Of a stretch of 64,000 nt of DNA, positions 1 through 64,000 are shown in pieces. The position numbers were made by a program, and so were the translations under genes. The notes below the pieces were generated by a model. The model was not told the origin of the DNA and did no database searches. It worked only from the letters and a program-made list of their open reading frames with translations. Source of the DNA: Georgenia subflava (GTDB lineage Bacteria > Actinomycetota > Actinomycetes > Actinomycetales > Actinomycetaceae); contig NZ_VUKD01000008.1 of assembly GCF_009193155.1 (NCBI RefSeq), positions 1 to 64,000 of the forward strand, in the 5' to 3' direction. Numbering within the stretch: position 1 is the stretch's first letter; each line of letters begins with the position of its first letter.

Positions 1-1
1 G

Positions 2-673
2 ATCTCCCCGCCGGCCACCCGTGATCTGCGTGAGCTGGTCCGGCACCGGGCCAAGCTCGTGATGATGCGCTCGAGCCTGAAGGCTCAGGTCCACGCGGTG
101 GTGGCCAAGCGTGGCATCGCGGTGCCGTTCTCGGACCTGTTCGGCGTCAAGGGCACCAAGCTGCTCGACCGGCTCGAGCTGCCCGAGACGCTCGCTGCCC
201 GGCTCGCTTCTCAGCGGCGCCTGATCCAGACGCTGGAGGTAGAGATCAGCCAGTTCGACCGGCTGATCAGCGACCGGCTGCGACAGGATCCTTCGTACGC
301 GGCCCTGCGCACGATCCCGGGCATCGGCCCGGTCCTGGCGGCGGTCCTGATCGCCGAGATCGGTGACATCACCCGCTTGACCCGGGCCGAGCAGCTGACC
401 TCTTGGGCGGGACTGACTCCTCGCCACCACGAGTCCGACACCAAGGTCCACCGCGGCCGGATCACCAAGCAGGGCTCGCCCCTGGTGCGGTGGGCGGCGG
501 TGGAATCGGTCCAGCTGCTGCCCGCGAGCTCCCGGGTCGGTCGCTACCGCGACCAGGTCGCCGACCGGCGCGGACGCAACATCGGCGTGATCGCAGCCGC
601 CCGCAAACAACTCGAGTTCGTCTTCTACGCCATGCGCGACGGCCGCGTCCGCGCGCTGGCCCCGGCGGCATGA
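2..673 (+). CDS. IS110-family transposase, 5' part outside the window
   Basis: The reading frame is open from base 2, so the true start lies upstream. The visible 223 residues are the C-terminal part of an IS110-type transposase, the family that uses a DEDD catalytic domain followed by a transposase_20 domain. The transposase_20 core is clear: a helix-hairpin-helix-like TIPGIGPVLAA segment, then LTSWAGLTPRHHESD, then GRITKQGSPLVRWA. The basic C-terminus ends in a normal TGA. The N-terminal DEDD residues lie outside the window, so activity cannot be judged. The family normally leaves no terminal inverted repeats or target duplication, so the exact right end of the element cannot be set from sequence alone. 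Confidence 0.85.
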   Translation: MSPPATRDLRELVRHRAKLVMMRSSLKAQVHAVVAKRGIAVPFSDLFGVKGTKLLDRLELPETLAARLASQRRLIQTLEVEISQFDRLISDRLRQDPSYAALRTIPGIGPVLAAVLIAEIGDITRLTRAEQLTSWAGLTPRHHESDTKVHRGRITKQGSPLVRWAAVESVQLLPASSRVGRYRDQVADRRGRNIGVIAAARKQLEFVFYAMRDGRVRALAPAA

Positions 674-1280
674 GTGCCACCGAATCTCGACCGGGACGCG
701 GGACCGAGAGTGACATGACCCCCACCACCTGGTGGCGCGGCCGTCATAGTGATTGATCCCGTCCCGGTCGAACCTGCGAACCCCATCATGCCGCCCCTTC
801 GCTCACTAACACTTTCACGCGAGGGGAACACCGGCGAAGGGATGACCGAGCAGCCCCCGGGGGCCTGCACACCCGCCCACAAACGGCGCTGATGAGCGAA
901 ACTGACACAACTCCGGAACCACCACACACCCTGGGAGCACACACCCGTTGAGCTTCTCCGCTGGTTGAACATCGTGGCCCGGCACGGCGCCGGCCTCAAG
1001 GCCCTATGGCCGCTGCGCGGTCGCGCTCCGCGCGAGCCTTGACCCCGACGCCTCAACCGAGCGCACCCAAAACCCAGCCGGACAAGCAAGAAACAAGCCT
1101 GAGCAGACTCACCACACCCCCTTGACTCACCACCGCTCCTTCAGGGATGCCACTCGGCGCGCTTCCCCCACCGAGCGGCACCTTTCGCACCGTCCCGCCG
1201 CCCGCGACACCGCCATGACGTGCCACTCGGCGAGCGGCGCCGTCGGACGCAGGAGCCCCGGCCCACGTAGGCTGGCAGGT
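674..1280. other. Gene-free stretch: IS110 3' flank and dapD upstream region
   Basis: About 600 bases with no convincing gene. The first part (to roughly 1125) is probably the non-coding right side of the IS110 element. The stretch from about 1125 to 1280 is the dapD leader. It contains two copies of the word TGCCACTCGGCG (near 1147 and 1220), the first facing an inverted CCGAGCGGCA. The boundary between element and chromosome was not determined. Confidence 0.45.
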
Positions 1281-2246
1281 ATGACCGAGCGCAGCGCGTG
1301 GGGCCATGGACTGGCCACGATCACGGACTCCGGCGACATCCTCGACGTGTGGTATCCCACGCCTGCGCTGGGCCACGCGCCAGCGGACACCTCGGCCCCG
1401 GCGGAGCTGACCGCGCTGGAGCGCACCGACACCGACCGTGCCGTGCGCACGGAGGTGGTCCGCACCGAGATCGACCTCGACGCCGCTCCGGCCGACGCCG
1501 CCGACGCCTACCTGCGCCTCCACCTGCTCTCGCACACGGTCGTCGCCCCCAACACGATCGCCCTGGACGGCATCTTCGACCGGCTCACCAACGTGGTGTG
1601 GACGTCCGCCGGCCCGTGCGCCGTCGACGGCTTCGAGGCCACCCGCGCCCGTCTGCGGGCCACCCACGGCCCGGTGACCGTGCACGGCATCGACAAGTTC
1701 CCCCGCATGGTCGACTACGTCCTGCCCGTCGGCGTGCGCATCGCCGACGCCGACCGGGTGCGCCTGGGCGCCCACCTGGCGCCGGGCACAACGGTGATGC
1801 ACGAGGGGTTCGTCAACTTCAACGCCGGCACGCTCGGACGCTCCATGGTCGAGGGGCGGATCTCCCAGGGCGTCGTCGTCGCCGACGGGGCGGACATCGG
1901 CGGCGGAGCCTCGATCATGGGCACGCTCTCGGGCGGCGGGGCGCAGGTCATCTCCATCGGGCCGCGCTCGCTCCTGGGCGCGAACGCCGGTCTCGGCATA
2001 TCCCTCGGTGCCGACTGCGTCGTCGAGGCGGGCCTCTACCTCACCGCCGGCACGAAGGTCTCGGTCCTGACGGGCGGCGGCACCCGCCCGGACCACGGCC
2101 AGCTGACCGAGCCGCGCGTCGTCCCGGCCCGTGAGCTATCCGGCCACGACAACCTCCTCTTCCGGCGCAACTCCCTCTCCGGCGCCGTCGAGGCGCTCCC
2201 GCGCAAGGGCACCGGGGTGGAGCTCAACGCCGCCCTGCATGCGTAG
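1281..2246 (+). CDS. dapD: 2,3,4,5-tetrahydropyridine-2,6-dicarboxylate N-succinyltransferase
   Basis: Cytosolic enzyme of lysine/meso-diaminopimelate synthesis. It transfers succinyl from succinyl-CoA to tetrahydrodipicolinate, and DapC then aminates the product. The 321-residue protein has the actinobacterial DapD layout: an N-terminal domain, then a left-handed beta-helix of hexapeptide repeats (the run around [21 protein letters not shown] through [12 protein letters not shown] and [20 protein letters not shown]). The ATG at 1281 follows GGCAGGT and gives the family's usual N-terminus ([12 protein letters not shown]). In-frame codons upstream do not look coding. The stop overlaps the start of the next gene by 8 bases, suggesting translational coupling. 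dapC lies 2.6 kb away on the other strand. Confidence 0.93.
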
Positions 2247-3225
2247 CGGCCGGTCCACCCGCCCGCGCCCCGCGCAGCGTGGCCGCGGCGCCGGTCGCGG
2301 GTGCGCCGGCGGCGTGGCCGTCCTGCTCGGGGCCACGGCCCTCGCCACCGGTGCCGTCGTGCTCGTCCTGAACCTGCTCACGACCGACGGCGCGTCCGGC
2401 GCCTGTGTGGTGACGCTCGACGACGGCTCGACCGCCACTATGGCCGCCGACCAGGCGGACAACGCTGCGCTCCTGGGGGCGGTCGCCATGCACCGGGAGC
2501 TGCCCGCCCGCGGGGTGACAGTCGCGATCGCGACGGCGCTGCAGGAGTCCAAGCTGCGCAACATCGACTACGGCGACCGCGACTCCGTGGGCCTGTTCCA
2601 GCAGCGGCCGTCCCAGGGCTGGGGCACCGTCGAGCAGATCATGGACCCCGTCTACTCCACCAACGCGTTCTACGACGTCCTGGTGACCGTCGAGGGCTGG
2701 GAGGCCAAGGAGGTGACCGACGCCGCCCAGGACGTCCAGCGCTCGGCCTTCCCCGATGCGTACGCCCAGCACGAGGGCAGGGGCCGCGCCTTCGCCTCGG
2801 CGCTGACCGGGTACTCCCCCGCGGCACTGGTGTGCCACCTCGACGCTCCCGAGGACGGCGAGTCCAGCACCGCCACCGGTTCGGCCGGTGGTGCGCAGCG
2901 GCTGGCCGTCGTCGAGGACCGGCTGACCCGGGACTTCGTGTCGGTGGCCACGGCGGTGGCTCCCGGCGGCGTGCTCGTGGTCGACGCCACGTCGGTGCCG
3001 GCCGGGCTCGACGCCGACCCCGCTCGGCGTGCCTGGGCGGTGGCCCAGTGGGCCGTGGCGGCCGCCTCCGAGACAGGTGCGAGAGTCGTGGCGGTCGACG
3101 GGCGCGCATGGGTGCGCGACGACGGCGAGGATGCCGCCTGGGTGCCGCTCGTCGAGGCGGACGTCCCCGCCGCCGTCACCGAGGCCGCGGCCGGCGCCGG
3201 ACCGGGCGCCGTCGTCATCAGCTGA
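2239..3225 (+). CDS. Membrane-anchored lytic-transglycosylase-like protein
   Basis: A 328-residue protein of a family common in actinomycetes, often labelled hypothetical. A basic N-terminus ([14 protein letters not shown]) leads into one hydrophobic segment at about residues 25-48, so the rest should face the cell wall. The external domain carries [11 protein letters not shown] followed by [15 protein letters not shown]. This matches the Glu and the G-L-x-Q-x-R/P pattern of lysozyme-like transglycosylases, so the Glu of QES may be catalytic. That is an inference from motif spacing. The C-terminal 100 residues are Ala/Val/Asp-rich with no recognised motif. The ATG overlaps the end of dapD, which makes the two genes a coupled pair. 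Confidence 0.7.
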
Positions 3226-3383
3226 GGACTGCGTCATGGGCTGAGGCCCGCAAGACATGACGCGGCGAGCGCAGCCGGAAGTGAAGACCGCAACCATCGT
3301 CGGTCGGCGCGAGCTGCGGGTACCTGGGAACCTCGACCGTGGCCGCCGCTCGCGAGAGGGGCTGAGCGCGACAGAGACACGGA

Positions 3384-3408
3384 AGCCCCGGCCGTGGTGG
3401 CCGGGGCT
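3384..3408 (-). terminator. Hairpin terminator of gltA
   Basis: Perfect 10-bp stem (AGCCCCGGCC / GGCCGGGGCT) with a GTGGT loop, 21 bases beyond the citrate synthase stop codon on the minus strand. There is no U-tract, as is usual for GC-rich actinobacterial terminators. Confidence 0.7.
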
Positions 3409-3429
3409 CCCGCGGTGGTCAGAGAAAAG

Positions 3430-4728
<1,299 letters not shown>

Positions 4729-4890
4729 GTGGTGCCCTCCTCGGGATGGTCGGCCCTCGGGGTACGAGCGCCTCGTTGCGTGTCCGGGCGCGTCGCGGCG
4801 CCGGGGATGTGGTGGTGATCCGGTACACAAAGATATGCCATGGTGCGGACAAACCCCGAACCCGCCCACGTCCTGGTCCGCGGCCGACCC

Positions 4891-6027
4891 CTAACCGAGC
4901 AGCGGACCGCCCTCGGCCAGCCGGCGGGCCGCCTCCGCGATGCGTTCGTCCGTGGCGGTCAGGCCGATGCGGACGTAGCCCTGGCCCTGCGGGCCGTAGA
5001 ACGTCCCGGGCGCCACGAGGATCCCCCGTGCGGCCAGGGCGTCGACGATCTCCCACGAGCTCGCCTCGCCCGCCGCCGGGCGCACCCACAGGTACAGCCC
5101 GGCCACCGACTCCGGGTCGAGAGCCAGTCCGGCGCCCTCGACGGCGAACAGCAGGGTGGCCCGCCGGGCGCGGTAGTGCTCGCGCTGGGCGGCGACGTGC
5201 GCGTCGTCGCCCAGGACGGCGGTCATGGCGGCCTGGACCGGTGCCGGCATCATCATCCCGGCGTGCTTGCGCACCTCGGTCAGGGCGTGCACGATCCGCT
5301 GGTCGCCGGCGATCAGCGCGGCCCGGTAGCCGGCGAGGTTGGACTGCTTGCTCAGCGAGTACAGCACCAGCAGGCCGTCGTGGCTGCCGCCCGTGACCCG
5401 CGGGTCGAGCAGGGACGGCACGCCGTCAGTGGCCCATGGCTCGTCCCAGGGCAGCTCGGCGTAGCACTCGTCGGCGGCGACGACGGCGCCGCGCTCACGG
5501 GCCCAGGCGACGACAGCGGCGAGCCGCTCCGCGGACAGCACGTGGCCGTCCGGGTTGCCCGGGGAGTTCAGCCAGACCAGCTTGGCGTCCGGCCAGCCGG
5601 CCGGGTCGGCGTCGATCGGGACCGGGGTGGCCCCGGTGAGCCGGGCCCCGACGTCGTACGTGGGGTACGCCGCGCGCGGGTGCAGGACGACGTCGCCCTC
5701 CCCCAGCCCGAGCAGGGCCGGGAGCAGCGCCACCATCTCCTTGGAGCCGATCGTCGGCAGGACGGCGTCCACGCCGAGGTCGGGCACCCCGCGCCGACGC
5801 GCGAACCATGCGACGACCGCCTCCCGCAGCGCCAGGGTGCCGACCGTCGTCGGGTAGCCCGGGGCGTCGGCCGCCGCGGTGAGGGCCGCCGTCGCGACGG
5901 CCGGGGTCGGGTCCACCGGGGTGCCTACGGACAGGTCGACGATCCCGCGCGGGTGGGCGGCCGCGCGGGTCTTGGCGTCCGTCAGGGAGTCCCAGGGGAA
6001 GTCCGGCAGGGCGCCGGCGTGCAGCAC
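4891..6027 (-). CDS. dapC: Succinyldiaminopimelate transaminase
   Basis: PLP-dependent class I/II aminotransferase of the lysine pathway, converting N-succinyl-2-amino-6-ketopimelate to N-succinyl-LL-diaminopimelate. Visible signatures: the N-terminal LPDFPWDSL and SVGTPVDPTP of actinobacterial DapC, the WLNSPGNPDGHVL Asn motif, AADECYAELPW (Asp/Tyr contact PLP) and YSLSKQSNLAGYRAA, where the Lys of SLSK forms the Schiff base. Length is 378 residues with a GTG start at 6027. The AGGAG core sits inside the stop region of the upstream ferredoxin gene, only 4 bases away, so the pair is one transcript. A slightly later start cannot be excluded because the ribosome site is very close. Confidence 0.9.
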   Translation of the reverse strand: MLHAGALPDFPWDSLTDAKTRAAAHPRGIVDLSVGTPVDPTPAVATAALTAAADAPGYPTTVGTLALREAVVAWFARRRGVPDLGVDAVLPTIGSKEMVALLPALLGLGEGDVVLHPRAAYPTYDVGARLTGATPVPIDADPAGWPDAKLVWLNSPGNPDGHVLSAERLAAVVAWARERGAVVAADECYAELPWDEPWATDGVPSLLDPRVTGGSHDGLLVLYSLSKQSNLAGYRAALIAGDQRIVHALTEVRKHAGMMMPAPVQAAMTAVLGDDAHVAAQREHYRARRATLLFAVEGAGLALDPESVAGLYLWVRPAAGEASSWEIVDALAARGILVAPGTFYGPQGQGYVRIGLTATDERIAEAARRLAEGGPLLG

Positions 6028-6031
6028 GCTC

Positions 6032-6349
6032 CTAGGCCTGCGGCGGGAGCGCGGCGACCATCGGGTCGTCCTTGTCGATGACGCCCATCTTCGCGGCGCC
6101 GCCCGGGGACCCGAGCTCGTTGAAGAACTCGACGTTCGCCCGGTAGTAGTCCGACCAGATCGTCGGGGTGTCGTCCTCGTAGTAGATGGCCTCGACCGGG
6201 CAGACCGGCTCGCAGGCGCCGCAGTCGACGCACTCGTCGGGGTGGATGTACAGCATCCGCTTGCCCTCGTAGATGCAGTCGACGGGACATTCGTCCACGC
6301 ACGCCAGGTCCTTGACGTCCACACAGGGCTGGGCGATGACGTAGGTCAC
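6032..6349 (-). CDS. fdxA: Seven-iron ferredoxin (FdxA/FdxC type)
   Basis: A 105-residue low-potential electron carrier with one 3Fe-4S and one 4Fe-4S cluster. The first site is CVDVKDLACVDECPVDC, with the spacing of a seven-iron cluster, and the second is CVDCGACEPVCP. The C-terminal extension (TIWSDYYRANVEFFNELGSPGGA) is typical of actinobacterial ferredoxins. The GTG at 6349 is preceded by AAAGGAAG at good spacing. It is directly followed by dapC, an order also known in mycobacteria, where no biochemical link to lysine synthesis is proven. Confidence 0.94.
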   Translation of the reverse strand: MTYVIAQPCVDVKDLACVDECPVDCIYEGKRMLYIHPDECVDCGACEPVCPVEAIYYEDDTPTIWSDYYRANVEFFNELGSPGGAAKMGVIDKDDPMVAALPPQA

Positions 6350-6466
6350 GAGCACTTCCTTTCGAGCGGGCGACGACGTGGCGCACACCTGGGCTGCGAC
6401 GTCGACCCTAGTATCCCTCGCGTGCGCGGGGATCACGAACGCGGCCGCCCGCCGGGCTGAGGCAGC

Positions 6467-6808
6467 ATGGGGTGCGTGGAGCACGACGACGACCGGACGA
6501 CACCCGACGAAGCGCCCGAGGCCGAGCGCGACGCGCCCCCGCCCGGCGAGCCGCCCTGGCTGCGGTGGCAGGTGGGTGAGCGGGTCGTCGTGCGCTACCG
6601 CCTCGAGGAGGCGGACGACCCGACCGGCGGCCGGCCGCGTCTCAGCGATGCCCTCGGAGACCTGGTCGCGGTACGCGCCGACGGCGTCGTCGTCAGGACC
6701 CGCCGCGGCGACGTGCACGTCCCGGCGGGCGCGATGGTGACGGGCAAGCGGGTGCCCCCGCCGCCGGACCCGGCCCGGTACCGCAGGACGCCTCCGCCGT
6801 CGGCCTGA
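6467..6808 (+). CDS. Small acidic/Pro-rich protein with an SH3-like domain
   Basis: A 113-residue protein divergent from fdxA. After an acidic, proline-rich head it has a compact beta-rich segment, WQVGERVVVRYRLEEADD...RLSDALGDLVAVRADGVVVRTRRGDVHVPAG. This resembles the N-terminal SH3-like domain found on some actinobacterial GNAT acetyltransferases (Rv0428c type), but no acetyltransferase domain follows. A GTG at 6476 is an alternative start. The function is not known, and the domain assignment is by eye. Confidence 0.6.
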   Translation: MGCVEHDDDRTTPDEAPEAERDAPPPGEPPWLRWQVGERVVVRYRLEEADDPTGGRPRLSDALGDLVAVRADGVVVRTRRGDVHVPAGAMVTGKRVPPPPDPARYRRTPPPSA

Positions 6809-6877
6809 GGCGGCCAGGCCAGCCGTGGGTGGTCAGCCGTCCGAGGCGGCCAGGCCAGCCGTGGGCGTCAGCCGTCC
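6807..6877. repeat. Tandem 36/35-bp duplication at a convergent gene junction
   Basis: Unit 1 (6807-6842) and unit 2 (6843-6877) begin GAGGCGGCCAGGCCAGCCGT and differ by one base plus one indel. Unit 2 contains the stop codon of the VanW-domain gene and unit 1 overlaps the stop of the SH3-like gene. The 3' end of the VanW gene has therefore been copied once into the spacer. Confidence 0.9.
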
Positions 6878-9171
6878 GAGGGCGGGTCACCGCAGACGAC
6901 GCGGTGCCAGGGACGGTAGGTCCAGGTCCAGCTCTCCTCGTCGAAGACCTCGCCGGCCTTGGACCGTTCCCGCGTGTTGGTGACGGTGAAGCCGTCCGGG
7001 CCGAAGCCCTCCGCGACGCAGTCGTCGGCCGGGTTGTACACGGTTGTGGGCTTGACGATGTTGTAGTGCCCCGAGCTGGACGTCTCGACGTCCCACACCG
7101 GCGTGCTCCACAGCCGTGTGTGCACCGCGTCGCCGGTCACCCACGCGTGGACCATGACTCCGTAGTCGGTGTTGTTCCGCCAGATCATGTCCACCGTCGG
7201 CACCCACAGGGTCGCCTCTCGGCCCGCCGGGTACCGGTCGAACCAGCGCGAGTGGGGCTTGTGCTCGATGTCGTCGTAGCCGGCGAGGTAGCCGACGTTG
7301 TACATGTTCGTCGAGAGCTGCGAGAGACCGCCGCCCAGCGCCACGGAGGAGAAGCCGTTCTCCACCACGCCCGAGGAGACGAAGCCGTGCGCCTCGTCGA
7401 TCGGACCGAGCTCCTCCAGCAGGGAGAACTCCTCCCCCGGCATCACCAGCGTCCCCGTGACCTTCGCCGTCCCGACGCGCAGGTTCTCGGTGCGGACCGG
7501 GTCGTAGGGCATCGGGGTGGAGAAGTCGACGATGATCTCGTTGACGCCCAGCGCCTCGGCGTCGGCGGTGGAGAACTCCGGCTCGGCCTCGACCAGGGAC
7601 ACCTCGGCCGTGCGGTTCGCGGAGGTTGCCGCAGTACTGACCGCGGCGGCGAGCTCCTGGGGGTCGACGCCGGTGCCGTTGGTGGACGGGATGATGGTCG
7701 GCTCGTTGTTCTGGAGCACGATCTGGGCGTCCTGACCCGTGACCACGATCTCGGGGTTCGCCTCGACTACCGCGTCGGCGAGCGCCTCCCCGTCGAGCTC
7801 GAGGACGAGGGTGCCGCCGTCGTCGACGAACGTGGCGTTGGCGGCGAGCTGCTCGGGGGTGAGCTCGGCGAGCTTGCCCTCGACACTGACGCTGACGGGC
7901 GCCGAGACGAGCGGCTCGGCAAGGTTGTCCAGGGCGTCGGCGACGGCGTCGGTGCCCACGGCGGGCTCGACGGGCTGCGTCGGCAGCTCGATGGGACGCT
8001 CGGCGGTGAGCCACTCCTCGGGCAGGAGCGCGGTGGCGGCGTCGACGTCGACGGCGGTGCCCGGCTCGGGCTCGGTGACCTCCGGCGTCGTCCCGGCGAA
8101 GGTGATGACGCCCTCGACGGGGGCAACGTCGAGCTCGGTGGCCGCCGACTGCAGCGCCTCGCGCAGCGCCGGCTCGTCGACGGTGGAGACCGGCGGGACC
8201 GCGCCGAGGCCGAACACTCGGCCCCAGAGCACGCGCGGGTCGAGGGTGAAGCCGGTGAGGTCGTCCAGCGTCGCCTCGACGTCGAGGGTCAGCCCGACGG
8301 CGGCAGGGTCGACGCTCGAGATCGCCTCGCCGACGCTCACCGGGATCTGCTCCTCGGCGAGGGGGGCGAGCTCATCGGCCAGGCGCTCGCGAGCGTCCGC
8401 CGCGGAGAGACCGCCGATCGGCACGCCGGCGACGGTGGCACCGTTCGGCGTGCGGTCGCCGAGGAACCAGGCGCCCGCGCCGTAGGCGGCGGCGAGCAGG
8501 AGGACGACGACGGCCGCGATCACCAGACCGCGCCTGCTGCGCCGCCTGGGCGGCTCGGCGGCGAACTCGTCGAACGGCGAGGGCATGCGGTCATCCTTGG
8601 GTTCGGGGTCGTCGTAGGTCGGCGAGTGCGGCGTGGCGGCTGGGAATACCGCGGCGCTGTCAGGGTCGTGGCGGACCGCGGAGACCTCGAGGTCGTCGTG
8701 CCGCTGGGCCGCCGTGCTGGGCTCGACGTCATCGAGCTCGTCAGCCGGGGCGGGGGCGCCGGCTTGGGCGGATGCCGAACTTGGCTCGTCTACCGGGGCG
8801 GGTACGGAACCTGGCTCGTCTACCTGCGCGGGTGCCGGCGCCGGCTCGTCGGCCGGGGCGAGGCTACCGGCTTGGGCGGATGCTGCCTCGTCGGGAGGCG
8901 CGGGTGCCGTACCTGACTCGTCGCCCGGTGCAGGTGCCGGACCGGGCTCGTCGGGAGGCGCGGGCGCCGGACCCGGCTCGTCGGCCGGGGCAGGTGCACC
9001 GTCCGGCGGCGCCGGAGCAGGACCGGCTTCGTTCAGCCGGCGGGCCAGGACGGCGTCGAGATCGTTCATCCCGCCGGTCGGGGACTCCAGGGACGGTGAG
9101 GAGGCCCGGCCTGCACCGTGGCTCTCCGGCCGGTGCTCGGGCACCGGGCCGCGCATGAAGTCCTGTGTCAC
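6868..9171 (-). CDS. VanW-domain membrane-anchored cell-wall protein
   Basis: A 767-residue protein. Residues 1 to about 205 are a low-complexity cytoplasmic region with many repeats of the PAPADEPG / APPDEPGPAPA type. A basic stop (PPRRRSRRG) and one membrane span at about 210-232 follow. The exterior part has two repeated beta/alpha modules of the PG_binding_4 type (VAGVPIGGLSAADARERLAD; DAQIVLQNNEPTIIPS..GVDPQELAAAV) and a C-terminal VanW domain with GEEFSLLEELG, VENGFSSVALGGGLSQLSTNMYN and FDRYPAGREATLW. VanW proteins are thought to act at the cell wall, but the biochemical role is unproven, and any link to vancomycin resistance is only historical. The DNA encoding the repeats is itself repetitive and may vary in copy number between strains. 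Confidence 0.85.
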   Translation of the reverse strand: MTQDFMRGPVPEHRPESHGAGRASSPSLESPTGGMNDLDAVLARRLNEAGPAPAPPDGAPAPADEPGPAPAPPDEPGPAPAPGDESGTAPAPPDEAASAQAGSLAPADEPAPAPAQVDEPGSVPAPVDEPSSASAQAGAPAPADELDDVEPSTAAQRHDDLEVSAVRHDPDSAAVFPAATPHSPTYDDPEPKDDRMPSPFDEFAAEPPRRRSRRGLVIAAVVVLLLAAAYGAGAWFLGDRTPNGATVAGVPIGGLSAADARERLADELAPLAEEQIPVSVGEAISSVDPAAVGLTLDVEATLDDLTGFTLDPRVLWGRVFGLGAVPPVSTVDEPALREALQSAATELDVAPVEGVITFAGTTPEVTEPEPGTAVDVDAATALLPEEWLTAERPIELPTQPVEPAVGTDAVADALDNLAEPLVSAPVSVSVEGKLAELTPEQLAANATFVDDGGTLVLELDGEALADAVVEANPEIVVTGQDAQIVLQNNEPTIIPSTNGTGVDPQELAAAVSTAATSANRTAEVSLVEAEPEFSTADAEALGVNEIIVDFSTPMPYDPVRTENLRVGTAKVTGTLVMPGEEFSLLEELGPIDEAHGFVSSGVVENGFSSVALGGGLSQLSTNMYNVGYLAGYDDIEHKPHSRWFDRYPAGREATLWVPTVDMIWRNNTDYGVMVHAWVTGDAVHTRLWSTPVWDVETSSSGHYNIVKPTTVYNPADDCVAEGFGPDGFTVTNTRERSKAGEVFDEESWTWTYRPWHRVVCGDPPSDG

Positions 9172-9341
9172 TGGCTCGCGTCCTCTTCCCCCAGGGTTGC
9201 CGCCGCGTGCGACCTTCAGAATGGTAGTCGCGGGAATTGGGGGAAAACGGTCGGCATGAGCAACGTCACCACATCGTTATTGACTTGCGTCTGCGCGCGC
9301 ACGTCGACGCTGGGGCCTCGGAGAGCCTGGCCAGCTGACCG

Positions 9342-9884
9342 TCACGCCAACGGCCGGACCCGGCCGAGGTGGTGCACCAGTCCGCCGATCCCGGTGGTCC
9401 CGATCCGGGCGTCGAGCACCTCGCCGACGACGACGTCGTGGTCCCCGGCGTTCTTGATCCACGCCGTTCGGCACTCCACCCACCCCTGGGCGGCATCCAC
9501 CAGTGCGGCACCGGAGGTCTCGCCACGGTGGTGCGGCACACCGGTCAGCTGACCGAAGGCCGGCCGTCCTGGCATGGCGAGCCGTTCCGCGGCGACGGCG
9601 GCCGACGCGTCCAGGAGGCTGATCGCCCAGGTGTCGACGTCGTCCAGGGCCTCGCGCATCCGTGCGTCGGAGTAGACGCAGAACAGCACCATCGGGGGCC
9701 GCAGGGAGACCGACGCGACCGCGGTGGCGGTCATTGCCAGGTCAAGCCGTCCGTGGCGCACCGATACCACCGAGATGCCGCCCGGCAGGCGGCCCATCGT
9801 GGCGCGGAAGCGCTCGACGAGCTCCTCCGGGTCGGCCTCGCCGGTCGTCGTCCCAGGACTCGCGGCCGGGTCGCCGGGGCTCAT
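9342..9884 (-). CDS. Flavin reductase-like FMN-binding protein
   Basis: A 180-residue protein of the flavin reductase split-barrel family (HpaC-like). These proteins use NAD(P)H to reduce FMN/FAD, often for a partner monooxygenase. Diagnostic stretches are FRATMGRLPGGISVVSVRHG, AMTATAVASVSLRPPMVLFCV and DTWAISLLDASAAVAAERLAMPGRPAF, plus a C-terminal HDVVVGEVLDARI..GGLVHHLGRVRPL. The ATG at 9884 overlaps the stop of the preceding membrane-protein gene (ATGA), so the two are coupled. The partner oxygenase is not in the window. Confidence 0.85.
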   Translation of the reverse strand: MSPGDPAASPGTTTGEADPEELVERFRATMGRLPGGISVVSVRHGRLDLAMTATAVASVSLRPPMVLFCVYSDARMREALDDVDTWAISLLDASAAVAAERLAMPGRPAFGQLTGVPHHRGETSGAALVDAAQGWVECRTAWIKNAGDHDVVVGEVLDARIGTTGIGGLVHHLGRVRPLA

Positions 9885-10420
9885 CCGTCCACCGCGTGCC
9901 GGGCCGCCGGCGCCGGCCGGTCGGAGTACCACGACCGCGGAGTCAGTGCGACGGCGGCCGTCACCAGCGGCAGTCCGACCAGCCAGACGTAGCTGAGCAC
10001 GTCGTCGGTGACCAGGACGTCACCGCCCGGGCCGACGAAGGTCAGGACCTGCGCGGTGACCAGGCCGGCGAGACCGAAGAGGAACACACCGGTGCCGTCG
10101 GACACCGAGCGGGCGAACACCGCACCGACGGCGACCCCCAGGAGCGCGAGCGCCATCCCGGCCGGCAGGTCCGCACTCTCCCAGCGGTGCACCAACGTCC
10201 CGCCGATCGCGACCACCATGCCGGCGGCGACCGCGACGAACGCCGCTACAGCCCGGCTGACACGGTCGGGTCGGTCGAGCCGGTCTTCGCTGTCGGAACG
10301 GTCGCTTCGGTCGGGACGGTCGCCGTCGTCGGGACGGTCGCCGTCGTCGGGCAAGGCCGGATGGTCGAACTGGGCCGGACGGTCAGTCCGGTCATAGCCG
10401 TCTGGACGGTCGCCGCTCAC
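9881..10420 (-). CDS. DUF6113-like membrane protein linked to mshB
   Basis: A 179-residue protein. The first 50 residues are a charged Asp/Arg repeat region (RPDDGDRPDDGDRPDRSDRSD). Four hydrophobic segments follow (AVAAFVAVAAGMVVAIGG, AGMALALLGVAVGAVFA, GVFLFGLAGLVTAQVLTF, VWLVGLPLVTAAVALT). The GTG start at 10420 overlaps the mshB stop (GTGA), and the downstream flavin reductase overlaps in the same way, giving a three-gene translationally coupled unit. The family name is recalled from similar genes next to mshB in Micrococcales, and the function is unknown. The charged head is encoded by an internal DNA repeat. Confidence 0.65.
   Translation of the reverse strand: MSGDRPDGYDRTDRPAQFDHPALPDDGDRPDDGDRPDRSDRSDSEDRLDRPDRVSRAVAAFVAVAAGMVVAIGGTLVHRWESADLPAGMALALLGVAVGAVFARSVSDGTGVFLFGLAGLVTAQVLTFVGPGGDVLVTDDVLSYVWLVGLPLVTAAVALTPRSWYSDRPAPAARHAVDG
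10313..10348. repeat. Two perfect 18-bp tandem units inside a gene
   Basis: GGGACGGTCGCCGTCGTC occurs twice head-to-tail and encodes the DDGDRP repeats of the DUF6113-like protein. Looser GGTCGG/GGACGGTC copies extend on both sides (10263-10410). The unit is a multiple of three, so copy-number change would keep the frame. Confidence 0.85.
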
Positions 10421-11529
10421 GCCGTCACCGTGCCGCCGACGAAGGCGGCGAGACGGTCGCGTCCGGTCCAGCCGGTCAGCCGGTCCCGGGTCAGGCCGTC
10501 GATGGTCCGGAGATGGGTGAGCTCGTCGACCCTGTCGTGACCGGGGGCGAGACGCAGACTGGCGGTGCCGAGGATCGGCAACAGGAGGCCGTTGCTGACG
10601 GCGAACCAGCCGCACACGGCCTGCCCGCGGTTCTCCGGCTGCGTGAGGTCGAGGAGGTGGATCCCCTGGACCTGGGAGCGGTGGGCGCGCATCGCCGCCG
10701 CCACCGCCGGGAGCACCGCGGTGATGTCAACGGTCAGGTCGACCTGGTCGGCCGGCACCACCATCGAGGGCATCTCGCTCGTGGCGGGGATCGTGGCGAG
10801 GACGTCGCCGCGGGTGCCGAACTGGGGGTGGTGCTCGAGCCTCGTCTCGAGCCAGTGCAGGGCGGCCCGGTAGCGCTCCTCGGACTCGACGACCCAGCCG
10901 ACGACCGGCACGTCCCACGGCTCGAGCCCGGTGAGCGGGTCGTCGTCGTCGTCCACGGGCGAGGCGTCGGCGGCGAGCTCGACCGCACGCATGGTGACCT
11001 GGTGGGCGTGGACGTGGTCGGGGTGGCCGTACCCGCCGTGCGGCTCCTCGGTCACGACCATTTGCGGGCGGGCCTCGCGCAGCAGGACTGCGAGGAGACG
11101 GGCGGCCACCTCGACCGGGACGGCCGAGAAGGCGTCCGCACCGGCGTCGGTGCCCGGCCCGGCGAGACCGTGGCGCAGCCAGACCATGCCCGAGTCGGTG
11201 AAGTGCCGGGCACGCCGCTCCGCGAGGCCGGGGACGGCGTCGAGGAACCGGTGGGAACGCACGCCCAGCGCGGTGAGGGCACGTGCGAGCTCGTGCTCGC
11301 GGTGGTGCGCCAGGGAGGGCCGGTCGTCCTCCAGGTGCGCCAGCTCGGCCGGGATGACCTCGCCGAGCTCACCGCGGTTGCCCGTCACGACCGCGACCCC
11401 GACGCCGGCGCGGGCAGCGGCGGCGAGCAGGCCGCCGGCGCCGAGCGTCTCGTCGTCGGGATGGGCGAAGACCCCGAGGAGCCCGCCCGTGGGCAACGGT
11501 GCCTGGGAGATGGCGTGGAGGTCGGTCAT
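10417..11529 (-). CDS. mshB: N-acetyl-1-D-myo-inositol-2-amino-2-deoxy-alpha-D-glucopyranoside deacetylase
   Basis: Zinc deacetylase that removes acetyl from GlcNAc-inositol in mycothiol synthesis. The 370-residue protein carries the LmbE/PIG-L metal motif AHPDDE at residues 22-27 and the second histidine region PHGGYGHPDHVHAH. The core LGVFAHPDDETLGAGGLLA and TGNRGELGEV fit MshB. The related mycothiol-conjugate amidase Mca shares this fold, but the neighbourhood (typA, ferredoxin) favours MshB. The C-terminal LRTIDGLTRDRLTGWTGR lies beyond the catalytic domain. The start is the ATG at 11529, where the ribosome site is weak. Confidence 0.87.
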   Translation of the reverse strand: MTDLHAISQAPLPTGGLLGVFAHPDDETLGAGGLLAAAARAGVGVAVVTGNRGELGEVIPAELAHLEDDRPSLAHHREHELARALTALGVRSHRFLDAVPGLAERRARHFTDSGMVWLRHGLAGPGTDAGADAFSAVPVEVAARLLAVLLREARPQMVVTEEPHGGYGHPDHVHAHQVTMRAVELAADASPVDDDDDPLTGLEPWDVPVVGWVVESEERYRAALHWLETRLEHHPQFGTRGDVLATIPATSEMPSMVVPADQVDLTVDITAVLPAVAAAMRAHRSQVQGIHLLDLTQPENRGQAVCGWFAVSNGLLLPILGTASLRLAPGHDRVDELTHLRTIDGLTRDRLTGWTGRDRLAAFVGGTVTA

Positions 11530-11627
11530 ATCCCCATCATGGCCCTCGTCGTCGTCGCCCGCAGGTAGAGCTCGCGTCGAGCTGAGGACTGGGCGGGCCG
11601 TCACGACGGCGCCGCCCCGTCCGAGCC

Positions 11628-13541
<1,914 letters not shown>

Positions 13542-13756
13542 ACGCGGGTACTCATTTCATCTCAGGGGCTGCCCGCGCACCGGTGCTGGCGATGGTGTCG
13601 CCGAGGGGCAGGCACCCTGTCCCGGGCGGGCAAGCACCCTGTTCTGGGCGCCAACCGACGATTCTACTGCCGCAGGCGGTTCCGGCGTCACCCCTGGCGC
13701 CTGTGCGCAGGGTCACGCCGGCTTCGCGAACGCGCTGGTGACGCCTTGCTCAGTGC

Positions 13757-13880
13757 GCGGCCGTCCACACGGCACGAGCCGTCCCGATACGCGCCGTCCT
13801 CACCGCACGAGCCGATCACGATGGGCCGCCGCCGTCCTCACCGCACGAGCCGATCACGATGGGCCGCCGCCGTCCTCAAG
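13757..13880. repeat. 38-bp direct repeats upstream of typA
   Basis: Two exact adjacent 38-bp units (13793-13830 and 13831-13868) begin GCCGTCCTCACCGCACGAGC and are followed by a partial third copy. A degenerate half-copy (CACGAGCCGTCCCGATACGC) precedes them. The array lies in the 428-base gap between the divergent typA and PH-domain genes, in which no other feature was seen. Confidence 0.9.
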
Positions 13881-13969
13881 GCACTAGCCGGCCGGAGACG
13901 TGCCGACGCACCCCGCCCGCGACGGCTGGGGTGCACAGCCAGCACCGCCGGCTCAGTGATGATGGGGGC

Positions 13970-14584
13970 ATGGGACCGACGATCGTCTTCCGCACGACCT
14001 CCGCGCGCGTGTACGCGGTCATCTTCTGGGTGGTCGCGGTCGTGCTCCTCGTAGCGTTCGCGACCAACGGCGGGCTCGGTGAGCTCCTGCAGTACGGGGC
14101 GGTGCCCCTCGTCCTGGTGGCCGTCGGTTGGGCGGTGTTCTGGCAGCCGCACGTCGTCGTGGCACCCGCCGGTGTCACAGCTGCGAACGTGTTCACGACG
14201 GTCGACGTCCCGTGGCTCACGATCGACGCCGTCGAGACGCGGTGGGGGCTGCGGCTGGAGACGGCGGACGGCCGGGTGAACGTGTGGGCTGCACCGGCGA
14301 AGGGCGGGATCTCGAACCGTCGGCGGGAGCCAGACGTGCCAGGCGTCGACCTCCTCGACACCGAGGGCACCGGACGCCTGTCTGCCACCGGTGACTCGCG
14401 CCTCGTCGGGCAGGTGATCGAGGCACGCCTCGCTGCGGCGCGAGCAGGCGGCGTCGGGACGACCGGCCGCACCGGTGAGCCGGCGGCTCCGACCCAGGTG
14501 CGCAAGCGGGTCAACGCGGTCTCGATCGGCCTCCTCGCCGGAAGCCTCGCGCTGGCGGTGCTCACCGCCACGACGCTGGGCTGA
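13970..14584 (+). CDS. PH-domain membrane protein
   Basis: A 204-residue protein. Two adjacent membrane segments near the N-terminus (VYAVIFWVVAVVLLVAFATNGG and YGAVPLVLVAVGWAVFW) are followed by a bacterial PH-like domain (PHVVVAPAGVTAANVFTTVDVPWLTIDAVETRWGLRLET). A long Ala/Gly-rich linker leads to a third hydrophobic segment at the C-terminus (VNAVSIGLLAGSLALAVLT). This layout is common among actinobacterial proteins of unknown function. The ATG at 13970 has GATGGGGGC directly in front. No partner gene is adjacent. Confidence 0.75.
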   Translation: MGPTIVFRTTSARVYAVIFWVVAVVLLVAFATNGGLGELLQYGAVPLVLVAVGWAVFWQPHVVVAPAGVTAANVFTTVDVPWLTIDAVETRWGLRLETADGRVNVWAAPAKGGISNRRREPDVPGVDLLDTEGTGRLSATGDSRLVGQVIEARLAAARAGGVGTTGRTGEPAAPTQVRKRVNAVSIGLLAGSLALAVLTATTLG

Positions 14585-14585
14585 T

Positions 14586-14760
14586 CCGGCTCGAGCCCGC
14601 CCCAGCCCGTCCGGCTGGAGCCCGCTCCGCCCGTCTGGCTCGAGCCCGCCAAGCTCGTCCGGCACGAGCCCGCTCCACGCCCGGCCTGCTCGAGCCCGCT
14701 CCAGGCGCGTCCCGCTTTAGCCCGCCGGGCAGCTCGAGCCGTCCCAAGATGACCCGGCAC
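14586..14760. repeat. Degenerate ~25-bp repeat array
   Basis: About six variants of CCGTCCGGCTCGAGCCCGCT follow one another directly after the PH-domain gene. Units differ at several positions and spacing varies, so the array has drifted. The word GAGCCCGC(C/T)CCA recurs. It is not coding in either direction. Confidence 0.8.
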
Positions 14761-14777
14761 GAGTCCGACCGAACAGC

Positions 14778-14816
14778 CTGAACGGTTCGTACCGGTTATC
14801 GGTACGAACCCTTCAG
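14778..14816. promoter_or_regulatory. 39-bp near-perfect palindrome
   Basis: Arms CTGAA-C-GGTTCGTACCG and its complement surround a GTTAT loop. There are 16 paired positions per side with a single C:C mismatch. It is AT-richer than its surroundings and lies midway between the repeat array and the substrate-binding-protein terminator. It could be an operator, an extragenic palindrome or an RNA hairpin. No nearby start codon explains it. Confidence 0.6.
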
Positions 14817-14829
14817 CCTGACGCGGACC

Positions 14830-14975
14830 TGAGCCCAGGCCGGGAGCCGGGAAGTCAGGGGCGCGGGCCGGGAAGCCGGAGACCGCGGCGAGGGCCGAGG
14901 AGCCGGGCCGCGCGCCGGGGTCCGGGGCCAGAGCCGGGCCAGAGCCGGGCCGGGGCCGGGCCGGGGCCGGCGCAC
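14830..14975. repeat. G/C-only low-complexity tract
   Basis: Simple tandem words (CCGGGCCAGAG twice, then GGCCGGGCCGG runs) between the palindrome and the terminator of the oligopeptide-binding gene. No coding signal was seen. Confidence 0.7.
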
Positions 14976-14990
14976 GATCGCTGGGCACGG

Positions 14991-15022
14991 CACAGGGCCG
15001 GTGGTTACCCACCGGCCCTGTG
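14991..15022 (-). terminator. Hairpin terminator of the oligopeptide-binding protein gene
   Basis: Perfect 14-bp stem CACAGGGCCGGTGG / CCACCGGCCCTGTG with a TTAC loop, 37 bases past the stop codon on the minus strand. Confidence 0.8.
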
Positions 15023-15058
15023 CGTGCTACGTGTGCTGAGTGCCTCAGCGAGTGATCA

Positions 15059-16783
15059 TCACTCGGCGACGAAGCCCCAGTTCTCGGCGCGCGTGGTGCT
15101 GAAGCCCGTGGCGCCGAAGTTGGCGAGGTTGCTCACCGTGGCGACGAGCTCCGGACGCTGGTACAGCGGCAGCGTGTGGCCCGACTCCCAGATCATCTGG
15201 TCGGCCTGGTTGGCCAGGTCGACGCGGGCGTCGTTGTCGGTCTCGACGTCGATCTGGTCGATCAGGGCGTTGAGCTCCTCGTTGAGGAGGTTCGCGTAGT
15301 TCGACTCGTTGGTGGCCGGGTCGCCGTAGAGCTGCGACAGACCGTTCATCGGGTACGGGGTCCCGATCCACGAGAACGCCATGATCTCGAAGTCGCCGTT
15401 GGACAGGGCCGGCCCGAACTCGTCGACCGGGGTCTGCACGAGCTCGAGGTTGACGCCGATCTCCTTGAGCTGCGCCTGGGCGAGCTGACCCTCGTTCTCC
15501 GACACCGGCACGCCGGTGAGGACGGAGAACTTCACGGTCAGCGGCTCGCCGTCGGCGTTCTCGCGGATACCAGTCTCCTCGTTCATGGTCCAGCCGAGCT
15601 CGTCGAGCTGGGCACCGGCGGCCTCGGGGTCGTAGCCCCACTCGCTGCCGTTGTCCACGAAGCCAGCCTGGTTCTCCATGAAGATGTGGTTGTTCAGCGG
15701 CTTCTTCTCACCGGGCAGGCCGGCGAGGTCGGACTCGGCGATCGCCTGGCGGTCGACGCCGCGGGCGATGGCCTGGCGGATGCCCTGGTCCTGCAGCAGG
15801 CCGGCCTCCGAGTTGAAGGTGAAGTGGCGCCAGTTCGGGCCCTTCGCCTCACGGATCTCGGCGCCCGCGACGGTCTGGGCGAGCGCGTAGGCGTTCGGGT
15901 CCGGGCCGACGTCGAACACGTCGATCTCGTTGTTCTGGAAGGCCGTGCCGGTGGCGTCCGGCGCCACGACGCGGAACTGGATCTCGTCGAGCAGCGCCTC
16001 GTCGCCCCACCAGTTCTCGTTCGGGACGAGGGTGAGGACCTGCTGCGCGTCGTCGATGTTGTCGACCATGTACGGACCGGTGAACCAGTCCGCCGGGTAC
16101 TCCAGCCAGCCCTCGTTGAAGGCGGCGGCGTCGGCGACGCCCTCGGCCGGGGAGACGCTGGAGACCGTCGCGCTCCAGTCGGGGTAGGTCGACTTGTAGG
16201 TGATGACGACCTGGAACTCGTCCTCGCCCATCTCGACCGACTCGATCTCCTCGTAGGGACCGGTCTGGACGCACTGGAACTCGGCGTTCTCACCGTTGCA
16301 GGCGGTGAGGGTGGCCTCGTAGTCCTCCCAGTCGATCGGGTCGCCGTTGTTCCACTTGGCGTCCGGGTTGAGGTTGAGGGTGATGACCTGCTGCTCGCCC
16401 TCCATCTCGTCGGTGAAGTCCACGAGGTAGTTCTCGTTCGGCGTGGGCTTGCCCTCGCCGTCGTAGTCCCAGTTCGCCACGCTCAGCGCGTCGCGGATGT
16501 CCGTGTAGTCGGCGTTGTTGCCGTTCACGTGCATGGGGTTCCACTGCGGAGGGAGCTCGGCGACGGCGCGACGCAGCGTCCCGCCCTGCTCGAGCTCGTC
16601 ACGCGGGGTGGCGTTGATCTGGAAGAGCTCCCCCTCGCCATCGGCCGTGCCGCCGGTCTCACCGCCGGCGTTGGTCTGGCCGTCCGACGTCTCGCCGCCG
16701 TCGCCGCTGTCGCTGCAGGCCGCGAGGACCAGCGCAAGCGCTGCGCCAGTCGCCAGGACTGCTGCACCCTTCTTCGTGCGCAC
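15059..16783 (-). CDS. ABC transporter substrate-binding lipoprotein, family 5 (oligopeptide type)
   Basis: A 574-residue extracytoplasmic solute receptor. The signal peptide ends in lipobox LVLAAC (lipidated Cys at residue 23) and is followed by a Ser/Gly/Asp/Glu-rich linker. The family-5 (SBP_bac_5) fold is indicated by LRRAVAELPPQWNPMHVN, VITLNLNPDAKWNNGDPIDWEDYEATL, IRQAIARGVDRQAIAESDL and NEELNALIDQIDVETD. It probably feeds the OppB-OppC-OppDF permease encoded just upstream in the same direction. The GTG start at 16783 has a GGAGG site 7 bases before it. A 414-base gap with inverted repeats separates it from the ATPase gene, so it likely has its own promoter. The precise peptide specificity cannot be told. 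Confidence 0.9.
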   Translation of the reverse strand: MRTKKGAAVLATGAALALVLAACSDSGDGGETSDGQTNAGGETGGTADGEGELFQINATPRDELEQGGTLRRAVAELPPQWNPMHVNGNNADYTDIRDALSVANWDYDGEGKPTPNENYLVDFTDEMEGEQQVITLNLNPDAKWNNGDPIDWEDYEATLTACNGENAEFQCVQTGPYEEIESVEMGEDEFQVVITYKSTYPDWSATVSSVSPAEGVADAAAFNEGWLEYPADWFTGPYMVDNIDDAQQVLTLVPNENWWGDEALLDEIQFRVVAPDATGTAFQNNEIDVFDVGPDPNAYALAQTVAGAEIREAKGPNWRHFTFNSEAGLLQDQGIRQAIARGVDRQAIAESDLAGLPGEKKPLNNHIFMENQAGFVDNGSEWGYDPEAAGAQLDELGWTMNEETGIRENADGEPLTVKFSVLTGVPVSENEGQLAQAQLKEIGVNLELVQTPVDEFGPALSNGDFEIMAFSWIGTPYPMNGLSQLYGDPATNESNYANLLNEELNALIDQIDVETDNDARVDLANQADQMIWESGHTLPLYQRPELVATVSNLANFGATGFSTTRAENWGFVAE

Positions 16784-17197
16784 TGTTGAACCTCCATCAA
16801 GGTGTGTCGAGAACGTCGGCGGTACCCCGCTTGATTGGCAGACATCGGTCTGCGGCACGTTCTGGTCAGTACTGAACCACGGCCGGTGTGACGCACGGCA
16901 CCCCGACAGGGTGTCGGGATTCACTTGTGACCCAATTGAGACCGCGCGGTGATGTAAGACCGCTTCACGAGCGCTCCACGGCGGTGATCTGCCCGTTTAC
17001 GTCGTCCGGTCCGGGCGGCTTGTCGCGGCTGGAAGGAGTCCCCGGACCGGCCCGGCCGCGAGCCAGGGCAACGCCCCGTCGGGGCGCAACCGGTCGCAGC
17101 GACAGGCGTGCCGGCACGACGACGGCACGGGCCGCCGGCCGCACGACGACGCACGGACCGGCCGGGGTCGCCCCCGACCGGCCCGTGCTCGTCGTCG
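16784..17197. promoter_or_regulatory. Upstream region of the oligopeptide-binding gene
   Basis: Gene-free 414 bases. Two small perfect inverted repeats lie near the start of the binding-protein gene: GCAGAC-ATCG-GTCTGC at 16838-16853 and CCCGACA-GGG-TGTCGGG at 16902-16918. Both are plausible operators or leader hairpins. The far side holds the terminator of the ATPase gene. No -10/-35 pair was identified with certainty. Confidence 0.45.
17151..17188 (-). terminator. Hairpin after the oligopeptide ATPase gene
   Basis: GCACGGACCGGCCGGGG pairs with CCCGACCGGCCCGTGC with two imperfect positions, immediately downstream of the ATPase stop codon on the minus strand. Together with its own upstream region it isolates the binding-protein gene from the permease genes. 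Confidence 0.6.
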
Positions 17198-19342
17198 TCA
17201 GAAGACCTCGACGGCCTCCGCGTAGTGGCAGGCCGACTTCTGGTCGGTGCCCATGGGGTACAGCGGCGGGTCCTCGGAGATGCACCGGGACTGCTCCCCC
17301 TCGCTGAGGGTGAGGAACTTCGGGCACCGCGTCCGGAACCGGCAGCCCGACGGCGGGTTCGCCGGCGAGGGCAGGTCCCCGGAAAGGATGATCCGCTCCC
17401 GCTTCCGCTCGAGTGCGGGGTCCGGGATCGGGATCGCCGAGAGCAGCGCCTGCGTGTACGGGTGCGTCGGCTGCTCGAACACCTTGTCGACCTCGCCGAC
17501 CTCCACGATGCGGCCGAGGTACATCACGGCCACCCGGTTCGCGATGTGCCGCACCACCGACAGGTCGTGCGCCACGAACAGGTAGCTGAGCTCGAGCTTC
17601 GCGCGCAGCTCGTCGAGCAGGTTGATGATCCCCGCCTGGATGGAGACGTCCAGCGCGGACACCGGCTCGTCGAGCACCAGGAGCTTCGGCTCGAGCGCGA
17701 GCGCCCGGGCGATGCCGATGCGCTGGCGCTGCCCGCCGGAGAAGTGCTGCGGGTACCGGTTCGCGTGCGAGGGCTCCAGGCCCACGAGCTTCATCAGCTC
17801 GCGCACCCGCTCCTCGGCCCGCTCCCCCTTGACCCCGTTGGCCTCCAGCGGCTCGGCGATGATGTCGAAGACCGGCATCCGCGGGTCGAGCGACGCCATC
17901 GGGTCCTGGAACACGACCTGCAGGTCGCTGCGGACCTGCTTGCGCTCGCGCCGCCCGCTCAGCTGCCCGACGTCCTTGCCCAGCACCACGATCGTGCCGT
18001 TGGACGGTGCCTTCAGGTCGAGGATCTCCAGCAGCGTGGTGGTCTTCCCGCAGCCGGACTCCCCCACGAGGCCGAGGGTCTCCCCAGCCCGGATGTCGAA
18101 GCTGACGCCGTCGACCGCGTGGACCGTGCCGACGCGGCGCTTGAACACCGAGCCCTTCATCAGCGGGAAGTGCCGCTCGAGGTCCGTGACCCGCAGGACC
18201 TCCTCGCGGTCCTCCCGCGGGACGGCCGCCAGCGGGTGCTCGATGATCCCGGGCAGCGGGTAGATGTCCTTGAACGTCAGGCCCTGCTCCTCGATCTCCT
18301 CCTTGCGGTGGCAGGCCGAGACGTGCCCCTCGCCGAGCGTGGCCTCCAGCGGCGGCTCCACCTGCCGGCAGATATCGATCGCCATCGGGCAGCGCGGCGC
18401 GAAGGGGCAGCCGGTCGGCAGGTTCAGCAGCGAGGGCGGGTTGCCCTCGACCGGCGCCAGCGCCGTCTTCTCGTCCGCGTCCGGCCGCGGCAGCGACCCC
18501 AGCAGCCCGATCGTGTACGGCATCGTGGTGCGGTAGTAGATGTCGTCGACCTCGCCGCGCTCGACCACGCGCCCGGCGTACATCACGGCCACCCGGTCCG
18601 CGATCCCGGCGACCACGCCGAGGTCGTGGGTGATCATGACGACGGCGGCACCGGTCTCGCGCTGGGCGGTCTTGAGCACGTCGAGGATCTGCGCCTGGAT
18701 CGTCACGTCGAGCGCCGTCGTCGGCTCGTCCGCGATGATCAGGTCCGGGTCGTTCGCGATGGCCATCGCGATCATCGCCCGCTGGCGCATGCCACCGGAG
18801 AACTCGTGCGGGAAGGCCCGGACGCGCACCTGCGGGTTCGGGATCCCCACGAGGTCGAGCAGCTCGACGGCGCGCTCCCAGGCGGCCTTGTCGTCCATGT
18901 TGCGGTGGATCTGCAGGGCCTCGACGATCTGGTCGCCCACCGTGTAGACGGGCGTCAGCGCGGAGAGCGGGTCCTGGAAGACCATGCCCATCCGCTCGCC
19001 GCGGATGCGCGACATGTAGGCGTCCGAGCGGCCGAGGAGCTCCTCGCCGTGCAGCTTCACCGACCCGGCCACGCTGGCCGACTCCGGGAGCAGCCCCATG
19101 ACGGCCATGGAGGTCACGGACTTGCCGGAGCCGGACTCGCCGACGATGCCGAGGACCTCGCCGGCCCCGACGGTGAAGCTCACCCCGCGCACGGCGTGCA
19201 CGACGCCGTCCTCGGAGGGGAAGTCGACCGTGAGGTCGGCGACGTCGAGCACGGGCACGCCCTCGGCGCGCGAGGGGACGCTGTGCCGGGGTGCGGTGGC
19301 GGTGCCGCCGCCCCGGTTCCTGCTGCGGCTGACGATGTTCAC
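17198..19342 (-). CDS. Oligopeptide ABC transporter, fused OppD-OppF ATPase
   Basis: A 714-residue protein with two complete nucleotide-binding domains, a fusion usual in actinomycetes. Domain 1: Walker A GESGSGKS, signature FSGGMRQR, Walker [14 protein letters not shown]. Domain 2: [29 protein letters not shown]. Each domain ends with the oligopeptide-family C-terminal Cys cluster ([24 protein letters not shown]), which binds an iron-sulfur cluster in OppD-type ATPases. The GTG at 19342 overlaps the permease stop by 4 bases (GTGA). It energises the OppB/OppC channel encoded upstream. Confidence 0.93.
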
Positions 19343-20358
19343 GCACGGCCTCCGGACTTGGACGACGGGTCGAGGGCGTCGCGCAGCCCGTCGCCCACGA
19401 AGTTGATGAACACGAGCATCAGCGTGAGCGCGGTGGCCGGCGCGAGGAAGATCCACGGGTAGGTGGAGGCCATGCGCTGGCCTTCGGCGATCAGGGTGCC
19501 GAGCGAGGTCTCCGGCGCCTGGACGCCGAAGCCGAAGAACGACAGCGAGGTCTCGGCGAGCACCGCCGCGGCGAGCGCCAGCGTGGCGTCGATGATCAGC
19601 AGCGAGGAGATGTTCGGGATGATGTGCCGGAAGACGATCCTCGGCGTCGAGACCGACATGTACTTCGCCGCGGTGACGTACTCCAGGCCCTTGATGCCCA
19701 GCGTCATCGAGCGGACGACGCGGGCGGAGAGCATCCAGCCGAGACCCGCCAGCAGCAGGATCAGCATGAGCACCGACCCGCGCGAGTCACCGGTCTGCAC
19801 CGAGATGATGGCGATGATGAAGAACGCCGGGACCACCAGCAGCAGGTCGATGATCCACAGCGCGACCTTGTCGAACCAGCGGCCGTAGTAGGCGGCGAAG
19901 GAGCCGATGCACGCGGCGATGAACGTCTGCAGGGCGGCGACGCCGAGACCGATCATCATCGACTTGCGCAGGCCCTCGGCCGTCAGCGCGAAGACGTCGC
20001 GCCCGGCCTGGGTGGTGCCGAGGATGTGGGCGTCGCTGGGTGCCTGGAGGAACGCGGTCTGGTCGACCTGCGTGTAGGTCCACGGCGACAGGTACGGCCC
20101 GACGATCGCGAACGCGGCGAGCAGCACGATGCCGACGAGCCCGACGACGGCGGTCTTGTTCCGCAGGAACCGGCGGAAGATGATGCGTCGGCGGGACAGT
20201 CGCCGGCTGCTGAGCTCCGGCGAGTCGCCCTGCGCGACCTCGGGGATCTCCGAGCGCAGGTTGATGTTGGGGTCGCCGATGTCGTGGTCGAGCGGGATGC
20301 CGGCCGGCCCCTGGTCGCGCTTGTTCTTCACGTCGCGCTTGTTGTTCGTCGTCGTCAT
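19339..20358 (-). CDS. Oligopeptide ABC transporter permease, OppC type
   Basis: A 339-residue inner-membrane subunit. A charged 60-residue cytoplasmic N-terminus is followed by about six transmembrane helices. The first is [25 protein letters not shown], which contains the OppC N-domain. The coupling-helix EAA-like motif is [42 protein letters not shown] matches the family's periplasmic entry motif. The start lies one base after the OppB stop and its end overlaps the ATPase start, so it is part of a tight operon. Confidence 0.92.
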
Positions 20359-20359
20359 C

Positions 20360-21343
20360 TCAGCTCACCCTCACTCGCGGGTCCAGGGCGGCGACCAGCA
20401 CGTCCGAGAGCATGGCGCCCACCAGGACGCACACCCCGCCGAACGCGGCGACGGCGACCGACCCGTTGACGTCGTGCGCCGTGATCGCCTGGACGCCGTA
20501 GATGCCCATGCCGTGCCAGCCGTAGATCAGCTCCACGAAGGTGGTGCCGAGCACGAGGGTGGCGATGGTGAAGGCGAAGTACGTGCCGGTGGGGATCAGC
20601 GCGGTGCGCAGGGCGTGGCGCGACAGTGCGCGGCCCTTGCGCAGCCCCTTCGCCCGGGCGGTACGCACGTAGTCGGCGCCGAGCGTGTCCAGCATGAGGT
20701 TGCGCTGGATCCGGCTGTAGGAAGCGATGCCGTTCAGGGTCAGCGTGATCGTCGGCAGCAGCAGGTGCTGGAGGCGGTCGAAGAGGGGGTCCAGCGCGCC
20801 GTCGCCGTGGCGTCCCGTCTCACCGAGGAACTCGAAGAACTGGGACCCGGTCGCCTGGTTCACCTGGATGGCGAGGATCTGCAGCACGACGGCGATGACC
20901 AGCGTCGGGGTGGAGATGATGATCAGGGAGATCAAGGTGACGGCGCGGTCGGAGATCTTGTACTGCCGGGTCGCCGTCCAGGCGCCCAGCGCCACGCCGA
21001 GCGTGATGCCGAGCAGGGAGCCGAGGGTCACCAGCCGCAGCGAGACCCACACCCGCGTGCCGATCTCGTCGTTGACGGAGTTGCCGAAGGGGGTGCGTCC
21101 CCAGTCCCACGAGGTGATGACGCCGGTCAGCCAGGTCCAGTACCGCTCGAGCACCGGGGTCTTGTCGTTCAGGTTGTACGCGGTCAGCGAGTTCTCGATC
21201 GACACGGGGTCGATCGGGGGGTTGCGGAGCTCGTACAGCGAACGGGGCTCGAGCTGGGTGGCGGCCAGGATGTACGTGAGGCTGACCGCCAGGAAGAGCA
21301 GGACCAGATAGTTCAGGAACCTGCGGGAGAGGTACGGGAGCAT
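20360..21343 (-). CDS. Oligopeptide ABC transporter permease, OppB type
   Basis: A 327-residue first permease of the operon. The N-terminal helix (RRFLNYLVLLFLAVSLTYILA) is followed by a periplasmic loop and five further helices. The EAA-type loop is DYVRTARAKGLRKGRALSRHALRTALIP, a strong OppB/DppB signature. The ATG at 21343 was preferred over an upstream in-frame ATG at 21388, because the extra 15 residues (Pro-rich, hydrophilic) are not typical of the family. Confidence 0.92.
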   Translation of the reverse strand: MLPYLSRRFLNYLVLLFLAVSLTYILAATQLEPRSLYELRNPPIDPVSIENSLTAYNLNDKTPVLERYWTWLTGVITSWDWGRTPFGNSVNDEIGTRVWVSLRLVTLGSLLGITLGVALGAWTATRQYKISDRAVTLISLIIISTPTLVIAVVLQILAIQVNQATGSQFFEFLGETGRHGDGALDPLFDRLQHLLLPTITLTLNGIASYSRIQRNLMLDTLGADYVRTARAKGLRKGRALSRHALRTALIPTGTYFAFTIATLVLGTTFVELIYGWHGMGIYGVQAITAHDVNGSVAVAAFGGVCVLVGAMLSDVLVAALDPRVRVS

Positions 21344-21698
21344 CGGCAGACTTTCGGGGGCTGGCGGACCGGGCAGACGATGAGCCACCCACGGGGGTGG
21401 CTCGTCGACGTCCCTGTCCTCTGGTCGGACGCCACGGGCACAGGTGTGACCTGGGTCATGATGGCGTCTAGTCAGAGTACATGGTTGGTCATGCCGTCAA
21501 GGTTGCGATCCGGTCTCGACGCGGCCGGATTCTGCCGACGTCGCGGCGCACGGCGACACCCGTCCCGCCGACGGCACCCGACGCGCCCCAGGACCGCAGT
21601 CGGCTCGCGACGCACCCCAGGGACCGCCGTCGGGATGCCCGAGGCGCGGCCGGGCCTACGACGGCGCACAAGCTCCGCCGTCGGCCCTGCTGGCCTCG
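21344..21698. other. Gap between the two peptide-transporter operons
   Basis: 355 bases with no gene. The part near 21440-21500 is AT-richer (TCTAGTCAGAGTACATGG) and is the likely promoter of the OppBC-DF operon. From about 21540 to 21690 there are loose CCGCCGTCGG / CGACGGC repeats, a drifted array like those in other gaps. Confidence 0.4.
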
Positions 21699-23447
21699 TC
21701 AGCCCTCGAGGTCGGGGACCTCGGGACCGATCTCGAGCTTCGAGCCGGGGATCGCCTCGAGGAGCTCGCGCGTGTACTGCTGCTGGGGGTGGTCGAAGAC
21801 GTCGTCGGTGCTGGCCTGCTCGACGATCCGCCCCTTCTCCATGACGGCCACGTGGTCGGCGATCTGCCGGACGACGGCGAGGTCGTGGGTGATGAACATG
21901 TACGTCAGCCCCAGCTCCGCCTGCAGGTCGTTGAGGAGCGTGAGCACCTGGGCCTGGACGAGCACGTCCAGGGCGGAGACCGCCTCGTCGCAGACGACCA
22001 GCTTGGGCTGCAGCGCGAGCGCCCGGGCGATGGCCACGCGCTGGCGCTGCCCGCCCGAGAGCTCGTTCGGGTAGCGCCGCATCGTCGACTTCGGCAGAGA
22101 CACCAGCTCCAGCAGCTCCGCCACCCGGCTCGCGCGCGACTTCTTGTCGCCGATGCCGTGCACCCGCAGCGGCTCCTCGACGGTCCGGAAGATCGAGTAC
22201 ATCGGGTCCAGCGAGCCGTAGGGGTTCTGGAAGATGGGCTGGACCTGGCGACGGAACCTGAACAGGTCGCTGCGGCTCAGGGAGCCGACCTCGGTCCCCT
22301 CGAACACCACTCGGCCCTCGGTGGGCTCGAGGAGGTTGAGCATGATGTTCGCGACGGTGGACTTGCCCGAGCCGGACTCCCCCACCAGCGCCATGGTCGA
22401 TCCGCGCGGGATCGAGAAGGAGACGTCGTCGACGGCCTTGAACTCCTTGCCGGCGCCGGGCACCGCGCCGCGCAGGTGGAACACCTTCGTGAGGTTCTCG
22501 ACCTCGACGATGTTCGTGCGCTCGTCGGTCTCGTGGGCGAGCAGCTCCTCGGACTCGATCCCGCGCTCCTTGGCGCTCTGGATGCGCCGCGAGGTCAGGG
22601 ACGGCGCCGAGGCCACGAGCCGCTGCGTGTAGGGGTGCCGGGGGGCCGCGAGGATCTGTCGCGCGGGACCGGACTCGACGATGCGGCCGCGGTGCATCAC
22701 CACGAGGTGCTCGGCCCGCTCGGCGGCCAGGCCGAGGTCGTGGGTGATGAAGAGGACGGCGACGTGCCGCTCCTGGGTGAGGTGCTCGAGGTGGTCGAGG
22801 ATCTGCCGCTGGACGGTGACGTCGAGCGCGGACGTCGGCTCGTCGGCGATGAGCAGCTTGGGCTCACCGGCCAGACCGATGCCGATCAGGGCGCGCTGGC
22901 GCATGCCGCCGGAGAACTCGTGCGGGTACTGCTTGGCGCGGTGGGCGGCGTCGGGCAGGCCGGCCTGGGCGAGGACCTTCTCGACCTTGGCCTTGGCGTC
23001 GGCGCTGCCCTTGGCGACGCCGTTCGCGACGAGGGCCTCCTTCACCTGGAAGCCGATCTTCCACACCGGGTTGAGGTTGGACATCGGGTCCTGGGGCACC
23101 AGGCCGATCTCGCGTCCGCGCAGGTGCTCGATCTCCTTGCGGGAGGCGCCGACGAGCTCGCGGCCGGCGAACTTGATCGAGCCGCCGACCACCTTCCCCG
23201 TGCCGGGCAGCAGGTCGATGATCGCGTGCGCGGTGGTGGACTTGCCCGAGCCGGACTCGCCAACGATGGCCACGGACTGGCCCGGGTAGACGGTCAGGCT
23301 CGCGCCGCGCACGGCGGGCACCATGCCGGTCGAGGACCGGAAGGCGACCTCGAGGTCACGGATCTCGAGCAGCGGCGCGTTCGGGTCGACGTCCGGCTCG
23401 AGCAGCGTGGCGCCGGCGGTGGAGGCGGAGGTGAGGTTGTCGGTCAT
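21699..23447 (-). CDS. Dipeptide/oligopeptide ABC transporter, fused DppD-DppF ATPase
   Basis: A 582-residue double ATPase. Domain 1: [30 protein letters not shown]. Domain 2: [30 protein letters not shown]. The Asp-Glu-Ala in place of Asp-Glu-Pro in the second Walker B/D-loop region is a small deviation. Unlike the other fused ATPase in the window, it lacks the long Cys-containing C-terminal extensions on both halves. The ATG overlaps the permease stop (ATGA). Confidence 0.92.
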   Translation of the reverse strand: MTDNLTSASTAGATLLEPDVDPNAPLLEIRDLEVAFRSSTGMVPAVRGASLTVYPGQSVAIVGESGSGKSTTAHAIIDLLPGTGKVVGGSIKFAGRELVGASRKEIEHLRGREIGLVPQDPMSNLNPVWKIGFQVKEALVANGVAKGSADAKAKVEKVLAQAGLPDAAHRAKQYPHEFSGGMRQRALIGIGLAGEPKLLIADEPTSALDVTVQRQILDHLEHLTQERHVAVLFITHDLGLAAERAEHLVVMHRGRIVESGPARQILAAPRHPYTQRLVASAPSLTSRRIQSAKERGIESEELLAHETDERTNIVEVENLTKVFHLRGAVPGAGKEFKAVDDVSFSIPRGSTMALVGESGSGKSTVANIMLNLLEPTEGRVVFEGTEVGSLSRSDLFRFRRQVQPIFQNPYGSLDPMYSIFRTVEEPLRVHGIGDKKSRASRVAELLELVSLPKSTMRRYPNELSGGQRQRVAIARALALQPKLVVCDEAVSALDVLVQAQVLTLLNDLQAELGLTYMFITHDLAVVRQIADHVAVMEKGRIVEQASTDDVFDHPQQQYTRELLEAIPGSKLEIGPEVPDLEG

Positions 23448-24430
23448 CGGGTGCGCACCTTCGGGTCCAGGGCGTCGCGCACCGCGTCGCCCATCATGAT
23501 GAAGCCCAGCACGGTCAGCGCCAGGGCGCCGGCGGGGTAGAACAGCACCGTGGCGTTGGACCGCAGGGAGGCCTGCGCCTTGGAGATGTCACCGCCCCAG
23601 GACGTGATCGAGGGCGGCAGGCCGATGCCGAGGAAGCTCAGCGTCGCCTCGGCGACGATGAAGATGCCCAGGGCGACCGTGGAGTACACGATGATCGGCG
23701 CTGCGGCGTTGGGCAGGATGTGCTTGGTCAGCGCGGACAGCCGGCTCACGCCGAGGGACTCCGCGGCGGTGACGTAGTCGTTGTTCTTCACGCTCATGAC
23801 CGAGCCGCGGGTGATGCGGGCGATCTGGGTCCACCCGAAGGCTGCCAGGACCGCGGCCACCGTGAGGGTGTTCCGGTGCTGGCTGAAGACCTGCATGATC
23901 ACGATCGCGGCGAGGACCAGCGGGATCGCGAAGAAGATGTCGGTGATGCGCGAGAGGATCGTGTCGAACCAGCCGCCGAAGAAGCCGGCGACCGCACCGA
24001 TGATCGTACCGATGATCACGACGGCGATCGTGGCGAGGACGCCGACCGTCACCGACGCCCGGGCGCCGTAGATGGTGCGCGCGTAGATGTCGCAGCCCTG
24101 CCGGTCGAACCCGAACGGGTGGCCGGCCGTGGGGCCGTCGAGGCTGTTGCCGAGCTCGCAGAACCGGGGGTCCAGCGAGGTGAAGAGCGTGGGGAAGGCG
24201 GCGACGGCGCAGACCAGCACGATGATGAAGGCCGAGACCCAGAAGATCGCCCGACGACGCAGCTTCTTCCACGCCTCCCCCCACAGGCTCGAGGGGGCGC
24301 CGGAGTCGTCGACCGCGTCGACGGCACCGAGGCCGGTCTCGTCGAGCTCGGCGAAGAAGTGCTCCTGGTGACGGCGGGCCGCGACCGGCTCGGGGCCGTG
24401 ACCGGTGCCGGTGTGGGTGATGTCAGGCAT
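23444..24430 (-). CDS. Dipeptide/oligopeptide ABC transporter permease, DppC type
   Basis: A 328-residue membrane subunit with a long charged N-terminus (about 55 residues), then FWVSAFIIVLVCAVAAFPTLF and five further helices. Family motifs: HPFGFDRQGCDIYARTIYGARASV in the periplasmic entry and DYVTAAESLGVSRLSALTKHILPN in the coupling loop. The start overlaps the DppB end by 8 bases and the end overlaps the ATPase start by 4. Confidence 0.92.
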   Translation of the reverse strand: MPDITHTGTGHGPEPVAARRHQEHFFAELDETGLGAVDAVDDSGAPSSLWGEAWKKLRRRAIFWVSAFIIVLVCAVAAFPTLFTSLDPRFCELGNSLDGPTAGHPFGFDRQGCDIYARTIYGARASVTVGVLATIAVVIIGTIIGAVAGFFGGWFDTILSRITDIFFAIPLVLAAIVIMQVFSQHRNTLTVAAVLAAFGWTQIARITRGSVMSVKNNDYVTAAESLGVSRLSALTKHILPNAAAPIIVYSTVALGIFIVAEATLSFLGIGLPPSITSWGGDISKAQASLRSNATVLFYPAGALALTVLGFIMMGDAVRDALDPKVRTR

Positions 24431-25349
24431 AACGGATCCTCGGGTCCAGGGCCGCGTACAGCAGGTCGACCAGCAGGTTGGCCACGATGTAGACCAGCAC
24501 GAGCACGGTGGTCAGGGAGACGACTGTCGCGGACTCGCCCTGGAGGATGGCCCGGTACAGGGTGCCGCCGACGCCGTTGATGTTGAAGATGCCCTCGGTG
24601 ACGATGGCGCCGCCCATGAGGGAGCCGAGGTCGGCGCCGAGGAAGGTCACCACGGGGATGAGGGAGTTGCGCAGGACGTGCACGTTGATCACGCGGCCGC
24701 GCGAGAGGCCCTTCGCCGTGGCGGTGCGCACGTAGTCCGCCGTGAGGTTCTCCGCGACGGAGGTACGGGTCAGGCGCAGCACGTAGGCGAAGGAGACGGC
24801 GCCGAGCACGACGGCGGGCATCAGCAGGTCGTAGAAGGACCCCTCGCGGCCGACCGTCGCCGGCAGCCAGCCGAGCTCGACCCCGACGAAGTACTGGAGC
24901 ACGAAGCCGATGACGAACGTCGGCACGGCGATGACGAGCAGGCTGACCACGAGCACGGTGGCGTCGAAGAAGCCGCCCTTACGCAGCCCGGCCACGAGCC
25001 CGGCGACCACACCGAAGACGGCCTCGAAGATCAGCGCCATGACCGCCAGGCGGATCGTCACCGGGAAGGCCTCCTTGATGACGTCGATCACCTCGCGGCC
25101 GGAGAACGTGATTCCGAAGTCGAGCGTCAGGATGCCCTGCAGGTAGAGCAGGTACTGCACGAAGAACGGCTCGTCCAGGTTGTAGCGCTCACGGATCTGT
25201 TCCTGGACCGCCTCGGGCAGCCCGCGTTCGCCGCCGAGCGCCGCCACCGGGTCGCCGGGCATGAAGAACACCATGAAATAGATGAGCAGCGTCGCCCCCA
25301 GGAACACAGGGATGACCTGCAGGACCCTGCGCCCGATGTACCGGAGCAT
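24423..25349 (-). CDS. Dipeptide/oligopeptide ABC transporter permease, DppB type
   Basis: A 308-residue permease. It starts directly at MLRYIGRRVLQVIPVFLGATLLIYFMVFFMPGDP, the classical DppB N-terminus and GDP motif. The coupling loop is DYVRTATAKGLSRGRVINVHVLRNSLIP. It is first of the three permease/ATPase genes and lies 156 bases downstream of the binding-protein gene, with a strong hairpin between them. Confidence 0.93.
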   Translation of the reverse strand: MLRYIGRRVLQVIPVFLGATLLIYFMVFFMPGDPVAALGGERGLPEAVQEQIRERYNLDEPFFVQYLLYLQGILTLDFGITFSGREVIDVIKEAFPVTIRLAVMALIFEAVFGVVAGLVAGLRKGGFFDATVLVVSLLVIAVPTFVIGFVLQYFVGVELGWLPATVGREGSFYDLLMPAVVLGAVSFAYVLRLTRTSVAENLTADYVRTATAKGLSRGRVINVHVLRNSLIPVVTFLGADLGSLMGGAIVTEGIFNINGVGGTLYRAILQGESATVVSLTTVLVLVYIVANLLVDLLYAALDPRIRYA

Positions 25350-25446
25350 CAGGTCGCCTCCTCGAAGAAAATGTCAGTACGCCAGACGGTACGGCGTCAA
25401 TGGTGCGCGGGACGACGATACGTCCTCCCGACTCAGGGCACGAAAG

Positions 25447-25476
25447 CGGGGGCGGGACCGTGAGGTCCCGCCCCCG
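25447..25476 (-). terminator. Intra-operon hairpin between binding protein and permease
   Basis: Perfect 13-bp stem CGGGGGCGGGACC / GGTCCCGCCCCCG with a GTGA loop, 30 bases past the binding-protein stop. Placed before the permease genes, it would let the receptor be made in excess of the membrane complex. Confidence 0.8.
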
Positions 25477-25505
25477 TCTCGGTCAACGGCTCGTGGGTGA
25501 GCTCG

Positions 25506-27143
25506 TCACTCGGCCTTGGTGATCTGGTAGTAGATCGGCACGCTGTTCCAGCCGAACTCCACGTTGTCCACCGTCTCGGCGGAACCACCGGTCACGTTGG
25601 AGTACCAGAGCGGGATGGCCGGGAGGTCCCGGAAGAGGATCTCCTGCGCCTGGTTGTACAGCTCGCTCGACGCCTCGACCGACTCCGCGGACGCGGCCTC
25701 GGCCAGCAGCGCGTCGAACTCCTCGTTCGAGTAGTCGCCGTCGTTGGAGCCGGCGCCCGTGCCGTAGAGCGGCCCGAGGAAGTTACCGAGACCCGGGTAG
25801 TCGGCCTGCCAGCCGGTACGGAAGGCGCCCTCCATCTCCCGGTTGGTGACGTCGGTGCGCAGGTCGGCGAAGAGGGCGTAGGGGTTGCCCTCCGCCTCGA
25901 TGCCGAGCGTGTTGCGGATGGAGTTCACCGTGGCGTCGACCCAGGCCTGGTGCCCGCCGTCGGTGTTGTAGGCCAGGGTGAAGGTGCCCTCCCAGGGGGC
26001 GATGGCGTCGGCCTCGGCCCACAGCTCCTGCGCCCGCTCGGGGTCGTACTCGAGGACCTCGTTGCCGGGGATCGAGTCGGACCAGCCGTCGATCACCGGG
26101 GAGGTGAAGTCGCTGGCCGGGGTGCGGGTGCCCTGGAAGATCGTCTCGGTGATCTCCTCGCGGTTGATGGCGTGGGAGATGGCCTGACGGCGCAGCTGCC
26201 CCTCCTCACCGGCGAAGTGCGGCTCCTCCATGTGGATGGTGAAGGACTGGAAGATCGCCGCGGGCTGGTTGACCGCACGGTCTCCCAGCTCGTCCTCGAA
26301 CGTGGCGAAGGAGGAGTCCGGGATGGCGTCGATGACGTCGAGGTTGCCCGAGAGCAGGTCGGCGTAGGCCGCGTCCTGGGTCTCGTAGAACTGCAGCGAG
26401 ATGCCGCCGTTCTGCGGCACGCGGTCACCGCTGTAGGACTCGCTCGGCACGAGGTCGATGCCGATGTTGTGCTGCCAGGCGCCCTCGCCGTCGAGCATGT
26501 AGGGGCCGTTGCCGATCGGGTTCTCGCCGAACGCGTCGGGGTCCTCGAACGCGGCCTCGGGCAGCGGGAAGAACGCCGAGTAGCCCAGGCGCAGCGGGAA
26601 GTCGGCCTCGGGCTGCGTGAGGGTGACCGTGAAGGTCTGGTCGTCCACGACCTCCAGGCCGGTCAGCTCGGAGTCCTCCTCGTAGCTGAAGCCCTCGATG
26701 GGCTCGAAGAAGTAGCTCGAGAGGTGGCCGTTGCTCAGCAGCGCGCCCTGGTTCCAGGCGTCGACGAAGCTGGAGGAGGTGACGGGCGAACCGTCGGAGA
26801 AGGTCAGCCCCTCCTTGACGGTGATCGTGTAGGTCTGGTTGTCCTCGGTCTCGATGGACTCGGCGGCCCCGTTGTGCACGGCGCCCTCGGAGTCGTAGTA
26901 GACGAGACCCTCGAAGATGAGGTCGAGGATCTTGCCGCCGCCGACCTCGTTGGTGTTGGTCGGGATGAGCGGGTTCTGGGGCTCGTTGCTGTTCGCGGTG
27001 ATGATGCCGCCGGTGGCCGCTGCGCCCTCGGTGCCCTCGGTCTCCGTGGTGTCGTCACCGTCACCGCCCGAGCTGCACGCGGCAAGCACGAGGGATCCGG
27101 CGAGGATCGAGGCGGCCACGCCCGCCATACGCCTGGTCTTCAA
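25506..27143 (-). CDS. ABC transporter substrate-binding lipoprotein, family 5 (peptide type)
   Basis: A 545-residue receptor for the DppBC-DF importer downstream. The lipobox is LVLAAC (Cys 23). SBP_bac_5 features: IITANSNEPQNPLIPTNTNEVGG, YTITVKEGLTFSDGSPVTSSSFVDAW, LRRQAISHAINREEITETIF and YSNEEFDALLAEAAS. It resembles the DppA/oligopeptide-binding group in which PLIP(T)NTNE sits near the N-terminus. The start is a TTG at 27143, placed 4 bases after AGGAGG. The first ATG, five codons later, would leave that ribosome site too far away. Confidence 0.9.
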   Translation of the reverse strand: MKTRRMAGVAASILAGSLVLAACSSGGDGDDTTETEGTEGAAATGGIITANSNEPQNPLIPTNTNEVGGGKILDLIFEGLVYYDSEGAVHNGAAESIETEDNQTYTITVKEGLTFSDGSPVTSSSFVDAWNQGALLSNGHLSSYFFEPIEGFSYEEDSELTGLEVVDDQTFTVTLTQPEADFPLRLGYSAFFPLPEAAFEDPDAFGENPIGNGPYMLDGEGAWQHNIGIDLVPSESYSGDRVPQNGGISLQFYETQDAAYADLLSGNLDVIDAIPDSSFATFEDELGDRAVNQPAAIFQSFTIHMEEPHFAGEEGQLRRQAISHAINREEITETIFQGTRTPASDFTSPVIDGWSDSIPGNEVLEYDPERAQELWAEADAIAPWEGTFTLAYNTDGGHQAWVDATVNSIRNTLGIEAEGNPYALFADLRTDVTNREMEGAFRTGWQADYPGLGNFLGPLYGTGAGSNDGDYSNEEFDALLAEAASAESVEASSELYNQAQEILFRDLPAIPLWYSNVTGGSAETVDNVEFGWNSVPIYYQITKAE

Positions 27144-27508
27144 TGTTCCTCCTGGTGAATGAGCAGAAGTGCTCCCCTCGCAGCAGCGAGCGACCCCGGG
27201 CCGCGCGTCATCGCTGTCGAGATGCCGAAACGATAAGTCTCGGTCCCGCGCGTGATGAAACCCACGACCCGATCGTTACGTGATCGTGACCGCATCGTGA
27301 GACGTCTGTCACATAACCTGAAGGGCGCGGTATGGCCGGATCCCGGCGTTTCGCCGGGCCGCAGTGCGCGATGTCCGCTCGCACGGTCGGCGCGGAAGCG
27401 ACAGGCGCGCGGAGGGTGATGGCGCGGAGGTGACTCAGCCGTCATCGGTGAAGATCCGATGCGATAGAAGCATCGAACCCTCACCAATGCGTGGGCGGGC
27501 CAGGTCCG

Positions 27509-27655
27509 GCGCCCGGGTGGCCAGACGGGCCGGCGACGCGGGGTCCGGGTGGCCACACCGGCCAGCGATGCGGCGCCCGAGTGGCCAGACGGACCGGCGG
27601 TGCGGCGCTCTCGGGTGGCCAGACGGGCCGGCGATGCGGCGTCCGGACGGCGATG
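27509..27655. repeat. Four 32-34-bp direct repeats upstream of the peptide-binding gene
   Basis: Units at 27509-27540, 27541-27572, 27573-27604 and 27605-27638 share GGTGGCCAGACGGGCCGGCG with a few substitutions each. A fifth, half-length copy follows. The array fills part of the 537-base gap between the binding-protein start and the GerW-like gene. The AT-richer stretch 27220-27310 nearer the binding-protein gene is the likely promoter. No unique spacers are present. Confidence 0.9.
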
Positions 27656-27680
27656 CCCAATGCCCGAATGTGCACCGGGA

Positions 27681-28061
27681 CTACCGGCGCCGCTTGCGCA
27701 GTGCCCAGGACAGCGCGACGACGGCGACCGCCATGAGAATCTGTCCGCCGAGGGCCATCCGGTTGACGTCCAGCGCGGGCTGCCACTGGACCTTGCCCTC
27801 GCGCACGACGTAGACGCCTGCCGGCTTGGCGCGCACGCCGAACCCGCCGCCACCGCCGGCTCCCTCCTCTGTCCCGGCCGCCTCGTCCGTCGCGCCACGG
27901 GCACCGTTGCCGTAGCCCATCCCGGAGCCGCCCATCACCTTGGCGACGGGGATGACCGTGACCTCGCCCGAGACGTAGGGCTCGCCGAACACCCGGCGCA
28001 CGTGCAGCGCGTCGCGCGCGCTCTCGGTGACCAGGTCGACGCTGGCGTCCTGCTTGTCCAT
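27681..28061 (-). CDS. GerW/YtfJ-family protein
   Basis: A 126-residue protein of the GerW (sporulation protein YtfJ) family, which in actinomycetes occurs in non-sporulators too. The family core is VYVVREGKVQWQPALDVNR, preceded by VTVIPVAKVMGGSGMGYGNG and a Gly/Glu-rich insert. A single C-terminal membrane segment (ALGGQILMAVAVVALSWAL) ends in basic KRRR. The ATG at 28061 follows GAGGAG at 6 bases. The role outside Bacillus is not established. Confidence 0.8.
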   Translation of the reverse strand: MDKQDASVDLVTESARDALHVRRVFGEPYVSGEVTVIPVAKVMGGSGMGYGNGARGATDEAAGTEEGAGGGGGFGVRAKPAGVYVVREGKVQWQPALDVNRMALGGQILMAVAVVALSWALRKRRR

Positions 28062-28343
28062 GGTGGTCTCCTCTGTGCTGGCTGCCACGCGGCGCTCCGC
28101 CGATCCATCCACCCTAGGACGGGTGCCGACACGCCGGAAGATCCGACAGCGGGCGATCGGCACCAGGCTGCCGGTCCGGCTGGGATCAGGGGACGGCGCC
28201 CGGCGTTGCGGGGTTGCGTCCGGCGGGGAGCGCCGCGCACGGTGGTGGGGTCCGAGGCGCGTGCGGACCCGCCCTGCGAGGTGGTCGTAGGCGTCGCGCC
28301 GGTTGCCCAGCCGGCTCCCCGCACCGAAGACTGAGGGAGAACC

Positions 28344-28631
28344 ATGCTCACCCTGACCGAGAACGCCCAGGCCGCCGTCAAGGGGCTGACCACCGAGGCC
28401 GGCCTGCCCGAGGGCGGCGGCGTGCGCATCGCGCTGACTGCCGCCAACGACCAGCTCGAGCTCAGCCTCGTGCCCGAGCCGCAGGCCACCGACCAGGTCG
28501 TCGAGACCGAGGAGGCACGCGTGTTCGTGGCCGAGGAGACCGGTCCGCTGCTCGAGGGCCAGACCCTCGACGCCGGCCAGACGGCCGAGGGCGTCGGCTT
28601 CACGCTGCGCCCGCAGGAGCCGCAGGCCTGA
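28344..28631 (+). CDS. HesB/IscA-like fold protein lacking cysteines
   Basis: A 95-residue protein that starts like A-type Fe-S carriers (MLTLTENAQAAVKGL) and keeps the fold pattern (GVRIALTAANDQLELSLVPEP...VFVAEETGPLLEGQTLDA). It contains no cysteine at all, so it cannot hold an iron-sulfur cluster in the IscA way. This Cys-free group is widespread in actinomycetes, often labelled HesB or adhesin, and its role is unknown. It is divergent from the GerW-like gene. The GAGGGAGAACC ribosome site sits well before the ATG. Confidence 0.75.
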   Translation: MLTLTENAQAAVKGLTTEAGLPEGGGVRIALTAANDQLELSLVPEPQATDQVVETEEARVFVAEETGPLLEGQTLDAGQTAEGVGFTLRPQEPQA

Positions 28632-28650
28632 CGGCCTGAGCACCAAGTAC

Positions 28651-28689
28651 GACGGCGCCCGTCCCCACCCGAAGGGGGCGGGCGCCGTC
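28651..28689 (+). terminator. Strong hairpin terminator
   Basis: 16-bp arms GACGGCGCCCGTCCCC / GGGGGCGGGCGCCGTC (one G-U-type mismatch) with a 7-base loop, 20 bases after the HesB-like stop. It may serve the convergent nitrilase gene as well. Confidence 0.8.
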
Positions 28690-28831
28690 GTCGTCCGTGG
28701 TGGCGTCGTTGCCGAAGGGCGGGACGTAGCGTCGTCGGCGACGGCGGACGTCGGTGGCGCGGCCGCGACCCGACCCGACCAGCGGGGGTGGTGTCGTCGT
28801 TCCGAGGCCGTCGGCTCGGTTGGCGTCGGCG

Positions 28832-29629
28832 TCAGCGCGGGTGGACGGTGAAGCGCCGGTTGACCAGGGACGGGTTGCGCTCACGCACCGCCGCGATCTT
28901 GTCCGCCGAGACCTCGGCGACGGCGACGTCCGGCTCGTCGCCGAGCGTGACCAGCACCTCGCCGCTGGGGTCGATCGCTGTCGAGCGCCCGGTGCGGTGG
29001 CGTCCGCACTGGCCGCTGGCGAGGACGTATGCGGTGTTCTCGATCGCCCGCGCCCGGGCGAGGACCTCCCAGTGCGCGGCCTTGCCGGGACCGGCCATCC
29101 ACGTGGCGGGCACTGCGAGGACGTCGGCCCCGGCGTCGACGAGGTAGCGCGCCATCTCGGGGAAGCGCAGGTCGTAGCAGGTCATCACCCCGACGTGGAG
29201 GTCGCCGACGGCGAGCACCAGCGCCTCGGGCGCCGACTGCCGGAGCCGCTCTGACTCCCGGTCGCCGAACGCGTCGTAGAGGTGGATCTTGCGATAGGCG
29301 CCGATCAGCTCGCCGTGCGCGTTGAGGGCGACAACGGTGTTCGCCGGAAGGACCGAGCCGTCCGCCGGCCGTTCCGTCATGCCGGCGATGAGGGTGACGC
29401 CGTGAGCGTGCGCCGCGGCGGCGAGGCCCTGGACGAACGGGCCGTCCAAGGTCTCGGCGTCCGCCATGAGGGACTCGGCGTCGGCGCGCGCGTCCCAGGA
29501 CATGGCGTACTCGGGCAGGACCACCAGGCCGGCACCGGCGTCGGCGGCCCGCGCGATCAGGTCGGTGGCAGCTGCCAGGTTCGCAGGCTTGTCGGTAGTC
29601 GCGCTCAGCTGCGCCAGTGCCATGAGCAT
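28832..29629 (-). CDS. Carbon-nitrogen (nitrilase superfamily) hydrolase
   Basis: A 265-residue amidase-like enzyme of the Nit/omega-amidase group. The Glu-Lys-Cys triad is visible: Glu in VVLPEYAMSW, Lys in YRKIHLYDAFG and Cys in VGVMTCYDLRFPE. IENTAYVLASGQCG and GRSTAIDPSGEVLVTLG complete the fold. Likely substrates are small amides (omega-amidase or deaminated-glutathione type), but the sequence does not decide. Two in-frame ATGs (29629 and 29623) are equally possible. The gene is divergent from the Nudix gene across 57 bases. Confidence 0.85.
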   Translation of the reverse strand: MLMALAQLSATTDKPANLAAATDLIARAADAGAGLVVLPEYAMSWDARADAESLMADAETLDGPFVQGLAAAAHAHGVTLIAGMTERPADGSVLPANTVVALNAHGELIGAYRKIHLYDAFGDRESERLRQSAPEALVLAVGDLHVGVMTCYDLRFPEMARYLVDAGADVLAVPATWMAGPGKAAHWEVLARARAIENTAYVLASGQCGRHRTGRSTAIDPSGEVLVTLGDEPDVAVAEVSADKIAAVRERNPSLVNRRFTVHPR

Positions 29630-29686
29630 GAGTTGAGCGTACGGCCCGCCGCGTCGGGCGTACGACCCGCGCCTAGGCTCGCCGTC

Positions 29687-30127
29687 ATGGCGACGATGGA
29701 CACGCGGGTGGCTTGCTACGGCGTCGTCGTGGACGACGGCCGGATACTGCTCGCCCACTGGGCCGGCGCGAACGGAGCGGGCTGGACGCTCCCAGGCGGC
29801 GGGATGGAGCCGGGCGAGACGCCGCAGGAGACAGCGGTGCGCGAGGTGCTCGAGGAGACCGGCTTCACCGTGACACTCGACGACCTGCTCGGCGTGACGA
29901 ACTTCTGGATTCCGGTCGAGGAACGGCAGGACGGCGGTGGCCCCGGCCCGCTTCAGGGCTTGCGCGTGATCTACCGTGCCCGGATCACCGGTGGGGTGCT
30001 CACGGCCGAGGCCGACGGGTCCACCGACGACGCACGCTGGTTCGACCTCGACGACGTGGCGGCGCTGGAGCGCGTCTCGCTCGTGGACGAGGCAGTGGCG
30101 CTGTTCCGGCGGGCCACCGGTCGCTGA
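29687..30127 (+). CDS. Nudix hydrolase
   Basis: A 146-residue protein with a full Nudix box (GGGMEPGETPQETAVREVLEETGF), preceded by the substrate-shaping strand VVVDDGRILLAHWAGANGAGWTLPG. It hydrolyses a nucleoside diphosphate linked to some moiety, and the specificity cannot be read. A second ATG at 29696 is possible. The short spacer to the divergent nitrilase suggests shared control. Confidence 0.88.
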   Translation: MATMDTRVACYGVVVDDGRILLAHWAGANGAGWTLPGGGMEPGETPQETAVREVLEETGFTVTLDDLLGVTNFWIPVEERQDGGGPGPLQGLRVIYRARITGGVLTAEADGSTDDARWFDLDDVAALERVSLVDEAVALFRRATGR

Positions 30128-30210
30128 GCCACCACCTCACGGCCGTTCTGGGCGGATTCCACGACGTACAAAGGTGGCGCCGTCGCAGGGCGCCCGTAGC
30201 CTGATCGGGT

Positions 30211-30507
30211 ATGGGACCTCTCACGCGGTCGGCCGATCGAGCGATCTGCTTCTACCAGCGGCGCATCTCGCCCCGGAAGGGCTGGTCCTGCGCCCACCGG
30301 GTGGCCCACGGTGGGGCGTCGTGCTCGCAGGCGGTGCGCGAGCTCGTCATCGAGCGTGGTGTCCTGCGTTCCGTGCCGTCGACCGTCGCGCGCTTCTTCG
30401 CCTGCTACCAGGCGGCCGCGCTGCTCATGGCCGCGGACGTGCAGGGCGTGTGCTGCTGCGGTGGGATACCTATCCCATTCCGGTTCGGCGGAGGGCGGCG
30501 ACGCTGA
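30211..30507 (+). CDS. yidD: Membrane protein insertion efficiency factor YidD
   Basis: A 98-residue small protein. It has the YidD signature SPRKGWSCAHRVAHGGASCSQAV and a Cys-rich tail (VQGVCCCGG). YidD helps membrane insertion by YidC/Sec in other bacteria, where it usually sits in the rpmH-rnpA-yidC cluster. Here it stands alone, as is common for second copies in actinomycetes. Confidence 0.82.
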   Translation: MGPLTRSADRAICFYQRRISPRKGWSCAHRVAHGGASCSQAVRELVIERGVLRSVPSTVARFFACYQAAALLMAADVQGVCCCGGIPIPFRFGGGRRR

Positions 30508-30523
30508 GCGAGGATCCTTCGTG

Positions 30524-31063
30524 ATGACCGACGACGGCCCGGTGCGGGTGCTGCTGCTCGCCGACACCCACCTCCCCGTCAGGGCGCGTGACCTGCCGAC
30601 CGAGGTGTGGAACCAGGTCGAGGCCGCGGACCTGGTCATCCACGCCGGGGACTGGGTGACCGCGGCCCTGCTGGACGAACTGACAGCCCGGTCGCGCGCG
30701 CTGCTGGCGTGCTGGGGCAACAACGACGGCCCGGAGCTGCGGGAGCGCCTGCCGGAGGTGGCCCGCGCCGTCGTCGCCGGGGTGCGGGTCGGAGTAGTCC
30801 ACGAGATTGGGGCGAGCACCGGGCGGGAGCGCCGGATGCGGGCGGCGTACCCCGACCTCGACCTGCTGGTCTTCGGCCACAGCCACATCCCGTGGGACAC
30901 CGAAACCGACGGCCTGCGGCTGCTCAACCCCGGCTCACCGACGGACCGACGCCGCCAGCCGCACTGCACCTATCTCACCGCGACGCTCCGCGCCGGTCGG
31001 GTGGATGCGGTTGTCCTCCACGAACTGCCGCCGCGCACGCCTCGCCGTATTCGAAGGCTCTGA
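30524..31063 (+). CDS. YfcE/MJ0936-type metallophosphoesterase
   Basis: A 179-residue calcineurin-like phosphoesterase. Metal ligands by motif: LADTHLP (D-x-H), HAGDW (G-D), GNND (G-N-N-D), VVHEIG and FGHSHIPW (G-H-S-H). This set is complete, so the enzyme is probably an active phosphodiesterase. A GTG at 30521 is an alternative start. It lies 16 bases after yidD and is probably co-transcribed. Confidence 0.88.
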   Translation: MTDDGPVRVLLLADTHLPVRARDLPTEVWNQVEAADLVIHAGDWVTAALLDELTARSRALLACWGNNDGPELRERLPEVARAVVAGVRVGVVHEIGASTGRERRMRAAYPDLDLLVFGHSHIPWDTETDGLRLLNPGSPTDRRRQPHCTYLTATLRAGRVDAVVLHELPPRTPRRIRRL

Positions 31064-31096
31064 GCACTGGCGCGCCCTGGCGGCCGTGCGACCCAG

Positions 31097-31114
31097 TCAG
31101 ACGTTGAAGCGCAA
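31097..31114. other. Candidate left attachment site of the accessory island
   Basis: TCAGACGTTGAAGCGCAA matches 16 of 18 positions of the ychF 3' end at 42805-42822. Read on the minus strand it still spells Arg-Phe-Asn-Val-stop, the last codons of YchF. It sits just after the phosphoesterase gene, where backbone order ends. Confidence 0.55.
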
Positions 31115-31797
31115 CGATTCCGCCGGTTTTTGGCTGGTCGCGGTCATCGTCGGAAGACGCCGAAACCCTGGCCTGACCTGCACGAACGTGACTGTCGGAC
31201 CGTTGGGTCTCGTTGGTGCTCATCGGGCTCCGGCGGACTTCTTGCGGACTGTTTGCGGACTGCTAGGTGTCGGCTCGCACGGGCGCGGTCGTCCATCTCG
31301 CCTACCTGGCTCGCAGGCAAGGAGGCCAGGAGGACTCCCACGACGGCGAGCATCTCGAGCCGGGTCCTCGCCGACGAGGTACACGGCAGTCTGCGGGAAT
31401 CGCCTGAGCAAAGCAACGACCTGCGCTCCACCCGCCCCGGCTTCGGGCCCCACCCCGCCAACGTCGTCGGGTGGTCGAGCTCGACCTGGACCACATCCTT
31501 GGGATGCCGCTGATCGGAGACGTGCCACTGGTGCAGTGAACGTCGCGGGCACGCAGCAACCAATCGCCACCTGTTCGGTTCGCCGGTGCTAACGGGACTG
31601 GCTCCGGACGTCCGGCGGATCACCGTCCGGCGCCAATTCGCCTCCAGAAGTCGTCGCGCTACCCGGCCGCCCGTCCGCCGGCGCGCAGGACGCCGGGTAG
31701 GCGCGGACAGCTTTGGGCCGTGACGGGTCGGCCGTTTCAGTTCGCGGAGACGCCATCGTGCGACACCCTGATCGCACCTCGGCGAGCAGAGGGTGAG
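31115..31797. other. Decayed DNA at the island's left edge
   Basis: About 680 bases with no intact gene. Traces of coding remain, for example VVELDLDHILGMPLIGDVPLVQ-stop ending near 31541 on the plus strand. The words CTGACCTGCACGAA (31173) and CTTGCGGACTGT (31241) recur with small changes at the right edge (42782, 42742). They resemble the tail of an integrase-type element. The interpretation is tentative. Confidence 0.4.
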
Positions 31798-32223
31798 ATG
31801 GGCCGGTATGACAACGTCGCGCGCACGGCGAGCGACGCGAAGCAGCGTGGGCCCCAGCTTCAGCGGGAAACTCTCGCCCGGACGCTGGAGCACAACGTCG
31901 CGAAGATCGAGTCGATGCTGGTCGACGCCGCTCGCGCGTTTGTCCGACCATGGCGTCGAGCTGACGCCTCTCGACCGGGCGACGGCGACGTGGCGGCAAA
32001 CCTGGTTCTCCGGGTACAAGCTCACCGGCCGACGAAGCGTCGCTCTACGCGGCCTTGGGCGGCCTCGGCGTAGCAGCGTGTCGATGAGTTCGTTGAACTC
32101 GTCGACGGCGTGATCATTCACCCACTCGAAATCGGTGTGCCCTGGTGCGGGCGTCGAGCAGGGATCGCCCTGACGATTTCGAGGTTCTCTGGCGTCTTCC
32201 CGTCGGCTGTATGGAGTCCATGA
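31798..32223 (+). pseudogene. Frameshifted gene of unknown function
   Basis: Coding character passes through three frames. It starts MGRYDNVARTASDAKQRGPQ at 31798 and reaches ..KIESMLVDAAR. It continues one frame over as LSDHGVELTPLDRATATWRQ and then TWFSGYKLTG, and ends in the third frame as RVDEFVELVDGVIIHPLEIG before a TGA at 32221. Joined, it would be a small helical protein of about 140 residues. The family was not recognised. At least two frameshifts mark it as dead. Confidence 0.45.
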
Positions 32224-32395
32224 GCCCTGGCACTAGAACCTTCCTCGCACTACGCGCCCTGGCGCGCCATCCTCCGCCGCTCGAGCTTGGCATTCGGCGT
32301 CGCTTAAGGCGAACTGGCGGCGGGCGACCGGCGAAGCCGGGTGGCAGTGCTTCGCTCGAGGAGTCAGTCGAGTGGAGCGCCACGGGTTGACCTCA

Positions 32396-34555
32396 CTATC
32401 GGCGCTTGCGGGTCTTCGACTTCCCTCTGCGCTTCTTAGCGCGCGTGTGATTGTGCTGTGAGGCACTGGCGTTGGAACTTCGACGTTTCGCTGCCAGCAC
32501 TGACATCTTCTCGAGACTATCGACGGGCCGCAGGCGACTGAGCTCATGGTGCAGGCGCGGCTCAAGTTCGCCAACGTAGCCGTCGTAGTACACATCGTCG
32601 ACTTGCCTACTGCCTTCGTCATAGACGAACACCGCGCCACGGGTCAAGCGCATCTGATACTTCTTTGCCCGCAGATAATCACGAGACTCTCGCTCGAAGT
32701 TGTCCGAGTCCTGGCCGACCGGACGCGTCATCCAGACCAGGAGCCATCCGTCGCCTTCACTGCTCGCGAACGGGATGGCGGCGCTCCTTCCTCGGCCGTC
32801 GTCCCGTGGCTCAGCAAGCAATTGGAACGGAAGCCGCGCCATTGCAGCCTGGGCGCTTGAAGCGCTGGACAGAAGAGTGGCGCCGATGCTTTGCCACGCG
32901 AAATCGTGGCGCGCATGGAGCGCTTCGATCAGGGATTGAAGCGGGCTGAGAGTCATCCTCGGCTTAGGTGTCGCTGTCTGGATCTTCTCCGTTACCTCGC
33001 CCGACACCGACTTAGTGGGCCCTGCGTCCTCGTCCTTCCCTGGGACTTGCTGATGCGCGCCAACGCGCGAGGCTACCTCGTGTGGTGTTCCGGTTCTGGC
33101 CGCGAGCCTCGAGTAGTGCCAGGCGTCGAGGGGATCGGTGCGGCTCGTCAAGAAGACCGGCACTTGCTCTTGGAAGCGCCTCTTCTCAGCGGCCGTGGGC
33201 GGTGGAAGGAAGTTGTATATTTCCCTGATCTTGTGTGGGTTCGGTTCCACATAGAGGCCGGCCTCGAAGAAGTACAAGAAAAGGTCGAGTTCGTCTGCCG
33301 CTGTGAACATCGTGGTTACGTCCGGGTGCCGGCGCCGACGCAAGTACAGAAGGAATTCCGCGGGAGCTTCGATCAGCTCCGTGATCAGTTCGAGGTCGTG
33401 GAGGGAGACTGTCCATGGGATGTGGTTCGAGTCGAGTAGGCCGGCGTTGACGAGGTCGGCCGTGGTGGTCGACGCGGCTGCCAAATCGTCGAGGCTCACA
33501 GCGATCGTATGAATCTCTCGCACATGAGAGAGGTCTAGCCAGTCGCCTTTGTGGAGTCGCATTCCGCCGTCTTGCTCGATCCGCTCCTCGAGGCGTCCAG
33601 CTTGCTCGGATGCTCTCTTGAGGATACCGGTAAGGTCACCTCGCAGACGCCGGGTGTCGCCCGCTCGAGCGAGCGGTGAGACGGCGACGGCCTTGTCTTC
33701 GACGATCACGGCGACGTCATCTTGGACGATCAGGTGGTCGCCTTCCACTCTCTTTGTGTAACTACTGGGATCAGCATGACTCTCTTCCGCTGTGGCTGGC
33801 ACGTAGTATTCGAACCCGTGCCAGGACTCGGCTCCAGGGAAGACCCGCTGCATAGCATCTTGCGTACGACTCTCTAGCAGGTTCCCCCGCATCTTTTGGT
33901 AGATCTCCCAGCGCGCGGTTCCCTTGAGGTGCTGCTCCAGGCTTTCCCGCACCGCGACCAAGTTATGTGCGTTATGGACGAGCATCACACGGCCGTCTGA
34001 GTGATGGATGACAGGATTTGTTCGCAAGGGGTTGTTGCCGCTCACAAACTCGTCGATAACTTGGCGTGGGCTCCACTGGCCTACGTCGAGGCGGAAGTGG
34101 TTCAGGACTGAGGTGACGGTTCCCTCAGGTAGATCACAGTGGGCTGCGAGATCCGCCGCTGCGACCGTAACCTCGTGCGCCTCCGCGTCCCATGCCGCAG
34201 CCCATTGCCGGCGAGCCTCCTCGAGAGCTGTCCGCTTGGGAGCATCTGGAGTGCCAGAGGCGCTCGCGCGGTCGATGCTGCTGACCATGCGCTGCATTCG
34301 GAGGTTGAGCTTCTCCACCTGTAGGTCGTGGCAGGAGTCGAGTACCAGAATCGCTTCGTTCGCGTCGAAGCCCAGTTCGGCGCGCAGTAGCGCCTGAACC
34401 TGCGAATCAGAAAAGAGTTGACGCACGGTTCGGGCGACCATGTCGGGGTAGGAAGTGTTGCGTACCCACACCTCGTTTCCACGCATGCGTGCCGCGATGA
34501 GGGTGAGCGGATCTACCTCTGCGGTGGTCATGAGGTCTGACCTGAGTTTGGTCAC
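32396..34555 (-). CDS. Large 3' part of a putative nuclease gene split by an IS element
   Basis: A 719-codon open frame whose first five codons lie in the IS element. Residues from SDLMTTAEVDPL onward belong to the original gene, which continues at 36458-37105. Without the insertion the protein would be about 930 residues. A PD-(D/E)xK-like core is visible: GDHLIVQDDVAVIVEDKAVAV, with D-x14-ExK spacing, followed by ARAGDTRRLRGDL as in NERD-type nucleases. The C-terminus is very basic (KKRRGKSKTRKRR). An internal ATG at 34531 could still express the 3' part. Base composition is visibly less GC-rich than the backbone, with many A/T-ending codons. A role in defence or DNA processing is a guess from the nuclease core and island setting. 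Confidence 0.6.
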   Translation of the reverse strand: MTKLRSDLMTTAEVDPLTLIAARMRGNEVWVRNTSYPDMVARTVRQLFSDSQVQALLRAELGFDANEAILVLDSCHDLQVEKLNLRMQRMVSSIDRASASGTPDAPKRTALEEARRQWAAAWDAEAHEVTVAAADLAAHCDLPEGTVTSVLNHFRLDVGQWSPRQVIDEFVSGNNPLRTNPVIHHSDGRVMLVHNAHNLVAVRESLEQHLKGTARWEIYQKMRGNLLESRTQDAMQRVFPGAESWHGFEYYVPATAEESHADPSSYTKRVEGDHLIVQDDVAVIVEDKAVAVSPLARAGDTRRLRGDLTGILKRASEQAGRLEERIEQDGGMRLHKGDWLDLSHVREIHTIAVSLDDLAAASTTTADLVNAGLLDSNHIPWTVSLHDLELITELIEAPAEFLLYLRRRRHPDVTTMFTAADELDLFLYFFEAGLYVEPNPHKIREIYNFLPPPTAAEKRRFQEQVPVFLTSRTDPLDAWHYSRLAARTGTPHEVASRVGAHQQVPGKDEDAGPTKSVSGEVTEKIQTATPKPRMTLSPLQSLIEALHARHDFAWQSIGATLLSSASSAQAAMARLPFQLLAEPRDDGRGRSAAIPFASSEGDGWLLVWMTRPVGQDSDNFERESRDYLRAKKYQMRLTRGAVFVYDEGSRQVDDVYYDGYVGELEPRLHHELSRLRPVDSLEKMSVLAAKRRSSNASASQHNHTRAKKRRGKSKTRKRR
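34409..34540. repeat. Left copy of the 132-bp target duplication
   Basis: Identical over all 132 bases to 36326-36457 and directly abutting the IS left end. It encodes part of the interrupted gene, so the duplicated block appears in both gene fragments. Confidence 0.95.
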
Positions 34556-36325
34556 TGCGTCGCGTTTCGCAATCGAGTAACTCGCTGACCTGCGGTGATG
34601 GGCGCGTCAGGGGCGGTTCTGAGGCACTAATTGGTGCTCTACCGTGGACCCCGTGGCGTGGATTCGGCGGGTACGGACGGCCTCGGGAGCGACGGCCGTG
34701 CAGATCGCTGAGTCCGTCCAGGGCCGTCGGCGGATCGTCGCCCATGTCGGTTCTGCGCATACCGAGGCCGAGCTCGGGCTGCTCGTCGAGCGGGCGCGGG
34801 AGCTGCTGGACGACCCTGGGCAGGGCGAGCTCGACCTCCGTCTCGAGCCGGCAGCGCCCAGGACGCCGCTGATCGGCCGGGCCGGGGTGCCGGCACTCTT
34901 CGGCGAGCCGGGCTCTGCGGTAGGTGAGCGTGGCCCGGTCGCACCGCCGCGGGTGGTGGGGACCTCCTCCCGGGTGCTCTACGACGCCCTTACCGCGGTG
35001 TACTCGGACCTGGGGTTCGACGCCCTGGGTGACGGGGTGTTCCGGGATCTGGTGATCGCCCGAATCGTGGAGCCGACCTCGATCCTGGACACCGCCCGAG
35101 TGCTGACCGACCTGGGGGTCCGGCCGGCGAGCGAGAAGACGATGCGCCGCACCCTGGCCCGGGCCGCGGCCGGTGAGGGCCCGGGCGCGTACCGGGACAA
35201 GGTCGCCGCGTTGTGCTTCACCCACGCGGTGACCAGCGGGGATGTCTCGCTCTGTCTCTATGACGTGACGACGTTGTACTTCGAGGCGGAGAAGGAGGAC
35301 GACCTGCGCAAGGTCGGCTACTCCAAGGAACGCCGCGTCGACCCGCAGATCGTCGTCGGGTTGCTCGTCGACCGCCACGGGTTCCCCCTCGAGATCGGCT
35401 GCTACGAGGGCAACCAGGCCGAGACGGCCACGATCGTGCCGATCGTGAAGCAGTTCCAGGACCGGCACGACGTCGAGGACATGGTCGTCGTCGCCGACGC
35501 CGGCATGCTCTCCGCGGGCAACCTGACCGCGCTGGAGGAAGCGAACCTGCGCTTCATCGTCGGCTCCAGAGTGACGAAGGCGCCGCTGGACCTGGCCTCG
35601 CACTTTCGCTGGCACGGGGACGCGTTCACCGACGGGCGGATCATCGACACCATCACCCCGAGGACCGGGCGCAAGCGCAGCGAGAACAACGACGCGGTCC
35701 GGGCCGAGCCGGTCTGGGACCGCGACCAGCATCCCGGGTCGTGGCGGGCGGTCTGGGCCTACTCGGCCAAACGGGCGGCGCGGGATGCGAAGACGTTGAC
35801 GTTGCAGGAGAACCGGGCCCGGGCGGTCATCGCCGGGGAGAAGGCCGCCCGCACCCCGAGGTTCGTCAAGACCACCGGCGACGCGCGCAGCCTGGACGAG
35901 GCCGCCCTCGCCCGGGCACGGCGCCTGGTCGGGCTCAAAGGGTACGTGACGAACATCCCCGCCCAGCTGATGCCGGCCGGTGAGGTCATCGGGTCCTACC
36001 ACGAGCTCTGGCACGTCGAGCAATCGTTCCGGATGTCCAAGACCGACCTCGCTGCCAGGCCGATGTTTGTCCGGACCCGAGACGCGATCGAGGCCCACCT
36101 GACCATCGTGTTCACCGCCCTGGCCGTCTCCCGCGAGGTCCAGGCCCGTTCCGGGCTCGCGATCCGCAACGTCATCCGCCAGCTCCGGCCGCTGCGCTCG
36201 GCGACCATCACCGCCAACGGCGCCACCCAAACCCTCCCGCCCCAGATCGACCCCGACCGACGAGCCATCATCGACGCCCTCATGACCGAGAAATCTCAGG
36301 CACTAAGCGAATGACCAAACTCAGG
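34541..36325 (+). mobile_element. IS1634/IS1549-type insertion sequence, complete
   Basis: A 1785-bp element with 14-bp perfect terminal inverted repeats (CCTGAGTTTGGTCA at both ends), one transposase gene and a long direct target duplication. A subterminal word AGGCACTAA occurs near both ends in direct orientation (34622, 36299). The exact ends are set by where the two flanking copies stop matching. Both repeats and transposase look intact, so the element was probably mobile recently. Confidence 0.93.
34644..36314 (+). CDS. IS1634-family transposase
   Basis: A 556-residue DDE transposase of the IS4 superfamily, IS1634 group. The N-terminus has the family's WIRRVRTASGATAVQIAESV and RRIVAHVGSAHTEAEL. 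Candidate catalytic residues are Asp in YDVTTLYFEAE, Asp in VVVADAGMLS and Glu in YHELWHVEQSFRMSKTDLAARP, the YREK-like region. It starts with GTG at 34644 (a second GTG is at 34653). The frame is intact and ends 11 bases before the right inverted-repeat end. Confidence 0.92.
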   Translation: MDPVAWIRRVRTASGATAVQIAESVQGRRRIVAHVGSAHTEAELGLLVERARELLDDPGQGELDLRLEPAAPRTPLIGRAGVPALFGEPGSAVGERGPVAPPRVVGTSSRVLYDALTAVYSDLGFDALGDGVFRDLVIARIVEPTSILDTARVLTDLGVRPASEKTMRRTLARAAAGEGPGAYRDKVAALCFTHAVTSGDVSLCLYDVTTLYFEAEKEDDLRKVGYSKERRVDPQIVVGLLVDRHGFPLEIGCYEGNQAETATIVPIVKQFQDRHDVEDMVVVADAGMLSAGNLTALEEANLRFIVGSRVTKAPLDLASHFRWHGDAFTDGRIIDTITPRTGRKRSENNDAVRAEPVWDRDQHPGSWRAVWAYSAKRAARDAKTLTLQENRARAVIAGEKAARTPRFVKTTGDARSLDEAALARARRLVGLKGYVTNIPAQLMPAGEVIGSYHELWHVEQSFRMSKTDLAARPMFVRTRDAIEAHLTIVFTALAVSREVQARSGLAIRNVIRQLRPLRSATITANGATQTLPPQIDPDRRAIIDALMTEKSQALSE

Positions 36326-37105
36326 AGAAAAGAGTTGACGCACGGTTCGGGCGACCATGTCGGGGTAGGAAGTGTTGCGTACCCACACCTCGTTTCCACG
36401 CATGCGTGCCGCGATGAGGGTGAGCGGATCTACCTCTGCGGTGGTCATGAGGTCTGAGGCTTGTGCTAACTGCAGGATGCGCTCGATCCGAGGGAGCGCC
36501 TCATTCACCATGTTGGTGATCGGCTGAACGGAGGGACTGGGCGCATGCTCCGCGACCTGTGAGCCTGTTCCTGTGCCCGCCGCGATACTGTGGTGGCGCG
36601 GCGAAGGGGCGAGGTCGGTGTTGCGGTTTGGGCTCGGTCCGCGCTGCCCTTGCTCCGCGACGTCAGGGGCGAGCGGACTCCGGATCGGGTCTCTTCTGGC
36701 GGGTGTCGAGTCGCTGTCTGGAGCGGCGAGCGCGAGGAGAGATATGACCTCAGCCCGCGTCGGTCCACCGTCGGCTCCTGGCCGCCCTATAGGTGATTCG
36801 CCGGCTGTTGACCACGGCAAGCATGCGAGCCGAGCGACCTCGATTACGCGAACTGCGGCGATTGTCGAGAACCACGCTGAAACTTCGTCGATGACCTCAT
36901 TGAGCTTTGCTATCGCTGCCTGGGCTGGGTCATTTTCTCGCCCGATCTCGTCCACGATGGCAGCGGTGGCGCCGATTGACTCAAATATGATTCTGGCGTG
37001 AGGGTCGATGGCGCGCGTCCGGTTGCCCGACCTCTGTCGCGCGCGTCGTCTCCGACGCTGTGACTTCGATGACATAACCGGGACACTAGCGGTCGTCCGC
37101 GGCAT
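36296..37105 (-). pseudogene. 5' part of the IS-disrupted putative nuclease gene
   Basis: Open frame of 269 codons. The first 216 (to 36458) are the original N-terminus, the next 44 are the duplicated block and the last few are IS sequence. It begins MPRTTASVPVMSSKSQRRRRRARQR. A later ATG (MSSKS) may be the real start. Residues about 40-90 form a helical stretch (IIFESIGATAAIVDEIGREND) and 100-190 are Pro/Ser-rich linker. No domain was recognised. Alone it lacks the nuclease-like core, which lies in the 3' part. Confidence 0.6.
36326..36457. repeat. Right copy of the 132-bp target duplication
   Basis: Exact copy of 34409-34540, directly after the IS right end. Beyond it the interrupted gene resumes in the same frame (codon phase preserved: 648 bases from 37105). 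Confidence 0.95.
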
Positions 37106-37356
37106 ACCGATCCAGCGATTCCCACGACCATCGGCCGACGTAGATCGCGGGCCTTAGCTAGAGCCAGCGATGCGCCGCGGCAACTGCCCCGCGAGTACGC
37201 CCGTGAAAGGCGGTGGGTTCAGGTCCAGGCTCCTACGTATGGAAGCCAGGTTGCCAGACCGCGTTGATCGATTGCCACAGTAGTGCTTCGTACGAGTGAC
37301 GATTGCCCGCCTCCAAGGGCGCCAGAGCCGTCGGCGCGCGGGGATATGGTCCCGTT

Positions 37357-38187
37357 ATGGGTGTCGATGACCAGCCGAAAGACCGCGGTGGCTTCTACTT
37401 CGTGGTCGGATCCCGCACGGGCCCGTGGAGCCACACCTACCGTGTGTGGACGAGCAAGACGTCCTTCTACATCAAGCCCCGCGACCGTGCGCTGAGCGCG
37501 ATGAAACTCAGCTTGCACGGGCCAGACCCTCGCGGCATGAGGCCCGGCTGGAAGCTCGAGTTCGACGGCCCGCGGCCCCAGTCCGGCGTGCTCGTCGGTG
37601 AGGACGGGGACAAGCCGAAGTGGTACGACAGCGAGGAAGTGGCTGACGGCGTGCGGCGCGTCCTGCGTGTGCGGGTGCCCTGGTACACGCTCGACGGATC
37701 GCTCCCGAATGGCCTCGGCGCGAAGACCTTCAAGGGTGAGTTCGTGGGTGCACTGGTCCCGCCGCCGCAGCCGCTGAATGCGGTCGACGTCGACTTCTAC
37801 GTTTCTGACTCCGAGCCCTACTGGCCCACTGTGGACCCTGTCCGAGAGAACAACGCCGGCATGGGCCCGCTTGTCCACGAGTCCGGCCAGGTGCTCACCG
37901 CCGTGAGCCACCACCGCTCCCTCGCGAAGTTCCCCACCCCCGAGGGCGCCGACCGGATCGAGCCAATGAGCCCCGAGGACGCGATTCGCGGGCTGTTCCT
38001 CGCCGTCGAGAAGCCCAATGGGTTCGCCTGGGTCGTGGAGACCCCCGTCCCTCGCGCGGCATTCACCGACCTGTCCACGTACCGCAGCCCGCGCGTGTCC
38101 TCGGAACTGCTAGGCACCCCGCTCAGGCAATCGACCAGTCACCTTGTGCCGAGGCACATAGCCGAGGTGATGCGGCGGGCGCGCTAA
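37357..38187 (+). CDS. Uncharacterised island protein
   Basis: A 276-residue soluble protein that starts GVDDQPKDRGGFYFVVGSRT. It is rich in Trp/Tyr/Phe and beta-type segments (TGPWSHTYRVWTSKTSFYIKPRD; LKLSLHGPDPRG-like; PGWKLEFDGPRPQSGV; VRRVLRVRVPWYTLDG). The family was not recognised. The ATG at 37357 is supported only by where coding character begins. It stands alone between the disrupted nuclease gene and hipBA, with codon use close to the backbone. Confidence 0.6.
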   Translation: MGVDDQPKDRGGFYFVVGSRTGPWSHTYRVWTSKTSFYIKPRDRALSAMKLSLHGPDPRGMRPGWKLEFDGPRPQSGVLVGEDGDKPKWYDSEEVADGVRRVLRVRVPWYTLDGSLPNGLGAKTFKGEFVGALVPPPQPLNAVDVDFYVSDSEPYWPTVDPVRENNAGMGPLVHESGQVLTAVSHHRSLAKFPTPEGADRIEPMSPEDAIRGLFLAVEKPNGFAWVVETPVPRAAFTDLSTYRSPRVSSELLGTPLRQSTSHLVPRHIAEVMRRAR

Positions 38188-38270
38188 CCGTGATCGAGCG
38201 ACTCAGGGGTGGTCCGGTCGCGCGACCTCTCCCCCTTCGTGTCCATCGTGGTCGAGGCCCTCGCCCGGCT

Positions 38271-39575
38271 TCAGCCGCGGATCGGTTTGGACATCTTCTT
38301 CGTCTTCTTCGAGGTCTTCATCGTCTTCAACGACTCCGCCGAGAGTCGGCCGACTCGTTCACGTACCACGCTCCAGGCCCTGTCGCCCACACCGGGGTGG
38401 TCGGATGGGGAGATCTCGTCAAGCGCCGCCGCGAGGCGCTCGAGTGCTTGCGTGACGATTCGCTGAGCCCGGCGCTCCGGAATCGGCCATGAGGCCGCTT
38501 CTGCGACCAGGTCGGCGGCGGTGATGGCATCCATGTCGGACTTGCCGTTGATCTCGATCGCACTGCGCCCGTCATGGCCGTTGGGCTCGTGCATGTGCAT
38601 GGCGCTGTCGTACACAGGCGCCACCTTGATGGAGCCGTCCTGGCGGCGTAGGAACGAGACGTTCTTGGCGTGGAAGTCGACGTCGCCGACCGCATGCTTG
38701 AACGTCACCAGCCGCAGCAGGCCGTCCGGTTCAGAGAACGAGTCGGTGAGCACCGCTGCCAGTGCCCGCCAGGAGGGCAGGTGGCGCCCGCCGCGCTGGA
38801 ACTTCCGGTCCGGGTCGTCGGTGTTGAGTCCAAGCGCCTGTGCCCCATCCTCTTGGTGGATGCGGCTGACGCTCTCCCCTGCCATCTTGCGGTCGAACCG
38901 CTCTACAACGATGGTCCGGGCCCCGGCGAACAACTCGATCCACGCCCGCGGGGCCTCGAATCCAGCTCGGCGAGCCAGGTCGAGCACGGCGACCTCGGTG
39001 TCGATGACGTCGGCCGCGACGGTGTCGGGCCCGGCGCCGAGTTTGATGATATGAGTCGACAATGCTCCGCCACTCGGAAGGGACCAACCCCTCGGCGTGA
39101 GCGTGAGCCCCACCTTCGGTTGCAGACCGGGAAGCGACGTCCGCGATCCACGGCCGTATATGCCAGCCTTCACATCAGGAGAGCTCGTCAGCAATGCGCG
39201 GATCTCGTCCTCCGAGGCGGGGCGCAACTGGCCGGCATCCTCCGGCTCGTCCGGCCGGCGGATGTCGAGGGCCCCAATCGTGTCGCGGCCGTAGTGGTAC
39301 AGCAGGCCGAAAAGGTCGTCGGCGACGACGCCTGCACGCTCGGCATGGCGCACCCGCTCTCGACCTTCCGGCAACAGCCCGGCGAAGAAGGTGGCGGCGA
39401 GGCGACGGTGCGGGGCGTCCTGGCTCGTAGGCAACTTATGCCCCACGACGCGAGAGCCGATGCCCCAGCGTCGAAGGGCGGCGTCGGTGAAGGTGAACGC
39501 AGGCAGTCGGTCGGTGTCGGCGATGTCTCCGATGTGGGTGCCGTATAGGTGCACCTCCAGGTGGCCGCGACTCAC
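38271..39575 (-). CDS. hipA: HipA-type serine/threonine kinase toxin
   Basis: A 434-residue HipA-family kinase. HipA toxins phosphorylate glutamyl-tRNA synthetase in E. coli, causing growth arrest, and other family members have other targets. The N-terminal HipA_N domain has VHLYGTHIGDI and FAGLLPEGRERV. The catalytic part has GLQPKVGLTL (ATP loop), VVERFDRKM, HAVGDVDFHAKNVSFL (catalytic Asp and Asn) and VAPVYDSAMHM (metal Asp). The very C-terminus is Lys-rich. The GTG start overlaps the HipB stop (GTGA). All key residues are present, so it is likely functional. Confidence 0.9.
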   Translation of the reverse strand: MSRGHLEVHLYGTHIGDIADTDRLPAFTFTDAALRRWGIGSRVVGHKLPTSQDAPHRRLAATFFAGLLPEGRERVRHAERAGVVADDLFGLLYHYGRDTIGALDIRRPDEPEDAGQLRPASEDEIRALLTSSPDVKAGIYGRGSRTSLPGLQPKVGLTLTPRGWSLPSGGALSTHIIKLGAGPDTVAADVIDTEVAVLDLARRAGFEAPRAWIELFAGARTIVVERFDRKMAGESVSRIHQEDGAQALGLNTDDPDRKFQRGGRHLPSWRALAAVLTDSFSEPDGLLRLVTFKHAVGDVDFHAKNVSFLRRQDGSIKVAPVYDSAMHMHEPNGHDGRSAIEINGKSDMDAITAADLVAEAASWPIPERRAQRIVTQALERLAAALDEISPSDHPGVGDRAWSVVRERVGRLSAESLKTMKTSKKTKKMSKPIRG

Positions 39576-39799
39576 GCCTCGCCCCAGCGCGCTTCGAGGC
39601 GTACACCGAGCAGCCGGAGGCAGCTGAACAGGCGGGTGACGTGCAGCGAACTCTTGCCGCTCTCGAGCTGGGAAATGTACTGGCGCGAGACGCCGAGCTC
39701 GTCGGCGAACTCCTCCTGCGTTATCTCCGCCTCAAGCCGCGCATCGCGGATAATGCGGCCCAGGTCGGCCGGGGTGTGTACGGGTCCATGCTTCACCAT
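39572..39799 (-). CDS. hipB: HipB-type antitoxin, XRE helix-turn-helix
   Basis: A 75-residue DNA-binding antitoxin. The XRE domain covers most of the protein: DLGRIIRDARLEAEITQEEF, ADELGVSRQYISQLESGKSS. It binds HipA and represses the operon in known systems. The ATG at 39799 was chosen because it starts just before the domain and leaves the operator-like repeats upstream. Longer in-frame starts run through those repeats. Confidence 0.88.
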   Translation of the reverse strand: MVKHGPVHTPADLGRIIRDARLEAEITQEEFADELGVSRQYISQLESGKSSLHVTRLFSCLRLLGVRLEARWGEA

Positions 39800-39805
39800 G
39801 TCAGC

Positions 39806-39846
39806 ATATCGTGACACCGGGCCCGTGTCGCGAAATCGTGACACGA
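39806..39846 (-). promoter_or_regulatory. Probable HipB operator and hipBA promoter region
   Basis: ATCGTGACAC occurs twice (39808-39817 and 39835-39844). Between them, GACAC and GTGTC face each other across CGGGCCC, and GTGTCGCG faces CGTGACAC. These overlapping inverted half-sites directly upstream of hipB are typical of autoregulated HipB operators. Confidence 0.6.
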
Positions 39847-39917
39847 GTCGGTCTGTCCGGATATTCGGACATGCAGCCCGGCCCACCGACACCCTCGCAC
39901 CTGAGGACATCGCCTAC

Positions 39918-40784
39918 ATGGTCAGAACGCCGTTCGCGGGGAAGCCGATAAAGGAGGTCCGCCGCTCCGACGTCGAGGCCTGGATCAAGCAGATGAACGC
40001 CGCGAGCCTCGCCCCCGGCACGATCAAGACACGGTGCGTCAACGTCAGGTCGGTATTCCGCGCCGCCCTCAAGGACAGGGTGATCGGCTCCGACCCTACC
40101 GACGGCGTGCGCCTCCCCCGCCGTCGTCGGGCGGACGTCGCCATGTCGATTCCCACTCCGGAGGAGGTGGGACGGCTGATGGCCGTGGCCGAGGAGCGGT
40201 TCCAACCCTTCATCGCCCTATGCGCGTTCGCCGGCCTGCGGCTCGGCGAGGCCGCCAGGGTCCAGCTCGGCGACGTGGACTTCCTGCGCAAGACGCTCAA
40301 GGTCTCCCGACAGGTCCAGCGCCTCAACGGCGGGGAGATCGATGTCCGAGCGCCGCAATATGACTCTGAGCGCGTCGTCTACCTCGCCGATGGCCTGGTC
40401 AACGTGCTCGCCAAGCACGTCGCCAACTACGGCACCATCGGGAAGAATCGCTGGCTCTTCAGCGGCGAGGATGAGGGCCCGCCTCACCAGAACAACGTGG
40501 GCTACTGGTGGCGTAAGTCGCTCCGCGACGCCGGACTGTCCGGGATCAAGCTGCACGACCTACGGCACTTCTACGCCTCCAGGCTGGTCGCGGCCGGGTG
40601 CGACGTCGTGACCGTACAGCGCTCGGTCGGCCATTCGAAGGCGACGACGACCCTCAACACTTACGCGCACCTCTGGCCCACCGCCGAAGACCGTACGCGT
40701 AAGGCAGCGGAGTCGATCATGTCCGCGTCACTCGGCCAATCTGCCGCGGCATTTACCGAGCTGGCGGCGGATACTAGTGATTGA
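39918..40784 (+). pseudogene. Tyrosine integrase, N-terminally truncated
   Basis: 289 codons that keep the core-binding domain (VRRSDVEAWIKQMNAASLAP) and the full catalytic domain: Arg in CAFAGLRLGEAARV, H-x-x-R in LHDLRHFYASRL, His in SVGHSKATTTLNTYAHLW with the Tyr nucleophile region. The usual N-terminal arm domain is missing. Open frame continues upstream of 39918 but runs into the divergent hipBA promoter and is unlike integrases. It is probably the damaged integrase of one of the elements that built the island. It ends 60 bases before an IS3 remnant. Confidence 0.75.
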
Positions 40785-40844
40785 GCCGAGTGAACCGCCC
40801 TGGATCTCCCGGAGGGTGCTGATCTAGCGAGGGAGACTGCAGGC

Positions 40845-41258
40845 ATGTCAGCACCGAGGAAGTATGACCAGGAGTTTCGTGAGCGGGCGGTGCGGATGTA
40901 CCGCGAGCGGCTCGCGGAGGGAAACGATTCGAAGCTCGGGGCCCGACGGCACGTCGGGTCGCTGTTGGACCTGAACCCGGCGACGTTGCGGAACTGGGTC
41001 GAGGACGCCGAGCGTGCCGAGGGGACGCGGGCACCGGCCGCGGCGGCCCGGTCGGGGGACAGCGAGGAGGTGCGGGCGCTGAAGAAGAGGGTCACTGAGC
41101 TCGAGCGGGCGAACGAGATCCTCAAGACCGCGTCAGCGTTTTTCGCTCGGGTCGTTCCCAGCGCGGGCGGCGAGATCTACGAAGAATCCGGGACCACCAC
41201 GATCAATTGGCGGAATCTGCCTTCATGCTGGCGAGCAGACATTCGCTGCAATCAATAA
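40845..41258 (+). pseudogene. IS3-family OrfA remnant
   Basis: The first about 100 codons are a normal IS3 OrfA: helix-turn-helix KYDQEFRERAVRMYRERLAE, NPATLRNWVEDAERAEG and the leucine-zipper EVRALKKRVTELERANEILKTASAFFA. After about 41145 the sequence departs and no OrfB follows. The likely left end of the element (CCGAGTGAACCGCCCTGGAT) is just after the integrase stop. The ATG at 40845 is the normal OrfA start. Confidence 0.8.
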
Positions 41259-41379
41259 GAAGATCGAGACCGGAAGCACCCTCCTTGGGCAGGCGCTCGT
41301 GACGTACAGCCTGGACGAGAAGGGGCAGACCTGCGAGAGAAGAGTTTCAATCGGACGCATCGCCGTTGATTCCCTGTAG
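41181..41379 (+). other. Short coding remnant after the IS3 fragment
   Basis: In one plus-strand frame the segment reads SIGGICLHAGEQTFAAINKK, then IETGSTLLGQALVTYSLDEK and a TAG at 41377-41379. The composition looks like a real protein tail, but there is no start or ribosome site. It is probably the 3' end of a gene cut by the IS3 event. The family is unknown. Confidence 0.3.
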
Positions 41380-41470
41380 GTCCGGCGCACGCCACTGCCA
41401 CTATTCGCACGTTCCGGTCGGTGCGTCTTCCCGCCGCGACTGTCCCAGGATCGAGTCGGACGCAAAGCGA

Positions 41471-42142
41471 TCACGGCATTGGCTCGTAGCGGAAGTCGAC
41501 ACCAAACTTGCAGCCAGCATCGTTATAGCCTTCGACTGAGGCGTCCGTGGAATAGACCAGGAGAACAGACGGCGGATCTGCGGGCACCGTCAATCTGGGC
41601 CACGAACGAAACGCGGTTGGTCGGTCTTGTTGCAGAAAACTCAGTTCACGTCGAACGCCGAGCGCTGCTCGAGCCATAACCTTCTCGAATCCGGTGTTCT
41701 TGCACTCAATACCGAGGACTACCTCGTCATGACCTGGGTGACCAGAAACCCCGTCCTTGACCACGACTATGTCAAGTTCGTGTCGATGCGCCTGAGACGG
41801 CTTACCCGTCTTCCCCGACATGGCGTAGCTCAGGGTTGCGAACTCGACATCAGTCCAGACGTTGTAGTGGGGCCCTCCCGCACGGGCCACCCGGAAATGC
41901 GGGTAGTTGGTGTTGATAGGCCCAGGCGAAGATTTCAGGTGCACTTTGGTGCCTCCGACCAGCATCACGTGAAGGCCTTCGACCTGCTCCAACCGATCGA
42001 GCACTACCGAGAGCACCCACGCCTCGTAGACCTTGCCTGCCTTCCAGTCCTCCCCAACGAGGCTACTTGCAGTGCCTGCAGAGTCGTATGTAGCGAATAT
42101 TCCGTTCACCTTGGCGATTACTGACTCTAAGGCGAGACTCAT
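41471..42142 (-). CDS. Putative PD-(D/E)xK nuclease, second gene of an island pair
   Basis: A 223-residue protein. The region HELDIVVVKDGVSGHPGHDE..VVLGIECKNTGFEK has the E-L-D ... E-x-K arrangement of restriction-type nuclease folds. The N-terminal part (SLVGEDWKAGKVYEAWVLSVVLDRLEQV) suggests an alpha helix with the conserved Glu of that fold. It ends LLVYSTDASVEGYNDAGCKF. The start overlaps the stop of the upstream small gene (ATGA). The composition is lower in GC than the backbone. It may be a restriction or defence effector, but the nuclease call is by motif only. Confidence 0.6.
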   Translation of the reverse strand: MSLALESVIAKVNGIFATYDSAGTASSLVGEDWKAGKVYEAWVLSVVLDRLEQVEGLHVMLVGGTKVHLKSSPGPINTNYPHFRVARAGGPHYNVWTDVEFATLSYAMSGKTGKPSQAHRHELDIVVVKDGVSGHPGHDEVVLGIECKNTGFEKVMARAALGVRRELSFLQQDRPTAFRSWPRLTVPADPPSVLLVYSTDASVEGYNDAGCKFGVDFRYEPMP

Positions 42143-42528
42143 CGAGCCTCGTCTCCTTGCAACTCCCTTATCAGTTCGTCTATCTGGCTCACGGCCTCAT
42201 CAAGCTGGGTGCTACCCACCAGGTCGACCGCAACGACACCGAACGCCGCTCGGTCCTCCTCGTCTATGTCGACGACTATTCCGTCGATCGGAGTGCCCGA
42301 CTCGGTAGGAAACCTGCGGAGCCGCCGCATCGACTCTCGGATCACGGCCTCCCCGCCTAGAGACATCTCGTCACGCAGCCCTAACAGATACCCGATGACC
42401 GCCTCTCGTGCTCCTTCGGCATCGCTAACACGCGAGTTCATGAGTAGGCCGTCAAGGTCGGCTCTGCCGCTGTCGTGGGTCCGCTGTCGCAGAGTTCGAA
42501 GAAGGATGCCGTATTCGTCCTCGTTCAC
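42139..42528 (-). CDS. Small acidic protein coupled to the putative nuclease
   Basis: About 129 residues from a GTG at 42528 (NEDEYGILLRTLRQRTHDSG ...), ending in a helical acidic tail (STQLDEAVSQIDELIRELQGD). The open frame reaches a TTG at 42630, which would add 34 residues, and neither start has a clear ribosome site. The middle (GTPIDGIVVDIDEEDRAAFGVVAVDLVG) is beta-rich. The family was not recognised. The 4-base overlap with the nuclease gene suggests a functional pair, for example regulator or partner subunit plus nuclease. Confidence 0.5.
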   Translation of the reverse strand: MNEDEYGILLRTLRQRTHDSGRADLDGLLMNSRVSDAEGAREAVIGYLLGLRDEMSLGGEAVIRESMRRLRRFPTESGTPIDGIVVDIDEEDRAAFGVVAVDLVGSTQLDEAVSQIDELIRELQGDEAR

Positions 42529-42804
42529 ATGCCCATTTTGGAGCCAGCAGGCGGCGACGTCGAGTTTGCCTGTGCGCGAGCGCGCCGATCCCCTCGTCGC
42601 CCGGGCGGCCGGACCGCCGTCCGAAGACAACCTGCGTCATACCACCGCCAAAGAGTCACCTCACGGGAGGGTCACTGGCGGCACCCGTGGTCCGGAGATC
42701 GGTCCTCCGAACGGCCAGATCGAGTCCATCAGGCCAAATCTCTTGCGGACTGTGTGGGGACTGGAAGCCCCGGCCCGGGCTCTGACCTGCACAAATGCGC
42801 CGAT

Positions 42805-42822
42805 TCACACGTTGAAGCGGAA
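42805..42822. other. Candidate right attachment site (ychF 3' end)
   Basis: TCACACGTTGAAGCGGAA, the last codons of ychF, matches the left-edge copy at 31097-31114 at 16 of 18 positions in the same orientation. The 276 bases just before it (42529-42804) hold no clear gene apart from an integrase-tail-like LLRTVWGLE word. Confidence 0.55.
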
Positions 42823-43890
42823 GTCGACCACGTCGCCATCGCGCATGACGTAGTCCTTGCCCTCCATGCGGACCTTGCCGTGCGCCTTGGCCTCGGCCAC
42901 CGAGCCGAGCTCGATCAGGTCGTCGTAGGAGATGATCTCGGCCTTGATGAATCCGCGCTCGAAGTCGGTGTGGATCACGCCGGCCGCCTGGGGCGCCGTC
43001 CACCCCTGGTGGATCGTCCAGGCACGGGCCTCCTTCGGCCCGGCCGTGAGATAGGTCTGCAGGCCGAGCGTGTGGAAGCCGACGCGGGCCAGCTGGTCCA
43101 GCCCGGCCTCGTCCTGCCCCGACTCGGCGAGCATCTCGGCGGCCTCGTCGGGCTCGAGCTCGACGAGCTCGGACTCGAACTTCGCGTCGAGGAAGATCGC
43201 GTCTGCGGGGGCGACGAGCTCGCGCAGCTCCGCCTGCATGGCCTCGTCAGCCAGCCCGGCGTCGTCGGTGTTGAAGACGTAGATGAAGGGCTTGGCGGTC
43301 ATCAGCTGGAAGGTGGCGAGGATCTCGGGGTCGAGGCCTGCCTTCTCGGCGCCGGCGGAGAGGAGCGTGCCCTCCTCGAGGAGCTTCTGCGCCCCCTTGG
43401 CGGTCTCCAGGACCTCCGCCTCGACCTTCTTGCCCCGAACCTCCTTCTCGAGCCGCGGGATCGCCTTCTCCAACGTCTGCAGGTCCGCGAGGATCAGCTC
43501 CGTGCTGATGGTCTCGATGTCGTCCTTGGGATCGACCTGGCCCTCGACGTGGACGACGTCGGGGTCCTGGAAGACACGGGTGACCTGGCAGATCGCGTCG
43601 GCCTCGCGGATGTTGGCGAGGAACTGGTTGCCCAGCCCCTCCCCCTCGGAGGCGCCCTTGACGATGCCGGCGATGTCGACGAAGGACACGGTGGCCGGGA
43701 CGATCCGCTCCGAGCCGAAGACCTCCGCCAGCTTCCCGAGGCGCGGGTCCGGCAGCGGGACGACGCCGATGTTGGGCTCGATCGTCGCGAACGGGTAGTT
43801 CGCCGCGAGCACGGTCGCGCGGGTCAGCGCGTTGAACAGGGTCGACTTGCCGACGTTCGGCAGTCCCGCAATTCCGATGGTGAGGGCCAC
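42805..43890 (-). CDS. ychF: Redox-regulated ATPase YchF
   Basis: A 361-residue Obg-family P-loop protein that prefers ATP. G1 is GLPNVGKSTLFNALT, G2/G3 include NYPFATIEPNIGVV and FVDIAGIVKGASEGEGLGNQ, and the NKxD motif is changed to a form like NTDD (FIYVFNTDDAGLAD), the known basis for ATP preference. The C-terminal TGS domain ends GKVRMEGKDYVMRDGDVVDF and RFNV. The GTG start at 43890 gives the standard ALTIGIAGLPNVGKST. Its 3' end borders the accessory island and still has a complete stop codon, so any insertion left the gene intact. Confidence 0.95.
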   Translation of the reverse strand: MALTIGIAGLPNVGKSTLFNALTRATVLAANYPFATIEPNIGVVPLPDPRLGKLAEVFGSERIVPATVSFVDIAGIVKGASEGEGLGNQFLANIREADAICQVTRVFQDPDVVHVEGQVDPKDDIETISTELILADLQTLEKAIPRLEKEVRGKKVEAEVLETAKGAQKLLEEGTLLSAGAEKAGLDPEILATFQLMTAKPFIYVFNTDDAGLADEAMQAELRELVAPADAIFLDAKFESELVELEPDEAAEMLAESGQDEAGLDQLARVGFHTLGLQTYLTAGPKEARAWTIHQGWTAPQAAGVIHTDFERGFIKAEIISYDDLIELGSVAEAKAHGKVRMEGKDYVMRDGDVVDFRFNV

Positions 43891-44022
43891 GTGGGCCGAG
43901 TCTACGGGCTCCTCCGGGCCCACCGGCTGTGACGTTGCCCGCCCCGGACCCACCGCCCCACGGATCGACGCAAAGCGGGTCGCTGCGTCCCGGTGTGGGT
44001 GGGCGCTGGCAAGGTGCAGGAC

Positions 44023-45270
44023 ATGGAGACGACAACCGCGCTGCTCATGGTCCTCGCCCTGCTGATCGGCGTCGGCCTGGGACTCGCCGTGGGTACCGCC
44101 AGGACCCTCGCCCGCCGCGCGACGCAGGACGCGACGGCGATCGAGGAGCTTGCGGCGCTGCGGACCCGAACCGCGGGTGCGGAGGCCCGTGCCGAGCGCC
44201 TGGCAGAGGAGGTCGAGGCACTGCACACCCGTGCCCGCCAGGACCAGGACGTGCTTCGCGCGCTGGCGCCGGTGCAGTCGACGCTGGCTCAGGTCGGCGA
44301 GCACGTCGCACTGCTCGAGCGCGAACGCATCGAGCAGTTCACGGTCCTGACTGAGCAGCTGCACCACGCGCGGCGCACCGACGCCGAGCTCCAGCGCACG
44401 ACGGCGCAGCTTGAGAGTGCCCTTCGTTCGACGTCGGCCCGGGGCCAGTGGGGCGAGGTCGAGCTCCGGCGCGTCCTCGAGATCTCCGGCATGCTGCGCC
44501 ACGTCGACTTCACCGAGCAGCGTGCCCTGGGGCCGGCCGGGACGGGCGGCCCCGGTCGCGCTGGCGGCGGGCGTCCCGACGTCGTCGTGCACCTGCCCGG
44601 TGAGAAGTACCTCGCCCTCGACGCCAAGGTCCCGATGGACGCGTACCTGGAGGCGAGCGCGCTCGGTAGCCACACCACCGGCGAGGAGGCCGACCGGCGG
44701 GAGCGCCTGCTCGCAACGCACGCCAAGGCGCTGCGTAGTCACGTCGACGCCCTGGCCCGGCGGCGGTACCACGAGCACCTGCCCGGGTCGCCGGAGCTGG
44801 TGGTCATGTTCGTCCCCTCCGAGGGGCTGCTGGCGGCAGCGCTCGAGGCGGACCCCACGCTGCTCGAGCACGCCCTGCGGCAGGGCGTCGCCCCGACCGC
44901 ACCGGCCTCGCTGCTCGCGCTCATGCGCACCGTCGCGTCGATCTGGTCGGCGGAGCAGGTCACCGCCGAGGCAAAGGAGCTGCTTGCCCTCGGCCGGACG
45001 CTGTACGAGCGGCTGGGCGTCGTCGCCGGACACCTGGGCAGCCTCGGCCGCTCATTGCGCTCGAGCGTGCAGCACTACAACAAGGCCGTCGCCTCGGTCG
45101 AGCAGCGCCTCCTCGTCACCGCCCGGGACTTCGAGTCCCTGGCCGCGGGCAGGGACCTGGCCGTCCAGCCGGTCGACGCCGACGATGCCCAGGTCCGGAC
45201 CTTCACCGCCCCGGAGCTGACTGCCGAGGACCAGCTCACGCTCGACGAGCTCGCGGAGCGCTCTGCGTAG
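44023..45270 (+). CDS. rmuC: DNA recombination protein RmuC
   Basis: A 415-residue protein. One N-terminal membrane segment (LLMVLALLIGVGLGLAVG) precedes a long coiled coil (about residues 28-140, rich in Ala/Glu/Arg heptads) and the RmuC nuclease-like domain: GQWGEVELRRVLEISGMLRHVDF, RPDVVVHLPGEKYLALDAKVPMDAY (D-x-K core), PELVVMFVPSEGLLAAAL and LALGRTLYERLGVV. RmuC limits recombination between inverted repeats in E. coli, but its biochemical activity is not settled. It is divergent from ychF. Confidence 0.92.
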   Translation: METTTALLMVLALLIGVGLGLAVGTARTLARRATQDATAIEELAALRTRTAGAEARAERLAEEVEALHTRARQDQDVLRALAPVQSTLAQVGEHVALLERERIEQFTVLTEQLHHARRTDAELQRTTAQLESALRSTSARGQWGEVELRRVLEISGMLRHVDFTEQRALGPAGTGGPGRAGGGRPDVVVHLPGEKYLALDAKVPMDAYLEASALGSHTTGEEADRRERLLATHAKALRSHVDALARRRYHEHLPGSPELVVMFVPSEGLLAAALEADPTLLEHALRQGVAPTAPASLLALMRTVASIWSAEQVTAEAKELLALGRTLYERLGVVAGHLGSLGRSLRSSVQHYNKAVASVEQRLLVTARDFESLAAGRDLAVQPVDADDAQVRTFTAPELTAEDQLTLDELAERSA

Positions 45271-45419
45271 CCGTCCGCGTACGGCGGAAGCGCGGCATAC
45301 CGCGAGACGCCCCGGCGTACGGCGTAACGCGCGGCGTCGGGGTTTGCGCGTTCGCGCACTGAAGTCGGGCGCCACGAACCACGGTTGCGCCTTCCCCGTT
45401 CCCCTCGTGCTCAGGCCCG

Positions 45420-45545
45420 GGTTGTGGCGCTGGCGGCTACCGAGGCTGGTGGCGGCTACCGAGGCTGGTGGCGGCGCTGACGGCTACTCAGGCGGCCTGA
45501 GTTGCGACGCTGGCGGCTACTCAGGCCTGGGTGGCGGTGGTGGCG
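45420..45545. repeat. 19-bp repeats overlapping the ispH 3' end
   Basis: Two exact GGCGGCTACCGAGGCTGGT units (45432-45450, 45451-45469) are followed by drifted GGCGGCTACTCAGG copies that run across the ispH stop codon at 45521. This suggests that the array arose partly from the gene's own 3' end. Confidence 0.8.
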
Positions 45546-46660
45546 CCCGCCGCGGTGCGAGGCCGGCGCGCCCGGTGAGGGCGGTCGGGCTGCTCGCCTG
45601 CGCCCTTCAGGTCCGCGCGCAGGTTCTTCGGCAGCGAGAACATGATGTCCTCGGTCGCCGTCCGGACCTCCTCGACGCCCGTGTACCCGAGCTCCTTGAG
45701 GCGGTCGATGACGTTGCGCACCAGGATCTCCGGAACCGAGGCTCCCGAGGTCAGGCCGACCGAGGTGGCGCCGTCGAGCCAGGCGGGGTCGATCTCGTCG
45801 GCCTTGTCCACCCGGTAGGCCGCGCCGGCACCAGCCTCCAGCGCCACCTCGACGAGGCGCACCGAGTTGGAGGAGTTCGCGGAACCGACCACGATGACGA
45901 CGTCAGCGTCAGGGGCGAGCTTCTTCACCGCGACCTGGCGGTTCTGGGTCGCGTAGCAGATGTCGTCGCTCGGCGGGTCCTGCAGGTGCGGGAACCGCTC
46001 GCGCAGCAGCCGCACGGTCTGCATGGTCTCGTCCACGGACAGCGTGGTCTGGGAAAGCCAGATGACCTTCTGCGGGTCGCGCACCTGCACCTGGTCGACC
46101 TCGTGCGGGCCGTTGACCACCTGGATGTGCTCGGGCGCCTCGCCCTGGGTGCCCTCGACCTCCTCGTGGCCGTCGTGGCCGATGAGGAGAATGTCGTAGT
46201 CGTCGGTGGCGAAGCGCACGGCCTCCTTGTGCACCTTCGTCACGAGCGGGCACGTGGCGTCGATCGTGGCGAGGTTGCGTGCGGCCGCCTGGGCGTGCAC
46301 GGCCGGGGAGACGCCGTGCGCGGAGAACACCACGCGCGCACCCTCGGGCACCTCGTCTGTCTCGGACACGAAGATCGCGCCGCGCTCGGAGAGCGTCTCG
46401 ACGACGAACTTGTTGTGCACGATCTCCTTGCGCACGTACACCGGCGCCCCGTACAGGGCGAGGGCCTTCTCGACGGCGTCCACGGCGCGGTCCACGCCTG
46501 CGCAGTAGCCACGCGGCGCGGCGAGCAGGATTCGCTTGCCGTCGGGGGCGGGCACCGACTCCACGGAGGAGGGGAAGGCCGATGCACCTGCCAGGGACGA
46601 GGTCACGGGCAGAGCGGTCCGGCCGGCGGGAGCGGTGGCGTCGATCGGTGCGGAAGTCAC
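45521..46660 (-). CDS. ispH: 4-Hydroxy-3-methylbut-2-enyl diphosphate reductase
   Basis: Last enzyme of the MEP pathway, reducing HMBPP to IPP and DMAPP with a 4Fe-4S cluster. Cluster cysteines: [27 protein letters not shown] and [13 protein letters not shown]. The catalytic region is SAHGVSP with His, and the [13 protein letters not shown] motif is present. The protein has 379 residues. The N-terminal 40 are a variable Ala/Pro/Ser tail, and the C-terminus has an extra Arg/Ala-rich stretch ([15 protein letters not shown]). The GTG at 46660 follows GGCAGG. Ferredoxin (fdxA, elsewhere in the window) is a possible electron donor. Confidence 0.94.
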
Positions 46661-46702
46661 CCTGCCAGGGTACGTGGGGCCGCGTCGGAAGGGCCATCGC
46701 GG

Positions 46703-46812
46703 TGTCCGATGCCACACGGGAGAGCCGCCGTGGCGTGTCCGGAGCCGCCCGACGAGACCCGTGACGATGTCCGGAACCGCCCAGCGAGACCTCGTGACGG
46801 TGTCCGGCAACC
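46703..46812. repeat. Three to four 32-33-bp degenerate units between divergent promoters
   Basis: Units start TGTCCG at 46703, 46736, 46768 and 46801. The middle two share TGTCCGGA(G/A)CCGCCC(G/A) and CGAGACC(C/T)CGTGACG-type words. The array fills the space between the ispH and DUF3151 starts. Confidence 0.75.
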
Positions 46813-46857
46813 ACACCGGCGGCACACCCTGTCACCGGAGAGTGCCACCATGGGGCC

Positions 46858-47277
46858 ATGCCCACGAACCTGCTCGGCCCCGAGCCCGTCCGCCTCCCCG
46901 ACGACCACCCCGACGTCACCGCCCGCGCCGCCCTGGAAGCCGGCGAGGACGCCCGCGACGTAGCCACCCGCCTCCCCGCCTCCTCCCTGGCGTGGGCCAC
47001 CCTCGCCCGGACCGCGCTCGACGACGGCGACGCGGTCGTCGCCTACGCCTTCGCCCGCACCGGCTACCACCGCGGACTGGACTCCCTGCGCCGGGCCGGC
47101 TGGCGGGGCGCCGGACCGGTGCCGGCCGACCACCTGCCGAACCAGGGCGTCCTGCTCTCGGTCCTCGCGCTGGCCGACGCCGCCCAGGCGATCGGCGAGA
47201 CCGAGGAGCACGAGCGGTGCATGACGCTACTCACCGACTCCGACCCGCGGGCCCTCGAGGTGCTCGGGGCGCGGTGA
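46858..47277 (+). CDS. DUF3151 protein
   Basis: A 139-residue cytosolic protein of an actinobacterial family of unknown function. The conserved block is LPASSLAWATLARTAL..AYAFARTGYHRGLDSLRRAGWRGAGPVP followed by NQGVLLSVLALADAAQAIGE. The helical pattern suggests a TPR-like fold. It is followed 4 bases later by xseA. Confidence 0.85.
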   Translation: MPTNLLGPEPVRLPDDHPDVTARAALEAGEDARDVATRLPASSLAWATLARTALDDGDAVVAYAFARTGYHRGLDSLRRAGWRGAGPVPADHLPNQGVLLSVLALADAAQAIGETEEHERCMTLLTDSDPRALEVLGAR

Positions 47278-47281
47278 GGAC

Positions 47282-48574
47282 GTGGGCACCGTGAGCAGCG
47301 ACCACCACGCGCCAGCCCCGCGGCAGCTGGCCGCACGCGCGCTCGAGACCACCGCCGAGAACCCGTGGCCGCTGCGGCTGCTATCGTCGAAGATCACCGA
47401 GTACGTCAACCGCATGTCCCCGCTGTGGGTCGAGGGGCAGGTGGTGCAGCTCAACCGCCGCCCCGGCGCGAGCCTCGCCTTCCTCACCCTGCGCGACACC
47501 GACGCCGACATGTCGCTGCCGGTGACCGTGCAGGCACGGGTCCTCGCGGCCGTACCGACGCCGCTGTCCGAGGGGGCGCACGTCGTCGTCCACGCGAAGC
47601 CGACGTTCTGGCCCAAGCGCGGCACGCTGCAGCTCCAGGCCGACCAGCTCCGGCCGGTCGGGGTGGGTGAGCTCCTCGCCCGGATCGAGCACCTCAAGCG
47701 GGTGCTCGCCGCCGAGGGCCTCTTCGACGCGGACCGCAAGGTCCCGCTGCCGTTCCTGCCGCGCACGGTGGGACTGGTGTGCGGGCGTGAGTCGAAGGCC
47801 GAGCACGACGTCGTGGTCAACGCCCAGGCGCGCTGGCCCGCGCTGCGCTTCGAGATCCGCGAGGTGGCCGTGCAGGGCGCGAACGCCGTCACCGAGGTCA
47901 CCGCGGCGATCGCCGAGCTGGACGCCGACCCGGCCGTGGAGGTCATCGTCGTCGCGCGCGGCGGCGGCTCGGTGGAGGACCTGCTGCCCTTCTCCAACGA
48001 GACCCTGGTCCGGGCGGCCGCCGCCTGCCGCACCCCGCTGGTGTCCGCCATCGGCCACGAGACCGACAGCCCGCTGCTCGACCTCGTCGCCGACCACCGC
48101 GCCTCGACACCTACCGACGCCGGCAAGCGCATCGTGCCCGACGTCGCCGAGCAGCGACGTGGCCTGAGCCAGGCACGCCAACGGATGCACCTCGCGGTCA
48201 CCGGCCGGCTCCGCCACGAGCAGCACCGCCTCGACTCCCTCCGCTCCCGCCCCGTCCTGGCGGACCCGCACGCCCTGGTCGACCTGCGCGAGGAGGAGCT
48301 GCTGCGGCTCCGCACCGCCGCCCGGCAGTCCTTCTCGTGGCGGACCGAGCGGGCGAGCGGCGAGCTCGCGACCCTGCACGGTCGCCTCGTCGCCCTCTCC
48401 CCCGCCGCGACGCTGGCCCGTGGCTACTCGGTGCTCCGCACCCGCGACGGGCAGGTCGTGCGCGCCGCCGAGGAGGTCACCGCCGGCGACCGGCTGGAGG
48501 CGCTGCTGGCGTCGGGACGTCTGGGCGTGGAGGTCACGGCCACCTCCGCGGAGTCCGTCGCTGCGGAACTCTGA
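47282..48574 (+). CDS. xseA: Exodeoxyribonuclease VII large subunit
   Basis: A 430-residue catalytic subunit of ExoVII, a single-strand DNA exonuclease. An N-terminal OB-fold (WPLRLLSSKITEYVNRMSPLWVEGQVVQLNRRPGASLAFLTLRD) precedes the nuclease domain (PRTVGLVCGRESKAEHDVV; VVARGGGSVEDLLPFSNE; SAIGHETDSPLLDLVADHRASTPTDA). The C-terminal helical arm is shorter than in E. coli, as in other actinomycetes. A second GTG at 47291 is an alternative start. The order xseA-xseB is standard. Confidence 0.94.
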   Translation: MGTVSSDHHAPAPRQLAARALETTAENPWPLRLLSSKITEYVNRMSPLWVEGQVVQLNRRPGASLAFLTLRDTDADMSLPVTVQARVLAAVPTPLSEGAHVVVHAKPTFWPKRGTLQLQADQLRPVGVGELLARIEHLKRVLAAEGLFDADRKVPLPFLPRTVGLVCGRESKAEHDVVVNAQARWPALRFEIREVAVQGANAVTEVTAAIAELDADPAVEVIVVARGGGSVEDLLPFSNETLVRAAAACRTPLVSAIGHETDSPLLDLVADHRASTPTDAGKRIVPDVAEQRRGLSQARQRMHLAVTGRLRHEQHRLDSLRSRPVLADPHALVDLREEELLRLRTAARQSFSWRTERASGELATLHGRLVALSPAATLARGYSVLRTRDGQVVRAAEEVTAGDRLEALLASGRLGVEVTATSAESVAAEL

Positions 48575-48595
48575 GGGCTCTGGGAGACTGACGAG

Positions 48596-48928
48596 GTGAG
48601 CCAGAACACGACCGACCGTCCCGACGTGTCGACCCTCAGCTACGAGCAGGCCCGCGACGAGCTGGTCGAGGTGGTCCGCCACCTCGAGGCCGGCTCCACC
48701 TCCCTCGAGGACGCCCTGGGTCTCTGGGAGCGCGGCGAGGCGCTGGCGGCCCGCTGCCAGACGTGGCTCGACGGTGCCCGCGAGCGCCTCGACGCCGCGC
48801 GGGACGGCACCGAGGCCCGCGCGGCGGGCGTCCCGGCCTCCGCCAACGGCGCAGAGGGGGCAGGCGCCGACCGCGAGGCCGCCCTCGACGACGCCGCCGC
48901 AGCCCTCCCCGCAGAGGAGAACGCATGA
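48596..48928 (+). CDS. xseB: Exodeoxyribonuclease VII small subunit
   Basis: A 110-residue partner of XseA. The helical core is [20 protein letters not shown] followed by [20 protein letters not shown]. The C-terminal 40 residues are an Ala-rich tail not found in E. coli XseB. It starts with GTG, and the stop overlaps the next start (ATGA). Confidence 0.92.
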
Positions 48929-50076
48929 GCACCCGCGACGCCGCCCGCGGCCCCGTCGAGCCCGACGGCGCCGTCCCGCCCGGGCAGGCGGGCAACGCCC
49001 CCGGCGGAACCGAGCCCACCGTCCGCTCCGCCAAGGCACCCGCCCAGCACGACCCGTTCCGCCGCCCGAGCGACGACCCGACCCTCGGCGACGGGGCCAA
49101 GCCGCCGACGAGCGAGGCCTGGGGAGCCACGCAGGGCCTGCCCGACGACGCGGCGACCGCCGGCTCCGCCCTCGTGGTCGGCGAGGCGCTGGTGGACATC
49201 GTCGAACGTCCGGGCGAAGAGCCGGCCGAGCACCCCGGCGGCTCGCCGGCGAACGTCGCCGTCGGGCTCGCCCGCCTCGGCCGGGACGTCGAGCTCGTGA
49301 GCTGGTTCGGCGCGGACCCGCACGGCTCGCTCCTGCGCTCGCACCTGGAGCTGGAGAACGTGCGGCTCTCGGCCGCCTCCGCCCGCGCGGGCAGGACCTC
49401 CACGGCTCGCGCCCGCCTCGACGACGCCGGTGGCGCCACCTACGACTTCGACCTCGAGTGGGCGCCGCCGACGCCGGAGCCGACCTCCCAGCCGCGCATC
49501 CTCCACACCGGGTCGATCGCCGCGGTCCTCGAGCCCGGTGCGCAGACCGTCACGGCCGCCGTCGAGAAGTACCGCGGCAGCGCCACCATCTCCTACGACC
49601 CCAACGTGCGCCCACCGCTGATGGGCGAGGCCGAGCAGACCCGCGGCGTCGTCGAGGGGCTCGTCGCCCGCGCAGACGTCGTGAAGGTCTCCGACGAGGA
49701 CCTGGCCTGGCTCGTCCCCGGGGCCGAGCCGCTCGACGTGGCCCGCGAGTGGTTGCGGACCGGCCCCGCGCTCGTCGTCGTCACCCGCGGCGCGCAGGGT
49801 GCGTGGGCCGCGGCGGCCGACGGGACCGAGCTCACCGCGGCGGCCCGCGAGGTCGAGGTCGTGGACACCGTCGGCGCCGGCGACTCCTTCATGGCGGGGA
49901 TCCTCGACGGCCTCTGGTCCGCCGGACTGCTCGGCGCAGACCGTCGCCAGGCCCTGCGTGAGATCGACGCCGGCACGCTCCAGGGCGTGCTGGACCGGGC
50001 AAGCACCATCGCGGCGATCACCGTCTCCCGCGAGGGCGCCAACCCGCCCACCCGCGCCGAGCTCACCACGGACTGA
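48925..50076 (+). CDS. PfkB-family carbohydrate kinase (fructokinase-like)
   Basis: A 383-residue protein. A disordered Pro/Gly/Ala head of about 75 residues precedes the ribokinase fold, which begins [17 protein letters not shown]. PfkB motif 1 is [20 protein letters not shown] and motif 2 is [19 protein letters not shown] with the catalytic Asp of [14 protein letters not shown] and [13 protein letters not shown] fit fructokinases. The substrate is inferred by family only. Co-translation with xseB is implied by the ATGA overlap, although the functions are unrelated. The head is atypically long. Confidence 0.88.
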
Positions 50077-50143
50077 CACCTCAGCACCGCGACCGGCCAC
50101 CCAAGGGCGTCGCTGGTCACCACGAACAGCCGGAAGGGATCAG

Positions 50144-50189
50144 CGACGGCGCCACCGCCGTCCAGCGCGACGGCGCCACCGCCGTCCAG
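50144..50189. repeat. Two exact 22-bp units downstream of the sugar kinase
   Basis: CGACGGCGCCACCGCCGTCC begins identical 22-bp units at 50144 and 50168. GTGACCT-CCGTCCAGC variants follow to about 50230. The array lies in the convergent gap before the importer ATPase gene. Confidence 0.8.
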
Positions 50190-50233
50190 AGGCCCGTGAC
50201 CTCCGTCCAGCGGTACGTGACCTATGACCTCGC

Positions 50234-51511
50234 TCAGCTGTCCACGCCCGCCCGCGCCTCGGCCCGCTCCGACCGTTTCCTCGCCCGTTCGAGGGCCCGG
50301 CGACGCTGCTCCCGGGCCTCCTCCTCGAGCTGCTGCGCCCTGTCCTCGTCACGCGTGAGGTTGGTGCCACCCTCGGGGTCGAAGATGTGCAGCGACGCCG
50401 GGTCGAACCACAGCTCGGCCGTGTCACCGGCCCGGATCCTGCTCATCGCCTCCAGCGCCACCACCAGCTGAGGGCGCATCCCCTCACCGTCCAGGTCGCG
50501 GTCCAGCTCGTCCAGCTTCTCCCGCACTGCCTCGTGGGTCTCGAAGGGGACGTAGGCGTAGAACACCTCGCCGAGCCACTCGGTGACGTCGACGTCGGCC
50601 TCGAAGCGGACGCCTGCGTCGAGCTTCTCGGCCGAGAGCGTGTCGGCGTCCTCGAAGGAGTCCGGACGGATGCCGACGATGACGACCTCGCGGTCCCCGA
50701 CGGCGGCGCGGAGACGCTCGTCCAGGGGCACCCCGGCCACCGGGAGACGCAGCGTGTCGCCGTCGACGATCCCGGGCAGGAAGTTCATCGGCGGAGACCC
50801 CATGAAGCCGGCGACGAAGAGGTTGAGCGGCTGGTCGTACAGCCCCCGTGGGCTCGCGACCTGCTGGAGCTCGCCCCGCCGCAGCACCGCCACCCGGTCC
50901 CCCAGGGTCATCGCCTCGGTCTGGTCGTGGGTCACGTAGACGGTGGTGGTGGCGAGGTTGCGCTGGAGGCGGGCGATCTCCGTACGCATCTGGCCGCGCA
51001 GCTTCGCGTCGAGGTTGGACAGCGGCTCGTCGAAGAGGAATGCCTGAGCCTGGCGCACGATCGCCCGGCCCATCGCCACACGCTGGCGCTGACCGCCGGA
51101 GAGGTTGGCCGGCTTGCGCTCGAGGTGCTCGTCCAGCTCGAGCAGGCTCGAGGCCTTCCGGACGCGCTCGTCGATCTCCTCGTCGCTGAACTGGCCCTTG
51201 GTCAGGCGCAGCGGGAAGGCGATGTTCTCGTAGACGCTCAGGTGCGGGTACAGCGCGTAGTTCTGGAACACCATGGCCAGGTTGCGGTCGCGCGGCGCCT
51301 TGTCGTTGACGACCTGGTCATCGATGCGGAGCTCGCCGGAGGTGATGTCCTCCAGGCCCACAATCATCCGCAGCAGGGTGGACTTCCCGCAGCCGGAGGG
51401 GCCGACGAGGATCACGAACTCGCCGTCGGCGATCTCCAGATCCACGCCCTTGACCGCCATGAAGCCGTCCGGGTAGGTCTTGACCACGTTGTCCAAGGTG
51501 ATGGCAGCCAT
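50234..51511 (-). CDS. Sugar ABC transporter ATPase, SugC/MsiK type
   Basis: A 425-residue MalK-like ATPase. Walker A is GPSGCGKST, the signature [14 protein letters not shown], Walker [13 protein letters not shown] and the H-loop [13 protein letters not shown]-terminal OB-like regulatory region (TOBE) runs from about residue 235 ([18 protein letters not shown]). A coiled, charged tail of 40 residues ([20 protein letters not shown]) is unusual. It drives the SugA/SugB permease pair encoded upstream. Confidence 0.92.
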
Positions 51512-51535
51512 GTTTGCTCCTTGAGTATCGGGACG

Positions 51536-52384
51536 TCAGCCCTTGACGGCACCCTGGGTCAGGCCAGAGACGATGCGCCGCTGGAACAGCAGGACGACGA
51601 TCACCACCGGCACCGTCACCACGATGGCGGCGGCGGAGATCGCGCCGGTGGGCTCCTGGAACTGGGAGGCGCCGGTGAAGAAGGACAACGCCGCGGGTAC
51701 CGGCCGGGCAGCGCTGGTGGACGTCAGCGAGATGCCGTAGACGAAGTCGTTCCAGGCGATGAAGAAGGCGATGATCGCCGTCGTGAAGACACCGGGGGCC
51801 GCCAGCGGGACGACGGCCTTGCGGAAGGCCTGGAACGGCGTCGCGCCGTCGACCTGGGCCGCCTGCTCGAGCTCCCAGGGGATCTGCCGGAAGAACGCCG
51901 CGAGGGTCCAGATCGAGATCGGCAGCGTCAGCGAGAGGTACGGGATGATCAGGCCGAGCCAGGTGTCGTAGAGGCCGATGATCCGCCAGAGGTTGAACAG
52001 CGGCGTGACGATGGAGACCACCGGGAACACCGAGACGGCGAGCGCGGTGGTGAGGATCAGCCTCTTGCCGCGGAAGTCCAGCCGGGCGATGGCGTAGGCG
52101 CAGAAGGTCGCCAGCACGACCGCGATGAGCGTGGCGATGAGGGAGATGCCGATCGAGTTGCGCAGCGAGGGCAGGAAGAGGTCCTGGGCGCTGCCGCCCG
52201 GCGCGAGGATGGACTCGTAGTTCTCCAGCGTCCACTCCGGCGGCAGCAGGGTGCCGGAGAAGAGACCGGACTGCGTCTTGAACGACGTCATGAGGATGGA
52301 GAAGACCGGGAAGAGTGACCACACGAGCACGAGCAGCGTGATCGCGAGCCACCCGACCTTCTGCTTGGTCGTCATCCCACCCAT
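51536..52384 (-). CDS. Sugar ABC transporter permease, SugB type
   Basis: A 282-residue MalG-like permease with six helices. It begins GGMTTKQKVGWLAITLLVLVWSLFP. The coupling loop is LEQAAQVDGATPFQAFRKAVVPLAAPG, with the EAA motif. The ATG at 52384, 7 bases after AGGAG, was chosen over a GTG one codon upstream. Either way the start overlaps the SugA stop. Confidence 0.92.
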   Translation of the reverse strand: MGGMTTKQKVGWLAITLLVLVWSLFPVFSILMTSFKTQSGLFSGTLLPPEWTLENYESILAPGGSAQDLFLPSLRNSIGISLIATLIAVVLATFCAYAIARLDFRGKRLILTTALAVSVFPVVSIVTPLFNLWRIIGLYDTWLGLIIPYLSLTLPISIWTLAAFFRQIPWELEQAAQVDGATPFQAFRKAVVPLAAPGVFTTAIIAFFIAWNDFVYGISLTSTSAARPVPAALSFFTGASQFQEPTGAISAAAIVVTVPVVIVVLLFQRRIVSGLTQGAVKG

Positions 52385-53412
52385 CACTTCTCTCCTCTCG
52401 TGCCGGCCAGGTCCACCTTGAAGCCCTTGATCGCGATGAAGCTGATGATCAGCACGCACAGGAACAGCAGGACCGAGATCGCCGAGCCGAGCCCGATCTC
52501 CAGCCGTCCGATCGAGGTGTCGTACGCGAGCAGCGAGAGGACCTGGGTGTTGTTGGCGCCTGCCGTCATGATGTAGACGTTGTCGAATATCCGGAACGCC
52601 TCCAGCGCCCGGAAGAGGACCGCCACCATGATCGCCGCCTTCATGTTCGGCAGGATCACCTTGCGCAGCACCTGCCAGGTCGTGGCGCCGTCGACCTTGG
52701 CGGCCTCCTCGAGCTCGCCCGGCACCTGAGCCAGGCCGGAGAGCAGCAGCAGGGAGATGAACGGCGTGGTCTTCCACACCTCCGAGGCGATGATGACGAA
52801 CAGCGACGTCCCCTGGGCCGCGAACCAGTTCAGGTTCGGCTCGATTCCCGGCACCCAGTCGAACCAGTTGTTGATGTACCCGCCGGAGTTGATGTCGAAG
52901 GCATAGAACCAGGCGAACGCGGAGACCACGGTGATGATGCCGTAGGGCACCAGGATCGCGGTGCGCACGAGGCCGCGCAGCCGGGTGGCCGCGCGGTGCA
53001 TGACCATGGCCAGGGCGAAGCCGAGCACCAGCTCGATCAGCACGGTGACCACCGTGATGAACAGGGTCACCCGCAGGCTCTGCCAGAACGCCGGGTCGCC
53101 GAGCACGACGCCGTAGTTCGCGAACCCGATGAACTCGGTGTCGTCCGGCGCGGTGAGCCGCAGGCTGAACAGCGAGTCGTAGATCGCCTGCAGGATGGGG
53201 TAGAGCGTCACGGCGAGCATGATCACGAACGCCGGGCCGGCGAGGTACCAGCCGAGCCTCGCCTCGGAGCGCGACCGGTCCGACCGTCGCCCCGTGGCCG
53301 CGGGGCGACGCTCCGAGCGCCCCGCAGGCCGCCCGGGCTCGGGCCGCCCCGACGCCTCCTCGTCCGGCCGACGACCGGCCGCCGGCCCGCCGGCCGGAAT
53401 CTGGGAGCTCAT
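52384..53412 (-). CDS. Sugar ABC transporter permease, SugA type
   Basis: A 342-residue MalF-like permease. The N-terminal 50 residues are a Pro/Arg/Glu-rich cytoplasmic head, then ARLGWYLAGPAFVIMLAVTLYP starts the membrane part. The coupling loop is LEEAAKVDGATTWQVLRKVILPN. The ATG at 53412 overlaps the stop of the binding-protein gene (ATGA). Confidence 0.92.
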   Translation of the reverse strand: MSSQIPAGGPAAGRRPDEEASGRPEPGRPAGRSERRPAATGRRSDRSRSEARLGWYLAGPAFVIMLAVTLYPILQAIYDSLFSLRLTAPDDTEFIGFANYGVVLGDPAFWQSLRVTLFITVVTVLIELVLGFALAMVMHRAATRLRGLVRTAILVPYGIITVVSAFAWFYAFDINSGGYINNWFDWVPGIEPNLNWFAAQGTSLFVIIASEVWKTTPFISLLLLSGLAQVPGELEEAAKVDGATTWQVLRKVILPNMKAAIMVAVLFRALEAFRIFDNVYIMTAGANNTQVLSLLAYDTSIGRLEIGLGSAISVLLFLCVLIISFIAIKGFKVDLAGTRGEK

Positions 53413-54674
53413 AGCAACCTCTCCCCTCGCAGGACCGCGATGATGAAGTCGGCGGACTGCGCCGGCGTGCTCTCCGGCTCGACCGAGCGCGGCGGGTGCC
53501 AGGTCTCCTGCAGACCGAGCGAGACCTCGTTGTAGTACGGGGTCTGGGGCCGAGGGACGCCCTGGTCGAGAGAGTCGCGGATGGTGTCGGCCATCGGGAA
53601 CTGCTCCTGCACGCTCGGATCGTCGTACGCCTCGATCGACGACGGCGGGTTGCCGTTGGTGACGAAGTACTCCGCCTGGTGCTCGGGCTGGACGATGCAC
53701 GCGACGGCGTCGTACGCCAGGTCCGGATGCTCGCTGAAGGCGCCGACGCCGAGGTTGATCCCACCGACCGGGGGCGCAGCCTCGGTGCCCTCGTCGACCC
53801 GTGGGTAGATGGTCCAGCCCAGGTCCTCGATGACCTCGGGGTTCGCCTCGGACATCGCCGGCCACACGAACGGCCAGTTGACCATGAACGAGCCCCGCTC
53901 GCCCTGGAAGAGGTTCATCGAGGCGTTCTCGTCCGCCGTCGGCAGCCCGGCGCCGCCGAGCCCCTCCTGCCCGATGTAGCCGATGATCTCAGCCGCGCTC
54001 CGGCCGGCCTCCGACTCCAGGCCCAGCTCGACCTCGTCGGCCGCCGCGTCAGGGTTGACGACGATCTCCCCGCCGGCGGATGCCACCAGCGCGTTGATCC
54101 ACACCGTGAGCGACTCGGCGCGCGCCCCCTGGACGCCGAGAAGCTTCTCCTGGCTCTCTGCGGCCTCGATGACCTGGTCCCAGGTCACGGGCTGGCTCAT
54201 GTCGAGCCCGGCGGCCTCGACCACGGACTCGCGGTACCACAGCAGCTGGGTGTTGGCCCAGAACGGGACGGTGACGAGCTCGTCCTCCCAGGTCGCGGAC
54301 TCGACGGCGCCCTGGACGATCCCGTCGGTGGTCTGCAGATCCTCGGGAACCGGGGCCAGGAACCCCGGCTCGGCCAGCTCGGGGATGAAGGGCGGGTCGA
54401 GGCTCATGATGTCGATGGAGTCGTCGGAGGCGGCCAGCCGGCGCGCGAGCTGCTCGCGCTGAGACGCCGCGTCACGCGGGAGGAGGGACGTCTCGATCGT
54501 GTACTCGCCACCGGCCGCCTCGGTGCACAGCCCGGCGATCTCCTCCTGCCCGCCGTCGTCGGGATTGATGTACCAGGTGAGCACCGGCGGACCGGAGTCA
54601 TCGGCGCAGGCCGCGAGCACGGCGGTGGTCATGCCCAGCACCGCTGCCGCGCCCACCAGACGACGTCGTCGCAC
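53409..54674 (-). CDS. LpqY-like sugar-binding lipoprotein (trehalose importer type)
   Basis: A 421-residue extracellular receptor. The signal peptide has lipobox AVLAAC (Cys 23). YINPDDGGQEEIAGLCTEAA, then SLLPRDAASQREQLARRLAA and IDIMSLDPPFIPELAEPGFL, strongly recall mycobacterial LpqY. The gene order (receptor, SugA, SugB, SugC) is that of LpqY-SugABC, which recycles trehalose. Trehalose as substrate is an inference. The GTG start at 54674 follows GAGGAGG. The gene heads a four-gene coupled operon. Confidence 0.9.
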   Translation of the reverse strand: MRRRRLVGAAAVLGMTTAVLAACADDSGPPVLTWYINPDDGGQEEIAGLCTEAAGGEYTIETSLLPRDAASQREQLARRLAASDDSIDIMSLDPPFIPELAEPGFLAPVPEDLQTTDGIVQGAVESATWEDELVTVPFWANTQLLWYRESVVEAAGLDMSQPVTWDQVIEAAESQEKLLGVQGARAESLTVWINALVASAGGEIVVNPDAAADEVELGLESEAGRSAAEIIGYIGQEGLGGAGLPTADENASMNLFQGERGSFMVNWPFVWPAMSEANPEVIEDLGWTIYPRVDEGTEAAPPVGGINLGVGAFSEHPDLAYDAVACIVQPEHQAEYFVTNGNPPSSIEAYDDPSVQEQFPMADTIRDSLDQGVPRPQTPYYNEVSLGLQETWHPPRSVEPESTPAQSADFIIAVLRGERLL

Positions 54675-54779
54675 GTGGCCCTCCTCGGCTTGCAGGTCCC
54701 CGGTCCTCCACGACCGTGGTGGACCCAGGGAACACCGGCTGCGGCCGGTCCGCATCCGGAAGGCCGGCTCACGACCTCG

Positions 54780-54972
54780 GGCGGACGACGCAGGACCGTC
54801 GCGCCGAGGCTGCGTCTCGCACCCCCGGCCGACGACGGAGGGTCGCCGTGGCCAGGCGCCGACGCCCCCGGGCCGACGACGTAGGGCCGCCGTGGCCGGG
54901 CGCCGCCGCACCCCGGGCCGACGACGCGGGCCGCCGGGCGGCAGCGGCTGCCGCACTCCGGGCCGCCGACGC
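54780..54972. repeat. Four-unit 44-46-bp array in the importer promoter region
   Basis: Units at 54827-54870, 54871-54915 and 54916-54960 begin GGCCGACGACG / GGCCGACGACGTAGGGCCGC. A drifted unit precedes them and a partial copy follows. The array lies between the divergent LpqY-like and carbonic anhydrase genes (gap 54675-55004), in which nothing else was recognised. Confidence 0.85.
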
Positions 54973-55004
54973 GCGAGCACCAGGCGCGGGTGCAAGATGT
55001 CCGG

Positions 55005-55703
55005 ATGAGCACCTCCAGCGCCCCACCGTCCCCGTCCGTCCCGATCACCCCGGCCGAGGCCTGGCGCAGGCTGCAGGAGGGCAACGCCCGCTTCGTCGCA
55101 GACGCCATGGAGCACCCGTCGCAGGGTGCCGCGTCCCGTTCGGCGCTCGCCCGCGAGCAGCACCCCTACGCCGTGCTCTTCGGCTGCTCCGACTCCCGGG
55201 TCGCCGCCGAGATCATCTTCGACCAGGGGCTCGGCGACCTCTTCGTGGTGCGCACCGCCGGGCACGTCGTGGACACCACCGTGATCGGTTCGATCGAGTA
55301 CGGCGTGGACCTCCTGAACGCCCCGCTCGTCGTCGTGCTGGGGCACGACCACTGCGGCGCGGTGGGCGCGGCGGCCCAGGCCCTGCTCACCGGCCGGATG
55401 CCCACCAGCTTCGTGCGCGCCGTCGTCGACCGGGTCATCCCCTCGCTGCTCACCCACGCCGAGCTGGCGGACGACGCCGGAGCGCCGCGCGACGCCGGGG
55501 CGGGGCCCGAGTCCCGGACCCTGCAGCTGCCCGACGACGACGAGCTGCGCCGCGAGCACGTGCGTGCCACCGTCCAGATGCTGCGCGACTACTCCAGGTC
55601 GCTCGCCACGGCGGTGGCCGAGGGCCGCACCGCCATCGTCGGGGTCGAGTACACCCTCGCCGACGGCACCGCCCACCTGGTCGACCACATCGGCGAGATC
55701 TGA
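55005..55703 (+). CDS. Beta-class carbonic anhydrase
   Basis: A 232-residue zinc enzyme interconverting CO2 and bicarbonate. Zinc ligands: Cys in FGCSDSRVAAE, with the Asp-Arg dyad, and His/Cys in VLGHDHCGAVGAA. RLQEGNARFVADAMEHP at the N-terminus and IVGVEYTLADGTAHLVDHIG at the C-terminus are typical. The ATG at 55005 is chosen over an in-frame GTG at 54990. Confidence 0.92.
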   Translation: MSTSSAPPSPSVPITPAEAWRRLQEGNARFVADAMEHPSQGAASRSALAREQHPYAVLFGCSDSRVAAEIIFDQGLGDLFVVRTAGHVVDTTVIGSIEYGVDLLNAPLVVVLGHDHCGAVGAAAQALLTGRMPTSFVRAVVDRVIPSLLTHAELADDAGAPRDAGAGPESRTLQLPDDDELRREHVRATVQMLRDYSRSLATAVAEGRTAIVGVEYTLADGTAHLVDHIGEI

Positions 55704-55740
55704 GCGCGCCTCGTCGGCGGCTCGGTGCTGCCCGGGCGGG

Positions 55741-56634
55741 TCACGGCAGGAGCAGGTAGACCGCCGAGACGATCGTCAGCACGAGCACCAGCCGCTCGAA
55801 CAGCCGCTGGTTCACGTGCTTGGCGAGGCTCCGGCCCGCCAGTGCGCCGACGACGACGGCGGGTGCCAGGACGAGGTCCGTCAGCAGGGACTGTCCGTCG
55901 ATCAGTCCGAGGCCCACCGAGAACGGGGTCTTGGCCAGGTTCACCGCGAGGAAGAACCAGGCTGCGGTGCCCAGGAACTGCTTCATGGAGAACCGTGAGG
56001 CCAGGAAGTACAGCGACATCACCGGCCCGCCCGCGTTCGCGACCATCGTGGTGAAGCCGCCGAGCACGCCGTACGTGCCGGTCTCCAGGCGTCGGCCCCA
56101 CCGGCGCGGATCCGCGCCGCCGTCGTCGCTCTTGCTGCCGACCCCGCTCTCGCCGACAGAGCTGTTGCCGACCCCAGAGCCGTCCGTGCCGCCGGTCGCC
56201 AGGACGTCGTCCGCGCCGCTGCCGGCCGTGCCGCCCTCACCGCTGCCGCGATGCTGTCGGGGGCTCCGCCCCCACCGCGCACGCACCAGCGTCACCGCGA
56301 CGAGAACCAGGAGGATGAGGCCGATCGTGCGGCGCACGCCCTCGTCGCCGACGAGCGCGAGGAACGCCGTCCCCACGAGAACGCCGGCGAGGACCGTCGG
56401 CACGAGCCGGCGCAGCGTCGGCCAGTCGGCGTGCGCCCGGTAGATCCGGACGGCGAACAGGTCCCCGAGGATCAGCAGGACGAGCAGCGCACCGGTGGAC
56501 TCCCTGGCCGGCAGGACAGCCGCGAACAGGGCCACCGAGATGGTGGCCGCACCGGGCAGTGCGGTCTTGCTGAGGCCGACGAGCAGCGCGCCGACGGCGA
56601 GAAGGGCCCAGGCGAGTGCGGAGAGGTCAGGCAC
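55741..56634 (-). CDS. TSUP (TauE/SafE) family permease
   Basis: A 297-residue membrane protein with about eight helices in two halves. Family motifs GLSKTALPGAATISVALFAAVLPARESTG and GGFTTMVANAGGPVMSLYFLASRFSMKQFLGT are present. The halves are separated by a 50-residue Gly/Ser/Asp-rich loop (GSGADDVLATGGTDGSGVGN) that is longer than usual. The family exports small organic or sulfur-containing anions, and the substrate here is unknown. It has a GTG start. Confidence 0.88.
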   Translation of the reverse strand: MPDLSALAWALLAVGALLVGLSKTALPGAATISVALFAAVLPARESTGALLVLLILGDLFAVRIYRAHADWPTLRRLVPTVLAGVLVGTAFLALVGDEGVRRTIGLILLVLVAVTLVRARWGRSPRQHRGSGEGGTAGSGADDVLATGGTDGSGVGNSSVGESGVGSKSDDGGADPRRWGRRLETGTYGVLGGFTTMVANAGGPVMSLYFLASRFSMKQFLGTAAWFFLAVNLAKTPFSVGLGLIDGQSLLTDLVLAPAVVVGALAGRSLAKHVNQRLFERLVLVLTIVSAVYLLLP

Positions 56635-56682
56635 CGCCCGAGCATGTCACCTCGCCGCCGGCCGCGGCAGCGTCGGCCGGTG

Positions 56683-58104
56683 TCAGAGCTCGATGCCCTC
56701 CAGCAGCTCGGTCACCAGGGCGGAGACGGCGGAGCGCTCGGACCGCGTGAGCGTGACGTGGGCGAAGAGCTCCTTGCCCTTGAGCGCCTCGACGACCGCC
56801 GCCACGCCGTCGTGCCGGCCGACCCGCAGGTTGTCGCGCTGGGCGACGTCGTGGGTCAGCACCACCTTGGAGTTCTGCCCGATGCGCGAGAGCACCGTCA
56901 GCAGCACGTTGCGCTCCAGCGACTGCGCCTCGTCCACGATCACGAACGCGTCGTGCAGGGACCGGCCGCGGATGTGGGTCAGCGGGAGCACCTCGAGCAT
57001 CCCGCGGGCGATGACCTCGTCGAGGACCTCGGGGCTGACGAGCGCGCCGAGGGTGTCGTAGACCGCCTCGGCCCAGGGGTTCATCTTCTCGCCCTGGTCG
57101 CCCGGGAGGTAGCCCAGCTCCTGGCCGCCGACGGCGTAGAGGGGCCGGAACACGAGGACCTTGCGGTGCTCGCGGCGCTCCATGACCGCCTCCAGACCCG
57201 CGCACAGCGCCAGCGCGGACTTCCCCGTGCCCGCCCGACCGCCGAGGGAGACGATGCCGACGTCGGGGTTGAGGAGGTGGTCGATGGCGATGCGCTGCTC
57301 GGCGCTGCGGCCTCGCACGCCGAAGACCTCCCGGTCGCCGCGCACCAGCTGCAGGGTCCCGTCCGCCGCGGTCCGGGCGAGCGCCGAGCCGCGCGGCGAG
57401 TGCAGCACCACCCCGGTGTGCCCGGGAGCCGTGGCCAGGTCGCCGGGCGTCGCGAGGTCGCCGACGACGACGTGCCCGTCCTCCCAGAGCTGCGCCATCT
57501 CCGACTCGGTGAGCTCCGCCGTCGTCATGCCGGTGTAGCCGGAGTCCACCACCTGCTGGAAGCGGTACTCCTCGGCGTGCAGGCCCACGGCGGACGCCTT
57601 GACCCGCATGGGCAGGTCCTTGGAGACGACGGTGACCGCGTGCCCCTCGGCGGCGAGGTTCGCCGCGACGGCGAGGATGCGGGAGTCGTTGTCGCCGAGG
57701 CGCAGACCCGATGGCAGCACCTGCTCGTTGGAGTGGTTGAGCTCGACCCGCACGGTGCCGCCGTCGTCGCCCACCGGGACGGCGTCGTCGAGGCGGCCGT
57801 GCTTGATGCGCAGGTCGTCGAGCAGCCGCAGCGCGGAACGCGCGAAGTAGCCGAGCTCGGAGTGGTGGCGCTTGGCCTCGAGCTCGGTGATGACCACCAC
57901 CGGCAGGACGACGTCGTGCTCGGCGAAGCGCAGGACCGCGCGCGGGTCGGAGAGCAGCACGGACGTGTCGAGCACGTAGGTGCGCAGCGCGGTGCCGGTC
58001 GGCTCGGCGACGCCGAGCACGGCCGCGACGTCGACGGCGGCACCGGGCCCGGCTGCCTGCTCGACGGCGGTGGGCTGTGCGCTGATGGTGCGGTCGATGC
58101 TCAC
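56683..58104 (-). CDS. PIN-PhoH fusion ATPase (PhoH2)
   Basis: A 473-residue two-domain protein. The N-terminal PIN RNase domain ([44 protein letters not shown], with Asp/Glu metal ligands) is followed by a PhoH P-loop domain ([51 protein letters not shown]). Mycobacterial PhoH2 is an RNA helicase/RNase and is paired there with a small antitoxin-like upstream gene, which is not obvious here. The start is ATG 58104. Confidence 0.92.
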
Positions 58105-58403
58105 GAGGGCTCCCTCCGGCGCCGTGGCGCCGTGTCAGCTGCTCCGCCACGCCGTGCGCGGCGCGCACGACCCGGCGGTGGTGGGGCGGTGGGCCGGCCC
58201 CGAGAGGGACCGGCGGCCCCTCCCGTCCGCAGCTGGCTGCTGCATGGGCTGACCTCCCGGAGGGCGGCGGGTGTGCCGCCCGTCACACGTGACGCTAGGG
58301 CCGCCGCCCCGGCTCGGGGCCCACGACACGCCAGCTACGGGCATCGCCCCGAATGTTCACCGTGCCGCTCCCTGCCGGACACGTTGCGTCGGACGCACGA
58401 GCG
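58105..58403. other. Gap between phoH2 and the isoprenyl synthase gene
   Basis: 299 bases. GGGCGGC-GGGTGT-GCCGCCC near 58261-58282 is a small perfect hairpin, and GGCGCC/GGCGCC words lie close to the phoH2 start. No gene or known riboswitch was recognised. Confidence 0.35.
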
Positions 58404-59165
58404 TCAGCGTCCGAGGCGGCGCTCGCGCTGGGCGTAGTCGCGCAGGGCCCGCAGGAAGTCCACGCGCCGGAAGTCGGGCCAGTATGCCTCGCAGAAGTAG
58501 TACTCGCTGTGCACCGACTGCCACAGCAGGAAGCCGCCCAGGCGCTGCTCCCCCGAGGTGCGGATCACGAGGTCCGGGTCGGGCTGGCCCTTGGTGTAGA
58601 GGTGGTCGGCGATGTCGTCGACGCTCAGGGCCGCGGCGACGTCCTGGAGGCTCTGCCCCGCGGCGCCGCGCTCACGGAGCAGGGACCGTACGGCGTCGGC
58701 GATCTCGTCGCGCCCGCCGTAGCCGATGGCGACGTTGACCTGCATCCCGGGGACGCTCTCGCTGCGGGCCTGCGCCGCGCGGAGCCGATCGGCGATGGCG
58801 TCCGGGAGCAGGTCGAGCGAGCCCACGACCCGCAGGGACCAACGGCCGGAGTCGGCGAGGGTCTCCACGGCCTTGGCGATGATGTCGAGGAGGTCGGCCA
58901 CCTCGCCGGCGTCCCGCTTGAGGTTGTCCGTCGAGAGCATCCACAGTGTCACGACCTCGACGCCGGCCTCCTCCGACCAGTGCAGGAGCTCGGTGATCTT
59001 GTCCGCACCGCGACGGTGCCCGTGCACGGTCGGCGTGCCGACGGCCCGTGCCCAACGACGGTTGCCGTCGAGGATCACACCGACGTGCCGTGGGACGCGC
59101 TCGCGGTCGAGGCCGGCGACCAGACGCCGCTCGTACAGCTGGTACAGCAGCTCCGGCGATCGCAT
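58404..59165 (-). CDS. uppS: Isoprenyl transferase (Z-prenyl diphosphate synthase)
   Basis: A 253-residue cis-prenyltransferase elongating allylic diphosphates with IPP. Family signatures: VGVILDGNRRWARAVG with the Asp, VVTLWMLSTDNLKR, VAIGYGGRDEIADAVRSLL and DLVIRTSGEQRLGGFLLWQSVHSEYYFCEAYWPDFRRVDFL. This version, next to trhA and phoH2, resembles the short-chain Z-farnesyl diphosphate synthase of mycobacteria (Rv1086) more than the long-chain undecaprenyl/decaprenyl enzyme. The exact product is an inference. The ATG at 59165 is the common start. Confidence 0.9.
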   Translation of the reverse strand: MRSPELLYQLYERRLVAGLDRERVPRHVGVILDGNRRWARAVGTPTVHGHRRGADKITELLHWSEEAGVEVVTLWMLSTDNLKRDAGEVADLLDIIAKAVETLADSGRWSLRVVGSLDLLPDAIADRLRAAQARSESVPGMQVNVAIGYGGRDEIADAVRSLLRERGAAGQSLQDVAAALSVDDIADHLYTKGQPDPDLVIRTSGEQRLGGFLLWQSVHSEYYFCEAYWPDFRRVDFLRALRDYAQRERRLGR

Positions 59166-59286
59166 GTCCCCCGGCTCACTCCTCTCGGTACGGCGGTGCC
59201 CACGCCGCCATGGTCCGGCAGGCACCGCCCGCCACACTGCTGGGGCGAGGCTACCGCCGTCGCCGGGCGCCGCGCTGCGACCGCCC

Positions 59287-59306
59287 AACCTACGGTAGCG
59301 TAGGTT
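59287..59306. promoter_or_regulatory. Perfect palindrome upstream of trhA
   Basis: AACCTACG-GTAG-CGTAGGTT, 65 bases before the trhA start and 122 before the divergent isoprenyl synthase start. It resembles the CCTACGG..CCGTAGG operators of TetR-type lipid regulators in actinomycetes and may overlap the promoter. Confidence 0.55.
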
Positions 59307-59370
59307 CGGGTTGCCCGGCTGCCGTCGTCCACCCTCCCCATACCGCACGACCCACGTCACGGAGCCCGCC

Positions 59371-60051
59371 ATGGCAGACCCGCCGAACGCCAGCCCACAG
59401 GGCCAGGACGACACCTTGGCGGCCGCCGTGAAGCCGCGCCTCCGTGGCTGGCTGCACGCCGGCACCGCACCGCTCGCGCTCGTCGCGGGCATCGTGCTCG
59501 TCGCCCTCTCCCCGACGTCCGCCGCCCGGTGGTCGACTGCGGTCTTCGCCGTCACGGCCGTGGTCCTCTTCGGGTGCTCGGCCGTCTACCACCGCGGGAC
59601 CTGGTCACCGCGCGTGACGGCCGCGCTGCGACGCCTGGACCACTCCAACATCTTTCTGCTGATCGCCGGGACCTACACCCCGCTGGCGGTGCTCCTGCTG
59701 GAACGGTCGACGGCGACCGTGCTGCTGCTGGTGGTCTGGGCCGGCGCGATCCTGGGCATCCTCGCCCGGATGGTGTGGCTCAACGCTCCGCGCTGGGTGT
59801 ACGTCCCCATCTACGTGGCGCTCGGCTGGGTCGCGGTCGGCTTCCTCCCGCAGTTCTGGACCGCCGGCGGGCCGGCCGTGTTCTGGTTGGTCGCCGGTGG
59901 CGGGCTGGCGTACAGCCTCGGCGCCGTCGCGTACGGCACCAAGTGGCCGAACCCGAGCCCGCGCTGGTTCGGCTTCCACGAGATCTTCCACGTCGGCACG
60001 GTCATCGGCTGGGCGTGCCACTACGCCGCGGTCTCGGTCGCCGCCTACTGA
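59371..60051 (+). CDS. trhA: Hemolysin III / PAQR family membrane protein TrhA
   Basis: A 226-residue seven-helix membrane protein. PAQR motifs: VLFGCSAVYHRGTWSP (S-x3-H), LRRLDHSNIFLLIAGTYTPLAVLLL (D-H/S-x3), and the C-terminal WFGFHEIFHVGTVIGWACHYAAV with the metal-binding H-x3-H. Work on other bacteria links TrhA to membrane fluidity balance rather than to hemolysis. The ATG at 59371 follows GGAGCCC. It is divergent from the isoprenyl synthase gene. Confidence 0.9.
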   Translation: MADPPNASPQGQDDTLAAAVKPRLRGWLHAGTAPLALVAGIVLVALSPTSAARWSTAVFAVTAVVLFGCSAVYHRGTWSPRVTAALRRLDHSNIFLLIAGTYTPLAVLLLERSTATVLLLVVWAGAILGILARMVWLNAPRWVYVPIYVALGWVAVGFLPQFWTAGGPAVFWLVAGGGLAYSLGAVAYGTKWPNPSPRWFGFHEIFHVGTVIGWACHYAAVSVAAY

Positions 60052-60228
60052 GACCGCGAGGAGAGCACGTCGCGGCGTCCGTGCGGCCGTGCGCTCCGCT
60101 CGCGGCACGTCGGGGATGGCGTCCGGGTTCTCCCGCGAATCCCCACCGCCGGGCGGGCCGCCGGTCTAGTCTTTTCGTGACGCATCGGTGGCAAATGCAA
60201 CCGGAAAGTTCGGGCGAGGGGTTCTCGG

Positions 60229-61398
60229 ATGCCACTGACAGCAGCGGGGGTCGACGCGGCTCGCGAACCACGACGGGCCTCCCCCCGGATTCGGCGAGCG
60301 GTCTCGACGGACCTCGTGACGATCGCCCGAGGCGGTGGCTCGGTGAACCCGTCCGACGAGCCGGAGGCGGTCATCGACCTTGTCCTCGCGGCCCGTCACC
60401 ACCGGGTGGCTCCACTGCTGCACCGCGCGGTGCGCGGGTCCGCCCCGGCGATCGCCGCGCTGGTGGAGCCCGACCGTCGGCTCGCCATCGGACACCACCT
60501 CGGCGCCACCCTCATGCTCGAGGAGTTCGCCGCCGTGGCGGGCTCCCTGCCGTGGGTGACGTTCAAGGGACCGGTTCTCTCTGAGCTGGCTCATCCGGTA
60601 CCCGGAATGCGGACCTACAACGACGTCGATCTCCTCGTCGACCCGCGGGACCTCCGTGAGATCACCAACCGGCTGCTCGACGCCGGGTGGACCGTCGGCG
60701 ACTACCAAGACATGCTGCGCAACCCTGACACGCCGGGCGAGATGCACTGGTTCTCTCCGACCGGACTGGCGGTCGACCTGCACTGGTCGATGATCAACAT
60801 GGCGGTGCGCCGAGCGCAGTTCGCGGTGTCCACGGAGGAACTGCTCGCGCGCCGCGTCCAGGTAACCCTTGGCCTCAACCGCGCCTGGACGATGGATGCG
60901 GCGGACGCCCTGGTCCACATCTGCCTTCATGCGGCCCTGACCGGGGCCAACCGGCTGCTCCTGCTCGTCGACGCCGACCGCATGGCGGCACGGGTGGACG
61001 ACTGGGACGACGTGGCGCGTCGAGCCAGGGCTTGGCGTGCAGCACCGCACGTCGCGCTGGTACTGGCCCGCGCCCGCCGCGTCCTCGGCACCCCGCTCCC
61101 GGCGAACCTCCCGCGGATGCTCGGCGCTACCCGGCCGTTCCGGATCCTCACAGCAGCGTTGGACCTTGCCGCACCCGTGCCTGCGGCTCGCCAGGAGGCC
61201 GGCCCGGCGCGGCTCGTGGCCAGAGCCGTACAGCCTTGGGCGGCACGGACGGTCGTGGCCTCCGGCCGGAGCTCGGCACGTGCACTGCGTGAACGCCTGG
61301 GCGCGCCCACAACCCGACCACCGAGAGAGCGGCTCCCCGCGGATCTGGAGTCGTTGTCGGTCTATCTGGCGGGTGTGGAGTCATCCACGCGTGGATGA
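60229..61398 (+). CDS. Nucleotidyltransferase-fold protein of the RiPP cluster
   Basis: A 389-residue protein of the uncharacterised nucleotidyltransferase family (NTP_transf_5 type). The core is VTFKGPVLSELAHPVPGMRT followed by YNDVDLLVDPRDLREI, with a D-x-D metal pair, and AVDLHWSMINMAVRR later (a third acidic site, Asp-x-His). Such genes recur in lasso-peptide clusters that also carry an HPr-kinase-like gene, with unknown role. It may modify or charge the phosphorylated peptide. The start at 60229 follows GAGGGG at a longish distance. Proteins in this class are about 350-400 residues, so it is complete. Confidence 0.82.
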   Translation: MPLTAAGVDAAREPRRASPRIRRAVSTDLVTIARGGGSVNPSDEPEAVIDLVLAARHHRVAPLLHRAVRGSAPAIAALVEPDRRLAIGHHLGATLMLEEFAAVAGSLPWVTFKGPVLSELAHPVPGMRTYNDVDLLVDPRDLREITNRLLDAGWTVGDYQDMLRNPDTPGEMHWFSPTGLAVDLHWSMINMAVRRAQFAVSTEELLARRVQVTLGLNRAWTMDAADALVHICLHAALTGANRLLLLVDADRMAARVDDWDDVARRARAWRAAPHVALVLARARRVLGTPLPANLPRMLGATRPFRILTAALDLAAPVPAARQEAGPARLVARAVQPWAARTVVASGRSSARALRERLGAPTTRPPRERLPADLESLSVYLAGVESSTRG

Positions 61399-61578
61399 CG
61401 CCGTCGCGGGAAGCCTTTCCCCTCACCCTCCATCACCCTCACCGGGTGCTGCGAATGACCCGCCGGATCATCCGCCGAGGATCACTTACAGCCACTACCG
61501 CCCCATAACCTCCAGAGAACTGCCGAGCGATCCGCGCTGGTAGCCAGCGGTAACCGGAAACGTGAGAGGAGAACCAAC

Positions 61579-61722
61579 ATGGCACAGTACGAAACGCCCA
61601 CCCTGCGAGAGGTGGGCTCCGTGCGCGAGCTGACGCTCGGCCTCGACTCCTGGAAGGAGTGGAAGGACGAGACGTACTTCTGGGGGCACAAGATCCCGCT
61701 GCCCGGCACGGGCACCAGCTGA
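61579..61722 (+). CDS. Lasso-peptide-type RiPP precursor
   Basis: A 47-residue precursor too short for most gene finders. The leader MAQYETPTLREVGSVRELTL has the YxxP-x-L recognition motif and a Thr near the end, both hallmarks of lasso leaders. If Thr is at the usual -2 position, the core begins at Gly21 and runs 27 residues: GLDSWKEWKDE, then TYFWGHKIPLPGTGTS. Glu at core position 7 could close a 7-residue ring with Gly1. If cleavage is after Gly21, Leu1 and Asp9 would give a 9-residue ring. The last residue is Ser. GAGAGGAGAACCAAC before the ATG is a strong ribosome site. Confidence 0.85.
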   Translation: MAQYETPTLREVGSVRELTLGLDSWKEWKDETYFWGHKIPLPGTGTS

Positions 61723-61733
61723 GACAACCACAC

Positions 61734-61768
61734 GGCGCTGCGCGACGCACGGTGCGTCGCGCAGCGCC
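61734..61768 (+). terminator. Attenuator-like hairpin between precursor and cyclase genes
   Basis: Perfect inverted repeat of 17-bp arms (GGCGCTGCGCGACGCAC and complement) around a single G, 12 bases after the precursor stop and 17 before the cyclase start. A partial terminator here would make the precursor mRNA more abundant than the enzyme mRNA, as in known lasso operons. Confidence 0.8.
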
Positions 61769-61784
61769 CTGCGGTTCTGACGCC

Positions 61785-62978
61785 ATGAGGTCACATCCCG
61801 CCCCCATGTTCGCCCGGCTCACCGAGCTGGAGGCGAACGTCGCCAACCCGCTCGGCGCCGATGACACCGCCGCGCTGCCGGATCCGGGCATGAGCACGAG
61901 AGCTGCGCTGGAGCAGACCGTGCTGCCGGCGGTCACTGACGACCGCTGCTACGTGCTCTTCTCCGGTGGCCGGGACTCCTCGCTCGTGCTCGCCGTGGCG
62001 ACCGCCGTCGCGCGGCGGGTCGGTGCGCCCGACCCGATACCGGTCACGGCGGTCTATCCCGGCGATCCGGACGCCGACGAGTCCTCCTGGCAGGATCTGG
62101 TCCTCGAGCACCTGGGCATCGACGAGCGCATCGTGATCCCGGTAACCGCCGAGCGCACCAATCTCGGCCCGGTGGCACGCCGTTCGCTGCGGGCGCGCGG
62201 GCTGGTCTGGCCGCAGTCCGTGCAGACCCAGCCCGTGTTCTTCGAACAGCTCGACCATGGCTCGCTCCTCAGCGGCGAGGGTGGCGACGGATTCCTCGAG
62301 GCGAAGAGGATCACGCCTCTGACGCTCCTGCGGCGCGACTGGCGAAGGCCATCGCCCCAGCAGGTGGGGGCTGCGCTCGGCGCCCTGCAGCCTTCTCGGT
62401 GGGCCGGTGCACGCGAGCGTCGCGAGCTGCTCGCGTCCGAGCGACTGTCCTGGTTCCGCCGACCCGCCCGCGAGCTCATCGCCCGTGACTCCGCCGACGC
62501 ACGCGGCCCGTTGCGCTGGGACGAGGCCACCGCCTTCCTCCTCAGCCGGCGCACGACCACGCTCGGCCTGGGGAACACGAAGGTGGGCGCCGCGGAGTTC
62601 GGCCTCACCATGAGCCATCCGCTGGCGGAGCCCGTTGTCGTCGCCGCGTTGGCGCACGAAGGTGGCCGGTGGGGCTTTCCCGGACGCACCAACCTCTTCC
62701 GGCGCCTCGGCGCCGACCTGCTGCCGGACGCGATCCTGGCGCGCCGGACGAAGGCACGGTTCAACGCGGCAGCCTGGGGGGCGGACGAGCAGGAGTTCGC
62801 ACGGGGCTGGACCGGTGGTGCGTTCTCACCCGAGCTCATCGACGAGGACGCACTCCGCCGCGAATGGCTGAGCGACAGTCCGCACCCGATCACCTACCTG
62901 CTGCAGCACGTCGCGTGGCTACATGCCCAAGGCATCCCGCTCAGCCCCGAGCACGCTCCCGTCTCGACAGCGGAGTGA
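61785..62978 (+). CDS. Asparagine-synthetase-type lasso cyclase, short form
   Basis: A 397-residue ATP-dependent enzyme. The synthetase domain is clear: VLFSGGRDSSLVLAVATAVA (ATP-binding SGGxDS), ITAVYPGD-like PVTAVYPGDPDADE, and SGEGGDGFLEAKRITPL (Asp binding Mg/ATP). C-terminal TKARFNAAAWG and ITYLLQHVAWLH fit the lasso C family. Typical cyclases have an additional N-terminal amidotransferase-like domain of about 200 residues, and here only about 45 residues precede the ATP site. It would activate the ring acid (Glu7 or Asp9) as AMP ester. An internal ATG at 61806 is an alternative start. Confidence 0.82.
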   Translation: MRSHPAPMFARLTELEANVANPLGADDTAALPDPGMSTRAALEQTVLPAVTDDRCYVLFSGGRDSSLVLAVATAVARRVGAPDPIPVTAVYPGDPDADESSWQDLVLEHLGIDERIVIPVTAERTNLGPVARRSLRARGLVWPQSVQTQPVFFEQLDHGSLLSGEGGDGFLEAKRITPLTLLRRDWRRPSPQQVGAALGALQPSRWAGARERRELLASERLSWFRRPARELIARDSADARGPLRWDEATAFLLSRRTTTLGLGNTKVGAAEFGLTMSHPLAEPVVVAALAHEGGRWGFPGRTNLFRRLGADLLPDAILARRTKARFNAAAWGADEQEFARGWTGGAFSPELIDEDALRREWLSDSPHPITYLLQHVAWLHAQGIPLSPEHAPVSTAE

Positions 62979-63114
62979 TCCCCCGGCGGCCTGGCGGCGG
63001 TCCAGTGCTCGCCCTAGCCGGCTGCCGGAACGGGGTGCCCGCGAGCGCTGGACCGCCGACGACCGTCGACCGCACGCACCGTGTGACCCGCCATCCCGTG
63101 GAGCGTGCGCCCGC

Positions 63115-64000
63115 TCAGGCGTTGCTCGCATGGACCAGTGAGAGGCCCGCGAGGACGTCCCGCGCCAGCGTCGCGGAGAAGGGCGGTCCCCACGGGAGTC
63201 TTGCGGCATACACCGGCACCGAGTCGACGATCGCCCCGAGCTCCTGGAACTGCTGATCGAGGACGCTCGGATCCTCCCACCCGACGATGCGCGGGAAGCG
63301 CAGCAGCGTGAATATCGCCTCCTTGGGCCCGAGCCGTACGAGCTCCGGGCCGGCGAGGTCGGCCTCGTGCTGCGGCACTGGGATCACGATGGCCCCGAGC
63401 GGCACGAGATCGTCCGTGGCCGGCACCATGGCGAGGGCGTCGCGGCCGTCGCCGGTGACGCGGCGAGCGGGCGTGTCGTCGAAGAGCGCTGAGAGGTCTC
63501 CGGCCGCCTTGCGCAGCCGCAGCGCGGTGGCCCCGAGACGGCACCGTGGCGGGCCGTCGCCGAGGTCGAGCCGCAGCACATCGTCGGTGATCAGCCGGCC
63601 GCCTTCGGCGCACAGCAGCGTCGCCATGGTGGACTTGCCCATCCCCGAAGCACCCACGAACGCAACCGCGACGCCGCCGACCTGCACCGCGCTCGCGTGC
63701 AGCACCGGATGCCCGCGCATCGCGAGCACGAAGGAGAGCAGGGTCCCGGAGACCAGGACGCCGAGGAGGTCCGCATCGGCGCCGTCGACGGCGCGCACCT
63801 CGACCTCCGTGAGCGTCGGGTCGATCAGGAAGTCGCAGGTGCCGTAGAAGCGTAGGACGTAGCCGTCGTCGACCTGGGTCGCCGTGAACAGCTGCCTCTC
63901 GGGGATGTCGAGGTGCAGGAGGACCCGTCCGTCGGGTCGCTCGTCCGTCCGGGCGATCCGAGCCCCGCGGCGCACCGTGATGTCAGGCGGCCCTGCTGCC
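63115..64000 (-). CDS. HPr-kinase-like protein of the RiPP cluster, 5' end outside the window
   Basis: At least 295 residues. The open frame reaches the window edge (AAGPPDITVRRGARIART) with no stop, so the start lies beyond base 64000. The P-loop is VAFVGASGMGKSTMATLLCAEGG, followed by LITDDVLRLD (Walker B with the Asp pair), in the HPr kinase/PEP carboxykinase fold. GHPVLHASAVQVGGVAV precedes the P-loop as in lasso-cluster kinases (PadeK/ThcoK), which phosphorylate the C-terminal Ser of the peptide. The gene converges on the cyclase gene and is probably the end of a minus-strand operon that starts to the right. Confidence 0.82.
   Translation of the reverse strand, partial: AAGPPDITVRRGARIARTDERPDGRVLLHLDIPERQLFTATQVDDGYVLRFYGTCDFLIDPTLTEVEVRAVDGADADLLGVLVSGTLLSFVLAMRGHPVLHASAVQVGGVAVAFVGASGMGKSTMATLLCAEGGRLITDDVLRLDLGDGPPRCRLGATALRLRKAAGDLSALFDDTPARRVTGDGRDALAMVPATDDLVPLGAIVIPVPQHEADLAGPELVRLGPKEAIFTLLRFPRIVGWEDPSVLDQQFQELGAIVDSVPVYAARLPWGPPFSATLARDVLAGLSLVHASNA

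Follow-up and report, generated by a model that had tools for sequence, protein, structure and literature searches.

Cassette at the window edge

Does the right-hand edge of the window, a stretch of 64,000 bases, encode a complete lasso-peptide pathway, and what ring would its cyclase close? The window comprises bases 1–64000 of a 116,326-base contig, and genes past 64000 were read from the same contig. A sequence-only reading had proposed four adjacent genes here (nucleotidyltransferase, YxxP-leader precursor ending in Ser, ATP-dependent cyclase and HPr-kinase-like protein), with the kinase overrunning the edge on the minus strand. It had further predicted that B1 and B2, missing from the window, would lie to the right in a B1-B2-kinase operon convergent with the plus-strand genes. 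All four genes are present where it placed them, as judged by profile matches, a catalytic motif and a predicted fold (Table 1), and the remainder of the kinase lies just past the edge. A check of about 10 kb to the right, in which absence of B1 and B2 would have counted against the prediction, located both directly beyond the edge on the minus strand. The cassette for a lasso peptide is complete: nucleotidyltransferase, precursor, cyclase, kinase, B2 and B1. The same convergent gene order is found in the three closest clusters, L074–L076.

Table 1. Positions and assignment of the cassette features
Feature	Position	Strand	Evidence
Nucleotidyltransferase, NTP_transf_5 type, PsmN-like	60229–61398	+	PF14907, 126.5 bits (cut-off 31.2), E 1.7e-36
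Lasso precursor P1	61579–61722	+	NF033521 (NCBIfam lasso leader), 33.5 bits (cut-off 19)
Perfect 16-bp stem, 3-base loop	61734–61768	+	Read from sequence, folded; between precursor and cyclase
ATP-dependent lasso cyclase C1, short form	about 61785–62978	+	PF00733, 53.9 bits (cut-off 21)
HPr-kinase-like precursor kinase	63115–64065 (64065 approximate; 63115–64000 in window)	-	Catalytic motif, predicted fold
B2	64062–64493	-	NF033537, 58.0 bits (cut-off 33); PF13471, 51.8 bits (cut-off 26)
B1	64519–64779	-	PF05402, 61.0 bits (cut-off 23.4)
Family 2 glycosyltransferase	64945 to about 65787	-	Same strand, beyond B1

The leader-binding B1, cysteine protease B2 and asparagine-synthetase-like C that mark a lasso cluster are thus all encoded here. 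Among solved lasso proteins, B1 is similar to TbiB1 (E 6.7e-9) and TfuB1 (E 1.2e-4). Cys81, His113 and Asp125 of B2 are kept in 28–29 of 30 rows, a few of which are poorly framed. Within the cassette, we recognised no gene for a transporter. Scans of 59900–64000 found no sigma-70 promoter and 3 terminators; neither result enters our reading.

To place the cassette in its genomic setting, we compared it with stretches from eight congeners. PhoH-UppS-hlyIII is kept in all eight, and ppk2 adjoins hlyIII (gap about 57–159 bases) in seven; none of the eight stretches gave a match to the nucleotidyltransferase, cyclase, kinase, B2 or family 2 glycosyltransferase. Since hlyIII and ppk2 are adjacent in 7/8 congeners, the cassette and the glycosyltransferase constitute one insertion of about 5.9 kb. 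We consider it fairly probable that this is a horizontally acquired cassette of the paeninodin/pseudomycoidin kind, that rings in the C1 clade close at Asp10, and that a second precursor-cyclase pair in the genome shares its B1, B2 and kinase.

Precursor and its C-terminal serine

P1 comprises the leader MAQYETPTLREVGSVRELTL and the predicted core GLDSWKEWKDETYFWGHKIPLPGTGTS, and a purine-rich stretch precedes its ATG. The leader reads YETPTL ... LTL followed by G, thereby combining the YxxPxL motif with a Thr two residues before the core, and its match to the lasso-leader profile lies above cut-off, as expected of the YxxP-leader precursor first proposed. These leader and core features are common to its relatives. 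Thr occupies the position two before the core in 35/35 non-redundant cores, a count only partly independent because the search pattern required Thr or Ile there. In 44 of 49 junctions, the sequence after the precursor folds into a stable stem (z below -2 against mononucleotide shuffles).

The C-terminal Ser, likewise noted for P1 in the first reading, is common to 50 of 54 unique cores. The source loci were those in which a kinase was matched, together with this genome's own second locus (L006), and the cores were limited to candidates beginning with Tyr on the same strand and at most 1,200 bases from C, B1 or B2. Four Asp10 cores end in GSR instead of Ser, and the L082 core, read by eye, has a broken tail and no C-terminal Ser. 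Of seven further candidates read beyond the distance limit, six have a terminal Ser (L042, L158, L161, L189 and two in L092) and one, the second in L091, has Asn. As a control, the pattern was applied to 40 loci with no kinase match and gave 15 rows. Nine of these, hand-picked as plausible, have N, D, W, A, W, G, N, Y and F as their last residues. The two L159 rows have a terminal Ser, although their 9.5-kb stretch showed no kinase, and so does one of four rows set aside as noise. The prevalence of C-terminal Ser among the 54 cores fits paeninodin-type phosphorylation.

Kinase and nucleotidyltransferase

The kinase scores 28.2–28.4 bits against PF07475 (Hpr_kinase_C), below the cut-off of 33.3, and its family call therefore rests on the catalytic motif and predicted fold. 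His124, Gly139, Gly144, Lys145, Ser146, Asp162 and Asp163 are present in 53/53 rows, and Gly142 in 52/53. Foldseek assigns the kinase model to the PEPCK/HPr-kinase fold (best PEPCK match E 1.3e-8) and ranks the HPr kinase 3tqf 50th (E 1.6e-4). These comparisons suggest that the enzyme works like an HPr kinase although it falls below the Pfam family cut-off. A kinase with the His-Lys-Asp-Asp motif beside a Ser-ending precursor is the signature of paeninodin-type systems, and phosphorylation of the peptide at its C-terminal residue is probable. The added nucleotidyltransferase gene, which together with the kinase characterises pseudomycoidin-type systems, encodes an enzyme whose Lys106, Gly107, Arg121, Asp125 and Asp127 are present in 36/36 aligned rows.

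A short cyclase

In the cyclases of the C1 branch, no more than about 60 residues precede the synthetase domain, against at least 200 in the other lasso cyclases examined. Long lasso cyclases might be expected to carry a glutaminase-like domain at the N-terminus; because Pfam named such a domain in only one of eight frames (L189, just under cut-off), we claim no more than the length difference. A proposed tie between short cyclases and the kinase fails, as at L187 and L189 long cyclases are accompanied by genes for both a kinase and a nucleotidyltransferase.

C1 is short, and the sources consulted showed no lasso made by such a cyclase, which might be taken to indicate a linear phosphopeptide or decayed product with no lasso fold. 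This is highly improbable given that the SGGRDSS catalytic motif is present in 54 of 55 aligned cyclases, that precursor-cyclase pairing is kept at 49 of 56 cyclases, and that C1 is modeled with high confidence (pLDDT 92.8).

Predicted position of the ring-closing acid

The ring acceptor of a lasso core is expected to be Asp or Glu at positions 7–9. The acids of the P1 core are Glu7, Asp10 and Glu11, with none at 8 or 9, while the sister cores have only Asp10. Asp10 without an acid at 8 or 9 is found in nine cores of the C1 clade and, by eye, in L082; four of these (L081, L083, the second core of L085, and L086), as well as the broken-tailed L082, have no acid anywhere in 7–9. The ten Asp10 cyclases form one side of a branch (support 89/92, not above 95), and the difference between D9 and D10 needs a single change on the cyclase tree. 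By contrast, a single clade of the B2s serving Asp10 precursors was rejected (p-AU 0.002; 0.0096 without L030). The B2 tree used 47 rows chosen by a pattern that already required Cys and His-Ala/Ser-Trp. The acceptor-position trait, as predicted from the cores, follows the cyclase and not B2.

P1 could instead be a conventional lasso whose ring, of seven residues, closes at Glu7, leaving Asp10 and Glu11 in the loop. Seven-residue rings have precedent, and an acid at 7 is kept across the five cores of P1's subclade (L004, L030, L074–L076). We regard this as quite unlikely, as the four sister cores named above lack an acid at 7 and offer Asp10 alone, and an aromatic residue four to five places past the acceptor fits an acceptor at 10 in 10/10 cores and at 7 in 0/10.

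Closure at Glu11 in P1's subclade would give an eleven-residue ring, and Glu11 is indeed kept in all five subclade cores and has the top crude-profile score in the three cores of L074–L076. The sister subclade has Asn11, however, so that position 10 is the only acid common to all ten. The supporting profile, an alignment-free scoring of the residues after the acceptor, places Glu11 or no acid at all above Asp10 in 5/10 clade cores and first in a sixth, but when applied to 26 left-out Asp9 cores it recovers the correct position in only 16. It lacks the power to decide between Asp10 and Glu11, and we consider an eleven-residue ring very unlikely.

The ring size also depends on where B2 cuts. Were cleavage to occur one residue later, with Thr at -3, residue 1 of P1 would be Leu and the Asp would be ninth, giving a nine-residue ring. 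Such a cut would keep the ring within 7–9 residues, odd first residues are possible (metanodin is reported with Asn1), and the same cut in both precursors of this genome would give the second a ring of eight residues, also allowed. Against it, the residue at Thr+2 is Gly in 9/9 clade cores (Gly1 occurs in 11/41 Asp9 cores) while the next residue varies among Gly, Lys, Leu, Trp and Ser; variability across the 35 non-redundant cores is far lower at position 1 (2.16 bits) than at position 2 (3.39 bits); and the trait tracks the cyclase rather than the protease. We therefore view a later cut as unlikely. In a separate lineage (L091–L093, L161), position 10 or 11 likewise carries an acid, a hint that counting from Thr(-2) may be unsafe in places.

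Taken together, the ring-closing acid in the C1 clade is most likely Asp10. This suggests that P1 and its relatives may form a ring one residue larger than those of the natural lassos described so far. Such a native ring of ten residues is the boldest interpretation, given that P1 itself also carries Glu7 and Glu11.

A second precursor-cyclase pair

The same genome carries a second precursor-cyclase pair (L006), 35 kb away, whose precursor has the canonical Asp9 and which lacks its own B2 or kinase. Genome-wide, there is one B2 match over cut-off and one kinase match. The second pair probably borrows the B1, B2 and kinase of the cassette.

Proposed pathway and comparison with known systems

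In the pathway that we propose, B1 would bind the YxxPxL leader, and the kinase would phosphorylate the linear precursor at its C-terminal Ser. The nucleotidyltransferase would decorate this phosphate, perhaps with the cassette's own glycosyltransferase. B2 would cut two residues past the conserved Thr to expose Gly1, and the short cyclase C1 would activate the side chain of an acid, most likely Asp10 throughout its clade, and link it to Gly1 around the threaded tail, closing a ten-residue ring. Genes, gene order, insertion, conserved residues and trees are shown directly, whereas each reaction step, the cut site, the ring and the use of shared enzymes by the second pair are inferred.

PsmN of the Bacillus pseudomycoides pseudomycoidin (psm) system adds one or two hexoses onto the phosphate, alone or via a host enzyme (PMC9266682; PMC8498205). 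Compared with pseudomycoidin, the present cassette is actinobacterial, has two facing transcription units and a short cyclase, places the predicted acceptor at 10, lacks a recognised transporter and shares its insertion with a family 2 glycosyltransferase. The paeninodin (pade), Thco and Syan kinases are likewise HPr-kinase-like and modify the C-terminal Ser of the linear precursor (PMC9266682; PMC8498205). Those systems are described there from Firmicutes and Proteobacteria (PMC8498205), and they differ from the cassette in acceptor position and cyclase type. The bsf cluster of Bradymonas sediminis shares the split B1/B2, cyclase, kinase and nucleotidyltransferase, and the spacing of the kinase motif here is that published for BsfK (PMC10368454). 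BsfK, in contrast, phosphorylates Ser3 instead of the last residue, the bsf leader has Ile(-2), the ring is Gly1-Asp8, and a transporter gene is present (PMC10368454).

Characterised lasso rings have 7, 8 or 9 residues according to a 2026 review, and another review considers rings above 9 too loose for holding the tail. Listings of the literature on ring size yielded no native ten-residue ring. A lasso cyclase was able to close a ten-residue ring in a fusilassin analogue (PMC8498205); that analogue was engineered and made in vitro, whereas here the spacing is borne by whole native cores.

The glycosyltransferase within the insertion bears on whether sugar addition in pseudomycoidin is the work of the nucleotidyltransferase or of a different enzyme (PMC9266682). 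If true, a native ten-residue ring would alter the core-calling rule of genome-mining tools and would demonstrate a cyclase that sets ring size, for which this genome offers a paired comparison of one protease, two cyclases and two predicted ring sizes.

Completion and layout of the cassette

The window takes up bases 1-64,000 of a contig totalling 116,326 bases. The four genes proposed by the sequence-only reading (nucleotidyltransferase, precursor, cyclase, and kinase) were matched by Pfam and NCBIfam, and the leader-binding protein B1, the cysteine protease B2, and the rest of the kinase, all anticipated to the right, are present past base 64000 on the minus strand, facing the plus-strand genes. 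The cassette consists of two convergent units, nucleotidyltransferase-precursor-cyclase on the plus strand versus glycosyltransferase-B1-B2-kinase on the minus strand; the corresponding genes are likewise convergent, without the glycosyltransferase, in three related loci from other genomes (L074-L076). No transporter gene was recognised among the cassette genes. The original finding is sound and its interpretation as a tailored lasso-peptide system is supported; the kind of system is already known, and this cassette is a new actinobacterial form of it.

Features located past the window edge (contig positions)
Feature	Position	Strand	Remarks
Kinase, upstream part	ends near 64065	minus	past window edge
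B2	64062-64493	minus	
B1	64519-64779	minus	
Family 2 glycosyltransferase	64945 to about 65787	minus	PF00535, 43.7 bits, cut-off 23.3
Second cyclase	97969-99168		47% identical to first cyclase
Second precursor	99243 to about 99407	minus	MDALSSTAQYAPPEITEVGTVRGLTL followed by core GETLQGNADWKLNNLHPSQVAPHTGLYS

A stem-loop lies at window positions 61734-61768, 3' of the precursor stop at the precursor-cyclase (A-C) junction. Across the window and related loci, 44 of 49 precursor-cyclase junctions have a strong stem-loop (z below -2, 60 mononucleotide shuffles) after the precursor stop, and the element perhaps sets the precursor-to-cyclase ratio.

The first cassette is an insertion. The gene hlyIII is present in all nine genomes of the genus, the order PhoH-UppS-hlyIII is retained in 8/8 stretches fetched from other congeners, and ppk2 follows hlyIII by about 57-159 bases in seven of these, with no ppk2 match seen in the eighth. 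Nucleotidyltransferase, cyclase, kinase, B2, and glycosyltransferase had no match in any of the eight congener stretches. The kinase occurs in 1/9 genomes of the genus and 6/213 of the family, and the cyclase in 21/396 genomes drawn from the order and 20/394 drawn from the class. The nearest cyclases (58-61% identity) belong to another family, so the cassette was likely transferred between families.

Tailoring enzymes and the C-terminal serine

Scanning with the kinase as query recovered 35 loci, including Occultella, Jiangella, Phytoactinopolyspora, Isoptericola, Nocardioides, and Pseudactinotalea. An alignment of 53 kinases conserves the published His, Gly, Lys, Ser, Asp, Asp motif, with the same spacing as reported for the Bradymonas sediminis kinase BsfK (PMC10368454). 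The predicted kinase structure (pLDDT 92.4) best matches PEPCK, with HPr kinase ranking lower. Fifty of 54 unique cores end in Ser; the remaining four (L081, L083, L085, and L086) terminate in Gly-Ser-Arg despite an adjoining kinase and form one group of clusters within the window's GTDB-like family, where perhaps the Arg is removed, or the Ser before it is the residue that is modified. Seven extra candidates lay beyond the distance limit, six with terminal Ser and one with Asn. As a control, terminal Ser was found in 0/9 hand-picked precursors from loci without a kinase, with two further rows from locus L159 that do have it.

For pseudomycoidin, PMC9266682 describes a phosphorylated Ser that receives one or two hexoses through the nucleotidyltransferase PsmN, directly or indirectly. 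In the window's cassette the glycosyltransferase sits within the same insertion as the nucleotidyltransferase; a close relative adjoins the Occultella and Pseudactinotalea cassettes, with weaker relatives beside those of L032, L024/L149, L146, and L158 (68 kinase loci gave 15 rows, of which several repeat a cluster fetched twice and one is the window's own locus). Because such relatives stand beside some cassettes only, the glycosyltransferase is a plausible but not a constant partner across clusters.

Short cyclases and a second precursor-cyclase pair

The precursor stop lies 60-120 codons from the SGGxDS motif in 47/49 cyclases with an upstream precursor (the two exceptions have 164 and 239); in control loci at least 225 codons precede the motif in 24 of 25 frames bearing it, a stretch counted from the previous stop and hence an upper limit. 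The Pfam synthetase domain starts at residue 203-348 in 8/8 long control-type frames versus residue 40 in the window's cyclase, whose model (pLDDT 92.8) matches beta-lactam synthetase and asparagine synthetase. Since L187 and L189 combine kinase genes with long cyclases, the short form is a mark of the window's cyclase branch, not of all kinase clusters.

The second pair is flanked by mfd and a NeuD-like gene. Stretches fetched from eight congeners showed no counterpart of it, and in one of these stretches mfd, NeuD, and the gene after them sit directly side by side. Genome-wide searches for B2 and kinase returned one kinase and a single B2 above the Pfam cut-off (another match, 16.9 bits, falls in a long frame elsewhere), suggesting that the second pair is most likely served by the first cassette's enzymes. 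In the stretches fetched, L030 and L085 are similarly economical, each with two precursor-cyclase pairs and one B2. At 12348-12524 of L030, a two-Cys precursor precedes its own cyclase and has no acid at core 7-12, the first being Asp13. Jiangella-type clusters (L018, L022-L025, L027, L145, L146, L151, and L154) have two tandem precursors ahead of one cyclase, both precursors ending in Ser.

Ring acceptor position

With core position 1 set as the second residue after the conserved Thr, 41 of the 54 cores carry Asp9, ten carry Asp10 without Asp9, and three carry neither. Nine Asp10 cores fall in the window's cyclase clade (window, L030, L074-L076, L081, L083, the second of L085, and L086), and the tenth, L091, falls outside it; L082, read by eye, is the tenth clade member with Asp10. 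On a tree of 53 cyclases a single branch (89/92) separates the ten clade members from all others, and the Asp9/Asp10 label changes once. A single clade of the B2s serving clade precursors was rejected (p-AU 0.002; 0.0096 without L030), and the L085 B2 serves one Asp9-type and one Asp10-type precursor. One-sided cyclases with a single label change, together with B2s that do not form one clade, point to an acceptor position that tracks the cyclase, not the cut. Gly1 is found in 9/9 clade cores versus 11/41 Asp9 cores (p 0.0004, which is no formal test, related sequences not being independent). Isoptericola-type precursors (L028, L029, L035, L037, and L044; five unique cores) combine Glu at core 1 with Asp9, and Glu1 is absent from the metanodin paper's list of observed first residues.

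Several observations weigh against a ten-residue ring. Besides Asp10, two further acids, Glu7 and Glu11, occur in the window core; the clade's support is below 95; and the counting frame is partly assumed because the search pattern requires Thr or Ile before the core. Precursors with an SDG motif from another cyclase lineage (L091-L093 and L161) have an acid at core 10 or 11, and the L042 core has one at position 11; either larger rings extend beyond the clade or the cut is variable. The full best explanation, with Asp10 being no more than the most likely acceptor, appears reasonably probable; that the clade peptides would actually have a ten-residue ring is a tentative prediction, to which we give slightly less than an even chance. 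This predicted ring is the cassette's most testable surprise.
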